From Fulvimonas soli (GTDB lineage Bacteria; Pseudomonadota; Gammaproteobacteria; Xanthomonadales; Rhodanobacteraceae): a stretch of 64,000 nt of DNA. The stretch's first letter is position 1, and every line of letters begins with the position of its first letter. Below, one piece after another: positions 1-64,000 of the stretch. The DNA lies in NCBI RefSeq assembly GCF_003148905.1, contig NZ_QGHC01000005.1:186001-250000 (forward strand), written 5' to 3'. Made by a program: the position numbers and the translations under genes. The notes beneath the pieces are model-generated. The model was not told where the DNA came from, searched no databases, and saw only the letters and a list, made by a program, of their open reading frames with translations.

Positions 1-817
1 CCTCGACCAGCGCCCTGATCCGCTCCGCGTCCCTCGCCGTCGCCGGGTTGTGGATCACCAGCGCGAGGTCGGGCCGGCCGTCGACGGCGAAGGTGGAGTA
101 TTCCAGCGCGAGCGACCCGGCCTGCGGATGGTCCAGCCGCTTGGTGCCCTCGCCGTGGCTGCGCACGTCGTTGTCGCGCCACATCGCCTCGAACTCGGGG
201 CTGCTGCGGCACAGCTCCTCCACCAGCGACTTCACCGCCCCGGTGGCGCCGGCGCGCGCCGTGTCCGCGCGGAACGCCGCCACCACGGAGCGGGCGACGC
301 CCTCCCAGTCGGTCTGCTTGCAGTGGACGCGGCGGTCGCGAAAGATCAGCCGGAGGATGTTGCGCTCGGCCGGCTCCAGCGTGCCGTAGTCGGTCAGCAC
401 CGCGGCGGCGGCGCGGTTCCAGGCGAGCACGTCCCAGGTGGCGGTCTTGACGAGGGCGGGGATGAACTCCAGCGCGTCGAGCACCCGCTGCAGCCGCGGC
501 GCGATGCCCTGCACCGCCTGGTAGCGCACCTCCGGCGGCCGGCCCAGCGCGAGCAGGAACAGATGCTCGCGCTCGACTTCCGTCAGCATCAGCGCCCGCG
601 CGATCCGGTCGAGCACTTCCGGCGAGGGCGCGCCGCCGCGCCCCTGTTCGAGCCAGGTGTACCAGGTGGCGCTGATGTTGGCGCGCTGCGCCACTTCCTC
701 GCGGCGCAGGCCGGCGGTGCGCCGCCGCGCCGTCGGCAAGCCGAGCGCGGCCGGGTCGAGCCTGGCGCGGCGGTCCTTGAGGTAGGTGCCCAGCGGATTG
801 TCGTTGGTGCCCGGCAT
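1..817 (-). CDS. XRE-family transcriptional regulator with MmyB-like ligand-binding domain (partial)
   Basis: The reverse-strand frame is open from an ATG at 817 to the window edge, giving 272 codons without a stop; the C-terminus lies outside. The N-terminal part is a Cro/C1-type helix-turn-helix (about residues 27-60, with RREEVAQRANIS and WLEQGRGG), and the rest matches the MmyB-like ligand-binding domain of regulators that bind small hydrophobic ligands (motifs DVLAWNRAA and VIHNPATARD). Such regulators typically control a divergently transcribed oxidoreductase, and an SDR gene starts 102 bp away on the other strand. Function beyond DNA binding is inference; the ligand is unknown. Confidence 0.85.
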   Translation of the reverse strand, partial: MPGTNDNPLGTYLKDRRARLDPAALGLPTARRRTAGLRREEVAQRANISATWYTWLEQGRGGAPSPEVLDRIARALMLTEVEREHLFLLALGRPPEVRYQAVQGIAPRLQRVLDALEFIPALVKTATWDVLAWNRAAAAVLTDYGTLEPAERNILRLIFRDRRVHCKQTDWEGVARSVVAAFRADTARAGATGAVKSLVEELCRSSPEFEAMWRDNDVRSHGEGTKRLDHPQAGSLALEYSTFAVDGRPDLALVIHNPATARDAERIRALVE

Positions 818-836
818 GCGGATCCTGTTAGTCGCC

Positions 837-846
837 ATACCCGTAT
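837..846. promoter_or_regulatory. Small palindrome in divergent promoter region
   Basis: ATAC-CC-GTAT lies between the divergent regulator and SDR genes, about 20 bp from the regulator start. It could be an operator for the XRE regulator, but it is short and occurs once, so this is only a candidate. Confidence 0.2.
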
Positions 847-918
847 AACGTCACGGCTTCACGCCGATAGCTTGTGCGCCGAAAGTGGTCCGCGTCTACC
901 ACGGATGCGGAGTGATCC

Positions 919-1809
919 ATGCGCGTTTTCGTCACCGGCGCGACGGGGTTCGTCGGTTCGGCCGTCGTCGATGAATTGATCGCCGCAGGGTACGCGGTGC
1001 TCGGCCTCGCGCGCTCGGAGGCCGGCGCGGCCGCACTGGCGGCGAAGGGCGCCGAGGTCCATCGCGGTTCGCTCGAAGACCTCGACAGCCTGCGCCGCGG
1101 CGCGGCGGCCGCCGACGGCGTGGTCCACCTGGCCTTCATCCACGACTTCTCCAGGTTCGCGGAGAACGGGCAGATCGACAGGCGCGCCATCGAGGCGATG
1201 GGCGAGGTGCTGGCCGGTTCGGGCAAGCCGTTCGTGGTCACCTCCGGCACGGGCCTGATCGCGCCGGGACGGCTGGCGACGGAAGACGATCCGGCCCGCG
1301 CCGGCGACGCCATACCCCGCGTGTCCGAGCATGCCGGGCTGGCGTTCGCCGCGCAGGGCGTGAGGGCGATGGCGATGCGCCTGCCGCAGGTGCACGGCGG
1401 CGAGGGCAAGGCCGGCTTCGTCGGCTACCTGTTCGAGATCGCGCGCCAGAAGGGCGTCTGCGCCTACGTCGGCGACGGCGGCAACCGCTGGGCCGCCGCG
1501 CACCGGCTGGACGTCGCGCGCGCGTACCGGCTCGCGCTTGAGAAAGGCGTTGCGGGCGCCAGCTACCACGCCGTCGCCGACGAAGGCGTGCCGCTGCGCG
1601 ACATCGCCGCGGTGTTCTCGCGCCACCTGGGCACGCCGGCGGTTTCGATCGCGCCGGAGGAGGCCGCTGCCCATTTCGGCTGGCTGGCGATGTTCGCGGC
1701 CCTGGACATGCCGGCGTCGAGCGCCCTGACGCAGGCGCGTCTGGGATGGAAGCCGACGCGGGCCGGGCTGCTCGAGGATATCGGGCGGCCGGGCTATTTC
1801 GGGGCGTGA
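919..1809 (+). CDS. SDR-family NAD(P)-dependent oxidoreductase / epimerase-like protein
   Basis: 296 residues with the Rossmann nucleotide-binding motif TGATGFVG at residues 6-13 and the overall pattern of extended/atypical short-chain dehydrogenases (NAD-dependent epimerase/dehydratase superfamily). The segment HLAFIHDFSRF is typical of the subgroup often annotated as SDR family oxidoreductase with unknown substrate. The ATG at 919 is preceded by GGAG. It is divergent from an XRE regulator, an arrangement common for this family, which suggests control by that regulator. The substrate cannot be predicted. Confidence 0.88.
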   Translation: MRVFVTGATGFVGSAVVDELIAAGYAVLGLARSEAGAAALAAKGAEVHRGSLEDLDSLRRGAAAADGVVHLAFIHDFSRFAENGQIDRRAIEAMGEVLAGSGKPFVVTSGTGLIAPGRLATEDDPARAGDAIPRVSEHAGLAFAAQGVRAMAMRLPQVHGGEGKAGFVGYLFEIARQKGVCAYVGDGGNRWAAAHRLDVARAYRLALEKGVAGASYHAVADEGVPLRDIAAVFSRHLGTPAVSIAPEEAAAHFGWLAMFAALDMPASSALTQARLGWKPTRAGLLEDIGRPGYFGA

Positions 1810-1810
1810 G

Positions 1811-1870
1811 TCGTCCCCGCCGTCCGTGCGCGCTTCGCGCCCGTCCGGCTTTCGCCGGGATGACGGCGAA
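1811..1870. repeat. Degenerate REP-like palindrome
   Basis: After the SDR stop the sequence resembles a decayed copy of the common gammaproteobacterial REP type, ending in TTCGCCGGGATGACGG. The left half is only partly complementary. The stretch 1810-1945 otherwise shows no gene. Confidence 0.35.
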
Positions 1871-1948
1871 GTGCGGCACGCGGTGTCCCGGCACCGGCCC
1901 ACGGCGCGGCGCCCATGTTCCGCGCCCCCCTTCCTCTCCCGCTTCGGC

Positions 1949-1954
1949 TAGACT
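1949..1954 (+). promoter_or_regulatory. Candidate -10 element of the B12 operon
   Basis: TAGACT lies just upstream of the cobalamin riboswitch. The same hexamer, or TAGAAT, occurs at matching positions before yebC, purL and pyrF in this window. No convincing -35 element is seen. Confidence 0.35.
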
Positions 1955-1961
1955 GTGCCGG

Positions 1962-2156
1962 CCTGAGGTGACCGCCGGCCAGGCCGGCGGTTGAAACGGG
2001 AATCCGGTGCCGCCTGCCCGCGCAGGCCATGCCGGAGCTGCCCCCGCAACGGTAGGCGAGCAGACGGTCCGCACGAAGCCACTGTGCTCACGCATGGGAA
2101 GGCGCGGTCCGGGAGGGTCCGACGATCCTCGCTCGCGAGCCCGGAGACCGGCCCCG
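1962..2156 (+). promoter_or_regulatory. Cobalamin (AdoCbl) riboswitch
   Basis: The segment carries the conserved blocks of the cobalamin riboswitch in order: AACGGGAATCCGGTG near 1995-2009, the B12 box GCTGCCCCCGCAACGGTA at 2037-2054, GAAGCCACTGTGC near 2075-2087, ATGGGAAGGCG near 2094-2104, and AGCCCGGAGACCGGCC at the 3' end (2138-2153). About 130 nt of further leader follow before btuB, room for an expression platform. In this family, binding of adenosylcobalamin in the leader lowers expression of the downstream genes, here btuB and the whole cobalamin operon. Confidence 0.95.
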
Positions 2157-2285
2157 AGGCACGACCTGGCATGCGGCGGGCAATGTCATGGAGGCCGTGC
2201 GTTCCCGCGCGGCCGCCACGCTCCCTCCGCCCGCCTTCCATCCCTTGCGTTCCGCGCGGGCAGGCGCGGCTTGAGGAGCATCGCA

Positions 2286-4160
2286 GTGGCATTCCAAGTT
2301 TCGTCCGTCCGCCGTTCCGCGCTCGCGGCGGCGCTTTCGCTCGCGCTCGTCCCGGCCTTCGCCGCGGAGGGGCAGACCGACCTCGAAGGCGTGGTGGTCA
2401 CCGCCACGCGCACCGCGCAGACCCAGGACCAGACCCTGGCCGCGGTCACCGTGATCGACCGCGCCGAGATCGAGCGCCTGCAGCCGACGTCGGTGGCCGA
2501 CCTGCTGCGCGGCACGCCCGGCATGATGCTGGCCAACAACGGCGGGCCCGGCAAGGCCACCTCGATCTTCCTGCGCGGCACCGAGTCCGACCACGTGCTG
2601 GTGCTGGTGGACGGCCTCAAGCTCGGCTCGGCGACCAGCGGCACCGCCTCGATCCAGGACATCCCGGTGGAGCAGATCGAGCGCATCGAGATCGTGCGCG
2701 GGCCGTTCTCCAGCCTGTACGGCTCGGAGGCGATCGGCGGCGTGATCCAGATCTTCACCCGCCGCCCGCAGGGCCCGTTCGCGCCCAACCTGATGCTGGG
2801 CTTCGGCAGCTACCGCCACGCCGCCGGCTCGGCCGGCTTCTCCGGCAAGTCCGGCGACGGCTGGTACGCGCTGCAGGCCAGCCACGACAACACCCGCGGC
2901 ATCAACGCCTGCCGCGTCGGCGCGGCCGAGGCCTTCGCCGCCTGCTACGCCGACCAGCCGGACAGGGACGGCTACCGCGACAACAGCCTGAGCCTGCGCG
3001 GCGGCTACCGCTTCGGCCGCGACTGGGACGGCGACGCGCAGTTCTTCCGCAGCGAGGGCCACAGCGAGTACGACGGCAGCACCGGCGACGCCACCGACAC
3101 CGTCTCGCAGGTGGCCGGCGGCAAGCTGCACTGGCACGCCGCGGAGAACGTCGAGCTCAGCGCGGGCGTGGGGCAGACCGCCGACCTCAGCAAGATCTAC
3201 CTGCGCAACGCCTTCATGGACCGCTTCGACACGCGCCGCACGCTGGGCACCGTGCAGGCCGACGTCGGCGCGGGCGGCGGGCTCTACAGCGTGGGCTTCG
3301 ACTGGCAGCGCGACGGGATCACCAGCCACGAGCCCTACGACGCCGACAGCCGCGTCGACCGCGGCCTGTTCGCGCAGTGGCAGCAGGCCTTCGGCGCGCA
3401 GTCGCTGCAGGCCAGCGTGCGCCGCGACGACAACAGCCAGTTCGGCGGCAGGAACACCGGCAGCCTGCTGTGGGGCTGGGACCTCGCCCGCGGCCTGCGC
3501 CTGACCGCCAGCTACGGCACCGCGTTCCGCGCGCCCACCTTCAACGAGCTGTACTACCCCGATTACGGCTACGCCGACCTCAGGCCCGAGCGCGCGCGCA
3601 ACGCCGAGCTGGGCCTGCGCGGCACGCACGGCTGGGGCTGGTGGTCGGTGAGCGCGTTCCGCAACGACATCAGCGACCTGATCACCTACGACCCGTCGCT
3701 GATCGACGCGCTGCACCCGTACGGCGCGCCCAACAACATCGACCGCGCGCGCATCCGCGGCGCGGAAGGCGCGCTGGGCACCACGCTGGCGGGCTGGACG
3801 CTGGGCGCCACCGCCACCTGGCTGGACCCGCGCGACCGCGCCCGCGAGGGCGCCTACGGCAACCTGCTGCCGCGGCGCGCGCGGCAGAGCGCGCGGCTGG
3901 ACGCCGACCGCAGCTTCGGCGCCTTCGGCGTGGGCGCCAGCTGGTTCGTCTCCGGCTACCGCTACGACGACATCGCCAACGCGCACCGGCTGGGCGGCTA
4001 CGCGCTCACCGACCTGCGCCTGGCCTACGCGCTGGACCGCGACTGGAAGCTGCAGCTGGCGCTCGACAACGTCTTCGGCAAGCGCTACGAGACCGCGTGG
4101 TACTACGACCAGCCGGGCCGCAACTTCATGCTGACCCTGCGCTACCAGCCGGCGCGCTGA
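2286..4160 (+). CDS. btuB: TonB-dependent vitamin B12 receptor BtuB
   Basis: Outer-membrane receptor for cobalamin and other corrinoids, energised by TonB. The GTG at 2286 was chosen because GAGGAG lies 8 bp upstream and it begins a good signal peptide (VSSVRRSALAAALSLALVPAFAAE); the frame stays open upstream, but that part overlaps the riboswitch. From this start it has 624 residues, near the E. coli length. A TonB box-like segment (LEGVVVTATR) follows the signal peptide, then the plug domain and a beta barrel. Direct placement behind a cobalamin riboswitch and ahead of B12 assembly genes supports BtuB over a siderophore receptor. Confidence 0.93.
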   Translation: MAFQVSSVRRSALAAALSLALVPAFAAEGQTDLEGVVVTATRTAQTQDQTLAAVTVIDRAEIERLQPTSVADLLRGTPGMMLANNGGPGKATSIFLRGTESDHVLVLVDGLKLGSATSGTASIQDIPVEQIERIEIVRGPFSSLYGSEAIGGVIQIFTRRPQGPFAPNLMLGFGSYRHAAGSAGFSGKSGDGWYALQASHDNTRGINACRVGAAEAFAACYADQPDRDGYRDNSLSLRGGYRFGRDWDGDAQFFRSEGHSEYDGSTGDATDTVSQVAGGKLHWHAAENVELSAGVGQTADLSKIYLRNAFMDRFDTRRTLGTVQADVGAGGGLYSVGFDWQRDGITSHEPYDADSRVDRGLFAQWQQAFGAQSLQASVRRDDNSQFGGRNTGSLLWGWDLARGLRLTASYGTAFRAPTFNELYYPDYGYADLRPERARNAELGLRGTHGWGWWSVSAFRNDISDLITYDPSLIDALHPYGAPNNIDRARIRGAEGALGTTLAGWTLGATATWLDPRDRAREGAYGNLLPRRARQSARLDADRSFGAFGVGASWFVSGYRYDDIANAHRLGGYALTDLRLAYALDRDWKLQLALDNVFGKRYETAWYYDQPGRNFMLTLRYQPAR

Positions 4161-4194
4161 GCGTGCCGTCGCGCAGGCGCCATGGCCGGCGGCG

Positions 4195-4260
4195 GGCATC
4201 CAGCGGCTCTCCGCCGTTGCGGGCAAGGACGCTGGATGCCTGCCTTCGCAGGCACGACGG
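4195..4260. repeat. REP-like double hairpin between btuB and btuM-like gene
   Basis: A perfect 11-bp inverted repeat, GGCATCCAGCG at 4195-4205 and its complement at 4230-4240, is followed by the hairpin GCCTGC-CTTC-GCAGGC (4238-4253) and the REP tail ACGACGG. This is the common REP type of gammaproteobacterial intergenic regions. Confidence 0.7.
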
Positions 4261-4323
4261 ACCCCGCCGGCGTTGCGCCGGGATCGCATCCACGGGGCGC
4301 ATCCGCCCCACGAGGAGGACGCC

Positions 4324-4899
4324 ATGAAACCGTTGTCCCGCTCCACGTCCCTCTGCATCGCCGCGGCACTGGCGGTGCTGATGCTGGCCACCCGCTTCAA
4401 GCATTTCGGCGACGCGCTGCACCTGCCGGACGCCTCGATGGCGGCGTTCTTCCTCGGCGGGCTGTACCTGCGCCGGCACCTGGCCTTCGCCGGCTGCCTC
4501 GCGCTGGCGGTGCTGGTGGACTGGGTGTCGGTGCGCCACGCCGGGGTGAGCGACTTCTGCATCACCCCGGCGTATGCGCTGCTGCCGCTGGCCTACGCGG
4601 CGCTGTGGTACGCGGGCCGGCTCTATGCCGGCCGCCTCGACGGCAGCGCCGCCGCGCTGGCCGGCGCGTTCGGCGTGGCGCTGGGCGCGGCGGCGCTCTC
4701 CTTCGCCATCTCCAACGGCGCGTTCTACTGGCTGGGCGGCCGCTACGCGCAGCCGCACCTGGCCGAGTACCTGGCGCGGCTGTGGCAGTGGGGGCCGCTG
4801 TTCGTGCGCACCACGCTGGGCTACGTGGCGGCGGCGCTGCTGCTGCACGGCGCGCTGGCGCGCTGGCTGCCGCCCGTCGCCGCGCGACGCGCGGCCTGA
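4324..4899 (+). CDS. btuM: BtuM-like cobalamin transporter (ECF S-component-like membrane protein)
   Basis: A 191-residue, very hydrophobic protein with five to six predicted membrane segments, starting at an ATG with GAGGAGGAC just upstream. Size, topology and position between btuB and cobO fit the BtuM family: solitary ECF-type S-components for B12 in Gram-negative bacteria, known from Thiobacillus denitrificans. That family uses a cysteine near position 80 to coordinate cobalt and remove cyanide; here Cys79 lies in SDFCITPAY. No ECF ATPase or T-component gene is nearby, as expected for a solitary S-component. Assignment is from topology, context and the cysteine, not an alignment; an uncharacterised membrane protein is the alternative. 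Confidence 0.62.
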   Translation: MKPLSRSTSLCIAAALAVLMLATRFKHFGDALHLPDASMAAFFLGGLYLRRHLAFAGCLALAVLVDWVSVRHAGVSDFCITPAYALLPLAYAALWYAGRLYAGRLDGSAAALAGAFGVALGAAALSFAISNGAFYWLGGRYAQPHLAEYLARLWQWGPLFVRTTLGYVAAALLLHGALARWLPPVAARRAA

Positions 4900-4912
4900 G
4901 GGGGAGGGCGCG

Positions 4913-4999
4913 ATGGTTCCGCAACGTCTTCCGTTCGCCTCGTTCCGCGCGCCACTGGCGGCCTGGCACGCGCCGGGCCAGCGGCAGGTGCAGGCATGA
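4913..4999 (+). CDS. Possible 28-residue coupling peptide upstream of cobO
   Basis: A short frame starts at ATG 4913, about 7 bp after GGGGGAG, and ends in a TGA that overlaps the cobO start codon (ATGA). The peptide begins MVPQRLPFASFRAP and resembles nothing I recognise. It may only serve translational coupling across the gap between the membrane protein and cobO, or be fortuitous. Confidence 0.25.
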   Translation: MVPQRLPFASFRAPLAAWHAPGQRQVQA

Positions 5000-5613
5000 G
5001 CGATACACCCACGACTCCCGAGGAACGCCACCGCGAGCGCATGCAGCGCAAGAAGGCGCTGGTGGACCGGAAGATCGCCCGCGCCACCCTCGACCGCGGC
5101 GTGCTGGTGGTGAACACCGGCACCGGCAAGGGCAAGAGCTCCTCCGGCTTCGGCATGCTCGCCCGCGCGCTGGGCCACGGCCTGCGCTGCGGCGTGGTGC
5201 AGTTCATCAAGGGCACGTTCTCCACCGGCGAGGAGGCGTTCTTCCGCCGCGTCGGTGGCGAGCTGCTCGACTACCGCGTGATGGGCGAGGGCTTCACCTG
5301 GGAGACCCAGGACCGGGCGCGCGACGTCGCGGCGGCGCAGGTGGCCTGGGCCGAGGCGGCGCGCATGCTGGCCGACCCGTGCTACGGCTTCGTGCTGCTG
5401 GACGAGCTCAACATCGCGCTGGCCAGGCGCTACGTGGCGCTGGAGGACGTGCTGGCCGCGCTGGCGGCGCGGCCGCCGCGCCAGCACGCGGTGGTCACCG
5501 GCCGCGGCGCGCCGGACGCGCTGCTGGAGGCGGCCGACACGGTGACCGAGATGCGCCTGGTCAAGCACGCCTTCCAGGCCGGCATCAAGGCGCAGAAGGG
5601 CATCGAGCTGTGA
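4996..5613 (+). CDS. cobO: Cob(I)yrinic acid a,c-diamide adenosyltransferase (CobA/CobO/BtuR type)
   Basis: Transfers the 5'-deoxyadenosyl group of ATP to Co(I) corrinoids, needed before cobyric acid amidation and for salvage of imported corrinoids. The 205-residue protein has the P-loop [10 protein letters not shown] at about residues 40-49, the RGVLVVN lead-in and the C-terminal family signature [16 protein letters not shown]. The basic N-terminal stretch [14 protein letters not shown] is typical of this type. It is the third full gene of the riboswitch-controlled operon, and cbiB starts 31 bp further on. Confidence 0.95.
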
Positions 5614-5644
5614 GCGGGCCGCGCCGCCGGGGCTGGCCATCGCC

Positions 5645-6566
5645 GTGAGCGCGTCGCTCGCCATGCTGGCCGCGCTGCTGCTCGACGCTTGGCTGGGCGA
5701 GCCGCGGCGCGCGCATCCGCTGGTGGCGTTCGGACGGCTGGCCGTCCGAATCGAACGCCGTGGCTGGCGCGACCGGCGCGCCGCCGGCCTGCGGGCCTGG
5801 GCGCTGGCGGTGGCGCCGCCGGTGCTGGCGGCCTGGCTGCTGGCCCGGATGCTCGGCGCCGCGTCGCCGTGGCTGGGCTTCGCCTTCGACGCCGGCGTGC
5901 TGTACCTCGCCGTCGGCCTGCGGAGCCTCGGCGCGCACGCGCGGCCGGTGGCGGCGGCGCTGGAGGCGGGCGAGCTGGACGCCGCGCGCGCCGCGGTGGG
6001 CCGCATGGTGAGCCGCGACACCGCCGCATTGAGCGAGCGCCAGGTGGCCGCCGCCGCCACCGAGTCGGTGCTGGAGAACGGCAACGACGCGGTGTTCGGC
6101 GCGCTGTTCTGGTTCGCCGTGCTGGGCGCGCCGGGCGCGGTGCTGTACCGGCTGGCGAACACGCTGGACGCGATGTGGGGCTACCGCACGCCGCGCTACG
6201 CGCGCTTCGGCTGGGCCGCCGCGCGCCTGGACGACGCGCTCAACTGGCTGCCGGCGCGGCTGGCCGCCTTCACCTACGCGCTGTGCGGCCGCTGCGGGCG
6301 CGCGCTGCGCTGCTGGCGCGCGCAGGCGCCGCAGTGGGACAGCCCCAACGCCGGCCCGGTGATGGCCGCCGGTGCCGGCGCGCTGGGCGTGGAATTGGGC
6401 GGCGCCGCGCCGTATCACGGCGCGTGGGAGGAACGGCCCGCGCTGGGCGAGGGCGCCGCGCCGGACGCGGGCGCGATCCGCCGCGCGCTGCGGCTGGTGC
6501 GCCGCGGCGTGGCGCTGTGGCTCGCGGCGGCGCTGCTGCTGGGCCTGGCCCGCTGGAGCGCCGCGC

Positions 6567-6574
<8 letters not shown>
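5645..6574 (+). CDS. cbiB: Adenosylcobinamide-phosphate synthase CbiB (CobD of aerobic pathway)
   Basis: Integral membrane enzyme that attaches the aminopropanol (phosphate) arm to adenosylcobyric acid. The 309-residue protein carries the family signatures [10 protein letters not shown] near the N-terminus, [14 protein letters not shown] near residue 140 and [18 protein letters not shown]. The GTG at 5645 gives a full-length protein; an ATG six codons later (5663) is possible. Its 3' end overlaps the start of the following aminotransferase gene by 8 bp, so the two are translationally coupled. Confidence 0.94.
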
Positions 6575-9166
<2,592 letters not shown>

Positions 9167-9179
<13 letters not shown>

Positions 9180-9688
9180 TCCTCGGCGGCGCCCGTTCCG
9201 GCAAGAGCGCGCTGGCCGAGCGGCTGGCGCGCGAGAGCGGGCGCGAGGTGGTCTACCTGGCCACCGCGCAGGCGGGCGACGGCGAAATGGCCGCGCGCAT
9301 CGCCCACCACCGCGCGCGGCGGCCCGCGCACTGGCTGTGCGTGGAGGAGCCGCTGGCGCTGGCCGCCGCGCTGCGCGCGCAGGCGCGCGCCGACCGCTTC
9401 GTGCTGGTCGACTGCCTCACGCTGTGGCTGTCCAACCTGCTCGGCGACGCCGACCCGCGGCGCTTCGGGGCCGAACGCGCCGCGCTGCTCGACGCGCTGC
9501 CCGCACTGCCCGGCGAGATCGCGCTGGTCGGCAACGAGGTCGGCCTCGGCGTGGTGCCGCTGGGCGAGCTCAGCCGCCGCTTCGTCGACGAGGCCGGCCG
9601 CCTGCACCAATCCCTGGCCGCGGCGTGCGAGCGCGTGCTGTTCGTCGCCGCCGGCCTGCCCCTTGCCCTGAAAGGAACCCTGCCATGA
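9167..9688 (+). CDS. cobU: Adenosylcobinamide kinase / adenosylcobinamide-phosphate guanylyltransferase
   Basis: Bifunctional enzyme that phosphorylates adenosylcobinamide and activates it as the GDP ester for CobS. The 173-residue protein has the P-loop GGARSGKS at residues 7-14, a conserved histidine in IAHHRARRP (about 45) and the motif [11 protein letters not shown]. The start ATG lies inside the end of the preceding cobQ frame (13-bp overlap), and its stop overlaps the cobT start as ATGA, showing tight coupling. Confidence 0.95.
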
Positions 9689-10758
9689 ACACCGACTGGC
9701 TTGCCGCGCCGTGTCCGTCCCCCGATGCCGCCAGCGCCGACGCGGCCCGCGCCCGCCAGGCGCAATTGACCAAGCCACCCGGCTCGCTGGGCGCGCTGGA
9801 GGAGGTCGCGGTGCAGCTGGCCGCGCTGCAGCGCGCGCCGCGGCCGGCGGTGGAGCGCGTGTGGATCAGCGTGTTCGCCGGCGACCACGGCGTGGCGGAG
9901 GAGGGCGTGTCGGCCTTCCCGCAGGCGGTCACCGGCGAGATGGTGCGCAACTTCGCCTCGGGCGGCGCGGCGATCAGCGTGCTGGCGCGCGAGCTGGGCG
10001 CCACGCTGGAGGTGGTGAACCTCGGCACCGTCAACGACCCGGGCGAGATCCCCGGCGTGCGCCGCGCCGTCGTGGCGCCGTGCACCGCCAACTTCTGCCG
10101 CGCGCCGGCGATGACGGAAGCGCAGTTCGCCGCCGCGCTGGAGGCCGGCGCGGCCAGCGCGCGCGCGGCGCGGGCGGCCGGCGCGCAGCTGTTCGTCGGC
10201 GGCGAGATGGGCATCGCCAACACCACCGCGGCGGCCGCGCTGGCCTGCGCGCTGCTCGACGCCGCGCCGGCGGCGCTGACCGGCGCGGGCACCGGCCTCG
10301 ACGCGGCGGGCGTCGTGCACAAGGCGGCGGTGATCGCCCGCGCGCTGGCGCTGCACGCCGAGGCGCGCGAGCCGCGCGAGCAGCTGCGCCGCCTCGGCGG
10401 CTTCGAGATCGCCGCGCTGGCCGGTGCCTACATTGCCGCCGCGCAGGCCGGGCTGCCGGTGCTGGTGGACGGCTTCATCACCACCGCGGCCGCGCTGGCG
10501 GCGGCGCGGATCAACCCGGGCGTGCGCGGCTGGCTGCTGTTCGCGCACCGCTCGCACGAGCGCGGCCACGCCGCGCTGCTGCGCGCGCTCGACGCCGCGC
10601 CGCTGCTCGATCTCGGGCTGCGCCTGGGCGAGGCCAGCGGCGCGGCCGCCGCGGTGCCGCTGCTGCGGCTGGCCTGCGCGCTGCACGGCGGCATGGCCAC
10701 CTTCGCGCAGGCCGGCGTGTCGGGCGCGGCGGACGACGCGCGGGGCCACGCGGCGTGA
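9685..10758 (+). CDS. cobT: Nicotinate-nucleotide--dimethylbenzimidazole phosphoribosyltransferase
   Basis: Makes alpha-ribazole 5'-phosphate from nicotinate mononucleotide and a lower-ligand base, supplying the nucleotide loop. The 357-residue protein shows the family motifs [44 protein letters not shown] and [14 protein letters not shown]. The ATG is preceded by AAAGGAA and overlaps the cobU stop. No gene for 5,6-dimethylbenzimidazole synthesis is seen nearby, so the base may come from elsewhere in the genome or outside the cell. Confidence 0.96.
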
Positions 10759-11387
10759 GCGCCGCCGCGCGACTCGAACTGCTGCGCCACGGCGACACCG
10801 GCCAGCGCAGCTACCGCGGCCAGCTCGACGATCCGCTGAGCGCGCTGGGCTGGGCGCAGCTGCGCGCGGCGGCGGCAGGGCGCGCATGGGACCGCATCGT
10901 GTCCTCGACCCTGCGGCGCTGCGCCGCCTTCGCGCAGGAGCTGGCGCAGGCGCGCGGGCTGCCGCTGCGGCTGGACGCGCGCCTGGCCGAGTACCACTTC
11001 GGCGACTGGCAGGGCGTGCCGATCGAGACGCTGGCCGCGCGCGACGGCGAGGCGCTGGCGCGCTTCTGGGCCGACCCGGTGCGCCATCCGCCGCCGGGCG
11101 CGGAAAGCTTCGCGGCGTTCCGCGCGCGCCTGTGCGCCGCGCTGGACGAGGCCGCGCGCGCGGCCGCCGGCGCGCGCGTGCTGGTGCTCACCCACGGCGG
11201 CGCGATCCGCCTGCTGCGCTGCCTGGTCGAGGGGCGCGACTACGGCGACATGGCCGGCATCGAAGTGCCGCATGCCTCGCTGCATCCGCTGCCGTGGCCG
11301 CCGGTGGGGATGGCCCCCGTGGAAGGAGTCTCTGGGGGAGCGGCCGCTCCCACCGAGGTCGTTCCCGCAGGGCAGGCACCGCATTGA
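10755..11387 (+). CDS. cobC: Alpha-ribazole-phosphatase-type histidine phosphatase (CobC)
   Basis: Histidine phosphatase superfamily protein of 210 residues with the catalytic LLRHGDTGQ near the N-terminus and the second histidine in [12 protein letters not shown]. In B12 assembly such an enzyme removes the phosphate from alpha-ribazole 5'-phosphate or from the cobamide phosphate. The GTG start overlaps the cobT stop (GTGA), and the stop overlaps the cobS start. The last 25-30 codons (from [15 protein letters not shown]) come from a decayed copy of the GGAGCGGCC repeat found elsewhere in the window, so the C-terminal tail is probably not part of the ancestral enzyme. Confidence 0.88.
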
Positions 11388-12106
11388 TGAACGCCCTGCT
11401 CGCCGCGCTCGCCTTCCTCACCCGGCTGCCGCTGCCGGCGCGGCCGTTCGACGCGCGCGCGCAGGCCGCCTCGCTGGCCTGGTACCCGGCGGTGGGCGCG
11501 CTGCTCGGCGCGCTGCTGTGGCTGCTCGCCCTGCTGCTGCACGCCTGGCCGCCGCTGCTGGCGGCGGCCGTGCTGCTGGCCGCCTGGGTGGCGCTGACCG
11601 GCGCGCTGCACCTGGACGGCCTGGCCGACAGCGCCGACGCCTGGGTCGGCGGGCTGGGCGACCGCGAGCGCACGCTGGCGATCATGAAGGACCCGCGCAG
11701 CGGCCCGGCCGGGGTGACTGCCGTGGTGCTGGTACTGCTGCTGAAGTTCGCCGCGCTGGCGAGCCTGCCGCATCCCGGGCCGGCCCTGCTGCTGGCGCCG
11801 CTGCTGGCCCGCGCCGCGCTCGCGCTGGCCTTCCTCGCCACGCCCTACGCCCGCGCCGGCGGGCTGGGCGCGGCGCTGGCGCAGGCGCCGCGCGGCGCCT
11901 GCGCGCTCGGCGTCGCGCTCGCCGCCGCCGTGGCGCTGGCCTGCGGCTGGCGCGGCGCGCTGGCGCTGGCCGTGACGGCGGGCGGCTTCGTCGCCTGGCG
12001 GCAGGCCTGCCTGCGCCGCCTGGGCGGCTGCACCGGCGACACCTGCGGCGCGCTGGCCGAGCTGTCCGAGACGCTGGTGCTGGCGGCGCTGGCCGCGGCC
12101 GGCTGA
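11387..12106 (+). CDS. cobS: Adenosylcobinamide-GDP ribazoletransferase (cobalamin synthase)
   Basis: Integral membrane enzyme joining adenosylcobinamide-GDP with alpha-ribazole (phosphate), the last joining step of the pathway. The 239-residue protein has many hydrophobic helices, the N-terminal FLTRLPLPA and the catalytic region ALHLDGLADSADAWVGG with KDPRSGPAG. The C-terminal GGCTGDTCGALAELSE is also typical. It is the last gene of the B12 operon; the next gene belongs to another unit after 232 bp. Confidence 0.95.
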   Translation: MNALLAALAFLTRLPLPARPFDARAQAASLAWYPAVGALLGALLWLLALLLHAWPPLLAAAVLLAAWVALTGALHLDGLADSADAWVGGLGDRERTLAIMKDPRSGPAGVTAVVLVLLLKFAALASLPHPGPALLLAPLLARAALALAFLATPYARAGGLGAALAQAPRGACALGVALAAAVALACGWRGALALAVTAGGFVAWRQACLRRLGGCTGDTCGALAELSETLVLAALAAAG

Positions 12107-12215
12107 GGCGTCCGCCAGGCAGGAAGGCGCGCGTTCGGCGCGAAGCCGGCGCCCCGGCCCTTTCCACGCGGCGGGTATCGCGTACCGCCATCGCGCCGCC
12201 ATGCGCCGCCAGCGC

Positions 12216-12249
12216 GGGCATTTCAATTTTCGCCGCCCCGCACGTCATG
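12216..12249 (+). promoter_or_regulatory. Putative ECF-sigma promoter upstream of the sigma gene
   Basis: GGGCATTTCAA, a 16-nt spacer, then CGTCATGG. The same arrangement with the same spacer precedes the VirK gene on the other strand (17678-17644). A -10 box with CGTC and a -35 box about 16 nt upstream fit the iron-type ECF promoter pattern. The sigma start codon lies 93 nt downstream. The rest of 12107-12338 holds no gene that I see. Confidence 0.55.
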
Positions 12250-12338
12250 GTCTGCAACCGGCAACGCATGCGGGCGATCCGCGCCCGCGACGCCGGGATG
12301 CACCATGACTCGACGACCCCGCAGATACCCTGGACAGC

Positions 12339-12893
12339 ATGGAAGCCCCCGACGGCAGCGATGAAGCGGCAGGCGAAGGCAGCTGGCTCGACCACGCCGG
12401 CCGGGTCGCCGCGCTGTACCGCGAGCACCACGGCGCGCTGGTCGCGCTGCTGCAGTGCCGGCTGAACTCGCGCGCCGACGCGCAGGAGATCGCGCAGGAG
12501 GTGTACGTGCGGCTGCTGGCGATGGACCACATGGACCACATCGATTCGCCCAGGGCCTTCCTGTTCCGGATGGCGACCAACCTGTCGGTGGACTACCTGC
12601 GCAAGCGCGCGGTGCGCGCCGGCCTGCCGCCCGAGCCGGAGGAGGGCGACTGGGCCTCCGCGCCGCTGCCGGAGCAGCACGCCTGGGCGGTGCAGCAGTG
12701 GCGGAAGGTGCAGGCGGCGCTGCGCGAGCTGCCCGCCAAGACCAGCCGCGCCTTCGTGCTGCACGTGGTCGAGGGCCGCGACTTCGCCGCGATCGCGCGC
12801 GACATGAGGCTCAGCGAGCGCATGGTGCGCTACCACGTCAGCAACGCCCTGGCCCACTGCCGGGAGCGCTGCTTCGCACCGGAGATGCCGTGA
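12339..12893 (+). CDS. ECF sigma factor, FecI-like
   Basis: A 184-residue RNA polymerase sigma-70 factor of the extracytoplasmic function class. Region 2 is seen in DAQEIAQEVYVRLL and PRAFLFRMATNLSVDYLRKR, region 4 in ALRELPAKTSRAFVLHVVEG and FAAIARDMRLSERMVRYHV. The stop overlaps the start of a FecR-like gene (TGATG), and a TonB-dependent receptor with a signalling domain follows. This three-gene order is that of cell-surface signalling systems for iron carriers such as Fec; the actual inducer is unknown. An ECF-type promoter motif precedes it, suggesting autoregulation. Confidence 0.92.
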   Translation: MEAPDGSDEAAGEGSWLDHAGRVAALYREHHGALVALLQCRLNSRADAQEIAQEVYVRLLAMDHMDHIDSPRAFLFRMATNLSVDYLRKRAVRAGLPPEPEEGDWASAPLPEQHAWAVQQWRKVQAALRELPAKTSRAFVLHVVEGRDFAAIARDMRLSERMVRYHVSNALAHCRERCFAPEMP

Positions 12894-13864
12894 TGGATAC
12901 CCCTGGATCGGACGAGGCGATCGCGCGCGCCGCCGCGGACTGGTGGACGCGCCTGCGCGAGCCGGAGCCGCCGGCGCAGACGCTGGCGCGCTGGCAGGCG
13001 TGGCTGGACGCGGACCCGCGCCACGCGCAGGCCTTCGAGCAGCTCAACGCGCTGGGCGAGCTGCTGCGGACCGCGCCCGCGCCGCGCCGGCGCGAGCTGC
13101 TGGAGGAGTTCGCGCCGCGCGCCGCGCGCGCGCGGCGCTGGCCATACGCGCTGGCCGCGGCGGCGGCGCTCGTGCTGGCCCTGCTGGGCTGGTGGGGCGG
13201 CTGGAGCGGCGCCGGCCGCCAGGCGGCGCCGCAGCGCTACGCCAGCGCGGTGGGCGAGAACCGCGACATCCGCCTGCCGGACGGCACCGCCGTCGCGCTG
13301 GGCGCGGCCTCCGCGCTGACCGCCCGCTACGGCGACGCGCGGCGCGACGTCGAGCTGGCCGCCGGCGAGGCCTACTTCGCGGTGGCCCACGAGGCGCGCC
13401 CGTTCGTGGTGGACGCCGGCCCGCTGCGCATCGAGGACCTGGGCACCGCCTTCAACGTGCGCCGTACCGGCCAGCGCGTCGCGGTGGCGGTGACCGAGGG
13501 GCGGGTGCGCCTGTCGCCCGCCGGCGCGGCCGGGCGGCTCGAGCTGGCGGCCGGCCAGCAGGCCGAGTACGACCCGCGCAGCGGCGCGCTCAGCGTGTCG
13601 CCGCTGCCGGCCGGGCATGCCGCCGCCTGGCGCGAGCACCGGCTGGAGTTCGTCAACGAGCCGCTGGCCGCGGTGATCGCCAACGTCAACCGCTACAGCC
13701 GCCGTCCGGTGCAGCTGGCCGACCCGCGCCTGGGCGAGCTGATGTTCACCGGGACGGTGAACACCACTACCATCGACAGCTGGATCGGCGCGCTGCCGCA
13801 CGTGTTCCCCGTGCAGGTGAGCAGCTTCGCCGACCACGTGGTGCTTTCGAGCGCCGAACACTGA
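12893..13864 (+). CDS. FecR-family anti-sigma / sigma regulator
   Basis: A 323-residue inner-membrane regulator. The N-terminal cytoplasmic part (ADWWTRLREPE, LARWQAWLDADPRHAQAFEQ) matches the DUF4880 anti-sigma domain, a single membrane helix lies at about residues 83-102, and the periplasmic FecR domain follows (IRLPDGTAVALGAASAL, VELAAGEAYFAVAH, FNVRRTG). The C-terminal segment NEPLAAVIANVNRYS resembles the domain that contacts the receptor signalling domain. Translation is coupled to the sigma factor by overlapping codons. Confidence 0.92.
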   Translation: MDTPGSDEAIARAAADWWTRLREPEPPAQTLARWQAWLDADPRHAQAFEQLNALGELLRTAPAPRRRELLEEFAPRAARARRWPYALAAAAALVLALLGWWGGWSGAGRQAAPQRYASAVGENRDIRLPDGTAVALGAASALTARYGDARRDVELAAGEAYFAVAHEARPFVVDAGPLRIEDLGTAFNVRRTGQRVAVAVTEGRVRLSPAGAAGRLELAAGQQAEYDPRSGALSVSPLPAGHAAAWREHRLEFVNEPLAAVIANVNRYSRRPVQLADPRLGELMFTGTVNTTTIDSWIGALPHVFPVQVSSFADHVVLSSAEH

Positions 13865-13955
13865 CGACCGCGCGGGCGGTCCGCGATTCGGGGCAGGGCG
13901 GTATGGCGGGTGGCTACGGGCGCCGCGGCGGGCGCGCGGCGATGAAGCAGGGCCG

Positions 13956-16391
13956 GTGCGGGCCGCGCGCGGCGCGATGACGGCGCGCGGCGTGCTCGCC
14001 GGCGCGGGCCTGGCGCTCGCGCTGGCGCTCGCCGGCCCGCGCGCGGCCGGGGCCCGCGCCGGCGCGCCGCCCCTGCTGGAGGCGCAGGCCCGCCTGGACA
14101 TCCCCGCCCAGCCGCTCGCCACCGCGCTGATGGCGCTGGGCCGGCAGGCCGACGTGCAGATCCTCACCGCCAGCGCCGCGGTGGCGGGGCAGCGCAGCCC
14201 CGGCGCGGCCGGCACGCTGACCGTGCGGGCCGCGCTGGCGCGGCTGCTGGACGGCACCGGGCTGGACTACGAGGTGATCGGCGCGCGCACCGTGGTGGTG
14301 CGCCAGCGCGCCTTCGCGCCGGCGGCCTCGTTCGAGAGCCGCCTGAGCGGGGCCAAGCCCAGCGTGCCGATCGTCAGCGCGCTGGACACCATCCGCGTCT
14401 CCGGCGTGGCGCTGGGCGATGCCGGCTTCAAGGCCGACGGCACCCGTGCCGCCACGCGCACCGACACCGACCTGGCCGACCTGCCGCAGTCGGTCAGCGT
14501 GGTCACCCGCGACCTGATGGACTCGCAGCAGGCCTTCGAGGTGGCCGACGTGGTGCGCCACGTGGCGGGCGTGGACTACGTCGACGGCTTCGGCGGCCCG
14601 CCGCTGTTCCGCATCCGCGGCTTCAACGCCGGCAACGGCATGACCGACGGCATGCCCAACGGCGTGGCGCGCGTGGAGGACCTGCCGCCGCTGATCGGCA
14701 TCGAGCGCGTGGAGGTGCTCAAGGGGCCCGAGGCGATCCTCGGCGAGGCGTCGGTCGACAACAACTTCGGCGGCTCGGTGAACATCGTGATGAAGCGCCC
14801 GCAGGCCGAGCCGGTGCGGCAGCTGGCGTTCTCCGCCGGGCGCTACGACGGCACGCGGCTGGGCTTCGACTTCGCCGGGCCGCTGGACGCGCAGCGGCGC
14901 CTCAGCTACCGCCTGGTCGCCGCCGGCAACTACGCCGACCGCACGGCGCAGGGCTACCGCGGGCAGCGCAGCGGCTACCTGGCGCCGTCGCTCGCCTGGC
15001 AGGGCGAGGCCGCGCGCCTGCTGCTGGGCGCGGAGTACGTCAACAACCGCGTGCCGGTGCCCGACCACACCGTGCTGCTCGGCGACTCGCTGGCGCTGTC
15101 CTCGCCGTTCGGCGTGCTGCCCGGCAACGCGGGCGACCACGCGCTGTTCCGCACCGCGCGCGGCTACTACCTGGCCGAGTGGGCGCCGGCCGGCGACTGG
15201 AGCCTGCGCAGCCGCGGCCAGTACGTGCGCCAGCGCGAGAGCGGCCAGGCCTGGGCGTTCGCCAACGCCCAGCGCTCCGGCGACGCCGACGCGCTGGCGC
15301 GGACCTACCGCTATTCGGATGCGTTCTACACGCTGCAGAACGAGCTGGCCGGCCGCATCGAGCAGGGCCCGCTGACGCACAACCTGCTGCTGGGCTTCGA
15401 CTACGCGCGCACCCACGCGGGCAGCGGCGCCGGCCCCGACGCCGTCACGGTGAGCGAGCCGCACGCCTTCAACCTGCTGGCCGGCGGCGCGCTGCCCTCG
15501 GCGCGCTCGCCGGAGCTGTCGGTGGACCTGGTGCGCCCGCTGGGCGGCGCCTGGTCCACCGACCGCGGCCTGTTCCTGCAGGACCAGCTCGCGGTGGGCG
15601 AGTCGTGGGACGTGCTGGCGGCGCTGCGGCGCACCACCTACACGCTGGCCAGCCGCGGCGCGGACGCCGCGCCGACGCAGCGGCGCTCGATCTGGATTCC
15701 GCGGCTGGGCGTGGTCTACAAGGCGACGCCGGCGCTGGCGCTGTACGCCTCCAGCACCACCGGCTTCCAGGCCGACTCGCTGCTGGGCGAGGACGGCCGG
15801 CCGCTGCCGCCGTCGGTGTCGCGGCAGGTCGAGGCCGGCGCCCGGCTCGACCTGTTCGAGCGGCGCGCGCGGCTGACCGCGGCCTGGTACCGCATCCGGC
15901 TCGACCACAGCGTGGACCTGGTCTCGCCCGACCCGCCGTACTTCGCCGTGCCCGGCCCGGGCCAGCTCAACCGCGGCATGGAGCTGGAGTTCGAGGGCCA
16001 GCCGCTGCCCGGCCTGGACCTCTCGGCCAGCTACACCGGCGCGAGCATCCGCAACCGCGACGGCAGCCGGCCGACCGCCGCGCCGCGCCGCCAGTTCAAC
16101 CTCTGGGCCAGCTACCGCTTCCAGCGCCCGGCGCTGCAGGCGTGGGGCGTGGCCGGCGGCGTGTTCGCGCGCAGCCGCAGCCTGGGCCGCACCGAGGACG
16201 GCGCGTACTTCGACATGCCGGGCCAGGCCAGCGTGGAGGCCAACGTCGGCTACTACGCCGACCGCTGGCGGCTGACCCTGGGCGCGAAGAACCTGTTCGC
16301 GCGCCGGCTCTACGCGGTGGACGCCGAGCAGTCCTTCGTGCCGCTGCGCGAGGGGCGGGTGGTGCTGCTCAGCGGGACCTGGGATTTCTGA
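13956..16391 (+). CDS. TonB-dependent receptor with N-terminal signalling (STN) domain, FecA-like
   Basis: Outer-membrane transducer of 811 residues. After the signal peptide comes an STN domain (DIPAQPLATALMALGRQADV through LDYEVIGARTVVVRQ, about residues 48-115), used to signal to the FecR protein encoded just upstream; then the plug (LPQSVSVVTRDLMDSQQ, RIRGFNAGNGMTDGMPNG, VEVLKGPEAILGEAS) and a barrel ending in LSGTWDF. The plug motifs are those of siderophore receptors. The GTG at 13956 or the ATG at 13977 may be the true start; neither has a strong ribosome site. Ferric-siderophore uptake is the usual role; the ligand is not predictable. Confidence 0.9.
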   Translation: MRAARGAMTARGVLAGAGLALALALAGPRAAGARAGAPPLLEAQARLDIPAQPLATALMALGRQADVQILTASAAVAGQRSPGAAGTLTVRAALARLLDGTGLDYEVIGARTVVVRQRAFAPAASFESRLSGAKPSVPIVSALDTIRVSGVALGDAGFKADGTRAATRTDTDLADLPQSVSVVTRDLMDSQQAFEVADVVRHVAGVDYVDGFGGPPLFRIRGFNAGNGMTDGMPNGVARVEDLPPLIGIERVEVLKGPEAILGEASVDNNFGGSVNIVMKRPQAEPVRQLAFSAGRYDGTRLGFDFAGPLDAQRRLSYRLVAAGNYADRTAQGYRGQRSGYLAPSLAWQGEAARLLLGAEYVNNRVPVPDHTVLLGDSLALSSPFGVLPGNAGDHALFRTARGYYLAEWAPAGDWSLRSRGQYVRQRESGQAWAFANAQRSGDADALARTYRYSDAFYTLQNELAGRIEQGPLTHNLLLGFDYARTHAGSGAGPDAVTVSEPHAFNLLAGGALPSARSPELSVDLVRPLGGAWSTDRGLFLQDQLAVGESWDVLAALRRTTYTLASRGADAAPTQRRSIWIPRLGVVYKATPALALYASSTTGFQADSLLGEDGRPLPPSVSRQVEAGARLDLFERRARLTAAWYRIRLDHSVDLVSPDPPYFAVPGPGQLNRGMELEFEGQPLPGLDLSASYTGASIRNRDGSRPTAAPRRQFNLWASYRFQRPALQAWGVAGGVFARSRSLGRTEDGAYFDMPGQASVEANVGYYADRWRLTLGAKNLFARRLYAVDAEQSFVPLREGRVVLLSGTWDF

Positions 16392-16401
16392 GCGCGTCCG
16401 G

Positions 16402-16637
16402 GAGCCTGTTCAAATCGGGATCGCTGGCGGCCTTGCCTCACGGGCTGATCGCGGCCGGAGGCCGCTTCCACAGGGGCATCGCCAGCCTTGTGGGAGCGGC
16501 CTCCGGCCGCGATGCCTCGACCATCGCCTCAATCCCGCCATGCCGCGCCGTCGCGGACCGGCATCCACCCTTTCGATCCTCCCTGGCCTGTGCGCAGACG
16601 GCTCCCGGCGGGGCACGGGGAACACGCGAACAGGCTC
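16402..16637. repeat. MITE-like 236-bp element with 10-bp terminal inverted repeats
   Basis: GAGCCTGTTC at 16402-16411 and its perfect complement GAACAGGCTC at 16628-16637 bound the whole gap between the TonB receptor and the VirK gene. Inside lies the palindrome D1 (16448-16513), whose arms read ATCGCGGCCGGAGGCCGCTT and the complement. A solo copy of GAACAGGCTC occurs at 50830-50839. No open frame is evident inside. Confidence 0.55.
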
Positions 16638-17615
16638 TTACAGCCCGGCGGCCAGCAGGTTCCCGCCCGCCGCCGGCGCGGCGCGCTGCGGGGCGTCCGC
16701 CGGCGGGGCCTGGCCGCCGGGCCGGTGGCGCGGCGGATCGCGGAAGGCGTCGAGGAAGGCGGCGCAGGCCTCGCGGCGGAAGGCCTCGCGGCGCTGCCGC
16801 ATGGCATGGCGGCTGCGCCGGCCGTCGGCGCAGGGCCGGCGCGGCGGGGCCGGCGGCAGCTCGTAGCAGCCCGCCGCGCCCGGCATGCCGCCCAGTTCCT
16901 TCCAGAAGGCGTCGCTGGCGTCCGGGTGCGCCGCGACGCGCGCATGGTCGGCCACGGCGCGCAGGCGGGCGATGCCGTGGTGCGCGGCCAGCTCGCGCAG
17001 CAGCGACAGCAGCAGCTCCTTCGGCCGCAGCCCGCTGCCCCGGATGAACGCGCGGGTCGCCGCGCCGTCCGTGTGGGGGCCGGCGCCCTGCAGCGCGCCG
17101 ACCAGCAGGCCCTCGTCGCCGGCGAAGGTCAGCACGCAGGAGGCCAGCGTCTCGCGGTCCCCGGTGAGCAGCAGCAGGGCGAGCTCGCCGGCCTCGCCGC
17201 GCAGCGGCTTGCGCAGGTGCAGCCCGACCGGCGCGCAGCCTTCCGGGTACAGCGTGGCGAGGCGCACGTCGCGGCCGCGCAGCACGCGGTCGCGCAGCCG
17301 CGCCGGGAAACGGCGCAGCACGAAGTCGTAGTGCGCGGCGACGATGCGCCGCCGCGCCGCGGCGCCGAAATGGCGCGAGACGTAGGGCCGGTGCCAGCGC
17401 TCGTAGAGCCGCGGGTCGGCGTGCGCCGCCTGGCGCAGCGGCCCGCTGCCGTCCAGGACGCGCAGCCACCGCGTCTGCCGCGGGAACAGCCACAGCCAGC
17501 GCGCCATGTGCCAGGCCAGCCGCCAGCTGCTCTCGCCGGCCACCGGCCGCAGCGCCCAGCGCCGGCGGACCGCGTCCAGCCACAGCGCGCCCGTGGTTCC
17601 CGCCCGTCCGTCCAT
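16638..17615 (-). CDS. VirK/YbjX family protein (DUF535)
   Basis: A 325-residue protein of the DUF535 family (E. coli YbjX, Salmonella/Shigella VirK). Visible motifs are YERWHRPYVSRHFG, HYDFVLRRFP, LLLLTGDRETLASCVLTFAGDEGLLVGALQG and KELLLSLLRELAAHHG. The ATG at 17615 follows GGGGCGG; the frame is open further upstream but that would run through the putative ECF promoter. VirK/YbjX proteins are linked to envelope changes and peptide resistance, but their biochemical role is unknown. It faces the ECF-FecR-TonB receptor genes and shares their promoter motif. Confidence 0.82.
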   Translation of the reverse strand: MDGRAGTTGALWLDAVRRRWALRPVAGESSWRLAWHMARWLWLFPRQTRWLRVLDGSGPLRQAAHADPRLYERWHRPYVSRHFGAAARRRIVAAHYDFVLRRFPARLRDRVLRGRDVRLATLYPEGCAPVGLHLRKPLRGEAGELALLLLTGDRETLASCVLTFAGDEGLLVGALQGAGPHTDGAATRAFIRGSGLRPKELLLSLLRELAAHHGIARLRAVADHARVAAHPDASDAFWKELGGMPGAAGCYELPPAPPRRPCADGRRSRHAMRQRREAFRREACAAFLDAFRDPPRHRPGGQAPPADAPQRAAPAAGGNLLAAGL

Positions 17616-17643
17616 CGATCCGCCCCGTCGTGCCGAATTGCTT

Positions 17644-17678
17644 CCATGACGTGCGGGCGGGCGGATTTTGAAATGGCC
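17644..17678 (-). promoter_or_regulatory. Putative ECF-sigma promoter upstream of VirK gene
   Basis: On the reverse strand GGCCATTTCAA, a 16-nt spacer and CGTCATGG match the motif at 12216-12249 almost base for base, including part of the spacer (CGCCxGCCCGCA-like). The VirK ATG lies 33 nt downstream of the CGTC box. Two matching copies in the same orientation relative to their genes support a shared regulon. Confidence 0.55.
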
Positions 17679-17712
17679 GTCCGGGGCTGCGCCACGGCCC
17701 CGCACGGCGGGC

Positions 17713-20151
17713 TCACCAGCGATAGGCCACCTTGCCGTAGACGTAGGCGCCGTTGTAGCCGAACGGCGAGAACACCGAGTAGGGCAGGGTGCCGTTGTTG
17801 CTGTTGGCGGCGACGTTCTTGTCCGGGTAGGTGTCCAGCGCGTCGTCGGCGCCCAGGGTGAAGCTCCAGCGGTCCACGTTGTAGTTCACCGCCAGGTCGA
17901 GCAGCCACTTCGGGCTGAAGGTCTGGTCCAGCGCGTAGTTGGTGGCGTTGTAGGCGGTGTAGCGGCCGTAGCGGGTCAGCGTGCCGGTGACGCCCCAGCG
18001 GCCCGCGTCGTACTGCTCGCTGAGGATCAGCTTGCTGCGCGGCGTGGTGTCGGCCATCAGGCCCTTGATGTCGCGGCGGTCCAGGCGCTTGAAGCTGACG
18101 CCCAGCGCGTCGAGCACCGCCGGGTTGGGCTTCACCCGGGTGACCTCGTTCTTGTTGTAGTTGGCGCTCAGCGTGGTCTGCAGGGTGCCGGCGTCGCCGA
18201 GGTCGGCCAGGTACGTCGCCACGAAGTCGACGCCGCGCGTGCGCGTGTCGGCGGCGTTGGTGAAGTAGGACACGCCGCTGTAGTTGAGGTTGGACACGCC
18301 GTTGGCGGCCAGGTAGGCCTGCACCGTGGGGCCGGTGGTGGCGATGCTGCTGGACAGCACGATGCGGTTGTCGATCCGGATCTGGTAGGCGTCGACGCTG
18401 AGGGTCAGCGCGGCGGTCGGGCTCCACACCGCGCCCAGGGTGTAGTTGTGCGACTTCTCCGGCTTCAGCGGCTCGGCGCCGAGCAGGCGGGCCACCTGGT
18501 TGTCCACCGGCACCAGGCCGGCGTTGTAGATGCCCGCCGGCAGGCCCAGCGAGTTGCCCTCGCCGTAGTACAGCGAGGACACCGTGGAGTAGTGCTGCTG
18601 GGCCAGCGACGGCGCGCGGAAGCCGGTGGAGGCGCTGGCGCGCAGCGCGAAGCCGTCGGTGAAGTCGAAGCGGCCGGCCAGCGAGCCGGAGGTGGTGTTG
18701 CCGAAGTCGGTGTAGTCCTCGTGGCGCACCGCGGCGGACACGCCGAGGCGGTCGGTGAGGTTGGTCTCCACGTCCAGGTACTCGGCCACGTCGTGGCGCG
18801 ACCAGGAGCCGGCGCTGACCGGCTGCCAGCCGGCGAAGCCCTGCGCGCCGCCGGACACGCCCGAGGTGCCCACGTACCACGAGGCCGGCTCGCCGGCGTG
18901 GATGCCGTAGGTCTGGCGCAGGTACTCGGCGCCGAAGGCCACGGTGACCGGGTTGGGCAGCCAGCCGGGCGAGAACTCCCTGGCCAGGTCGACGTCGAGG
19001 GACTGCTGCGCGGCGTCCAGCACGCCGTCGTCGAAGTTGCGCGGGCTGTCGCCGAAGTCGTTGAGCCAGGCCAGGTTGATGCTGTGGCGGGTCTCGTAGG
19101 AGACGCGGTTGCCGCCGTAGTTGCCGCTCACGTCCCAGCGCCAGCCGCCGGCGGTGCCGCGCAGGCCGAGCACCAGCGAGCGGTCGGTGGAGTCGGCGTT
19201 CTCCAGCGGCAGGTAGCCGTCCGGGTAGATGCCGGCGATCAGCGGGCTGCTGTTGCCGTAGCGGAAGAACGCCGGCGAGGTGCTGTCGCGGTGGCCGAAG
19301 TGGCCGAAGGCATAGAGCTGCACGGCCGGGCCGAAGTCGTACTGCGCGTTGAGCAGCAGGTTGTTGTCGTGCACCGCCGGATCGCCCTCGCGGAAGTTCA
19401 CGCCCAGGCCGCTGTAGGCCGGCCGGGTGTCGGCACCGGCGTGGTTGGTGTAGTCCTGGTTGCCGCTCTGCACGGTGAAGCGCAGCCAGCCCCTGTCGCC
19501 GGCCAGCGGCAGGCCGAAGTTGGCCGAGCCCTGCCACTGGCGGCCGTCGCCGTGGGTGTACTGGCCGCCGGTGAGCTCCACGTCGCCGCCCTCGGCGCCC
19601 TTCTTGAGGATGATGTTGATCACGCCGGCGATGGCGTCCGAGCCGTACTGCGCCGAGGCGCCGTCGCGCAGCACCTCGATGTGGTCGATCGCCGAGACCG
19701 GGATGGTGTTGAGGTCCACCGCCTGCGAGCCGCGGCCCAGCACGCCGTTGGTGAGGATGATCGCGCCGGGGTGCCAGCGCTTGCCGTTCACCAGCACCAG
19801 CACCTGGTCCGGCGACAGGCCGCGCAGCTGCGCGGGGCGCTGCGTGTCGGCGGTGTCGGCGGCGGACGGGCGCGGGAAGGTCAGCGACGGGATGATGCGC
19901 GACAGCGCGGTGGGCAGGTCGTTGGTGCCGGTCTGCTGCAGCACCTTGGCCGAGACCACGTCGATCGGGGTGAGCGAGCTGCTCTCGGTGCGGTTGTCGG
20001 CGCGCGTGCCGGTGACGATCACGGTGCCCAGGTTCTTCGCCTTCTCGGGCGTGGCGGCCTGCTCGTCCTGCGCGTGGGCGAAGGCGGGCGACAGGGCCAG
20101 CAGCGCGGCGGGGAGGAGCGCGCGGCGGATCGGGGGGCGGGCGGGGCTCAT
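17713..20151 (-). CDS. TonB-dependent outer-membrane receptor
   Basis: An 812-residue receptor beginning at an ATG with AAGGAGT seven bases upstream and a clear signal peptide (RRALLPAALLALSPAFAHAQ). The plug domain has LGTVIVTGTRADNR, QLRGLSPDQVLVLVNGKRWH and VLRDGASAQYGSDAIAGVINIILKKG, the form seen in large xanthomonad and caulobacterial receptors; the C-terminal strand ends YGKVAYRW. There is no STN domain, so it does not signal to a sigma factor. Substrate unknown. Two tandem MetJ-box-like palindromes upstream hint at control linked to methionine, but this is inference. Confidence 0.9.
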   Translation of the reverse strand: MSPARPPIRRALLPAALLALSPAFAHAQDEQAATPEKAKNLGTVIVTGTRADNRTESSSLTPIDVVSAKVLQQTGTNDLPTALSRIIPSLTFPRPSAADTADTQRPAQLRGLSPDQVLVLVNGKRWHPGAIILTNGVLGRGSQAVDLNTIPVSAIDHIEVLRDGASAQYGSDAIAGVINIILKKGAEGGDVELTGGQYTHGDGRQWQGSANFGLPLAGDRGWLRFTVQSGNQDYTNHAGADTRPAYSGLGVNFREGDPAVHDNNLLLNAQYDFGPAVQLYAFGHFGHRDSTSPAFFRYGNSSPLIAGIYPDGYLPLENADSTDRSLVLGLRGTAGGWRWDVSGNYGGNRVSYETRHSINLAWLNDFGDSPRNFDDGVLDAAQQSLDVDLAREFSPGWLPNPVTVAFGAEYLRQTYGIHAGEPASWYVGTSGVSGGAQGFAGWQPVSAGSWSRHDVAEYLDVETNLTDRLGVSAAVRHEDYTDFGNTTSGSLAGRFDFTDGFALRASASTGFRAPSLAQQHYSTVSSLYYGEGNSLGLPAGIYNAGLVPVDNQVARLLGAEPLKPEKSHNYTLGAVWSPTAALTLSVDAYQIRIDNRIVLSSSIATTGPTVQAYLAANGVSNLNYSGVSYFTNAADTRTRGVDFVATYLADLGDAGTLQTTLSANYNKNEVTRVKPNPAVLDALGVSFKRLDRRDIKGLMADTTPRSKLILSEQYDAGRWGVTGTLTRYGRYTAYNATNYALDQTFSPKWLLDLAVNYNVDRWSFTLGADDALDTYPDKNVAANSNNGTLPYSVFSPFGYNGAYVYGKVAYRW

Positions 20152-20221
20152 CGGGGGACTCCTTGGAATTATGTTGCGGTGCAATGACGGCAGGCTAGGG
20201 GCTGCCGGCTGGCCGGTCAAT

Positions 20222-20237
20222 AGACGTCTGGACGTCC
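20222..20237. promoter_or_regulatory. Tandem met-box-like palindromes (AGACGTCT + GGACGTCC)
   Basis: Two adjacent 8-bp palindromes lie 71 bp upstream of the receptor gene start (20151, reverse strand). The first equals the MetJ met-box consensus AGACGTCT, and the second differs at its outer bases only. MetJ binds head-to-tail 8-bp boxes. Whether this organism has MetJ is not visible here. Confidence 0.4.
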
Positions 20238-20347
20238 ATCTCGCACATATGCAAATAACCAAAGATCACTGGACGGCGCGGGCGTGCCGCGCCCGTCCGC
20301 CCGCAGGCTACCCCCGGGCGGCGGCGGGTGCCAGTGCGGCCGGCGCG

Positions 20348-20375
20348 TTGAAATCCGGCCGGGCGACTCGATAAT
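20348..20375 (+). promoter_or_regulatory. Promoter of the FmdB-like gene
   Basis: TTGAAA, a 16-nt spacer and GATAAT form a reasonable sigma-70-type promoter 46 nt before the start codon. Confidence 0.45.
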
Positions 20376-20421
20376 GGGCGCCAGCCAGGATCCAGGGGCG
20401 CGAGCCCGGAGTTTTGCCACG

Positions 20422-20721
20422 ATGCCCATCTACGAATTCGAGTGCGGCCAGTGCGGCCACCGTTTCGACCGTCTGCAGAAGCTGTCCGACGCCGATCCGG
20501 CGAACTGCCCGTCCTGCGAGGCGCCGCGCGTGCGGCGGCGGGTGAGCGCGCCGTCGTTCCGGCTGGCCGGCAGCGGCTGGTACGAGACCGACTTCAAGAA
20601 GGACGGCGACAAGAAGCGCAACCTGGCCGAGAGCGCGGACGCCGCCAAGCCGGCCGCGGAGAACGCGCCGCCCCCGAAGGCCGAGCCGGCCGCCCCGGCG
20701 GCCAAGGCGGCGGAGGCCTGA
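20422..20721 (+). CDS. FmdB-type zinc ribbon protein
   Basis: A 99-residue protein whose first 45 residues form the FmdB/CxxC zinc ribbon: MPIYEFECGQCGHRFDRLQ followed by CPSCEAPRVRRRVSAPSF. The C-terminal half is low-complexity Ala/Pro/Lys/Glu. It lies just before aspS, with one small gene between, as in related genomes. The function of this family is unknown; regulatory or metal-binding roles have been proposed. Confidence 0.88.
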   Translation: MPIYEFECGQCGHRFDRLQKLSDADPANCPSCEAPRVRRRVSAPSFRLAGSGWYETDFKKDGDKKRNLAESADAAKPAAENAPPPKAEPAAPAAKAAEA

Positions 20722-20729
20722 GTCCGTCC

Positions 20730-20796
20730 ATCGCGGCCGGAGGCCGCTCCCGCGAAGGCTACGCGAGCCCCTGCGGGAGCGGACTCCGGCCGCGAT
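20730..20796. repeat. Palindromic repeat D2
   Basis: ATCGCGGCCGGAGGCCGCTC and, 18 nt beyond the first arm, its near complement GAGCGGACTCCGGCCGCGAT form a long stem-loop. Same family as 16448-16513 and 48741-48806. Confidence 0.75.
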
Positions 20797-20933
20797 GGCC
20801 CGCCGCGGAAAACCGAGCCGCGAGCCTGAACCGACGCCGCAGGAAGCTGCCCGCGGCGTATTCCCTTGCGCCGCGTCTGCATGCAAGCTGCCGCCGTCCG
20901 CGCCCCGGGCGCGTTTGGAAAAGGAGAGCTGCG

Positions 20934-21449
20934 ATGCGTGCGATGTCCGTGTGGGGTGGCCTGGTGCTGGCGCTGGCCGCCGGCGCACTGGCGCTGGGAG
21001 CCGCCGGACCGGCCCGCGCGCAGGCGCGCGGCGAGGTGAGCTGCGGCAGCGTCAACGGCCGCTACGCGCGCTGCGACGTGGGCTGGCGCGACGCGCAGAT
21101 GGTGCGCCAGGATTCGGACACGCGCTGCGTGCGCGGCCAGAACTGGGGCGTGGAGCGCGGCGCGATCTGGGTCGACCGCGGCTGCCGCGGCCGCTTCGTC
21201 GAGGCGGGCGGCTGGGGCGGCGGCTGGCACGGCGGCCGCCCGTCGCACGAGGAGAGCGTGCAGTGCGGCAGCGTCGACAACCGCTACCGGCTGTGCCCGC
21301 TGCGGATCGACCGCAACACCCGGGTGCGCCTGGTCAACAACGACTCGGACACGCGCTGCCGCGAGGGCTACAACTGGGGCGTCAACCGCGACGGCATCTG
21401 GGTGGACCGCGGCTGCCGCGGCCGCTTCGTGGTCAGCCGGGGCCGGTGA
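20934..21449 (+). CDS. DUF3011 domain protein, secreted
   Basis: A 171-residue protein with a signal peptide (LVLALAAGALALGAAGPARAQA) and two repeated units, each with CGS..(G/N)RY..C at the start, SDTRC in the middle and WGV.R..IWVDRGCRGRF at the end; this matches DUF3011. Conserved cysteines in each unit suggest disulfides in the periplasm or outside. The ATG follows AAGGAGAG. Function unknown. It sits between FmdB and aspS, apparently on its own. Confidence 0.85.
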   Translation: MRAMSVWGGLVLALAAGALALGAAGPARAQARGEVSCGSVNGRYARCDVGWRDAQMVRQDSDTRCVRGQNWGVERGAIWVDRGCRGRFVEAGGWGGGWHGGRPSHEESVQCGSVDNRYRLCPLRIDRNTRVRLVNNDSDTRCREGYNWGVNRDGIWVDRGCRGRFVVSRGR

Positions 21450-21548
21450 GCCCGGCCGGCGGGGCGGCGCGGAGCCGGCCCCGCCGGTGCTAACATTCCG
21501 GACTTTTCTACGCTTTCAGCCGCGCCCGCGGCCCGGAGTCCCTTTCGC

Positions 21549-23312
<1,764 letters not shown>

Positions 23313-23318
23313 TTTTTG

Positions 23319-23453
23319 CCTCCTCTCCCCATTTGGGGAGAGGAGCGAGGTGAGGAGGCGCTCCTGCGCCGGGGCCGGTTCGAAGCCGGTTCCGATGCAG
23401 GGTGTCGCCAGGTTGGCCCCTCACCCCAGCCCTCTCCCCGGAGGGGAGAGGGA
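23319..23453. repeat. Composite palindromic repeat E2
   Basis: Two hairpins, CTCCTCTCCCC-ATTT-GGGGAGAGGAG (23320-23345) and CCCTCTCCCC-GGA-GGGGAGAGGG near the right end, enclose GAGGTGAGG and its partner CCCCTCACCCC. The right arm (GGTTGGCCCCTCACCCC in complement) matches the left part of the element at 62379. The left hairpin could act as a transcription stop for aspS but lacks a T-run. Confidence 0.7.
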
Positions 23454-23476
23454 GTAACGGCGAAGCGCGCGAACCG

Positions 23477-24106
23477 ATGACCGAACATGTGATCCTGCTG
23501 CACGGCCTGTGGATGCGCGGCTTCGCGCTGGGCCTGCTGCACCGGCGGCTGATGGCCGAGGGCTACCGCGTGCACCGCTTCGACTACATGAGCGTGGCGG
23601 CGACGCAGGAGCACATCCTCAAGCGCCTGGCCGCGCGCATCGCCGACTGCGCGCCCGGGCCGGTGCACCTGGTCGGGCACAGCCTGGGCGGCCTGCTCGC
23701 GCTGCGCGCCTGCCTCGGCGCCGCGGAGCTGCCGCCGGGGCGCATCGTCTGCCTGGGCTCGCCGCTCAAGGGCAGCACCGCGGCGCGCGCCTTCGCCCGG
23801 CTGGGGCGCGGCGGCGAGATGCTGCTCGGCCACAACCGCGCGCTGCTGGAGCAGGGCTTCGAGCGCTGGGCCGGCCCGCGCGAGGTCGGCGTGATCGCCG
23901 GCCGCATGCCGCTGGGCCTGGGCGCCGTGGTGGGGCAGATCGAGGGCGAGCACGACGGCACCGTGGCGGTCGCCGAGACCCTGCTGCCGGGCCTGGCCGA
24001 CCACTGCGTGGTCGAAACCAGCCACACCGGCCTGCTGGTCTCCGCCGAGGTGGCGGCGCTGGTGGTGCGCTTCCTGCGCACCGGACGCTTCGCGCCGGCG
24101 GCCTGA
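23477..24106 (+). CDS. Alpha/beta hydrolase (lipase-like)
   Basis: A 209-residue alpha/beta hydrolase with [11 protein letters not shown] at the N-terminus (oxyanion region), the nucleophile elbow [10 protein letters not shown] (about residue 69), a likely acid in [10 protein letters not shown] and a C-terminal histidine in ETSHTGLL. This resembles the group of small esterases/lipases annotated as lipase-family or PGAP1-like proteins. Substrate unknown. It lies between aspS and yebC, after a repeat element, and is likely transcribed alone. Confidence 0.82.
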
Positions 24107-24157
24107 CCCTGCGGCAGGCCGCCGCAGGGCGCCCGCGGCGCGGCGGGCCACTTGCGG

Positions 24158-24163
24158 TAGACT
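24158..24163 (+). promoter_or_regulatory. Candidate -10 element of yebC
   Basis: TAGACT, preceded by TTGCGG, lies 41 nt before the yebC start. Confidence 0.35.
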
Positions 24164-24204
24164 TCGCCGCTTGTCTTTCACCGCCAGCTGCACCGGGAAC
24201 CGCC

Positions 24205-24924
24205 ATGGGTAGAGGTCCGTCCATCGAAGGCCGCAAGAACGCCGAAGACGCCAAGCGCGCCAAGGTGTTCACCAAGCTGATCCGCGAGATCACCGTCGCC
24301 ACCCGCGCCGGCGTGCCCGACCCGGCCCTGAACCCGCGCCTGCGCGCGGCGGTGGACAAGGCGCTGGCGGCCAACATGAGCAAGGACACCATCGAGCGCG
24401 CGATCAAGCGCGGCTCCGGCGCCGACGGCGGCGCCAAGATGGAGGAGCTGCGCTACGAGGGCTACGGCCCGGGCGGCGTGGCGCTGATCATCGAGTGCTT
24501 CACCGACAACCCGACCCGCACCGTGGCCGACGTGCGCCACGCGCTGACCAAGCACGGCGGCAACCTCGGCACCTCCGGCTCGGTGGCCTTCCAGTTCACC
24601 CGCTGCGGCGAGCTGGTGTTCGCCACCGGCGGCGACGAGGCGGCCGAGGAGAAGGTGCTGGAGGCGGCACTGGAGGCCGGCGCCGACGACGTGGTCAACG
24701 AGGGCGGCGAGAGCACCGTGCTGTGCGCGCCGGAGAATTTCGAGGCGGTGCAGCAGGCGCTGATCGACGCCGGCCTCGACGCGCTGCACGCCGGCGTGGT
24801 GATGCGCCCGAACAACCGCGTCGCGGTGCCCGCCGAGGCGCTGGAGGACCTCACCGACCTGCTCGAGCGCCTCGACGCGCTGGACGACGTCAGCGAGGTC
24901 TACCACAACGCCCTGCTGCCGTGA
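24205..24924 (+). CDS. yebC: YebC/TACO1-family protein
   Basis: A 239-residue YebC protein, a family now linked to relief of ribosome stalling and also described as transcription regulators. Signatures are [44 protein letters not shown] and [14 protein letters not shown]. The N-terminus reads [18 protein letters not shown] rather than the usual GHSKWANIQHRK, a variant I associate with xanthomonads. Its stop overlaps the only usable start codon (GTG) of ruvC. Confidence 0.94.
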
Positions 24925-25598
24925 AAGCCTGGGCTTGCCGGGACTCGGGACCCGGGACTCGGGACTCGAAAAGGCAGTCTCCCGCCAGCGCCGGAGTCCC
25001 CGGCTCCATCGGCCCGCAAAACGATGTACTCGCGGGGAGTCGCTCTGCCGAGTCCCGAGTCCCGGGTCCCGAGTCCCGGAAAGTCCGCATCCTCGGCATC
25101 GATCCGGGCAGCCAGCGCACCGGCGTGGGCATCGTCGACGTCGATGCCGCCGGGCGGCTGGCGCACGTGTTCCACGGCGCGCTGGCGGTGGCCGGGGAGG
25201 CCAGCTTCCCGCTGCGCCTGAAACGCATTTTTGACGAATTGAGTGACATCATCGCCGCCCATCGGCCGACCGAGTGCGCGGTGGAGCGCGTGTTCATGGC
25301 GCGCAACGCGGACTCGGCCCTGAAACTTGGGCAGGCGAGGGGCGCCGCGATCTGTGCGGTGGTCAGCCAGGGGATCGCGGTGCACGAGTACGCGGCAACG
25401 GAAGTCAAGCAGGCGGTGGTCGGCAGCGGCCGCGGCGACAAGAACCAGGTCCAGCACATGGTCGGCGTGCTGCTCGGCCTCAAGGGGCCGCTGCAGGCGG
25501 ACGCCGCCGACGCGCTGGCGATCGCGGTGGCGCACGCGCACACCCGTGCCAGCCTGGCGCGCGTGGGCATCCCGCGCGCGGCCTGGAGGCGGCGATGA
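24921..25598 (+). CDS. ruvC: Holliday junction endonuclease RuvC with repeat-encoded N-terminal extension
   Basis: Resolves Holliday junctions with RuvAB. The core begins at [14 protein letters not shown], has [12 protein letters not shown] and ends with [14 protein letters not shown]; the catalytic Asp in GIDPG is residue 61 from the GTG at 24921. E. coli RuvC has this Asp at position 7, so there is an extension of about 53 residues. Between 24921 and the catalytic Asp the frame has no ATG, GTG, TTG or CTG, so the GTG overlapping the yebC stop (GTGA) is the only conventional start. The extension (with [10 protein letters not shown]) is encoded by repeat B. The stop overlaps the ruvA start. 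Confidence 0.85.
24938..25079. repeat. Tandem-arm inverted repeat B (GGGACTC family)
   Basis: The left arm (24938-24968) is a run of GGGACTC/GGGACCC units; the right arm (about 25050-25079) is the complementary run GAGTCCC/GGGTCCC. They enclose an 80-nt core that starts AAAAGGCAG and ends GCTCTGCC. A 37-nt copy of the right arm with its GCTCTGCC flank lies inside purL (45815-45851; 35 of 37 identical). It occupies the gap between yebC and the RuvC core. Confidence 0.8.
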
Positions 25599-26194
25599 TC
25601 GGCCGGCTGCGCGGCATCCTGGTCTCCAAGCAGCCGCCGTGGCTGCTGGTGGACGTGGGCGGCGTCGGCTACGAGCTGGAGGCGCCGATGTCCACCATCT
25701 ACGACCTGCCGCCCACCGGCAAGGAAGTGACCCTGCTCACCCACTACGCGGTGAAGGAGGACAGCGCCGCGCTGTACGGCTTCCTGCACGAGGCCGAGCG
25801 CGCGCTGTTCCGCAACCTGCAGAAGGTGTCCGGCATCGGCGCGAAGATCGCGCTGGCGGTGCTGTCGGGCGTGTCGGTCGACCACTTCGCGCGGCTGGTG
25901 CAGGCCGGCGACGTGGCGGCGCTGACCAAGATCCCCGGCATCGGCAAGAAGACCGCCGAGCGCATCGTGGTGGAGCTGCGCGACCGCGTGGAGGGCCCGG
26001 GCGGCGCCAGCCTGCCGGGCGCGCCGGCCGCCGCGGGCGCGCCGCTCGACCCGGCCGGCGAGGCCACCGTGGCCCTGCAGCAGCTCGGCTACAAGCCGGC
26101 CGAGGTGGCGCGGCTGGTGCAGAAGGTCGCCGCCGACGGCGACAGCGCCGAGGCCATCATCCGCAAGGCGCTGCGCGCCGCACTCGGGAGCTGA
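25595..26194 (+). CDS. ruvA: Holliday junction branch migration protein RuvA
   Basis: Tetrameric DNA-binding partner of RuvB. The 199-residue protein starts [15 protein letters not shown], has the two helix-hairpin-helix motifs ([16 protein letters not shown] and [17 protein letters not shown]), a Gly/Ala/Pro linker and the C-terminal domain III ([16 protein letters not shown]) that contacts RuvB. Its start overlaps the ruvC stop (ATGA). Confidence 0.97.
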
Positions 26195-26197
26195 GCG

Positions 26198-28099
26198 GTG
26201 GGACACGCACACCTGCAGGGCGGTGGCGCCGCCGACTCGCGCCGCCGCGTGGCGAAGCTGGCGCTGGGCGCCATCGGCGTGGTGTTCGGCGACATCGGCA
26301 CCAGCCCGCTGTACACCATGAAGGAGACCCTCGGCACGCATGGCATGTCGCCCACGCCGCCGGCGGTGCTGGGCGTGCTGTCGCTGATCCTGTGGTCGCT
26401 GATCATCGTGGTGTCGCTCAAGTACGTCACCTTCGTGATGCGCGCGGACAACAAGGGCGAGGGCGGCATCATGGCGCTGATGGCGCTGACGCAGCGCTCG
26501 ATGGGCGGGCTGGCGCGCGCGCGCTGGGTGCTCGGCCTGTTCGGCATCTTCGGCGCCGCGCTGTTCTACGGCGACGGCGTGATCACCCCGGCGATCTCGG
26601 TGCTCGGCGCGGTGGAGGGCCTGGAAGTGGCGGCGCCGTCGCTGGGCCGCTTCGTGGTGCTGATCGCGCTGGTGATCCTGGCCGGCATGTTCGCCCTGCA
26701 GCGGCACGGCACGCACGCGGTGGGCAAGGCGTTCGCGCCGGTGATGACGCTGTGGTTCCTGGTGCTGGCGGTGCTCGGCGCGCGCCAGATCGTGCAGCAC
26801 CCGCAGGTGCTGTACGCGGCCAATCCGGCCTACGCGGTGCGCTTCTTCGTCAGCCACGGGCACACCTCGTTCATCGCGCTGGGTGGCGTGGTGCTGGCGC
26901 TGACCGGCGCGGAGGCGCTGTACGCCGACATGGGTCACTTCGGCAAGAAGCCGATCCGCGTGGCGTGGTTCTGCTTCGTGCTGCCGGCGCTGCTGTTCAA
27001 CTACTTCGGCCAGGGCGCGCTGCTGCTGCGCAACCCGGCGGCGATCGACAGCCCGTTCTACCTGCTGGTGCCCGAGGCGCTGCTCTACCCGATGGTGGCG
27101 CTGGCCACCGCGGCGGCGGTGATCGCCTCGCAGGCGGTGATCTCAGGCGCCTTCTCGATGACCCGCGAGGCGATGTCGCTGGGCTACTCGCCGCGCATGG
27201 CGGTGGTGCACACCTCGCGCGAGATGTCCGGGCAGATCTTCGTGCCGTGGGTGAACCGCATGCTGCTGGTGCTGGTGGTCGGCGCGGTGCTCGGCTTCCG
27301 CAGCTCGGACAACCTGGGCGCGGCCTACGGCATCGCGGTGACCGGCACGATGACCATGACCACCCTGCTGGCGCTGGTGGTGGCGCGCCGCATGTGGCGC
27401 TGGAACTGGCTGGTGGTGGTGCCGGTGGGCATCCTGCTGATGGCGCTGGACCTGTCCTACTTCGGCGCCAACGCGCTGAAGATCGCCCACGGCGGCTGGT
27501 TCCCGCTGGTGCTGGGCGTGGTGATCTTCATCGTGATGACAACCTGGCGCCGCGGCCGCGAGCTGGTGATGCGCGAGATCAAGCAGGGCGGGCTGGCGCT
27601 GGAGCCGTTCATCGCCAGCATCGCCGAGCACCCGCCGCTGCGCGTGCCGGGCACCGCGGTGTTCCTCACCGCCAACCAGAACGCCGTGCCGCACGCGCTG
27701 CTGCACAACCTCAAGCACAACAAGGTGCTGCACGAGCGCAACGTGCTGCTGACGGTGGAGGTGCTGGAGACGCCGCTGGCCGAGGCCGAGGAACGCATCG
27801 AGATCACCCGCATGGACGGCGAGTTCTACGGCCTGGCGCTGCGCTTCGGCTTCGCCGAGGACCCGAACGTGCCGCTGGCGATGTCGCAGTGCGCGCGCGA
27901 GGGGATCGCCTTCGACATGATGGACACCACCTTCTTCCTCTCGCGCGAGACCATCGTGGCCGACGCGCGCCGCCCCGGCATGGCGCTGTGGCGCGACAAG
28001 CTGTTCGCCTTCCTGGCGCGCAACGCGCTGCCGGCCACGGCGTTCTTCCAGATTCCCGGCAATCGGCTGATCGAGCTGGGGGCGCAGGTGGAGATCTGA
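26198..28099 (+). CDS. kup: KUP-family potassium uptake protein
   Basis: A 633-residue K+/H+ symporter with about twelve membrane segments and a C-terminal cytoplasmic domain. Family signatures are LALGAIGVVFGDIGTSPLYT, DNKGEGGIMALMAL, FYGDGVITPAISVL and LTGAEALYADMGHFG. The GTG at 26198 starts 4 bp after the ruvA stop, so translation is probably coupled. Insertion of kup between ruvA and ruvB is usual in this family of bacteria. Confidence 0.96.
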   Translation: MGHAHLQGGGAADSRRRVAKLALGAIGVVFGDIGTSPLYTMKETLGTHGMSPTPPAVLGVLSLILWSLIIVVSLKYVTFVMRADNKGEGGIMALMALTQRSMGGLARARWVLGLFGIFGAALFYGDGVITPAISVLGAVEGLEVAAPSLGRFVVLIALVILAGMFALQRHGTHAVGKAFAPVMTLWFLVLAVLGARQIVQHPQVLYAANPAYAVRFFVSHGHTSFIALGGVVLALTGAEALYADMGHFGKKPIRVAWFCFVLPALLFNYFGQGALLLRNPAAIDSPFYLLVPEALLYPMVALATAAAVIASQAVISGAFSMTREAMSLGYSPRMAVVHTSREMSGQIFVPWVNRMLLVLVVGAVLGFRSSDNLGAAYGIAVTGTMTMTTLLALVVARRMWRWNWLVVVPVGILLMALDLSYFGANALKIAHGGWFPLVLGVVIFIVMTTWRRGRELVMREIKQGGLALEPFIASIAEHPPLRVPGTAVFLTANQNAVPHALLHNLKHNKVLHERNVLLTVEVLETPLAEAEERIEITRMDGEFYGLALRFGFAEDPNVPLAMSQCAREGIAFDMMDTTFFLSRETIVADARRPGMALWRDKLFAFLARNALPATAFFQIPGNRLIELGAQVEI

Positions 28100-28105
28100 T
28101 GGGTA

Positions 28106-28283
28106 GGAGCGGGAGCGGGGAACGGGGAGCGGGGAACGTGCAGGTGCCGGCGATCCGGTTGTAGTGGATATCGGCAAGGCGTGCCAGGCTCTCCCCGTTC
28201 CCCGTTCCCCGTTCCCCGTTCCCCGTTCCCCGTTCCCCGTTCCCCGTTCCCCGTTCCCCGTTCCCCGTTCCCCGTTCCCCGTT
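28106..28283. repeat. Tandem-arm inverted repeat A with 13 copies of CCCCGTT
   Basis: The right arm (28193-28283) is 13 perfect head-to-tail copies of the 7-mer CCCCGTT. The left arm (28106-28138) holds the complementary but degenerate series of GGGGAACGGGGAGC-type units. The 54-nt core ends in GGCTCT. The element fills the gap between kup and ruvB. A long pure heptamer array should be prone to slippage. Confidence 0.9.
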
Positions 28284-28311
28284 CCCCGCCCCGCTCGGCC
28301 ATAATCCCCCC

Positions 28312-29352
<1,041 letters not shown>

Positions 29353-29358
<6 letters not shown>

Positions 29359-29430
29359 GTGAAGAGGAGAGGGAAGTGAGAGAAAATCCACCCCGCCAGC
29401 CTCTCACTCCTCTTCACTCACTTCTCCCCA
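29353..29430. repeat. Tandem-arm inverted repeat C1 (GAGTGAGTGAAGAGGAG family)
   Basis: The left arm GAGTGAGTGAAGAGGAG... (29353-29382) is complementary to TCTCACTCCTCTTCACTCAC in the right arm (29402-29421). The core is only about 20 nt and runs AAAATCCACC to CCAGCCTC. The ruvB stop codon is part of the left arm. Confidence 0.8.
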
Positions 29431-29455
29431 CTCGCGCCCGCCCCCGCCCCCGCCC

Positions 29456-29878
29456 ATGTCCCCCGCCGCTCCCGACCAAGCTCCCTTCGCCTGGCCCGTC
29501 CGCGTCTACTGGGAGGACACCGACGCCGGCGGCGTGGTCTACCACGCCAGCTACCTGCGCTTCCTGGAGCGCGCCCGCACCGAGTGGCTGCGCGCCGGCG
29601 GGGTCGACCAGTCCGCGCTGCGCGAGCGCACCGGGCTGGCCTTCATGGTGCGCTCGATGGAGATCGACTTCCTCAAGGCCGCCCTGCTGGACGATGAACT
29701 GATCGTGACGGTGGAAGTCCAAGAACGGCGCGCTGCCAGTATCCTCTTCGGCCAATCGATCCGCCGGGCCGACGGCACGGAGCTGATCCGCGCGCGGGTG
29801 CGCGTGGCCTGCGTGGACCTCCACCGCATGGCGCCGGCGCGGATCCCCGACGAGGCCCTGCCCGGCCGCGACCCCTGA
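29456..29878 (+). CDS. ybgC: Tol-Pal-associated acyl-CoA thioesterase YbgC
   Basis: A 140-residue hotdog-fold thioesterase. The motif RVYWEDTDAGGVVYHASYLRFLERARTEW contains the catalytic Asp and the YHASY segment typical of YbgC. Its place as first gene of the tol-pal cluster is conserved in gammaproteobacteria. The start follows repeat C1 by about 25 bp. Confidence 0.94.
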   Translation: MSPAAPDQAPFAWPVRVYWEDTDAGGVVYHASYLRFLERARTEWLRAGGVDQSALRERTGLAFMVRSMEIDFLKAALLDDELIVTVEVQERRAASILFGQSIRRADGTELIRARVRVACVDLHRMAPARIPDEALPGRDP

Positions 29879-29911
29879 CAGACGACAATTTCGGCGGAGT
29901 ACCCCCAAGCC

Positions 29912-30598
29912 ATGAGCGGTGGACTGAACATTTTCAAGCTGGTCGCGGAAGCGAGCCTGCCGGTGCAGCTGGTGATGCTCCTGCTGCTGGTGTTCTCCTT
30001 CCTGTCCTGGGTCATCATCATCCGCAAGTACTCGCAGATGAAGGCGGCGATGGAGAACGCCGAGGCGTTCGAGGAGCGCTTCTGGTCCGGCGGCGACCTG
30101 GCCGGCCTGTTCCGCGAGGTGAGCGGGCGCGGCGCCGACAACGGCGGCATGGAGACCATCTTCGAGTCCGGCTTCCGCGAGTTCGCCCGCCAGCGCCAGC
30201 GCAAGGTGCACGACCTGCGCGTCGTGATGGAGGGCACCGAGCGCGCCATGCGCGTGGCCGGCACGCGCGAGATCGGCCTGCTGGAGCGCAACCTGGAGTT
30301 CCTCGCCAACGTCGGCTCGATCAGCCCCTACGTCGGCCTGTTCGGCACCGTGTGGGGCATCATGGGCGCGTTCCAGGGCCTGGGCGAGATGAAGGACGTC
30401 ACCATCGCGGTGGTCGCCCCGCACATCTCCGAGGCGCTGATCGCCACCGCCATGGGCCTGTTCGCCGCGATCCCGGCGGTGTGGGCCTACAACCGCTTCG
30501 CCAACAAGGTCGAGCGCGTCGCCTCCCGCTACGAGGTGTTCCAGGAGGAGTTCTCCTCCGTGCTGCAGCGGCAGATCCAGACCGACGACGCGCGCTGA
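29912..30598 (+). CDS. tolQ: Tol-Pal system proton channel subunit TolQ
   Basis: A 228-residue inner-membrane protein, homologue of ExbB/MotA, forming with TolR the proton-driven motor that energises TolA. Three membrane segments are visible: residues about 15-35 (LPVQLVMLLLLVFSFLSWVI), and two in the C-terminal half (VGSISPYVGLFGTVWGIMGA, ALIATAMGLFAAIPAVWAYN). It begins 33 bp after ybgC and ends 15 bp before tolR. Confidence 0.97.
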   Translation: MSGGLNIFKLVAEASLPVQLVMLLLLVFSFLSWVIIIRKYSQMKAAMENAEAFEERFWSGGDLAGLFREVSGRGADNGGMETIFESGFREFARQRQRKVHDLRVVMEGTERAMRVAGTREIGLLERNLEFLANVGSISPYVGLFGTVWGIMGAFQGLGEMKDVTIAVVAPHISEALIATAMGLFAAIPAVWAYNRFANKVERVASRYEVFQEEFSSVLQRQIQTDDAR

Positions 30599-30613
30599 CC
30601 GGAGGGGACCGCC

Positions 30614-31049
<436 letters not shown>

Positions 31050-31063
<14 letters not shown>

Positions 31064-31991
31064 GGGCACGCCCTGGGCGGTCTTCCTCTCGGCCGTCCTG
31101 CACCTTGGCATCGTCGGCTTCCTGGCGCTGGCGATCGTGCCGTGCTCGTTCTACGAGAGCATCTTCGCGGCGCTGCACCTGCCGGCGGCGTGGAACCCGA
31201 TCGCCTGCGCCAAGCCGCTGGAGCTGCCCGGCCAGATCATCGAGGCCACCCTGGTCGGCCCCACCGGCGCGCCGCCGCCCAAGGCGGTGAAGGCCAGGCC
31301 GCAGCCGGACACCGTGCCGCCGCCCCCCGCGGTGCCGCCGCCGACCCCGCCCACCGAGGCCCCCAAGATCAAGACCCTGCCGCCGCCGCCGGAGCACCCG
31401 GACGTGCAGGACCAGGAGAAGGTGGTCGCCGACGCCCTGCAGAAGGCCGAGGACGCCAAGCGCGAGCAGGAGGAGAAGCAGCGCCAGCGCCAGGCCGAGC
31501 TGGACGCCCAGGCGGCCAAGCAGAAGGAAGAGGAAAAGAAGAAGATCGACGAGCTGTTCGCCCAGATGGACAAGGCGGCGGCGCAGACCAAGAAGCTGGA
31601 CAGCAGGGCCAAGCAGGCCCTGCAGCAGATGAAGGACCTGGAAAACGCCAAGGACGACGGCCTGCCCGACCTGCCGCCGGCCGCGCAGCGGCAGAGCGGC
31701 ACCAACGGCCCGGACAGCGGCCTGCTCGGCCAGTACATCGCGGCGATTCAGAACGCGGTCACGCAGAACTGGCTGCGGCCCGATAACATGCCGGACGTTT
31801 CGTGCGTGGTGCACATCGTGCAGCTGCCGGGCGGCGACGTGATGAGCGCCAAGGTCGATGCGAACTGCCCCTACGACGAGGCGGGCAAGCGCTCGGTCGA
31901 GAATGCCGTCCTGCGCGCCCAGCCCTTGCCGTACAAGGGCTTCGAGAGCGTGTTCCGCCGCGACATCGACTTCACCTTCACACCGCGATGA
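31050..31991 (+). CDS. tolA: Tol-Pal system protein TolA
   Basis: A 313-residue protein bridging inner and outer membranes. It has one N-terminal membrane helix (VFLSAVLHLGIVGFLALAIV), a proline-rich stretch (PPPAVPPPTPPTEAPK), a charged alpha-helical domain rich in Lys/Glu/Gln/Ala (about residues 105-195) and a C-terminal domain with the TolB/Pal-contacting fold (YIAAIQNAVTQNWLRP). The unusual hydrophobic/aromatic periplasmic insert SFYESIFAALHLPAAWNP after the first helix is typical of the xanthomonad form. Overlaps tolR and tolB. Confidence 0.95.
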
Positions 31992-33316
31992 TCAAGCCCA
32001 TGCGCCGAAACCGACCGCTTTTCGCCCTGCTGCTGCTCTGTCTTGCCGCCTTCGTCGCCGGGCCCGCCGCCGGCCAGGCGCTCAACGTGCAGATCACCGG
32101 CGGCCTGAAGACCGCCACCCCGATCGCCGTGGTGCCGTTCGCCCAGACCGGCGCGCCGCTGCCCACCGACGTCGCCGAGGTGATGCGCAACGACTTCAAC
32201 CGCTCCGGCAAGTTCCGCTCGCTGGCCAAGAGCGAGATCGTCGAGACGCCCTCGCGCGGCGCGGAGATCAAGTTCGCCACCTGGCGCCTGCTCAAGCAGG
32301 ACTACATCGTGGTCGGCCGCGTCAACGACGCCGGCAACGGCATGGTGCAGGTCCAGTACGAGCTGTGGGACGTCAACAAGCAGCAGAGCCTGCTCAACCA
32401 GGCGATGCCGCCGGCGCCGGTGGGCGACCTGCGCGGCGTGGCGCACCAGATCGCCGACGCCATCTACGAGAAGATCACCGGCGTGCGCGGCGCGTTCTGG
32501 ACCCGCATCGCCTACATCACCGCGGTGGGCCTGGGCAACAACACCACCTACTCGCTGATCGTGGCCGACTCCGACGGCTACAACCCGCAGGTGGTCGCCA
32601 AGTCGCGCGAGTCGCTGCTGTCGCCGGCCTGGTCGCCGGACGGCCGCAAGATCGCCTACGTCTCCTTCGAGAGCGGCAACTCGCAGATCTACGTGCAGGA
32701 CATCACCACCGGCTCGCGCCAGCTGGTCGCCTCGCACCCGCGCGGGATCAACGGCGCCCCGGCCTGGTCGCCGGACGGCCGCAAGCTGGCGCTGGCCCTG
32801 TCCTACGTGGGCAACCCGGAGATCTTCGTGCTCGACCTGGCCAGCCGCCAGGAGACCCGCCTGACCAACAGCCTGTCGATCGACACCGAGCCGGTCTGGT
32901 CGCCGGACGGGCAAGGCATCTACTTCACCTCCGACCGCTCCGGCCGGCCGCAGATCTACCAGATGCCGGCCGGCGGCGGCGCGCCGACCCGGGTCAGCTT
33001 CCAGGGCCAGAACAACGCCAACGCCAGCGTCAGCTACGACGGCAAGCAGATTGCCATGGTGCAGGGCAACGGGAACGTGTATCGTATTGCGGTCATGGAT
33101 CTCAGTCTGGGCGGGCAGGTGCGCTACCTCTCCCCCGGCCCGATTGACGAATCCCCGAGCTTCGCGCCGAACGCCAGCATGCTGCTGTACGCCGCCACGG
33201 AAGGGCGCCGCGGGGTGCTCTATGCCGTCTCGGCCGACGGCATGGTGCGCCAGCGCCTCGTCCTGTCCGACGGCGACGTGCGCGAGCCTGCCTGGGGTCC
33301 GTATCGGCAACGCTGA
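31988..33316 (+). CDS. tolB: Tol-Pal system beta-propeller protein TolB
   Basis: A 442-residue periplasmic protein that binds Pal and TolA. The signal peptide is at the N-terminus (LFALLLLCLAAFVAGPAAGQA), an N-terminal domain follows, then a six-bladed propeller with the repeated WSPDGRK-type motifs (PAWSPDGRKIAYVSFE, PAWSPDGRKLALALSY, PVWSPDGQGIYFTSD). The start codon overlaps the tolA stop (ATGA). Confidence 0.97.
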   Translation: MIKPMRRNRPLFALLLLCLAAFVAGPAAGQALNVQITGGLKTATPIAVVPFAQTGAPLPTDVAEVMRNDFNRSGKFRSLAKSEIVETPSRGAEIKFATWRLLKQDYIVVGRVNDAGNGMVQVQYELWDVNKQQSLLNQAMPPAPVGDLRGVAHQIADAIYEKITGVRGAFWTRIAYITAVGLGNNTTYSLIVADSDGYNPQVVAKSRESLLSPAWSPDGRKIAYVSFESGNSQIYVQDITTGSRQLVASHPRGINGAPAWSPDGRKLALALSYVGNPEIFVLDLASRQETRLTNSLSIDTEPVWSPDGQGIYFTSDRSGRPQIYQMPAGGGAPTRVSFQGQNNANASVSYDGKQIAMVQGNGNVYRIAVMDLSLGGQVRYLSPGPIDESPSFAPNASMLLYAATEGRRGVLYAVSADGMVRQRLVLSDGDVREPAWGPYRQR

Positions 33317-33321
33317 TTTCC

Positions 33322-33355
33322 TCCGCGCCGCGCCGCGCAAGCGGGGCGGCGCGGA
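33322..33355. terminator. GC-rich hairpin downstream of tolB
   Basis: TCCGCGCCGC at 33322-33331 pairs with GCGGCGCGGA at 33346-33355. It is followed by AAAA, not T, in the tolB direction, so a factor-independent stop is doubtful. The rest of the 256-bp tolB-pal gap shows no gene; it should hold the pal promoter. Confidence 0.3.
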
Positions 33356-33572
33356 AAACTCAAGGACGGGACCGGCGGGAGCGCCCGGCGTTCCCGTCCG
33401 GTTGTCGGTCAGGGCGATGTCGGCCTGCGCCGGTCGTACATGGTGCAGGTCCGCTTGCCGCTGACGGTTTCATCGAAGTTGTAAAAACAACAGCCGGAAC
33501 CACCGGCGATTACTGTCCCAAACCGCAATCGTCATTGACTGTCGGAACTAACCCGTTTGAAGGAACGTCACC

Positions 33573-34079
33573 ATGAATAAGACCGCACGCGTCGCCCTGG
33601 TCGCCCTGCTCTGCGTTGGCGCGGCCGCATGTTCGAAGAAGCAGGAAGTCAAGCCGCAGCAGGCCCCGGAGCAGGCTCCGGTGACCCAGCCGGCGCCGGA
33701 AACCGGCAAGTACACCCCGGCCGACCTCGATACCGACGCCTGCCTGCGCCAGCGCGTCGTGTACTTCGACTTCGACAAGGACGAGATCAAGCCGGAGTTC
33801 CAGCAGATCATGGCGTGCCACGCCAAGTACCTGCAGGATCGCCCGATGGCGCAGATCCGCCTGGAAGGCAACACCGACGAGCGCGGCACCCGCGAGTACA
33901 ACCTCGGCCTGGGCGAGCGCCGCGGCAACGCCGTGTCCAGCGCCCTGCAGGCCAACGGCGGCTCGGCCAGCCAGCTCAACGTGGTCTCCTACGGCAAGGA
34001 GAAGCCGGTGTGCCGCGAGCACAACGAGGACTGCTGGAGCAAGAACCGCCGCGTCGAGATCATCTACACGGCGAAGTGA
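33573..34079 (+). CDS. pal: Peptidoglycan-associated lipoprotein Pal
   Basis: A 168-residue outer-membrane lipoprotein with a lipobox ending GAAAC (Cys20), a proline-rich linker and the OmpA-like peptidoglycan-binding domain: VYFDFDKDEIKPEFQ and the diaminopimelate-binding signature EGNTDERGTREYNLGLGERR. Four further cysteines (CLRQR, MACHAKY, VCREH, DCWS) may form disulfides. The ATG follows GAAGGAA. The stop overlaps the cpoB start. Confidence 0.97.
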   Translation: MNKTARVALVALLCVGAAACSKKQEVKPQQAPEQAPVTQPAPETGKYTPADLDTDACLRQRVVYFDFDKDEIKPEFQQIMACHAKYLQDRPMAQIRLEGNTDERGTREYNLGLGERRGNAVSSALQANGGSASQLNVVSYGKEKPVCREHNEDCWSKNRRVEIIYTAK

Positions 34080-34939
34080 TGAAGCGACGGCTGGCTGACA
34101 ACTTGAAGGCCAGTGGCGGCATGGCGGGCGCGTTCGCGCTCGCCATGCTGTTTGCGCTTCCGGCGCTCGCGCAGGATACGCGGCTCAGCCTGGCCGAGCG
34201 CGTCGCGCGGCTGGAGCAGCAGGCGCAGAGCCAAAGCCAGGGCGGCACCGGCCTGGTCAACCAGGTGCAGGCGCTGCAGTCCCAGCTGCAGCAGATGCAG
34301 GGACAGATCGAGGAGCTGCAGCACCAGCTGCAGGAGCTCCAGGACAAGAACAAGGCCCAGTACGTCGATCTGGATTCGCGGATCGGACGTCTGGAGGGCG
34401 GCGGCAGCGCCGCCCATCCCGCCGCCGCGGGCTCCGTCGCCCAGCCGGCCGCCGCGGGCAGCGCGCCGCCGGCCGCCGCCGCGCCCGCGCCCGCCGCTAC
34501 GGCAGCGCCCGCCACGGCGGCCCCGGCCGCCGGCAAGGCGCCCGCGCCGGCCGCCGGCGAGCAGGCCGCCTACGACGCCGCCTTCAAGGCGCTGCGCGGC
34601 GGCGACTACGTGGGCGCCTCGCGCGGCTTCCGCGGCTTCATCCAGCAGTACCCCAACAGCTCGCTGGCGCCCAACGCCTGGTACTGGCTGGGCGAGTCGT
34701 ACTACGTGACGATGAACTACCAGGTGGCCCAGGAGGCCTTCCAGCGGCTGCTGGCGCAGTTCCCGCAGAGCGAGAAGGCGCCCGACGCGCTGCTCAAGCT
34801 CGGCTACAGCCAGCTCGAGCTCAAGCAGACCGACGCCGGCAGGGCCAGCCTGCAGTCGGTGCTGAGCAAGTACCCCGGCACCAAGGCGGCCAGCCTGGCG
34901 CAGGAACGCCTGCGCCGGCTGCAGCAGTCGGCCAACTGA
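34079..34939 (+). CDS. cpoB: Cell division coordinator CpoB (YbgF)
   Basis: A 286-residue periplasmic protein that links Tol-Pal to septal peptidoglycan synthesis. It has a signal peptide ending ALAQ, a trimerising coiled coil (LAERVARLEQQAQSQ to LDSRIGRLEGG), an Ala/Pro-rich linker of about 60 residues, and C-terminal TPR repeats (YDAAFKALRGGDYVGASRGF, NAWYWLGESYYVTMNYQVAQ, PDALLKLGYSQLELKQ). The start overlaps the pal stop as TGATG. Confidence 0.95.
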   Translation: MKRRLADNLKASGGMAGAFALAMLFALPALAQDTRLSLAERVARLEQQAQSQSQGGTGLVNQVQALQSQLQQMQGQIEELQHQLQELQDKNKAQYVDLDSRIGRLEGGGSAAHPAAAGSVAQPAAAGSAPPAAAAPAPAATAAPATAAPAAGKAPAPAAGEQAAYDAAFKALRGGDYVGASRGFRGFIQQYPNSSLAPNAWYWLGESYYVTMNYQVAQEAFQRLLAQFPQSEKAPDALLKLGYSQLELKQTDAGRASLQSVLSKYPGTKAASLAQERLRRLQQSAN

Positions 34940-34949
34940 GGCCGCGGCG

Positions 34950-35642
34950 ATGGGCGGCAGCGACGCCACCGTGGCGCCGGCCACGTCGGCTCCGGCCGTG
35001 GCCGGGCGGCTGCGCATCACCGAGATCTTCCACTCGATCCAGGGCGAGGCCGACGCGATCGGCTGGCCCACCGTGTTCGTGCGCCTCACCGGCTGCCCGC
35101 TGCGCTGCGTGTGGTGCGACACCGAGTATGCCTTCCACGGCGGCGAGTGGCGCGCGATCGAGGACATCCTCGCCGAGGTGGCCGGCCACGGCGCGCGCCA
35201 CGTCTGCGTCACCGGCGGCGAGCCGCTGGCGCAGAAGCGCTGCCTGGTCCTGCTCCGGCGCCTGTGCGACGCCGGCTACGAGGTGTCGCTGGAGACCTCC
35301 GGCGCGCTCGACGTGGCCGCGGTCGACCCGCGCGTGCGCAAGGTGGTGGACCTCAAGGCCCCCGGTTCCGGCGAGGAGAAGCGCAACCTGTGGTCCAACC
35401 TCGACCACCTGCTGCCGCACGACCAGGTGAAGATCGTGATCGCCGGCCGCGGTGACTACGAGTGGGCGCGCCAGGTCGTGGCCGAGCATGGCCTGGACCG
35501 CCGCTGCACGGTGCTGTTCTCGCCGGTGCACGGCGCGGTGGAGCCGCGCGCGCTGGCCGAGTGGATCCTCGAGGATCGCCTGCCGGTGCGCTTCCAGCTG
35601 CAGCTGCACAAGCTGCTGTGGAACGACGCGCAGGGAAGGTGA
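34950..35642 (+). CDS. queE: 7-carboxy-7-deazaguanine synthase QueE
   Basis: Radical SAM enzyme of the queuosine precursor pathway. The 230-residue protein has the cluster-binding CPLRCVWCD with Cys49, Cys53 and Cys56, preceded by EIFHSIQGEAD, and a glycine-rich SAM motif CVTGGEPLAQ. The spacing CxxxCxxC is the ordinary one. It follows cpoB by 10 bp, and queC follows after repeat C2. No queD or queF gene is in the window. Confidence 0.95.
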   Translation: MGGSDATVAPATSAPAVAGRLRITEIFHSIQGEADAIGWPTVFVRLTGCPLRCVWCDTEYAFHGGEWRAIEDILAEVAGHGARHVCVTGGEPLAQKRCLVLLRRLCDAGYEVSLETSGALDVAAVDPRVRKVVDLKAPGSGEEKRNLWSNLDHLLPHDQVKIVIAGRGDYEWARQVVAEHGLDRRCTVLFSPVHGAVEPRALAEWILEDRLPVRFQLQLHKLLWNDAQGR

Positions 35643-35643
35643 A

Positions 35644-35766
35644 GCGAGGAGTGAGTGGAGAGGAGTGAGAAGTGAGAGAAAAGCCTGCCCGGCGCAGAGA
35701 AGCGCGCGGGAGGCGGGAAAGCAACGCAGCACGAACTCTCGCTTCTCACTCATCTTCCCTCGCTCC
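35644..35766. repeat. Tandem-arm inverted repeat C2
   Basis: The left arm (35644-35679) reads GCGAGGAGTGAGTGGAGAGG and onward; the right arm (35737-35766) is the complementary TCTCGCTTCTCACTCATCTT series. The core starts AAAAGCCTGCCC. The element begins one base after the queE stop. The remaining 70 bp before queC hold no clear signal. Confidence 0.75.
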
Positions 35767-35837
35767 CAAGTTGCATGCGCTGTGGCCTGTGCCGCCGCAA
35801 GCGCTTTCCCGGCCGGTGACCGGCCGTACTTCAGTGG

Positions 35838-36530
35838 ATGAAACCCATGTCCGAAACTTCTCCCCGCAAGGCCGTCGTGCTCGTCTCCGGCGGCATGGAC
35901 TCGGCCGTCACCATCGCCATCGCGCGCGAGCAGGGCTATGCCGTGCACGCGCTGAGCGTGGCCTACGGCCAGCGCCACGACTCCGAGCTGGACGCCGCCG
36001 CGCGGGTGGCGCGCATGCTCGGCGCCGCCGAGCACAAGACGGTGCGGGTGGACCTGCGCAGCATCGGCGGCTCGGCGCTCACCGCCGACATCGACGTGCC
36101 GCTGGACGGCGCGGGGCAGGGCATCCCCGTCACCTACGTGCCCGCGCGCAACACCATCATGCTGTCGATCGCGCTGGGCTGGGCCGAGGTGCTCGGCTCC
36201 GCCGACATCTGGTGCGGCGTCAACGCGGTGGACTACTCCGGCTATCCCGACTGCCGCCCGGCCTTCGTCGAGGCGTTCGAGCGGCTGGCCAACGTGGCCA
36301 CCAAGGCCGGCGTGGAAGGCGCGGGCATCCGCATCCACGCGCCGCTGATGCGCATGAGCAAGGCCGACATCGCGCGCGAGGGCGCGCGCCTGGGCGTGGA
36401 CTTCGCCGCCACGGTGAGCTGCTACCAGGCCGACGCCGAGGGCCGCGCCTGCGGCCATTGCGACGCCTGCCGCCTGCGCGCGGAAGGCTTCCGCGCCGCC
36501 GGGCTGCCCGATCCCACGCGCTACGCCTGA
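35838..36530 (+). CDS. queC: 7-cyano-7-deazaguanine synthase QueC
   Basis: ATP-dependent conversion of 7-carboxy-7-deazaguanine to preQ0. The 230-residue protein has the PP-loop [12 protein letters not shown] (SGGMDS at 17-22), the segment [26 protein letters not shown] and the four-cysteine zinc site near the C-terminus ([18 protein letters not shown]). The start could be the ATG at 35838 or the ATG three codons later. Confidence 0.96.
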
Positions 36531-36677
36531 CCCGGCGCCCCGGCCGGCGGGCGGCCGCCTGCCGTATTTGCGCACCGCCGTGCCGGTTTTGCGCAGGCGC
36601 CTGCCGATTCGCTGCATCGCGGCGGCCCGCCTTCCACTCCAATGGCAGCCGTCGCCCGACTGCCAAGGAGAGCCGCC

Positions 36678-36935
36678 GTGTCCGTTGCCTGGTTCAAGGC
36701 CTGCAGCGTGTGCCGCGAGGTGCACGAGATCGACTGCCCGAATTGCCGCGGGCGCGGCCTGACGCGCGACCCGCACGGCGCGCGCACCGTGTGGGACCTG
36801 TGCGGGATCTGCGGCGGCAGCGGCCGCACCGCCTGTCCCGCCTGCGCCGCGGACTGGAGCCGCGGCCGTCCCGCGCCCCTGCCGGTCGGTGCCGAGGGAT
36901 GGCGCGCGGCATTGCCCGCCGCGGCCACGGGATGA
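36678..36935 (+). CDS. Small DnaJ-type zinc-finger protein
   Basis: An 85-residue protein from a GTG preceded by AAGGAGAG. It has four CxxC pairs, CSVC, CPNCRGRG, CGICGGSG and CPAC, spaced like the zinc-binding repeats of DnaJ (CxxCxGxG). No J-domain is present. Such stand-alone zinc fingers may act as redox or folding accessory proteins, but I cannot assign a role. It lies between queC and tRNA-Lys. Confidence 0.65.
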   Translation: MSVAWFKACSVCREVHEIDCPNCRGRGLTRDPHGARTVWDLCGICGGSGRTACPACAADWSRGRPAPLPVGAEGWRAALPAAATG

Positions 36936-36965
36936 GCATCGCGTCGTATTCCGGCGACGGCTTGC

Positions 36966-36995
36966 TTGTGCCATCGCCGAGCGAATCGATAAAAT
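36966..36995 (+). promoter_or_regulatory. Promoter of tRNA-Lys
   Basis: TTGTGC, an 18-nt spacer and TAAAAT end 17 nt before the mature tRNA 5' end. Confidence 0.55.
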
Positions 36996-37012
36996 GACCC
37001 GCTTTGTCGAGC

Positions 37013-37088
37013 GGGTCGTTAGCTCAGTCGGTAGAGCAGCGGACTTTTAATCCGTTGGTCGTGAGTTCGAGTCTCACACGACCCACCA
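37013..37088 (+). tRNA. tRNA-Lys (anticodon TTT)
   Basis: A complete cloverleaf: acceptor GGGTCGT pairing with ACGACCC, D-arm GCTCAGTCGGTAGAGC, anticodon arm CGGACTTTTAATCCG with anticodon TTT, T-arm with GTTCGAGTC, discriminator A and an encoded CCA. No duplicate of the 3' end is seen nearby that would mark an integration site. Confidence 0.97.
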
Positions 37089-37209
37089 TCTTCATCGCAT
37101 CGCTCCAAGGCTTTTTCTCGCCTTGCGAGTATCCGGCCAGGACCGCGAGCGCCCACCGCGTGGCCCTGGCCGATTTCCTTGGCCGTTCCCGATCGCCCGT
37201 ATCTCGGGT

Positions 37210-37506
37210 TCAGCCTGCGCGCGGCTGGATGTGCTTCAGCGTTTCGGCCAGCTCGCGTTTCGCGGTTTCAAGGTCGAAGCGCGCCTGCAGGTTCATCCAC
37301 ACGTCCGCTGTCGTGCCGAAGTAGCGCGACAGGCGCAGGGCCGTGTCGGCGGTGATGCCGCGCTTGCCATTGACGATCTCGTTCACCCGCGCAGGGGTGA
37401 CGCCGATGGCGCGGGCCAGCGCATTCGAGGAAAGCTCCATCGGCTTCATGAATTCTTCGGCGAGGATTTCGCCGGGATGGACCGGGCGGAGCGGAGGGCG
37501 GGCCAT
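37210..37506 (-). CDS. higA: HigA-family antitoxin
   Basis: A 98-residue XRE-type addiction-module antidote: HPGEILAEEFMKPMELSSN, the helix-turn-helix ALARAIGVTPARVNEIVNGKRG, and TTADVWMNLQARFDLE. It lies 9 bp behind the toxin gene, the toxin-first order of higBA modules. It should bind the toxin and repress the pair. Confidence 0.93.
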   Translation of the reverse strand: MARPPLRPVHPGEILAEEFMKPMELSSNALARAIGVTPARVNEIVNGKRGITADTALRLSRYFGTTADVWMNLQARFDLETAKRELAETLKHIQPRAG

Positions 37507-37515
37507 GTTCGTTCC

Positions 37516-37794
37516 TCAGTGATAGTCGGTGATTCCGACGTCGTAGGCGTGGCCGTCTTTCCAGACGAAGCAGACGCGGAACTGGTCGTTGATGCGCATG
37601 CTGTGCTGTCCGGCACGGTTGCCCCTGAGGGCTTCCAGCCGGTTGCCCGGCGGGACGCGAAGGTCGTCGATCGCGTGCGCCGCGTTCAGATATTCCGGCT
37701 TCCGGCGGGCGGGTCTTCGATGTTGATCCAGCGGCGCACGGGGTACGCCCTTGAACAGGGCTTCCGTGTCCTTGCTGGCGAAGGACTTGCTCAT
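37516..37794 (-). CDS. higB: HigB-family (RelE-like) toxin
   Basis: A 92-residue RelE-superfamily ribosome-dependent mRNA interferase. Recognisable parts are SFASKDTEALFKG, LDQHRRPARRKPEYLNAA, LRVPPGNRLEALRGNRAG, MRINDQFRVCFVW and the C-terminal DGHAYDVGITDYH. The conserved Arg in the QFRVCF strand is present. The pair lies next to tRNA-Lys, a common spot for accessory genes, but no other sign of an island is seen. Region 37795-38011 upstream holds its promoter and no gene. Confidence 0.93.
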   Translation of the reverse strand: MSKSFASKDTEALFKGVPRAPLDQHRRPARRKPEYLNAAHAIDDLRVPPGNRLEALRGNRAGQHSMRINDQFRVCFVWKDGHAYDVGITDYH

Positions 37795-38011
37795 AGCCTT
37801 TCATCGCATATCGATGAACGATACAAGACAGGAGTGCCGGTCGTCGATCGCCTCCTGAGTTGCCGAAGCGAGGCGGCGATGAGCCCCGTTCTGGACATGC
37901 GCGATGAAATGCCCGCCGATCCGGCGGCCGGAATGGCCCATCGGATCGGCACCGCGGGCGGCGGCGCGCGGCTGCGCTAAGCTGGCGGCCTTCCCCGGCG
38001 AGAGTGGCGGC

Positions 38012-39063
<1,052 letters not shown>

Positions 39064-39067
<4 letters not shown>

Positions 39068-40059
39068 GGCGGCTCGCAGGCTTTCTGCTCGGTGCCGCCG
39101 TGCTGCTGGCGGCCGTTGCGGCCACGGCGGCGGACCGCGCGCCGGCGGCGCGCGCCCACGCCGGCAACCCGGTGTTCCCCGGCTGGTACGCCGATCCCGA
39201 GGCGGCGATCTTCGGCAGGGAGTACTGGATCTATCCGACCTATTCCGACGCCTACGACAGGCAGCTGTTCTTCGATGCGTTCTCCTCGCCGGACCTGGTC
39301 CGCTGGACCAGGCACCCGCACGTGCTCGACGCGCGCGACGTGGCCTGGGCCAGGCGCGCGCTGTGGGCGCCGGCCATCGTGGCCAAGGACGGCAAGTACT
39401 ACCTGTTCTTCTCCGCCAACGACATCCACGGCGACCGCGAGGTGGGCGGCATCGGCGTGGCGGTGGCGGACCGGCCGCAGGGACCGTTCCGCGACCTGCT
39501 CGGGCGGCCGCTGGTGGGCGCCTTCCACCACGGGGCGCAGCCGATCGACCAGTCGGTGTTCCGCGACGACGACGGGCGGTACTACCTGGTCTACGGCGGC
39601 TGGGGCCACGCCAACATCGCGCGCCTGAAGGACGACTTCACCGGCTTCGAGCCCTTCGCCGACGGCGAGGTGTTCAAGGAGATCACGCCCGAGCACTACG
39701 TCGAGGGGCCGATGATGTTCCGGCGCGGCGGCAGGTACTACCTGATGTGGTCGGAGGGCGGCTGGACCGGGCCGGACTACTCGGTCGCCTACGCCATCGC
39801 CGACTCGCCGCTGGGGCCGTTCAAGCGGATCGGCAAGATCCTGCAGCAGGACCCGGCGATCGCCACCGGCGCGGGCCACCATTCGCTGCTGCACGCGCCC
39901 GACGGCGCGTGGTACATCGTCTACCACCGCCGGCCGCGCGGCGAGACGGCGGCCAACCACCGCGTGGTGTGCATCGACCGGCTGGAGTTCGACGCGCGCG
40001 GCTTCATCCGCCCGGTGAGGATCACCCGCGAGGGCGTCCCGGCCCACCCGCTGGATTGA
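39064..40059 (+). CDS. Glycoside hydrolase family 43 protein, secreted
   Basis: A 331-residue protein with signal peptide ([20 protein letters not shown]) and a five-bladed GH43-type propeller. The three catalytic acids fit [11 protein letters not shown] (Asp about 44), [12 protein letters not shown] (Asp about 161) and YVEGPMMF (Glu about 214). Family members act on arabinan, xylan or related side chains; substrate is not determined here. Its start overlaps the ltaE stop (ATGA), an odd pairing of a periplasmic glycosidase with an amino-acid enzyme. Confidence 0.88.
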
Positions 40060-40119
40060 GTGCCGGCGCAACCGCGCCGGGCTTGTCGCGCGCGAGACGG
40101 GCGGGGCGTCCGCCGCGGG

Positions 40120-41373
40120 TCAGCCGGCGGGCTTGTCGAAGCGCCGGATGAAGTCGCGCACCTGCGGGTAGACCGTCTCGCGCCAGCGCCGCCCGCTGAA
40201 GATGCCGTAGTGGCCGGCGCCCTCGATCACGCGGTGCTCGCGGCGGTCGGCCGGGATGCCGCTGCACAGGTCGTGCGCGGCCTCGGTCTGGCCCAGGCCG
40301 GAGATGTCGTCCAGCTCGCCCTCGATGGTGAGCAGGGCGCTGTCCCAGATCGCCGCCGGCTTCACGCGTTCGCCGTCCACGTCCCACAGGCCGCGCGGCA
40401 GCAGGCACTGCTGGAACACCGTGCCGATGGTGTCCAGGTAGTACTCGGCCGGCATGTCCAGCACGGCGTTGTACTCGTCGTAGAACTTGCGGTGCGCCTC
40501 GGCGTCGTCCAGGTCGCCGCGCAGCAGGTTGAGGTAGTAGTCCCAGTGCGAGGTCAGGTGGCGGCCGGGATTCATCGCCACGAAGCCGGCGTGCTGCAGG
40601 AAGCCCGGGTACACCTGCCGCCCGTGGCCGGGGTAGTTCATCGGCACGGTGTGGATCAGGTTGGCGCGGAACCAGGCCAGCGGCTGCGTGGTGGCCAGGT
40701 TGTTGACGCTGGTGGGGCTGCGGCGCGGGTCGATCGGGCCGCCCATCATGGTCAGCGAGCGCGGCGTCGGCTCGCCGCGCGCGGCCATCAGCGACACCGC
40801 GGCCAGCACCGGCACGGTCGGCTGGCACACCGAGATCACGTGCAGGCGCCCGGCGCCGATGTGGCGGATGAACTGCTCGACGTAGGCGACGTAGTCGTCC
40901 AGGTGGAACGGGCCGGCCTCCGCCGGCACCATGCGCGCGTCCACCCAGTCGGTGATGTAGACCTTGTGGTCGCGCAGCAGGGTGCGCACGGTGTCGCGCA
41001 GCAGCGTGGCGTGGTGGCCGGACAGCGGCGCCACCACCAGCACCACCGGCTCGTCCTTCATCCGCTCGATGGTGGCCGGGTCGTCGCTGAAGCGCTTGAA
41101 GCGCTTGAGCCGGCAGAACGGCAGCTCCAGCGCGGTCCTCTCGACGATGGCGATGGTATGGCCGTGCGCCTCGATGCTGTGGATGCCGAACTCGGGCTTC
41201 TCGTAGGCCTTGCCCAGGCGGTACATCAGCTCGTAGCCGGCGGCCATGCGCTGCGCGCCCGGCAGCTGCGCGAGCACGCTGCCCGGCTCGCTGAGCATCC
41301 TCGCGCTGGCCTGGGCGAAATAGCTGAGCGGTCCCATGAAGGAGCGCTGCCACTCGTGGATCTGGTAGAGCAT
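40120..41373 (-). CDS. phaZ: Intracellular polyhydroxyalkanoate depolymerase
   Basis: A 417-residue PhaZ1-type depolymerase that mobilises stored polyhydroxybutyrate. Family motifs: MLYQIHEWQRSFMGPL at the start, PLSGHHATLLRDTVR, YITDWVDARMVP, the nucleophile segment ISVCQPTVPVLAA (catalytic cysteine), and GAGHYGIFSGRRWR near the end with the histidine. The ATG at 41373 fits family starts; the frame is open further upstream. PHA synthase genes are not in the window. Confidence 0.92.
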   Translation of the reverse strand: MLYQIHEWQRSFMGPLSYFAQASARMLSEPGSVLAQLPGAQRMAAGYELMYRLGKAYEKPEFGIHSIEAHGHTIAIVERTALELPFCRLKRFKRFSDDPATIERMKDEPVVLVVAPLSGHHATLLRDTVRTLLRDHKVYITDWVDARMVPAEAGPFHLDDYVAYVEQFIRHIGAGRLHVISVCQPTVPVLAAVSLMAARGEPTPRSLTMMGGPIDPRRSPTSVNNLATTQPLAWFRANLIHTVPMNYPGHGRQVYPGFLQHAGFVAMNPGRHLTSHWDYYLNLLRGDLDDAEAHRKFYDEYNAVLDMPAEYYLDTIGTVFQQCLLPRGLWDVDGERVKPAAIWDSALLTIEGELDDISGLGQTEAAHDLCSGIPADRREHRVIEGAGHYGIFSGRRWRETVYPQVRDFIRRFDKPAG

Positions 41374-41508
41374 GGGCCGACCGGTCGCGGTTGCGGAAGC
41401 GGCCATGATAGCCGGTTTGGCCCGGCCGTGCTGCGACGCCACAAAAGTGGTTGCGAGAAGGATCAAGCGCTTGCGCACGCCCGATGGGACGGCGCGGTGC
41501 GCCGCGGC

Positions 41509-41997
41509 TCAGCCGGTGCGGCGCACCTCGGTGCCGGCGAGGAGGTCGTGCAGCGCGCGCCGGCGCGGGTCGAGCAGCGCCGGCGCGAACCACAGCGCCC
41601 ACGCCGCCAGCATGGCCCAGCCGGACGCGGCCATGCCCCAGCGCGGCGCCGGCGCGAGCAGCAGCAGCGGCAGCGCCGCCGCCAGCAGGCGCAGCAGGCC
41701 CCGGTACGGCGCCACCGCGCCGCCGCCGGCCGCGGTCACGCGGATGCGCCAGGGCCGCATCCCCAGCGTCTGCCCGCCGCGCAGCCACGAGAGCAGGAAA
41801 TAGCCGCCCACCACCAGCCCCTGCAGGGGCTGGTACCACCAGGCGATCTCGGTGCGCGCGCCGGTGGCGATCAGCCGGCCGCCGGTGGCGAGCTGGCAGG
41901 CCAGGCCCACCACCATCACGATCGCCAGCACGGCGAGCAGGTCGTAGACGAGCGCCAGCAGGCGGCGCCACAGCGGGGCGTAATCGGGTCCGGTCAT
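41509..41997 (-). CDS. RDD-family membrane protein
   Basis: A 162-residue protein with an N-terminal RDD-like motif (APLWRRLLALVYDLLAVLAIV), membrane segments around residues 15-38, 58-75 and 105-140, and the second RDD signature QTLGMRPWRIRV followed by RRALHDLLAGTEV. Such proteins are of uncertain transport function. It is divergent from xerD with 44 bp between. Confidence 0.85.
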   Translation of the reverse strand: MTGPDYAPLWRRLLALVYDLLAVLAIVMVVGLACQLATGGRLIATGARTEIAWWYQPLQGLVVGGYFLLSWLRGGQTLGMRPWRIRVTAAGGGAVAPYRGLLRLLAAALPLLLLAPAPRWGMAASGWAMLAAWALWFAPALLDPRRRALHDLLAGTEVRRTG

Positions 41998-42041
41998 CGG
42001 CGGCCTTGCGCACGGCGCGCGCTTTTGGCCAGCATCGCGGC

Positions 42042-42959
42042 ATGCAGGAAGAAGAACATCCCGCCAGTATCGCCGAAGCCGACCGCCGCAGCATCGCCGC
42101 CTTCCTCGACGGCGTGTGGTCGGAGGACGGCCTGTCCGCGCGCACCCTCGACGCCTACCGCCGCGACCTGGAGGCGCTGGCGCGCTGGCTGTCCGCGCGC
42201 GGGCGCACGCTGGGCGAGGCGCGGCGCGAGGACCTGTCGGCCTTCCACGGCGCGGCGAGGGTGGCGGTGCGCTCGCTGGCGCGGCGGCAGTCGGCGTTTC
42301 GCCGCTACTACGGCTGGCGCGCGCGGCAGCAGCCGGGGCTGGAGGACCCGACCCTGCTGGTCGAGCGGCCGAAGACGCCGCGCAGCCTGCCCAAGGCGCT
42401 GGCCGAGCGCGAGATCGAGGGCCTGCTCAACGCGCCGGACACCTCCACCGTGCTGGGACTGCGCGACCGCGCGATGCTGGAGCTGATGTACGCCTCGGGC
42501 CTGCGCGTGTCCGAGCTGGTGGAGCTGCCGCTGGCCGCGCTCAACGCGCGCCAGGGCGTGCTGCGCGTCACCGGCAAGGGTGGCAAGGACCGTCTGGTGC
42601 CGGTGGGCGAGGTGGCGCTGGAGCACCTGTCCGCCTACCTCGCGCAGGCGCGCCCGGCGCTGGCGAAGGGGCACCAGCCGGCGGCGCTGTTCCTCAGCCG
42701 GCGCGGCGGGGGGATGACCCGGCAGATGTTCTGGACGCTGGTGAAGCGCTACGCGCTGCAGGCGGGCATCCAGTCCAGGCGCATCTCGCCGCACGTGCTG
42801 CGGCATTCCTTCGCCACCCACCTGCTCAACCACGGCGCCGACCTGCGCGCGCTGCAGATGCTGCTGGGGCACAGCGCGCTCAGCACCACGCAGATCTACA
42901 CGCTGGTGGCGAGGGAGGGGCTGAAGCGGCTGCATGCGCAGCATCATCCGCGCGGTTGA
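42042..42959 (+). CDS. xerD: Site-specific tyrosine recombinase XerD
   Basis: Resolves chromosome dimers at dif together with XerC. The 305-residue protein has the N-terminal SAM-like domain (LSARTLDAYRRDLEALARWL) and the catalytic set: Arg in ASGLRVSELVEL, Lys in GKGGKDR, HVLRHSFATHLLNHG, LGHSALSTTQIYT with the nucleophile Tyr. No mobile-element features adjoin it, so this is the housekeeping recombinase rather than a phage integrase. Confidence 0.95.
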   Translation: MQEEEHPASIAEADRRSIAAFLDGVWSEDGLSARTLDAYRRDLEALARWLSARGRTLGEARREDLSAFHGAARVAVRSLARRQSAFRRYYGWRARQQPGLEDPTLLVERPKTPRSLPKALAEREIEGLLNAPDTSTVLGLRDRAMLELMYASGLRVSELVELPLAALNARQGVLRVTGKGGKDRLVPVGEVALEHLSAYLAQARPALAKGHQPAALFLSRRGGGMTRQMFWTLVKRYALQAGIQSRRISPHVLRHSFATHLLNHGADLRALQMLLGHSALSTTQIYTLVAREGLKRLHAQHHPRG

Positions 42960-42987
42960 GTGGCGTGGCGGCGGCGCCGTGGCGGCA

Positions 42988-43005
42988 AGCGGCCTCCGGC
43001 CGCGA
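42988..43005. repeat. Half copy of palindromic repeat D
   Basis: AGCGGCCTCCGGCCGCGA matches one arm of the D family (16448, 20730, 48741). The partner arm is missing. Confidence 0.4.
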
Positions 43006-43128
43006 GGCGGCTCCTTCCGGGCAGCCCACCCGCGCCAGTGGGCTCCCGTTCCGCGAGCGCGCCGACCGCCTGTGCGAGAATCGGCCCGACGCCGCGGCCC
43101 TCCCTCCGCCGCGGCATGCGAGAACGAC

Positions 43129-43884
43129 ATGCTGAAGAGATGGTTGCCGGCGCTGTTCGCCGGCGGGTTCGCCCTCGCCGCCTGCGCGGCCGACGGCGGC
43201 GACAGTGCCGCCGTGGCGGCGGTGCGCAAGGCGGTGCAGGGGCTGGGGCCCGGCGTGCAGGTGGATGCGGTGACGCCCTCGCCGCTGCCGGGCTTCTACC
43301 AGGTGATCGCCTCCGGCCACCTGGTCTACGTCAGCGCCGACGGCAAGTACATGCTCAACGGCGACCTGGTGGACCTGGCTTCGCGCAGGAACGTGAGCCA
43401 GGACGCCTGGGCGGCGTTCCGCAAGGCCGAGCTGGCCAAGCTGCCGCCGGGGCAGGGCATCGTGTTCGCGCCGCCCAACCCCAAGTACAAGATCACCGTG
43501 TTCACCGACGTGAACTGCGCCTACTGCCGCGCCTTCCACGCCCACATCGCGGAGATCAACAAGGAAGGCATCGCGGTGGAGTACCTGGCCTGGCCGCGCG
43601 AGGGCCTCACCACCACCTCCGGGCGCGACACGCCGACCTACACCGAGATGGTCTCGGTGTGGTGCGCCGCCGACCGCAAGGCGGCCTTCACCGCGGCCAA
43701 GCAGGGCCAGGCGCCCAAGCCGGCCAGCTGCGCCAGTCCCGTGAAGGACCAGTTCAACCTGGGCGTGCGCCTGGGCGTGGACGGCACGCCCACGGTGATC
43801 GCCCCGGACGGCCGCGTGCTCGGCGGCTTCGTGCCGCCGGACAAGCTGCTGCGCCTGCTGCAGGACCCCTCGGCGGGCGGCTGA
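43129..43884 (+). CDS. dsbC: Thiol:disulfide interchange protein DsbC, putative lipoprotein
   Basis: A 251-residue periplasmic disulfide isomerase with the N-terminal dimerisation domain (VRKAVQGLGPGVQVDAV, YQVIASGHLVYVSADGKY) and a thioredoxin domain with the active site FTDVNCAYCRAFH (CAYC) and cis-Pro in GVDGTPTV. The N-terminus ends in FALAAC (Cys19), a good lipobox, so this DsbC may be membrane-anchored instead of soluble. A -10-like GAGAAT is upstream. Confidence 0.92.
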   Translation: MLKRWLPALFAGGFALAACAADGGDSAAVAAVRKAVQGLGPGVQVDAVTPSPLPGFYQVIASGHLVYVSADGKYMLNGDLVDLASRRNVSQDAWAAFRKAELAKLPPGQGIVFAPPNPKYKITVFTDVNCAYCRAFHAHIAEINKEGIAVEYLAWPREGLTTTSGRDTPTYTEMVSVWCAADRKAAFTAAKQGQAPKPASCASPVKDQFNLGVRLGVDGTPTVIAPDGRVLGGFVPPDKLLRLLQDPSAGG

Positions 43885-44010
43885 GCGCGCTGGGTGTCCC
43901 CGCCGCCGCGGGCGGGGGACACGCCGCCGCGGGTGGCGGTCTGCCGTGCCGGCGGGCGGTTCCGGCCGCGCCCGGCCCGGCGCCGGCGCATGTTGTCCTG
44001 CAGCATCGGG

Positions 44011-44016
44011 TAGAAT
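44011..44016 (+). promoter_or_regulatory. Candidate -10 element of purL
   Basis: TAGAAT lies 33 nt before the purL ATG. No clear -35. Confidence 0.4.
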
Positions 44017-44049
44017 AGGCGCTTTCCTCCCTGCGCCATTCTCCCCCGC

Positions 44050-47000
44050 ATGATCGCACTCGACGGGCAGAGCGCCCTTTCCCCGTTCCGCCTGGACCGC
44101 CTGAACGCGCGCCTGGAGGCCATCCACCGCGGCGTCCGGGTGCAGGCGGCCTGGTTCGTGTACTTCCTCGACGCCGCGCAGGCGCCGGAAGGGGAGGAGC
44201 GCCGGCGCCTGCTGGAAGTGCTGGAGGCCAAGGACGCCGCGCCGGAGGCGGCCTCGCTGTGGGTGGTGCCGCGGCTGGGCACGATCTCGCCGTGGTCGAG
44301 CAAGGCCACCGACATCCTGCACGGCGCCGGCTTCGGCGTGCGCCGCGTGGAGCGCGGCACCGCCTACCGCATCGCCGGCCTGCCCGGGCCTTCGGCGCCG
44401 GACTACGCCGCCGTGCTGGCGGCGCTGCACGACGCGATGACGCAGTCGGTGCTCACCGCGCTGGACCAGGCGCAGGGCCTGTTCCTGGCCGGCGAGCCGG
44501 GGCCGCTGGCGCACGTGGCGCTGGGCGGCGACGCCCGCGCCGCGCTGGACCACGCCAACCGCGAGCTGGGCCTGGCGCTGGCCGAGGACGAGATCGACTA
44601 CCTGGCCGCGCGCTACGCCGAGCTGGGCCGCGATCCCACCGACGCCGAGCTGTTCATGTTCGCGCAGGCCAACTCCGAGCACTGCCGGCACAAGGTGTTC
44701 AACGCGAGCTGGACGATCGACGGCGAGGCGCAGGACAAGAGCCTGTTCGCCATGATCAAGCACACCCACCAGCAGGCGCCGAAGCACACGCTGTCCGCCT
44801 ACAAGGACAACGCGGCGGTGATCGAGGGCAGCGAGGGCAGCCGCTTCTTCGCCGATGCCGACGGCGTGTGGCGCGCGCACCGCGAGACCATCGACTACGC
44901 GATCAAGGTGGAGACGCACAACCATCCCACCGCGATCGCGCCGTGGCCGGGCGCGGCCACCGGCGCCGGCGGCGAGATCCGCGACGAGGGCGCCACCGGC
45001 CGCGGCGCTAGACCTAAGGCGGGGCTGACCGGCTTCTCGGTGTCGGACCTGCGCATCCCCGGCCATCCGCAGCCGTGGGAGACCGAGCGCCCGCTGCCGC
45101 CGCGCATGGCCAGCGCGTTCGAGATCATGCGCGACGGCCCGCTCGGCGCCGCCGCCTTCAACAACGAGTTCGGCCGCCCGTGCCTGGGCGGCTACTTCCG
45201 CACCTACGAGCACGAGACCGGCGAGGCCGGCGTGCGCCGCGGCTACGACAAGCCGATCATGATCGCCGGCGGCCTGGCCAACATCCGCCGCGAGCACGTG
45301 CTCAAGCACGAGATCAAGCCCGGCCACGCGGTGGTGGTGCTGGGCGGGCCGGCGATGCTGATCGGCCTGGGCGGCGGCGCGGCCTCCTCGGTGGCCTCCG
45401 GCGCGTCCAGCGCGGAGCTGGACTTCGCCTCGGTGCAGCGCGACAACGCCGAGATGGAGCGGCGCTGCCAGCAGGTGATCGACGCCTGCTGGGCGCTGGG
45501 CGGCGGGAACCCCATCGTCAGCATCCACGACGTGGGCGCCGGCGGCCTGTCCAACGCGATTCCCGAGCTCCTCAACGACGCCAACGTGGGCGGCGAGATC
45601 GACCTGTCGAAGATCCCCTGCGACGATCCCTCGCTGTCGCCGATGCAGGTGTGGAGCAACGAGTCGCAGGAGCGCTACGTGCTCGGCATCGCGCCGGACG
45701 ACCTGCCGCTGTTCGAGGACTTCTGCAGGCGCGAGCGCTGCCCCTACGCCGTGGTCGGCACCGCGACGGCGGAACGCCGCCTGCGCGTCACACGCGCCGT
45801 CGCCTCCCGCGCTGGCTCTGCCGGGTCCCGGGTCCCGGGTCCCGAGTCCCGCGAAGCGGTGATCGACCTGCCGATGGACGTGCTGTTCGGCAAGCCGCCG
45901 CGCATGCACCGCGACGCCAGGCACGTGAAGCCGCGCATCGACGTGGTGCCGGACCTGGCCGGCATCGCCATGGACGAGGCGGTGCAGCGCGTGCTGCGCC
46001 TGCCCACGGTGGGCAGCAAGAGCTTCCTCATCACCATCGGCGACCGCACCGTGGGCGGCCTCAACCACCGCGACCCGATGGTCGGCCCGTGGCAGGTGCC
46101 GGTGGCCGACTGCGCGGTGACCCTGGCCGACTTCGACGGCTACGCCGGCGAGGCGATGGCGATGGCCGAGCGCGCGCCGGTGGCGCTGCTCAACAGCGCC
46201 GACGCCGCGCGGCTGGCGGTGGGCGAGGCGATCACCAACCTCGCCGCCGCGCCGATCGCCGCGCTGGGCGACATCCGCCTGTCCGCCAACTGGATGGCCG
46301 CGGTGAACCAGCCCGGCGAGGACGCCGCGCTGTTCGACGCGGTGAAGGCGGTGGGCATGGAGCTGTGCCCGGCGCTGGACATCTCCATCCCGGTCGGCAA
46401 GGACTCGCTGTCCATGCAGACCGTGTGGAAGGACGGCGACGCGCCGCAGCGCACGGTGGCGCCGGTGTCGCTGGTGGTCACCGGCTTCGCCCGCGTGGAG
46501 GACGTGCGCCGCACGCTCACCCCGCAGCTCAAGCTCGACCGCGGCGAGACCGAGCTGTGGCTGGTCGACCTGGGCGCCGGCCGCGACCGCCTGGGCGGCT
46601 CGGCGCTGACCCAGGTGTTCAACCGCGGCGGCGGCGTGCCGCCGGACCTGGACGACCCGCGGCGCCTGCGCGCGCTGTTCGAGCTGGTGCAGGAGGCCAA
46701 CCGCGCCGGCCTGCTGCTGGCCTACCACGACCGCTCCGACGGCGGCGCCATCGTCACCCTGCTGGAGATGGCCTTCGCCGGCCACTGCGGCCTGGAGATC
46801 CATCTGGACGGCTGGGGCGAGAGCGCGCTGCGCGCGCTGTTCAACGAGGAGCTCGGCGCGGTGCTGCAGGTGGCCAAGGCCAACCGCGAGGCGTTCGAGG
46901 CGCTGCTGGTCAGGCACAACCTCGCCGGCATGAGCCACCGCGTCGGCCGGCCGAAGGAGAAGCTCGGCATCAAGCTGTTCCAGGGCGGCGAGACGCTGTT

Positions 47001-47955
47001 CAAGTGGAACTGGAGCGAGCTGTTCCGCGCCTGGAACGAGACCAGCCACGCCATGCAGCGCCTGCGCGACAACCCGGCCAGCGCCGACGCCGAGCTGGAA
47101 TGGCGGCTGGACGACGCCGACCCGGGCATCAGCCCGAAGCTCGCCTTCGACCCGGCCGAGGACGTCGCCGCGCCGTACATCGCCGCCGGCGCGCGGCCGC
47201 GCGTGGCGATCCTGCGCGAGCAGGGCGTCAACGGCCAGGCGGAGATGGCCGCCGCGTTCGCCCGCGCCGGCTTCGAGGCGGTGGACGTGCACATGACCGA
47301 CCTCGCCGCCGGCCGGCACGCGCTGGCCGACTTCCGCGGCTTCGCCGCCTGCGGCGGCTTCTCCTACGGCGACGTGCTCGGTGCCGGCCGCGGCTGGGCC
47401 ACCTCGATCCTCTACAACGAGGCGCTGCGCGCGCAGTTCGAGGCGTTCTTCAACGACCCGGCGAAGTTCGCGCTGGGCGTGTGCAACGGCTGCCAGATGC
47501 TCTCGCAGCTCAAGGGCATCATCCCCGGCGCGCAGCACTGGCCGAAGTTCCTGCGCAACGCCTCCGAGCAGTACGAGGCGCGGCTGGCCACGCTGGAGGT
47601 GCTCGACTCGCCGAGCATCTTCTTCAGGGGCATGGCCGGCTCGCGCATCCCGGTGGCGGTGGCGCACGGCGAGGGGCGCGTGCATTTCCCCGGCGCGTGC
47701 AGCCCGTCCAAGGCGCAGGCGGCGGTGCGCTTCGTCGACAACCGCGGCAGGCCCACCGAGAGCTACCCGCTCAACCCGAACGGCTCGCCCGGCGGCCTGG
47801 CCGGCTTCACCGCCGCGGACGGCCGCGTGACCATCCTGATGCCGCATCCGGAGCGCGTGTTCCGCAGCGTGCAGCTGAGCTGGCATCCCGAGCCGTGGGG
47901 CGAGGATTCGCCGTGGATGCGCATGTTCCGCAACGCGCGGGTGTGGTGCGGCTGA
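44050..47955 (+). CDS. purL: Phosphoribosylformylglycinamidine synthase (long form PurL)
   Basis: Fourth step of purine synthesis, ATP- and glutamine-dependent. The 1301-residue protein has the N-terminal domain, two AIRS-like halves ([57 protein letters not shown]) and a C-terminal glutaminase with Cys1145 in GVCNGCQML and a C-terminal histidine in [10 protein letters not shown]. Around residues 585-603, just before [16 protein letters not shown], lies a stretch ([13 protein letters not shown]) encoded by a half copy of repeat B and absent from E. coli PurL. Confidence 0.97.
45815..45851. repeat. Half copy of repeat B in frame inside purL
   Basis: The 37-nt segment GCTCTGCC followed by GGGTCCC/GAGTCCC units differs from the right end of repeat B (25042-25078) at two bases only. 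It encodes part of an inter-domain loop of PurL. Confidence 0.8.
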
Positions 47956-47975
47956 GCGCGCCGCGCGCCTGAGCC

Positions 47976-48698
47976 ATGCCGGCCGGGCGCGCCCGTTCGC
48001 CGTTGCGCTGGTGGCCGGCCGCGGCCTGGCTGCTGCTGCTCGCGCTGCTGCCGTGGTGGTGCGGCCTGCCGCTGCTGCTGGCGCTGGCCGCGAGCCTGCT
48101 GGCCGCGCCCGAGCGCCTCAGGCCGCACGCCGCCACGCTGCGGCGCGCGCTGCGCTGGGGCCTGCCCGGCATGCTGTTCGCGCTGCAGCGCGCGCTGGGC
48201 GGCGACGCGCTGGCCTGGGGCGCGGCCCTGCTCGGCGCGCTGGCCGGCTACAGCCTGCTGGCGCTGCTCGAATACCTGCTCGACCATCCGCACCGCCCGG
48301 CGGCCGCCGCCGCGCCGTCGCCGAGCTGGCCGGAGCTGGCGCTGGCGCCGATCGGGCCCGCCGCGGCGATCGTCGAGCTGGCGCCGCCGCGCTGGCTGGC
48401 CGAACCGGCGTTCGACGATCCGCGCGGCGGCCGCGTGCGCCGCGAGGACGGCGAATACCGATTCGACGACGGGACCCGGTGCGGGCCGGCGGGCGCGCGC
48501 TGCTGCTTCGCGCCGGACGGGCGCTGGTTCTGCGTCGACTCCGGGCGCGGCGTGCTGCTGTGGGACCGCGAGCGCGGCCGCCGCCACCGCCTGCGCGGCT
48601 GGCGGCTGTACGGCTGGCACGCCGGGGGACCGTGGCTGGTGCGCGGCGGGCACCGGCCGCCGCTCGCGCTGAAGGACGTGCTCGGCGACACCGGCTGA
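47976..48698 (+). CDS. Membrane protein of unknown function
   Basis: A 240-residue protein starting 20 bp after purL. Residues 12-47 and 60-97 are hydrophobic (three to four membrane helices: WWPAAAWLLLLALLPWW, LPLLLALAASLLAA, ALLGALAGYSLLALLEYLL). The C-terminal 120 residues are soluble with ten or so Trp/Cys and a WD-like pattern (CFAPDGRWFCVDSGRGVLLWD). I do not recognise the family. Close spacing suggests cotranscription with purL. Confidence 0.65.
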   Translation: MPAGRARSPLRWWPAAAWLLLLALLPWWCGLPLLLALAASLLAAPERLRPHAATLRRALRWGLPGMLFALQRALGGDALAWGAALLGALAGYSLLALLEYLLDHPHRPAAAAAPSPSWPELALAPIGPAAAIVELAPPRWLAEPAFDDPRGGRVRREDGEYRFDDGTRCGPAGARCCFAPDGRWFCVDSGRGVLLWDRERGRRHRLRGWRLYGWHAGGPWLVRGGHRPPLALKDVLGDTG

Positions 48699-48740
48699 GA
48701 GCCGTTCGAAATCCACCGCCGGCGGTCCCGCCACGGGTTG

Positions 48741-48806
48741 ATCGCGGCCGGAGGCCGCTCCCACGGGAACCTCGCAAGCCTTGTGGGAGCGGCCTCCGGC
48801 CGCGAT
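48741..48806. repeat. Palindromic repeat D3
   Basis: ATCGCGGCCGGAGGCCGCTC plus CCAC, a short loop, then GTGGGAGCGGCCTCCGGCCG plus CGAT. Perfect 24-bp arms; the best-preserved copy of the family. It lies between the purL-linked membrane protein and the glycosyltransferase. Confidence 0.85.
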
Positions 48807-48898
48807 ACCGGACCGCCATCGGCTCCGTCGCGGGGCGCGGCAGGAGCGTGGACAGGCGTCGAGTTCCGGCACCGCCGCGCCCGCGTCATACTTGGCTG

Positions 48899-49783
48899 AT
48901 GGAAACTTCCGGCCTCCTTCCTGCCGCGCCGACGGTGAGCGTCATCGTGGTGGCCGCCGACAGCGGCGAGGGACTGCGCGAATGCGTGCGGCGCGTGCTG
49001 GCCTGCCGCGTGCCGCTCGAACTGGTCCTGATCGACAACGCCTCCGCCGACGGCGTGCCGCAGGCGATCGCGCGCGCGCACGAGCGCGAGCCGCGCCTGC
49101 GCGTGCTGTTCAACCACGCCAACCTCGGCTTCGGCCCGGCGGTGAACCGCGCGGCCAGGGAGGCCGGCGGCGACTTCCTGCTGGTGCTCAACCCCGACTG
49201 CCTGCTGGAGCAGGCCGCGCTGGAGCGGCTGCTCGAAGTGATGGCGCGGGAACCGCGCGCCGGCCTGGTCGGCGCGGTGATGTGCGACGGGCAGGGGCGG
49301 CCGGACCCGGCCTCGCTGCGCCGCGATCCGCTGCTCGCGCGCGCCCTGGCCACCCTGCGCGGCCGCGGCGACGGTGGCGTCAACGTGGAGGGCGAGCTGC
49401 CGCGCGCGGTGGTCGAGGCCGAGGCGGTGTCCGGCGCGCTGATGCTGTTGCCGCGCCGGCTGTTCGAGCAGCTGGGTGGCTTCGACGAGGGCTACTTCCT
49501 GCACTGCGAGGACCTGGACCTGTGCCGCCGCGTGCGCGACGCCGGCCGGCGCGTGCTGCTGGCCGGCGACGTGCGCGTGCCGCACGGCAAGGGCGGCTCC
49601 AGCCGGCACCGGCCGGTGTTCGTCAGCTGGCACAAGCACCGCGGCATGTGGCGCTGGTTCCGCAAGTTCGACCCGGCCGCGCGCAAGCCGCACGTGGCGG
49701 CGCCGGTCTGGCTGGGCATCTGGGCGCACTTCCTGGTGCAGGTGCCGGGGCAGCTCTGGCGTCTGAAAGCGAGGAGTGAGTGA
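48899..49783 (+). CDS. Glycosyltransferase family 2 protein
   Basis: A 294-residue GT2 enzyme of the rhamnosyltransferase-like group: TVSVIVVAADSGEGL, LELVLIDNASADGVPQ, FNHANLGFGPAVNRAA, LLVLNPDCLLEQAAL (DxD-type region), VSGALMLLPRRLFEQLGGFDEGYFLHCEDLDLCRRV. The donor and acceptor are unknown; cell-surface polysaccharide is likely. The last residues and stop (ARSE-stop) lie inside the left arm of repeat C3. Confidence 0.88.
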   Translation: METSGLLPAAPTVSVIVVAADSGEGLRECVRRVLACRVPLELVLIDNASADGVPQAIARAHEREPRLRVLFNHANLGFGPAVNRAAREAGGDFLLVLNPDCLLEQAALERLLEVMAREPRAGLVGAVMCDGQGRPDPASLRRDPLLARALATLRGRGDGGVNVEGELPRAVVEAEAVSGALMLLPRRLFEQLGGFDEGYFLHCEDLDLCRRVRDAGRRVLLAGDVRVPHGKGGSSRHRPVFVSWHKHRGMWRWFRKFDPAARKPHVAAPVWLGIWAHFLVQVPGQLWRLKARSE

Positions 49784-49915
49784 AGAGGAGTGAGAAGAGA
49801 GTATGGGCGGCGCAGGGCGCGTGCCTCTACGTTGCCTCCGCGCGCCCGCACCACGCCCTCTAGACCCTCACCCCTCGCCCCTCTTCACTCACTCCTCGTT
49901 TCTCCGCTCCTCGTT
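49769..49915. repeat. Tandem-arm inverted repeat C3
   Basis: The left arm (49769-49801) reads GCGAGGAGTGAGTGAAGAGG and on; the right arm (about 49869-49915) has the complementary CCTCTTCACTCACTCCTCG. The core ends GCCCTCT. It spans the end of the glycosyltransferase gene, whose stop it supplies, and ends 5 bp before the EamA gene start. Confidence 0.8.
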
Positions 49916-49919
49916 CCCC

Positions 49920-50816
49920 ATGACCCCGCCGCGCCGCGCCTCCCCCCTCGCCACCCTCGGCCTGCTGGCGATGACCGCCGTGTGGGGCTCCACCTTCGTG
50001 CTGATCAAGGACGTGGTGGGGCGCATGCCGGTGGCGGATTTCCTCGCCGTGCGCTTCGCGCTGGCGGCGCTGGCGATGCTGGCGCTGTTCGCGCGGCCGG
50101 CGTGGCGGCTGGGGTGGCGGCAGTCCGTCCGCGCGCTGCTGCTGGGCCTGCTCTACGGCGCGGCCCAGCTGCTGCAGACCTGGGGCCTGAAGCTGATCGC
50201 GCCCAGCGTGAGCGGCTTCGTCACCGGCATGTACGTGGTGTTCACCCCGCTGCTCGCCACCGTGCTGCTGCGCCAGCGCCCGAACGGCGCGGTGTGGCTG
50301 GCGGTGCTGCTGGCCACCGCGGGGCTGGCGCTGCTCTCGCTCAACGGCTTCTCGGTGGACGCCGGCGTGTGGCTCACGCTGGCCTCGGCGGCGCTGTACG
50401 CGCTGCACATCGTCGGGCTGGGGCAGTGGTCGCGGCCGGAGCAGGCGCCCGGCATGTCGGCGGTGCAGATGGTGGCGATCGCCGCGGTCTGCCTGCTCGC
50501 CACCGCGCCGCACGGGCCGCAGCCGCCGCCCGACCGCGCGGCCTGGCTGGCGGTGCTGTACATGGCGCTGGTCGCCGGCGCCGGCGCGATGCTGGTGCAG
50601 ACCTGGGCGCAGGCGCACCTGCCGGCCACCCGCGCGGCGATCGTGATGACCACCGAGCCGGTGTTCGCGGCGGGTTTCGCCGTGGCGCTGGGCGTGGAGG
50701 CGCCGACCTGGCGGATGGTCGCCGGCGGCGCGCTGGTGCTGGCGGCGATGTACCTGGTGGAGCTGGCGCCGCGGCGCGCGGCGCCGCCGCCGGAGGCGCT
50801 GCACCACGAGGTGTGA
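49920..50816 (+). CDS. EamA/DMT-superfamily transporter
   Basis: A 298-residue inner-membrane protein with ten predicted helices in two EamA repeats; the first has AMTAVWGSTFVLIKDVVG, the second ARAAIVMTTEPVFAAGFA. Members export metabolites or amino acids; substrate unknown. The ATG starts right after repeat C3, which must contain or displace its promoter. Confidence 0.88.
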   Translation: MTPPRRASPLATLGLLAMTAVWGSTFVLIKDVVGRMPVADFLAVRFALAALAMLALFARPAWRLGWRQSVRALLLGLLYGAAQLLQTWGLKLIAPSVSGFVTGMYVVFTPLLATVLLRQRPNGAVWLAVLLATAGLALLSLNGFSVDAGVWLTLASAALYALHIVGLGQWSRPEQAPGMSAVQMVAIAAVCLLATAPHGPQPPPDRAAWLAVLYMALVAGAGAMLVQTWAQAHLPATRAAIVMTTEPVFAAGFAVALGVEAPTWRMVAGGALVLAAMYLVELAPRRAAPPPEALHHEV

Positions 50817-50841
50817 GCGCTCAGGGCGTGAACAGGCTCTC

Positions 50842-51345
50842 TCAGCGCCGCCGGTGCGGCTGCATGGCGATGCGCGCCAGGTAGACCACGATCACCACGT
50901 TGGCGACCAGCACGGCGAACTTGAGCCAGCCGAAGCGCTCGTACACCTCGTACAGCTCGAACGGCACCAGCGAGCCGGTGGCGATCACGGTGAACCACTC
51001 GGCCCAGTGCTTGCGCAGCCACAGGCCGATGCCCTCGGTGGCGAAGATCGCCGCGTAGCCCAGCGCCACCAGGCCGATCGCCACGAAGCGGCCGGGGCCG
51101 AGTTTCTGCAGCATGTCAACCAGCTGCCAGCGCAGGCCGCTGGTGTCGGTGAGCGAGAGGTGTTCCAGCCAGCGCAGCAGGTGCTGCAGGTTCCGCTCGC
51201 GCTCCAGCTGGAACGCCGCCGCCGCGGCCAGCAGCAGGCCGAGCGTCTCCACCGCCTTGTACACCGCGATCACGCGCAGGCCGACGCTGTGCTGCGCCTC
51301 CGGCGACGGGACGGTGGTGGGCGTGGCGCGGGCGTCGTCTGGCAT
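50842..51345 (-). CDS. DUF2127-type membrane protein
   Basis: A 167-residue protein with four hydrophobic segments. GLRVIAVYKAVETLGLLLAAAAAF, then LGPGRFVAIGLVALGYAAIF, EGIGLWLRKHWAEWFTVIATGSLVPFELYEVYERF and FAVLVANVVIVVYLARIA match DUF2127. Function unknown. It is the last of three reverse-strand genes starting with cstA, with an 83-bp gap before it, so cotranscription is uncertain. Confidence 0.8.
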   Translation of the reverse strand: MPDDARATPTTVPSPEAQHSVGLRVIAVYKAVETLGLLLAAAAAFQLERERNLQHLLRWLEHLSLTDTSGLRWQLVDMLQKLGPGRFVAIGLVALGYAAIFATEGIGLWLRKHWAEWFTVIATGSLVPFELYEVYERFGWLKFAVLVANVVIVVYLARIAMQPHRRR

Positions 51346-51428
51346 GCGGAACCGGCGGGGAAGGACGGTCCGGCGATTGTGGGGGCGCCGCCGCGGGATG
51401 CCAACCGTGTCCGGCGGCACCCCCGCGG

Positions 51429-51623
51429 TCAGCAGCAGCGCCCGCCGGTGCCCTTGTAGCGGGCTTCCTGCCGCTCGCGGAAGAACTCCTTGTAGGACGG
51501 GATCGGGCGCTCGGGATGGTGCGCGCGCAGGTGCGCCACGTAGACGTCGTAGTCGGGGATGCCGCAGCACAGGCGGGCGGTCTGCACCGCCCACCTGCGC
51601 AACGCCCGCAGCGCCCGCATCAT
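51429..51623 (-). CDS. ybdD: YbdD/YjiX family protein
   Basis: A 64-residue protein with the family signature GIPDYDVYVAHLRAHHPERP and SYKEFFRERQEARYKGTGGRCC. These small proteins are needed for the activity of CstA/BtsT pyruvate transporters and are nearly always encoded next to them, as here (10 bp after cstA). Confidence 0.95.
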   Translation of the reverse strand: MMRALRALRRWAVQTARLCCGIPDYDVYVAHLRAHHPERPIPSYKEFFRERQEARYKGTGGRCC

Positions 51624-51633
51624 GCCGGCGTCC

Positions 51634-53712
51634 TCAGCGGCCGGCCACGCTGCCGAGCGCGACGTAGGGCTCTTCCTGCGCGGTCGGATGGTTGGCGCCC
51701 CAGGCCTTGGCGATGGCGCGCAGCGCGAACGCGGCCATGGCCAGCACCAGCAGCATGAAGATCGCGGTGAGCGCCGCGTCCACGTGGTTGTTGGTGACGA
51801 TGCGCTGCATCTCCTCCATGCTCTTGGCCGGGGCCAGCAGCTTGCCGTCGGCGAGAGCCTGCGCGTACTTGTCCGCCGCGGCGGTGAAGCTGATCGGGCC
51901 GCTGAGCTTCTGCCAGCCGGCGGTGAGCGTGCACACCACCAGCCAGCACGCCGGGATGCCGGGCACCCACACGTAGCGCTCGCGCTTGAGCTTGACCACC
52001 ACCACCGTGCACAGCATCAGCGCGATCGCCGCCAGCATCTGGTTGGCGATGCCGAACAGCGGCCACAGCGTGTTGATGCCGCCCAGCGGGTCGACCGCGC
52101 CCTGGTACAGGAAGTAGCCCCACAGCCCCACGCAGATCGCGGTGGCGAGCAGGTTGCCGGCCCACGAGTGGGTCTCCCTGAGCGGCTTGTACGCCAGCCC
52201 GGCGATCTCCTGGATCATGAAGCGGCCCACGCGGGTGCCGGCGTCCACCGTGGTGAGGATGAACAGCGCCTCGAACAGGATCGCGTAGTGGTACCAGAAC
52301 GCCATCATGCTCTCGCCGGGGATGATGTTGTGCAGCAGCTGGGCCATGCCCACCGCCAGCGTCGGCGCGCCGCCGGCGCGGCTGAGGATGGAGCCCTCGC
52401 CGATGTCCCTGGCGGTCTGCGCCAGCTGGTCCGGCGTCACCACGAAGCCCCACTGGCTGATCGTGCTGGCGGCCTGCTCGACGGTGGTGCCGATCAGCGC
52501 GCCCGGCGAGTTCATCGCGAAGTACACGCCCGGGTGCAGCGAGGCGGCGGCGACCAGCGCCATGATGGCGACGAAGGCCTCCATCAGCATGCCGCCGTAG
52601 CCGACCATGCGCGCCTCGCCCTCGTTGCTGAGCAGCTTGGGCGTGGTGCCGGAGGCGATGATCGAGTGCCAGCCCGACACCGCGCCGCAGGCGATGGTGA
52701 TGAACAGGAACGGGAACAGGTTGCCCTGGAACACCGGCCCGGTGCCGTCGACGAACCTGGTGACCGCCGCCATCTGCAGCGTCGGCGCGGCCAGGAAGAT
52801 CGCCAGCGCGAGCAGGAAGATGGTGCCGATCTTGAGGAAGGTGGACAGGTAGTCGCGCGGCGCCAGCAGCAGCCACACCGGCAGCACCGAGGCGCAGAAG
52901 CCGTAGGCGATCAGCAGCCAGGCCAGGTGCCGGGCGTCGAAGTCGAACAGCGCCGCCAGCGCGGGCGAGTCGGCCACGTGCTTGCCGTACCAGATCGACA
53001 GCAGCAGCAGCGCCACGCCGATGATCGACACCTCCAGGATCCGGCCCGGGCGCAGCCAGCGCAGGTAGATGCCCATCAGCAGCGCGATCGGGATGGTGCA
53101 GGCCACGGTGAAGGTGCCCCACGGGCTGTGCGTGAGCGCCTTGACCACCACCAGCGCCAGCACCGCCAGTACGATCATCATCAGCACCAGCACGCCGAAC
53201 ATGGCGACCACGCCGGCGGTCGGCCCCAGCTCGTCGCGCAGCATGTTGCCGAGCGAGCGGCCGTCGCGGCGCACCGACAGGCCCAGGATCATGAAGTCCT
53301 GCACCGCGCCGGCGAACACCACGCCGACCAGGATCCACAGCGTGCCGGGCAGGTAGCCCATCTGCGCGGCCAGCACCGGGCCCACCAGCGGGCCGGCGCC
53401 GGCGATCGCGGCGAAGTGGTGGCCGAACACCACCCACTTGTCGGTGGGCACGTAGTCCAGGCCGTCGTTGCGCAGCATGGCCGGGGTGGCGCGGGTGGGG
53501 TCCATGCGCAGCACGCGGTGCTCGATGAAGCGGCCGTAGAAGCGGTAGCCGATCACGAACACGGCGATCGCCGCGGCGACCAGCCAGATCGCGTTGATCG
53601 GCTCGCCGCGGCGCAGGGCGACCACGCCCAGGCACCAGGCGCCGACGATGGCGATGGCGGCCCACAGGATCTTGCCGGCGGGGCTGGGTGGAACGGCGGC
53701 GGTGGTGTGCAT
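51634..53712 (-). CDS. cstA: Carbon starvation protein CstA (pyruvate/peptide transporter family)
   Basis: A 692-residue multi-spanning protein. AGGAGGG lies just before the ATG. Signatures include [73 protein letters not shown] and [14 protein letters not shown]. In E. coli, CstA and its paralogue BtsT take up pyruvate; ybdD follows directly. No histidine-kinase regulator of the Bts type is nearby. Confidence 0.96.
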
Positions 53713-53859
53713 GGCAACCCTCCTGTTCGGATGCCGCAAGGGTCGTCCCGCCCGCGGCGGGGGTCAATGCCAAACCCGGGCCGGCGGCATTAGCCTTTGG
53801 TCGAATGCCCGGGGCGCGGGCTACACTCGGGCCTTCGTCCATCCGCAGGGGACCGCACC

Positions 53860-54663
53860 ATGCACGTCCTGTCGCGCCGCATCCTCGCCGGCCTCGCCGC
53901 CTGCGCCATCGCAACGGCGGCCGGCGCCGCCGGGCAGTTCAAGGACCTGCTCAGGCAGGCCAAGCAGCAGGCCGCCGGCCACGCCGGTGGCAACGCTTCG
54001 CCGGGCGCGGGCCTGGCCGACGGCGACATCGCCGCGGGCCTGAGGGAGGCGCTGGCCAAGGGCACCACCAGCGCGATCAAGTCGCTCGGCCGCACCGACG
54101 GCTTCTGGGGCAACGCCAAGGTGCGCATCCCGCTGCCGGGCGAGCTGGAGCAGGCCGCCGACCTCGCGCGCCGGCTCGGCCAGGGCGCGAAGGTCGATGC
54201 GTTCGAGCTCAGCCTCAACCGCGCCGCGGAGAAGGCGGTGCCGGAAGTGGCGGACATCTTCGGCGACGCCATCCGCCGGATGAGCGTGGCGGACGCGCGC
54301 GGCATCCTCACCGGCGGCGACCACGCCGCCACCGACTTCTTCCGCCGCACCGCCGGCGACGCGCTGCGCGCGCGCATCCGGCCGATCGTGGCGCAGGCCA
54401 CCGACGGCGTGGGCGTCACGCAGAAATACAAGGCGTTCGCCTCCGGCAGCGGCGGCGGGGCGCTCGGCGGTGCGCTGGGCTCGCTCGGGGCGCTGGGCGG
54501 CAAGTCCGGTCGGGGCGGCGGCCCGCTGGACCTGGACGACTACGTGACCGGCAAAACCATGGACGGTCTGTTCACGGTGATCGGCGAGCAGGAGCAGTCG
54601 ATCCGCCACGATCCCGCGGCGCGCAGCAGCGATCTGCTGAAGAAAGTGTTCGGCGGACACTGA
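53860..54663 (+). CDS. DUF4197 domain protein, secreted
   Basis: A 267-residue protein with signal peptide ([18 protein letters not shown]) followed by DUF4197: [64 protein letters not shown] and [23 protein letters not shown] Gly-rich loop near residue 200 is extra. Function unknown. A -10-like TACACT lies at 53822-53827. Confidence 0.88.
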
Positions 54664-54743
54664 ACGGATGCCGGCGCCGCCCTTGCGCGGAGCGGCGCCG
54701 GTCCGCACTCTGGTCTCTGACTCCTTCCGCTGCGAGGCCGGCC

Positions 54744-55283
54744 ATGATCCGCGAGATCCTGAAGATGGGCGACCCGCGCCTGCTGCGCATCGCGCCGCCG
54801 GTGCCCGACGCGATGATCGGCAGCGCCGAGCTGGACGCGCTGATCGGCGACATGTTCGACACCATGCACGCCGCCGGCGGCGTGGGCCTGGCCGCGCCGC
54901 AGATCGGCGTGGACCTGCAGCTGGTGATCTTCGGCTTCGACCATTCCGACCGCTATCCCGAGGCGCCGCCGGTGCCGCGCACCATCCTGCTCAACCCGGT
55001 GATCACGCCGCTGTCGCAGGACATGGAGGAGGGCTGGGAGGGCTGCCTGTCGGTGCCCGGCCTGCGCGGCGCGGTGAACCGCTACACGCTGATCCGCTAC
55101 CAGGGCGTCGACCCCAAGGGCATGCCGATCGACCGCACCGCCGAAGGCTTCCACGCCCGCGTGGTGCAGCACGAGTGCGACCACCTGATCGGCCGGCTGT
55201 ATCCCTCGCGGATCACCGACTTCGCCAAGTTCGGCTTCACCGAGGTGCTGTTTCCGGACCTGGACCCGGCGGCCGACGACTGA
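54744..55283 (+). CDS. def: Peptide deformylase
   Basis: Removes the formyl group of nascent proteins. The 179-residue protein has all three metal motifs: [18 protein letters not shown] (Cys) and QHECDHLIG (His143 and His147, Glu144). It lacks fmt and the usual dprA neighbours, so it is probably a second deformylase paralogue rather than the one next to fmt; this is inference from context only. Confidence 0.95.
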
Positions 55284-55335
55284 GGACGCGCCGCGCGACC
55301 GCAGCGGCCGGACGAGCCGCCGCGGGGCGGCGCGG

Positions 55336-56301
55336 CTACAGCTCCAGCAGGTCGCGGCCGACCACCACGCGGCCGGCGAAGTGGCGCGCCACCGCGTCGT
55401 GCCACACCTGGTCGGGCACCGGCGGATGGCCGCCGGGCACGAAGTGGTTGAGCACCAGCGTCTTCACGCCGGCCTGCGTGGCGATGCGGCCGAGCTGCTC
55501 GGTGGTGGTGTGGGCGGCGAGCAGGTGGGCGCGCAGGCGCGTGGCGTTCGGCTCGCTGGCGATCAGCTGCTCCAGCGCGGGCAGGTACATCACCTCGTGC
55601 ACCAGCACGTCGGCGCCGCGTGCCAGCGCCACCAGCGCGTCCGACGGCCGCGTGTCGCCGGAGAACACGATGCTGCGGTCGGGGCAGTCGAAGCGGTAGG
55701 CGAAGGCGGGAGCCACCGGCGGATGCTGCACCAGCGCGGCGGTGACCTTCACCCGCGCGTCTTGCATCACCGGGCCCGGCCGCGTGATCTCGTGCGGCAC
55801 GATCAGCGGCGCCAGCGGCGGGCGGCCCTCGTCGGCGATGCGGGTGCGGATGTCGTAGTCGTTCATGGCGAGGAACAGCCGCGTCATCTCCTTCAGCGGC
55901 GGCGGCCCCCAGGTGTCGACGCGGGTGTGCAGCGGCCCGCTCCAGGCCAGCCACAGCAGGTTGCCGTAGTCGGCGTTGTGGTCGGAATGCTGGTGGGTGA
56001 TGAACACGCCGCGAATCGCGCCCAGGTCGAGCCCGGCCAGGGCCATCTGCCGCGCCACCCCGTTGCCGCAGTCGATCACGTAGACCGCGCCGTCCACCAC
56101 GATCGCGCTGGCCGGCGCCGCGCGCGCCGCCTTGGGCGTGGGGCCGCCGGCGGTGCCGAGCAGGACCAGCCGCGAGCGGCGCGCGGGCGCGGCGTCCGCC
56201 GCGCGCAGCAGCGCGGGGCAGGCGGCCAGCGCCGCGGACAGGGCGCCCGCCTTCAGCAGGCGGCGGCGCGACGGATCGCGGGGGGCGTCGGAGATGTCCA
56301 T
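55336..56301 (-). CDS. MBL-fold metallohydrolase, Tat-exported
   Basis: A 321-residue metallo-beta-lactamase-fold protein of the RNase Z/arylsulfatase-like group, with the zinc motif FITHQHSDHNADY, FSGDTRPSDALVALA and NHFVPGG. The N-terminus has a twin-arginine signal (SRRRLLKAGALSAAL), so export through Tat in folded form is likely. Substrate unknown; the periplasmic location excludes tRNA processing. Confidence 0.87.
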   Translation of the reverse strand: MDISDAPRDPSRRRLLKAGALSAALAACPALLRAADAAPARRSRLVLLGTAGGPTPKAARAAPASAIVVDGAVYVIDCGNGVARQMALAGLDLGAIRGVFITHQHSDHNADYGNLLWLAWSGPLHTRVDTWGPPPLKEMTRLFLAMNDYDIRTRIADEGRPPLAPLIVPHEITRPGPVMQDARVKVTAALVQHPPVAPAFAYRFDCPDRSIVFSGDTRPSDALVALARGADVLVHEVMYLPALEQLIASEPNATRLRAHLLAAHTTTEQLGRIATQAGVKTLVLNHFVPGGHPPVPDQVWHDAVARHFAGRVVVGRDLLEL

Positions 56302-56410
56302 GCTTCACCGTGGGGCGGGGCCGCCGCGCCGGCGCGGGGCGGCGGTGGCGTCGTTGCGCCGGCAGTGTAGCGCGGCCGGTTGCCCTGCCGGCGCGGGAAG
56401 TCGCCGCCGG

Positions 56411-57223
56411 TCAGCGGTGGCGGTTGATCGCGTCGCGCAGCGCGATCGTCGCCGCGCGCGCCGCCTGCGCGAAATCCTCGCCGCCGCCGGCGTAGAGGAT
56501 CGCGCGCGAGGAGCTGATCATCAGGCCGCCGCCGTCGGCGGTGAGGCCGTGGCGCAGCACGGCTTCCACGTCGCCGCCCTGGGCGCCGATGCCGGGCACC
56601 AGCAGCGGCAGGTCGCCGGCGCGGGCGCGCACCTGGCCCAGTTCCTCCGGCCAGGTGGCGCCGGCGACCAGGGCGCAGTTGCCGTTGGCGTTCCAGTCGC
56701 GCGCGACGGTCTCGGCCACGCGCAGGTAGAGCGGGACGCCGCCGCAGTCCAGCGCCTGGAAGTCGGCGCCGCCGGGGTTGGAGGTGCGGCACAGCAGGAT
56801 CACGCCCTTGTCGGCGCGGTCGAGGAAGGGCTGCGCCGAGTCGCGGCCGAGGTACGGGTTGAGCGTCACCGCGTCGGCGCGGTAGCGCTCGAACGCCTCG
56901 GCGGCGTAGTGCTGCGCGGTGGAGCCGATGTCGCCGCGCTTGGCGTCGAGGATCACCGGCACGCCGGGATGCCTGGCATGGATGTGCGCGATCAGCCGCT
57001 CCAGCGGCTCCTCGGCGCGCAGCGCGGCGAAGTGGGCGATCTGCGGCTTGAAGGCGCAGACCAGGTCGGCGGTGGCGTCGACGACGGCGGCGCAGAACTC
57101 GAACACCGCGTCGGGCCGCCCGCGCAGGTGCGCGGGGAACTTCGCCGGCTCCGGGTCGAGCCCCACGCAGACCAGCGTGCCATGCTCGCGCCAGCGCCGT
57201 TGCAGGGTGTCGTGGAAGCGCAT
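56411..57223 (-). CDS. pyrF: Orotidine 5'-phosphate decarboxylase
   Basis: Last step of UMP synthesis. The 270-residue protein is of the longer type-2 OMP decarboxylase group: [17 protein letters not shown] at the N-terminus, the catalytic [18 protein letters not shown], and [13 protein letters not shown] -10-like TAGACT on the reverse strand at 57261-57256 lies 33 nt upstream of the start. The 281-bp gap to the divergent GST gene shows nothing else. Confidence 0.95.
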
Positions 57224-57504
57224 GGCGTGGGGTCTCCGGCAAAAAGTGGCCGTGTAGTCTAGCGAAGCGCGGTTCGTCCGCGCATGCGGCGACGCCGGAC
57301 TCCGAAACTCCAGGGTGGCTTGCGGAGCCGCCGCCCGCGCGCGGTTGCCGTCGCCGAGCGCCCGGGGCGGGCTTGTCGATCCGCGGCGGGCCGTTCGTCG
57401 TCCTTTCGAGCAGGGCAAGAAAAGCAGCCCATGTCGAAATCCATCGCCGGCGCCATGGCTGCCGGGGATGGCGCCGCGCAAATGCCAGCCACCAGGACTC
57501 CCCG

Positions 57505-58158
57505 ATGACCATCACCATCACTGCCTTCGAACGGTCGCCCGATGGCGGCATGGGGCTGGCGCGCGACACGCGCGTCCGCTGGGCGCTCGAGGAAGCGGGC
57601 CAACCCTACGAGGTCCGCCCTGTTTCGTTCTCCGCGATGAAGGAGCCCGCGCATCTGGCCGTCCACCCCTTCGGCCAGATCCCGACCTATGAGGAAAGCG
57701 ATCTCGTGCTGTTCGAGTCGGGCGCGATCGTTTTGCATGTCGCCTCGCGCCATGCGGGCCTGTTGCCGGACGACGCCAACGCCCGGGTGCGGGCGATCGC
57801 CTGGATGTTCGCCGCGCTCAACACCGTGGAGCCGCCGATCCTCGAGCTCGTGACCGTCAAGTTCCTGGAGGGCGACAAGCCCTGGAGCAAGGACCGCCTG
57901 CCCTTGGTCGTCGACCGCATCCGCAGCCGGCTGGCCCAGCTTTCCGCGCGCCTGGGCGATGCGGACTGGCTCGATGGCGCGTTCAGCGCCGGCGACCTGA
58001 TGATGGTGTCGGTGCTGCTCAGGCTGAAGCCCTCGGGCATCCTGAACGAGTTTCCCGGCCTGGCCGCCTATGTCGCCCGCGGCGAGGCGCGCCCCGCGTA
58101 CAAGCGGGCCTTCGCCGCCCAGCTGGCGTTCAACACGGCCCGGCCGCCGGCCGGCTGA
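57505..58158 (+). CDS. Glutathione S-transferase family protein
   Basis: A 217-residue GST with the N-terminal thioredoxin fold ([43 protein letters not shown], carrying the glutathione-binding ESGAI) and an all-helical C-terminal domain ([19 protein letters not shown]). Third-position GC is lower here than in neighbouring genes, so it may be a more recent arrival. Substrate unknown. Confidence 0.9.
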
Positions 58159-58332
58159 GCAAGCGTCGGCCGCGCGAGCAGGGGCAGGCACCTGCCTCGC
58201 ACAGACCTGCGTCGTCGGGACGACAGACCTTGGCGTCTCGCCATTGGCGCCGGCCTTCGCTTCAACCGCTGCGCTTTTCCGCGCCGCAGCGTGACATATC
58301 GCGGCTTCGGCGTACTAATTTACCGCAACGGA

Positions 58333-58348
58333 TTTAGATCGATCCAAA
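58333..58348. promoter_or_regulatory. LacI-type operator-like palindrome 1
   Basis: TTTAGATCGATCCAAA, symmetric about the central GATCGATC with one mismatch. The form resembles LacI-family sites with a central CG. Confidence 0.5.
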
Positions 58349-58929
58349 CCGAAAGGGACGCCAGGCCGTGCCGTGGCCGCGAAGCGGCGATGGCTCGGAC
58401 CGGATCGAGGGGCGGGGAGGGCTAAGGACGCGCACGCAAGGGCGCGCCCGGCTGGCGCTGCTTCCCGCGGAAACGGGTCGAGGAGGTTTCGGGAGCCGCC
58501 ATGCAAGCAGAAGCCGTCCGCATTCCGACCGCAGGCCCGCGCAAGGCCGGCGCGTCCGCACTGGCGGGATGCCACCCGCCTGCCGGGCTGGCCGGCGTGG
58601 CATTCGCCACGCCGCCGTCGCGGGGCGCGGCCGGTCCCGCCGCTGGGTTCCGTCCGGCGGCCGGGGGCCGCGAAGGCGGCGACGCTCCCGCCTTGCCGTA
58701 TTGCTACGGAATTCCAGGAACGCGCCCGCGGCTGGCGCAACCGCATCGCCTCGACGGACGGCGGTGCGCCGTCGTGCGCGTGCGCGGCTCCTCCGGCTGC
58801 GCGCGCCCGGCGCCGGCGCAAGCGGTGGCATGCCGCCGGGGTGGGGCCGGTTCCATGCGCTCCAGCTAGCGCATCCGAAACGCCAAGGCACCTGCCGCAT
58901 TCGAGATTCGGCACGGGTCGGACACCAGA

Positions 58930-58949
58930 TTTGGATCGATCGAATCCAA
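58930..58949. promoter_or_regulatory. LacI-type operator-like palindrome 2
   Basis: TTTGGATCGATCGAATCCAA shares TTTxGATCGATC with the site at 58333 and lies 188 nt before the receptor start. A good place for substrate-responsive control of the receptor and mannosidase genes. Confidence 0.5.
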
Positions 58950-59137
58950 GGGAGGCACCGCCGCACAGGACGCATCCGGACATCCAGCAGCACGTGATCA
59001 AACGGGGGGATCACCGCGCAGACTCCAATCGATCCACGCCGGGTGACGCCATCCGGGGGGCGGCGCAGGAGGACCGCGGTCGGCTGTCTTCTGGACTTCC
59101 GCCAGCGCGAACGCGGCTGCGGAAGGACGTTCACCGA

Positions 59138-62100
59138 ATGGGGATCAACACCATGACGCACCTGCCACACGTCTCTGCCCGCAAGCCGCTGTACGTCGCG
59201 CTCGCCGCGGCGACCCTGTCGTTCGCCGGCTGCCTGGCGGCGCCCGCGCCGGCCTTCGCGCAGGCGTCCGCGCCCGCCGCGGCGCCGGCGCCGCCAGCGC
59301 GCGATGGCGCGACGGCGCAGAAGGGCGACAAGGACAAGAAGCCGGACAGGGAGAAGAACGGCTCCCCGGCCAATCCCACCACGCTGCAGACGGTCGTCGT
59401 CACCAGCTACCGCCAGTCGATCGACCAGAACATCCAGGACAAGCGCGATTCCAATTCCATCGTCGAAGTGATCAACGCGCAGAACATCGCGCAGTTCCCC
59501 GCCAAGAACATCGCCGACGCGCTGGCGCACGTGCCCGGCGTGGTCATCACGCGCGAATCCGGCGAAGGCAAGACGGTCAGCATCCGCGGCCTCGCCCCCG
59601 AGCTGACGCTCACCGAGTTGAACGGCAACTACGTGGCCTCGGCCGACACCTCGGCCGGCCTGACGCGCTCGTTCAACTACACGCTGATGCCGGCCAACAT
59701 GTTCTCGGACATCAAGCTCTACAAGAGCCTGGAGGCGCGCCTGGACGAGGGCGGCATCGGCGGCAACGTGGACCTGCGCACGCGCCGCCCGCTGGAGATG
59801 CGGGCGAACGACGGCTTCGTGTCCATCAACGGGGCGGGCTCCGACAACAGCAGCAGGATCACGCCGCAGGCCTCGGCGCTGTGGTCCTGGAAGAACAAGG
59901 ACGAGACCTTCGGCGTGCTGGTCGCGGGCACGTACCTGAAGCGCCGGGACGTCGACTACACGGCGAATGCGTCGAGCTGGCACTGGTGGGCCAACGACTG
60001 CACCGATTACGCGACATGCACCGAGCCGCCGGTGAACGTGCATGGCAAGCCCTACGGCCCCGACGTGGCGCCCAACATCGCCCTGTGGCCCGGCGGCGGC
60101 GTGACCGACCAGGCCGGCAACAGCTATTCCGGCTACTGGATGCCGCAGCAGTTCTCCACCAGCCGGAACCAGCTGGACCTGAAGACCAAGGGCGTCCAGG
60201 CCACCCTGCAGTTCAGGCCCACCGACCACTTCCTGCTGACCGGCAACTACTTCCGCTTCCAGCGCGAGCAGACCCAGATCACCAATACCCTGGAGGTTCC
60301 CGAGTGGGGCCTGCCCACCGGCAGCTACGAGGACCAGCAGGGCCGGCTGCTCGCCCCCGACGGCCTCACGTTCGACCCGTCGCACACCGTCGTCACCGGC
60401 GTGAACTACGTGCTCCCGCCCGCGGGCACGGGCTGCAACTCGCTGACCAACCCCGTCACCGGCGCGCAGCGGCAGCCGGTGGACGTCTGCTCCACGGAGA
60501 TCCCGTGGCTCAACGGCAACTACTCCGTCGAGAAGGCCACCTCGCAGACCCTCAACCTCGAGGGCGAGTGGGACAGCGGCGGCGACCTCAGCGGCTCGTT
60601 CAACGTCGGCCGCACCTGGGCGACGGGCGGCCCGTCGGTGGAGCTGGGCATGGCCGCCAAGCCGCGCAACTTCGTCGACGGCCAGTGGGTGGACGGCAGC
60701 AACGGCGCCGCGTGGACGCTCAACGGCAAGCCGACCATCACGGCCTCGCCCGACGTGCTGCGGAACATGCTGGCCGGGGCGGGGCAGGTGGATCTCGGCT
60801 CGACCGGCTCCAACATGGTCAACACCACCACCTCGCAGAATTTCGCCCAGCTGGACTTCACCTGGGCGTTCGACTCCAGCTGGATGCAGTCGCTGCAGTT
60901 CGGCGTGAAGTACCGCGACAACCACGCTTCGCAGGTGAACAACGAGCTGCGCTGGTACTGCAAGGGCACCACGCTGCAGTTCCAGACCTGCGACCCGAAC
61001 GCCGGCCAGCTGCCGGCGGGCTTCCTCCTGCCGAACATGCTCGACGGCAGCACCGAGGCCTACAACGACAACGTCTTCCCGGCGATCAACTACCCGGCCT
61101 ACTACAACTACCTCAACTCGACCTACGACCGGGTGCTCTTCAACCACCCCGAGGACAGGTCCTCGATCAAGGAAAAGATCTCGGCGGCCTACGTGCAGGC
61201 GAACTTCGACACGGGCACGCTGCGCGGCAACGTGGGCCTGCGCTTCGTCAGCACGAAGCAGGACATCACCGTCGCCGACGAGATCACCACCAACAACGCG
61301 GTGTACTATCACGACGCGGACGGCAACATCCTGATCTGCCCGGCCAGCGGCGTGAACGCCGGCGGCGGCCCCTGCGCGCCGGGCGATTTCCAGTACCTGC
61401 CGCGCGAGCAGTCGGTGGTGCAGACGTTCACCAACGCCTCCACCAGCAAGCGCTACAACAAGCTCCTGCCCAGCTTCAACATCGCCTGGACCCTGCCCCA
61501 CGACTTCGTGATCCGCGCCGCCGGGTCGCAGGCGATGGCCCGCGCCAACTACACCGACCTGGCCCAGCTGGGCAGCCTCACCAACAACACCCAGGCGTAC
61601 TACGACGACCGCAAGCAGTTCGGCGCGCCCCTGCCGGGCTGGTACGGCAGCGGCGCCAACGCGGACCTCAAGCCGTTCACGGCCACCCAGTTCGACCTGG
61701 CGGGCGAGTGGTACTACGCGCCCGAGTCGGTGGTCGGCGTGGACCTGTTCCAGAAGAAGGTGAAGAACTTCGTCGTGCCGGTCACCGTCAACAACATCAC
61801 CGTGGACGTCGGCGGCACGCAGCAGAACTTCATGCAGTACAGCACCAACGCCAACGGCCGCTCGGGCACCTCCAAGGGCGTGGAGCTGTACACGCAGCAC
61901 ACCTTCGAGATGGGCTTCGGCTACATCGTCAACTACACGCTCAACAAGACCAACGAGACCCCGGTCTCGCTCGGCGACACCCAGGTCGGCAAGTCGGAGC
62001 TGATCGGCAGCGCCAAGTACGCGGCGAACGTGTCGCTGTTCTACGAAAAGAACGGGCTGCTGCTGCGCGCCACCAACAACTGGACGGGGCGGACCATGCA

Positions 62101-62332
62101 GGGGCTTGCGTCCGGCCTGCCGATCTATACGCGGCCCTACCACCAGCTCGACCTGAACGGCGACTACGAGTTCAACAAGCACCTGATGGTGACCGCGTCG
62201 ATCATCAACCTGACGCGCTCCAAGCCCCGCTCGTACCTGGGCGGCGACACGACGGCGCGGCTGTACCAGCTCGAATACGCCGGGCGCCAGTACTACCTGG
62301 GCCTGACCTACAAGTTCGGAGACGGCGGTTAA
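59138..62332 (+). CDS. TonB-dependent receptor (Xanthomonas/Caulobacter type), probable glycan importer
   Basis: A 1064-residue outer-membrane receptor. The ATG at 59138 follows GGAAGGA; a second ATG is five codons later. The signal peptide ends AFAQA; a Lys-rich linker follows, then the plug (TTLQTVVVTSYRQSI, NIADALAHVPGVVITRESGE, VSIRGLAPELTLTELNG) typical of the large TonB receptors of xanthomonads and caulobacters used for carbohydrates. The barrel ends YYLGLTYKFGDGG. The gene is followed by a GH92 mannosidase and preceded by LacI-type operator-like sites, which suggests uptake of mannose-containing oligosaccharides. Confidence 0.92.
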   Translation: MGINTMTHLPHVSARKPLYVALAAATLSFAGCLAAPAPAFAQASAPAAAPAPPARDGATAQKGDKDKKPDREKNGSPANPTTLQTVVVTSYRQSIDQNIQDKRDSNSIVEVINAQNIAQFPAKNIADALAHVPGVVITRESGEGKTVSIRGLAPELTLTELNGNYVASADTSAGLTRSFNYTLMPANMFSDIKLYKSLEARLDEGGIGGNVDLRTRRPLEMRANDGFVSINGAGSDNSSRITPQASALWSWKNKDETFGVLVAGTYLKRRDVDYTANASSWHWWANDCTDYATCTEPPVNVHGKPYGPDVAPNIALWPGGGVTDQAGNSYSGYWMPQQFSTSRNQLDLKTKGVQATLQFRPTDHFLLTGNYFRFQREQTQITNTLEVPEWGLPTGSYEDQQGRLLAPDGLTFDPSHTVVTGVNYVLPPAGTGCNSLTNPVTGAQRQPVDVCSTEIPWLNGNYSVEKATSQTLNLEGEWDSGGDLSGSFNVGRTWATGGPSVELGMAAKPRNFVDGQWVDGSNGAAWTLNGKPTITASPDVLRNMLAGAGQVDLGSTGSNMVNTTTSQNFAQLDFTWAFDSSWMQSLQFGVKYRDNHASQVNNELRWYCKGTTLQFQTCDPNAGQLPAGFLLPNMLDGSTEAYNDNVFPAINYPAYYNYLNSTYDRVLFNHPEDRSSIKEKISAAYVQANFDTGTLRGNVGLRFVSTKQDITVADEITTNNAVYYHDADGNILICPASGVNAGGGPCAPGDFQYLPREQSVVQTFTNASTSKRYNKLLPSFNIAWTLPHDFVIRAAGSQAMARANYTDLAQLGSLTNNTQAYYDDRKQFGAPLPGWYGSGANADLKPFTATQFDLAGEWYYAPESVVGVDLFQKKVKNFVVPVTVNNITVDVGGTQQNFMQYSTNANGRSGTSKGVELYTQHTFEMGFGYIVNYTLNKTNETPVSLGDTQVGKSELIGSAKYAANVSLFYEKNGLLLRATNNWTGRTMQGLASGLPIYTRPYHQLDLNGDYEFNKHLMVTASIINLTRSKPRSYLGGDTTARLYQLEYAGRQYYLGLTYKFGDGG

Positions 62333-62378
62333 GCACGGCGGGCGATGCAGCCACGGCTGCCCAAACCCTCCGGGCCTG

Positions 62379-62560
62379 CTCCCTCTCCCTGCCGGGGAGA
62401 GGGCCGGGGTGAGGGGCCAACCTCGCGGGAAAACTTCATCGAAGCACGCTTCCCGATGCCACGTTCCCGCGAGCACCGGTCCCTCGTCCCGGCCTTCTCC
62501 TCGCTCCTCGAAGCCGCGCACATCCATGCGCGCTCCCCGCGTACCCCGGAGGGAAGGAGA
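62379..62560. repeat. Composite palindromic repeat E3
   Basis: It begins CTCCCTCTCCCTGCCGGGGA followed by GAGGGCCGGGGTGAGGGGCC, and ends with CTCGCTCCTCGAAGCCG, CATCCATG and CCCCGCGTACCCCGGAGGG. The right half matches E1 (7545-7703) and the left half matches the right end of E2 in complement. Confidence 0.75.
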
Positions 62561-62619
62561 AAGAGCCCGCCGGCGTGACGGATGACGCACCTTCATTCAC
62601 GCACGGACCGGAAAGAACC

Positions 62620-64000
62620 ATGTCCTCATCTTCCGCATGCTCTTGCCGTCGCGTTTCATCGGCCCGCAGGCACCTTGCGCCGGCCTTCGCGCTCATGGCC
62701 TTCGCGCTTGGAAACATCGCCTCGCTCCACGCCCAGGGCGGCGGCGCACCGCGATCCGCAACGCAGGGCGTCGACGAAGCCAACCCCCTGGTCGGCACCG
62801 CGCCGCTGGACCGGCGGGAGCTGATCGGCAACGCGCCGCCGCCGGGCGAGCCGCTGTACTCGGGCATCACCTCGCCGGGCGCGCGCCTGCCGCACAGCGC
62901 GGTCGAGGCGGCGCCGGTCAACGTCAACCTCGACCTCGGCTATCCCACGGGCGTCCCCACGCCCTACTACTACGCCAACCCCACGATGATCGGCTTCACC
63001 GGCGGCGGCGGTTCGACCTACGGCGGCCGCGCCGAGCCGATGGTCATGCCGGTGGCGGGCGACTGGACCGTGCCGCCGGCCTACGCGCAGTCGTACTACG
63101 ACAAGAAGGGCGAAACGGCCTCGCCCGGCTACTACAAGGTCGACCTGGACAGCTTCCACACCCGCGTCGAGCTGACGGCGACGCAGCGCACCAGCCTGAT
63201 GCGCTTCACCTTCCCGGCGAGCCGCCGCTCGAACGTCATCGTCAACCTGCGCCGCCAGGGCGGCGACGTGGAGGTGGTCGGCGACCGCACCGTGCGCGGC
63301 GTCGCCACCGGCCGGCGCGGGAGGGAGGACGCGGACGGCGCGTGGTTCGTCGCCGAGTTCTCGCGGCCGTTCGCCGGCTTCGGCACCTTCCGCGCGATCC
63401 CGGGCCACGAGGGCTGGGGCATCGGCGACAAGGACGTGGAGGCCGGGCGGCGCAGCGTGTCCGGCAGCTACGCGGGCGCCTACGTCACCTTCGACACGCA
63501 GGCCGGCGAGCAGGTGCTGGTGCGGATCGCCCACGGCCACAGCGCCGCCGAGGCCGAGCAGCGGCTGCGCGCCGGGGATGAGGACTTCGACCGCGTGCGC
63601 GCCCAGGCGCGCGCGGCCTGGGCGAAGCTGCTCGGCCGCGTCGAGGTGACGGGCGGCACGCCGGAACAGCGCAGGCTGTTCTACTCCACGCTCTACCACG
63701 CCTTCGCCAGCCCGCGGCTGGTCGCGCGCAAGGGCGAGCGCTTCACCGACGGCAACGGCCAGGTGCGCGTCGCCGAGCACGACCGCTACGGGCCGGTGCC
63801 GTTCTGGGACACCGGCCGCAACCAGATCGTGCTGCTGATGCTGCTCGAACCGCAGGTGGTGCAGGACATCATGCGCTCCGAGCTCGACATGGCGCGCGAG
63901 CGCGGCTACATGAACACCTCGTTCCACGGCGACCATGCCGTGCTCCTCTACGACGGCGCGTGGCGGCGCGGCATCCCGTTCGACTACGCCGCCGCGTATG
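62620..64000 (+). CDS. Glycoside hydrolase family 92 alpha-mannosidase (partial)
   Basis: The frame is open from ATG 62620 to the window edge (460 codons); the C-terminal half is outside. A signal peptide-like stretch (FALMAFALGNIASLHAQ) is followed by NPLVGTAPLDRR. The beta-sandwich domain and the start of the catalytic (alpha/alpha)6 barrel follow: VTGGTPEQRRLFYSTLYHAF, FWDTGRNQIVLLML and HGDHAVLLYDGAWRRG. GH92 enzymes are calcium-dependent exo-alpha-mannosidases acting on N-glycans and yeast mannan. Together with the receptor upstream it forms a glycan-use pair. Confidence 0.88.
   Translation, partial: MSSSSACSCRRVSSARRHLAPAFALMAFALGNIASLHAQGGGAPRSATQGVDEANPLVGTAPLDRRELIGNAPPPGEPLYSGITSPGARLPHSAVEAAPVNVNLDLGYPTGVPTPYYYANPTMIGFTGGGGSTYGGRAEPMVMPVAGDWTVPPAYAQSYYDKKGETASPGYYKVDLDSFHTRVELTATQRTSLMRFTFPASRRSNVIVNLRRQGGDVEVVGDRTVRGVATGRRGREDADGAWFVAEFSRPFAGFGTFRAIPGHEGWGIGDKDVEAGRRSVSGSYAGAYVTFDTQAGEQVLVRIAHGHSAAEAEQRLRAGDEDFDRVRAQARAAWAKLLGRVEVTGGTPEQRRLFYSTLYHAFASPRLVARKGERFTDGNGQVRVAEHDRYGPVPFWDTGRNQIVLLMLLEPQVVQDIMRSELDMARERGYMNTSFHGDHAVLLYDGAWRRGIPFDYAAAY

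Follow-up and report, generated by a model that had tools for sequence, protein, structure and literature searches.

The closest described systems are those of the FecI/FecR/FecA type, such as the ferric citrate system of Escherichia coli and the siderophore systems of Pseudomonas, in which a FecI-like sigma factor, a FecR regulator with DUF4880 and FecR domains and a receptor carrying an STN domain are encoded in this order. FecI-like sigma factors are cited as exceptions to the autoregulation of ECF sigma factors (PMC8103513); fecIR of E. coli is controlled by Fur and not autoregulated, and Serratia HasI is not autoregulated either (PMC9249621). The HemI-HemR-HemAD system of Stenotrophomonas maltophilia, from the same order of bacteria as the organism studied here, is likewise encoded by a FecIRA-like operon, which is repressed by Fur and proved not to regulate itself (PMC12772443); the target of HemI given there is a heme-uptake operon, and DUF535 goes unmentioned in the passages on this system.

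Proteins of the DUF535 (VirK/YbjX) family have been linked to the envelope in enterobacteria, with conflicting accounts of their localisation and of lipid A modification, and the Klebsiella DUF535 gene is activated by PhoP (PMC13109725). In the literature that we searched, we found no link between DUF535 and an ECF sigma factor.

Gene content of the locus and comparison with Fec systems

We analysed a window of 64,000 nucleotides from Fulvimonas soli, and the features of the locus as found therein are given in Table 1. The sigma factor matched the FecI equivalog model (3.9e-22), but its 79 bits were below that model's own cut-off of 260, and it is thus FecI-like and not FecI itself. The gene that had been labelled 'VirK' encodes a DUF535 protein of the same Pfam family as the enterobacterial proteins, the name 'VirK' being ambiguous and uninformative on function; a Xanthomonas campestris 'VirK' that is only named in PMC6085468 was kept out of the evidence. 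Cobalamin-synthesis-like open reading frames (window 6372-12106) extend up to the sigma promoter.

Table 1. Features of the sigma factor-DUF535 locus, in window coordinates
Feature	Position	Strand	Evidence or remarks
Predicted ECF-type promoter, sigma-fecR-receptor operon	12216..12250	+	GGGCATTTCAATTTTCGCCGCCCCGCACGTCATGG; motif found upstream of sigma in 35/35 loci of arrangement A
Subparts of the sigma-operon promoter	-35 side 12219-12226; -10 side 12243-12246	+	-35 side CATTTCAA; -10 side CGTC
FecI-like ECF sigma factor, 184 aa	12339..12893	+	PF04542, PF08281 above cut-off; NCBIfam FecI-like matches
FecR-type regulator, 323 aa	12893..13864	+	PF16220 (DUF4880) and PF04773 (FecR)
TonB-dependent receptor with STN signalling domain, siderophore type	13956..16391	+	PF07660, PF07715, PF00593; TIGR01783; exact start uncertain
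DUF535 (VirK/YbjX) protein, 325 aa	16638..17615	-	PF04393, 116.6 bits, cut-off 27
Predicted ECF-type promoter, DUF535 gene	17644..17678	-	GGCCATTTCAAAATCCGCCCGCCCGCACGTCATGG; motif found upstream of DUF535 in 35/36 loci of arrangement A and 38/41 of B
Second TonB-dependent receptor, no STN domain	17713..20262	-	Domain search; neighbour of DUF535

The locus thus has the genes of a FecI/FecR/FecA system in the same order, but differs in that DUF535 is a predicted constant extra target and in that the motif described below heads the sigma operon and not the receptor gene, which is what is headed at fecA; this position argues against a classical Fec system, not against one that works like it. It differs from E. 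coli Fec also in that autoregulation is predicted and no Fur-like box was found. When the surroundings of both the sigma and the DUF535 promoter were scanned with the Fur consensus of E. coli, the highest-scoring stretch was no better than in shuffled sequence, and by this consensus scan no Fur box was seen as a co-regulator. A link to iron is therefore unproven, leaving unsupported the response to iron limitation envisaged in an earlier reading made from the letters of the window (the sequence-only reading).

Two copies of a predicted promoter motif in the genome

The motif GGNCATTTCAA-N16-CGTCATGG was present at exactly two sites in the 3.77 Mb genome, 5' of the ECF sigma gene and 5' of the DUF535 gene. 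All 18 specified positions and the 16-nt gap were found at both sites, each oriented towards its gene, in agreement with what the sequence-only reading had described. Its coordinates were exact for the DUF535 side (17678-17644), whereas the end given for the sigma side (12249) was one base short of the true end at 12250. When up to three mismatches were allowed, the window contained these two sites only and 100 dinucleotide-preserving shuffles of it contained none; over all 44 contigs of the genome, nothing beyond the two window sites was seen at 0-2 mismatches and one additional site appeared at three. The earlier judgement that such a match is unlikely by chance thus held, and the genome search that had been proposed gave the sigma and DUF535 sites alone within two mismatches.

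The -10-proximal part of the spacer (GCACGTC) was similar in the two copies, and beyond the element the two upstream regions were no longer similar. On the DUF535 side, the copy is located between the stop of the second TonB receptor gene (17713) and the start of DUF535 (17615). Should transcription start 6-9 nt past CGTC, the leaders would be about 85 nt for the sigma gene and about 26 nt for DUF535. Pseudomonas PvdS/FecI-like promoters have the form TAAAT-N16-CGT, with the 16-nt gap and the CGT of the -10 side in common with the motif of the window and with a -35 side differing from the CATTTCAA found here, a likeness that we regard as a lead only.

Relatives of the sigma factor and gene arrangements

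Among 233 Rhodanobacteraceae genomes, a close relative of the sigma factor was found in 100, DUF535 in 94 and both in 87. In a profile search of genome contigs with the sigma alignment, the nearest records were from Fulvimonas, Rhodanobacter, Dyella and Luteibacter, with the nearest sigma relative being that of Fulvimonas sp. R45 (85% identical). From 100 genomic regions, those with the sigma gene were sorted into three arrangements. Arrangement A, that of the window, has sigma-fecR-receptor convergent with DUF535, while B has DUF535-sigma-fecR-receptor all on one strand and C is a sigma locus without DUF535. In several B loci the DUF535 and sigma frames overlap by about 13 bases, provided that the chosen start codons are right. 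Within the family, A was found under six genus labels and B under seven, and some Dyella genomes (G086-G088) carry A and B together, both arrangements having a DUF535 and a motif of their own. Outside it, arrangement B was found in Xanthomonas sp. NCPPB 1128 (L277), where the motif matches at 14/14 positions. A second family of the order includes three genomes in which DUF535 lies immediately 5' of a close sigma gene and is itself preceded by a motif matching at 14/14 positions, and four genomes with more distant sigmas that gave no DUF535 match. Sigma, FecR, receptor or DUF535 genes resembling those of Dyella are also present on contigs labelled Candidatus Eremiobacteraeota (L280, L290), which probably derive from a contaminated or mislabelled bin.

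Conservation of the motif and internal controls

For phylogenetic footprinting, about 100 related loci from Rhodanobacteraceae and Xanthomonas were scored over 450 nt upstream at 14 positions (CATTTCAA, a gap of 15-17 nt and CGTCAT/TT/TA), with at least 12 matches defining a site. Counting loci, which are not independent because the genomes are related and for which kinship was ignored, we found that in arrangement A the motif precedes the sigma gene in 35/35 cases and DUF535 in 35/36, that in B it precedes the leading DUF535 gene in 38/41, and that in C it precedes sigma in 8/14. The gap was 16 nt at every such site, none using the permitted 15 or 17 nt. TTTC and CGTC were invariant among the sites within each group, with information dropping outside the element.

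The controls gave a different picture. The internal sigma gene of arrangement B was preceded by the motif in only 2 of 41 loci, fecR in none of 90 and the STN receptor (TBDT1) in 3 of 88; a motif belonging to the receptor gene alone was also sought and is missing in nearly all loci. None of 40 DUF535 genes far from the sigma gene had the motif (Fisher p=4e-27, relatedness not corrected). The opposite strand gave no sites in A and B and also scored in 5 of 14 segments of C, probably because of divergent targets. This pattern argues that the sigma factor is very probably positively autoregulated and that DUF535 is very probably its most constant second target, and the footprinting with its controls strongly supports the reading of the motif as a promoter and both regulatory predictions of the sequence-only reading.

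Wider distribution of the motif and further candidate targets

Perfect sites with the 16-nt gap were confined to 18 of the 233 genomes, 16 of them with this sigma factor, and in several arrangement-A genomes, including that of the window, the ATTTCAA-N16-CGTCW sites were those of the sigma and DUF535 promoters and no others. In Dyella, the motif was also found shortly upstream of a small open reading frame (about 75-95 aa, with no Pfam match above cut-off) unlinked to the sigma locus. It preceded 17 of 19 loci of this frame at 41% identity or more (two being the same site) and none of nine below 41%. This small conserved frame (motif-bearing in L372-L377, L379, L381-L389 and L398 of Dyella, and first noticed in L012-L015) is thus a candidate third regulon member; it is absent from the genome of the window. 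In Rudaea- and Dokdonella-like genomes (L010, L025-L027, L034) the motif was seen before TonB receptors near a related sigma, and in L034 also before an S51-peptidase (cyanophycinase-like) gene. These small-ORF, TonB-receptor and S51 targets elsewhere suggest that the sigma lineage retains the promoter and partly swaps its targets, DUF535 being the commonest predicted target seen for the lineage.

For the second TonB receptor of the window (17713-20262), membership in the regulon is not supported. An STN-less TonB receptor like it was seen near DUF535 only in L095 and L105, and further off in L096.

The DUF535 protein and its evolution

An AlphaFold2 model of DUF535, made from 22 sequences (pLDDT 85, pTM 0.82), resembles GNAT acyltransferases over approximately residues 89-284. 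The top Foldseek and VIA-align rows were almost all of GNAT fold, with middling scores (best Foldseek E 7e-3, best Z 8.1, about 100 residues), and a DUF535 profile search of PDB sequences gave no match. A conserved R-x-x-x-G-x-R-P-K was located by eye (alignment A1) before a helix at approximately the expected place, in a spacing that is not that of the canonical acyl-CoA-binding signature R/Q-x-x-G-x-G/A. DUF535 is thus possibly a GNAT-like acyltransferase, which the model offers as a lead and not as an assignment.

In a tree of DUF535, the copies from A and those from B fall into distinct groups, each with full support, and unlinked copies are placed in between. The sigmas of A, by contrast, make up a single group inside an assemblage with those of B and part of those of C (backbone poorly resolved, midpoint root). 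These trees fit two recruitments of DUF535, and the two groups look as if they entered the sigma regulon separately; loss of linkage by the unlinked copies would be an alternative. A further-reaching proposal, that DUF535 is a GNAT-fold acyltransferase, was recruited twice independently and acts as the dedicated output enzyme of surface signalling that amplifies itself and does not depend on Fur, we consider speculative and rather doubtful.

Proposed regulation and alternative explanations

We find it highly likely that the locus encodes a system of the FecI/FecR/FecA type, in which the sigma factor activates its own operon and the convergent DUF535 gene through CATTTCAA-N16-CGTC[A/T][T/A]. 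What the DNA shows directly is the gene content and a motif that is conserved at these promoters and lacking in the controls, and from these we infer the reading of the motif by this sigma, the start sites, the flow of the signal and any function of DUF535. A ligand is predicted to bind the STN-bearing TonB receptor, with the signal passing via FecR; FecR signalling would free the sigma factor, and sigma-RNA polymerase would transcribe the promoter of the sigma-FecR-TonB receptor operon, in positive autoregulation, and likewise the convergent DUF535 gene. With both promoters transcribed by the same sigma, receptor, regulator and DUF535 protein would rise together. Speaking against this explanation, the closest counterparts that have been studied, FecI of E. 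coli and HasI of Serratia (PMC9249621) and HemI of S. maltophilia (PMC12772443), have sigma operons that are not autoregulated.

The motif might instead be a promoter for some other ECF sigma factor, which would have both the sigma gene of the locus and DUF535 as its targets. In each genome the sigma searches gave numerous weaker candidates, initially up to 74, which makes the presence of further ECF sigmas likely, and FecI-like sigmas related to one another could have a common specificity. We nevertheless regard this as unlikely, since the motif tracks this sigma lineage through the genomes with perfect sites, and since in several arrangement-A genomes it marks the sigma and DUF535 promoters alone. 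That the element is a transcription-factor operator, a role that long elements conserved with a constant spacer may also have, is highly improbable in view of the CGTC on the -10 side, the fixed gap and the constant position before the first gene and facing it, all typical of ECF promoters, CGT being the ECF -10 box (PMC8103513). A resemblance that arose by chance, or by recent duplication of one of the upstream regions within the locus, with no shared regulation, could account for the part of the spacer that the window sites have in common, but has next to no probability, as the similarity ends at the element borders and dozens of diverged loci, in several genera and in two arrangements, have retained the element.

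Implications

With activation of its own operon by the sigma factor as the preferred explanation, a whole lineage of FecI-like sigma factors is predicted to self-activate, whereas the literature counts such factors among the exceptions to self-activation by ECF sigma factors (PMC8103513), and the precise promoter makes this prediction testable. An autoregulated FecI-like sigma with DUF535 as a constant target would be an unusual departure from known FecI/FecR/FecA systems. DUF535 of the window type would be tied to a FecI-like sigma and not to PhoP as in Klebsiella, and this pairing appears to be kept across many related soil bacteria. The family, long linked to envelope and virulence phenotypes, thereby gains a functional partner that is conserved in bacteria other than pathogens and, from the predicted GNAT-like fold, a structural lead, which together would make the role of DUF535 testable in harmless soil bacteria.
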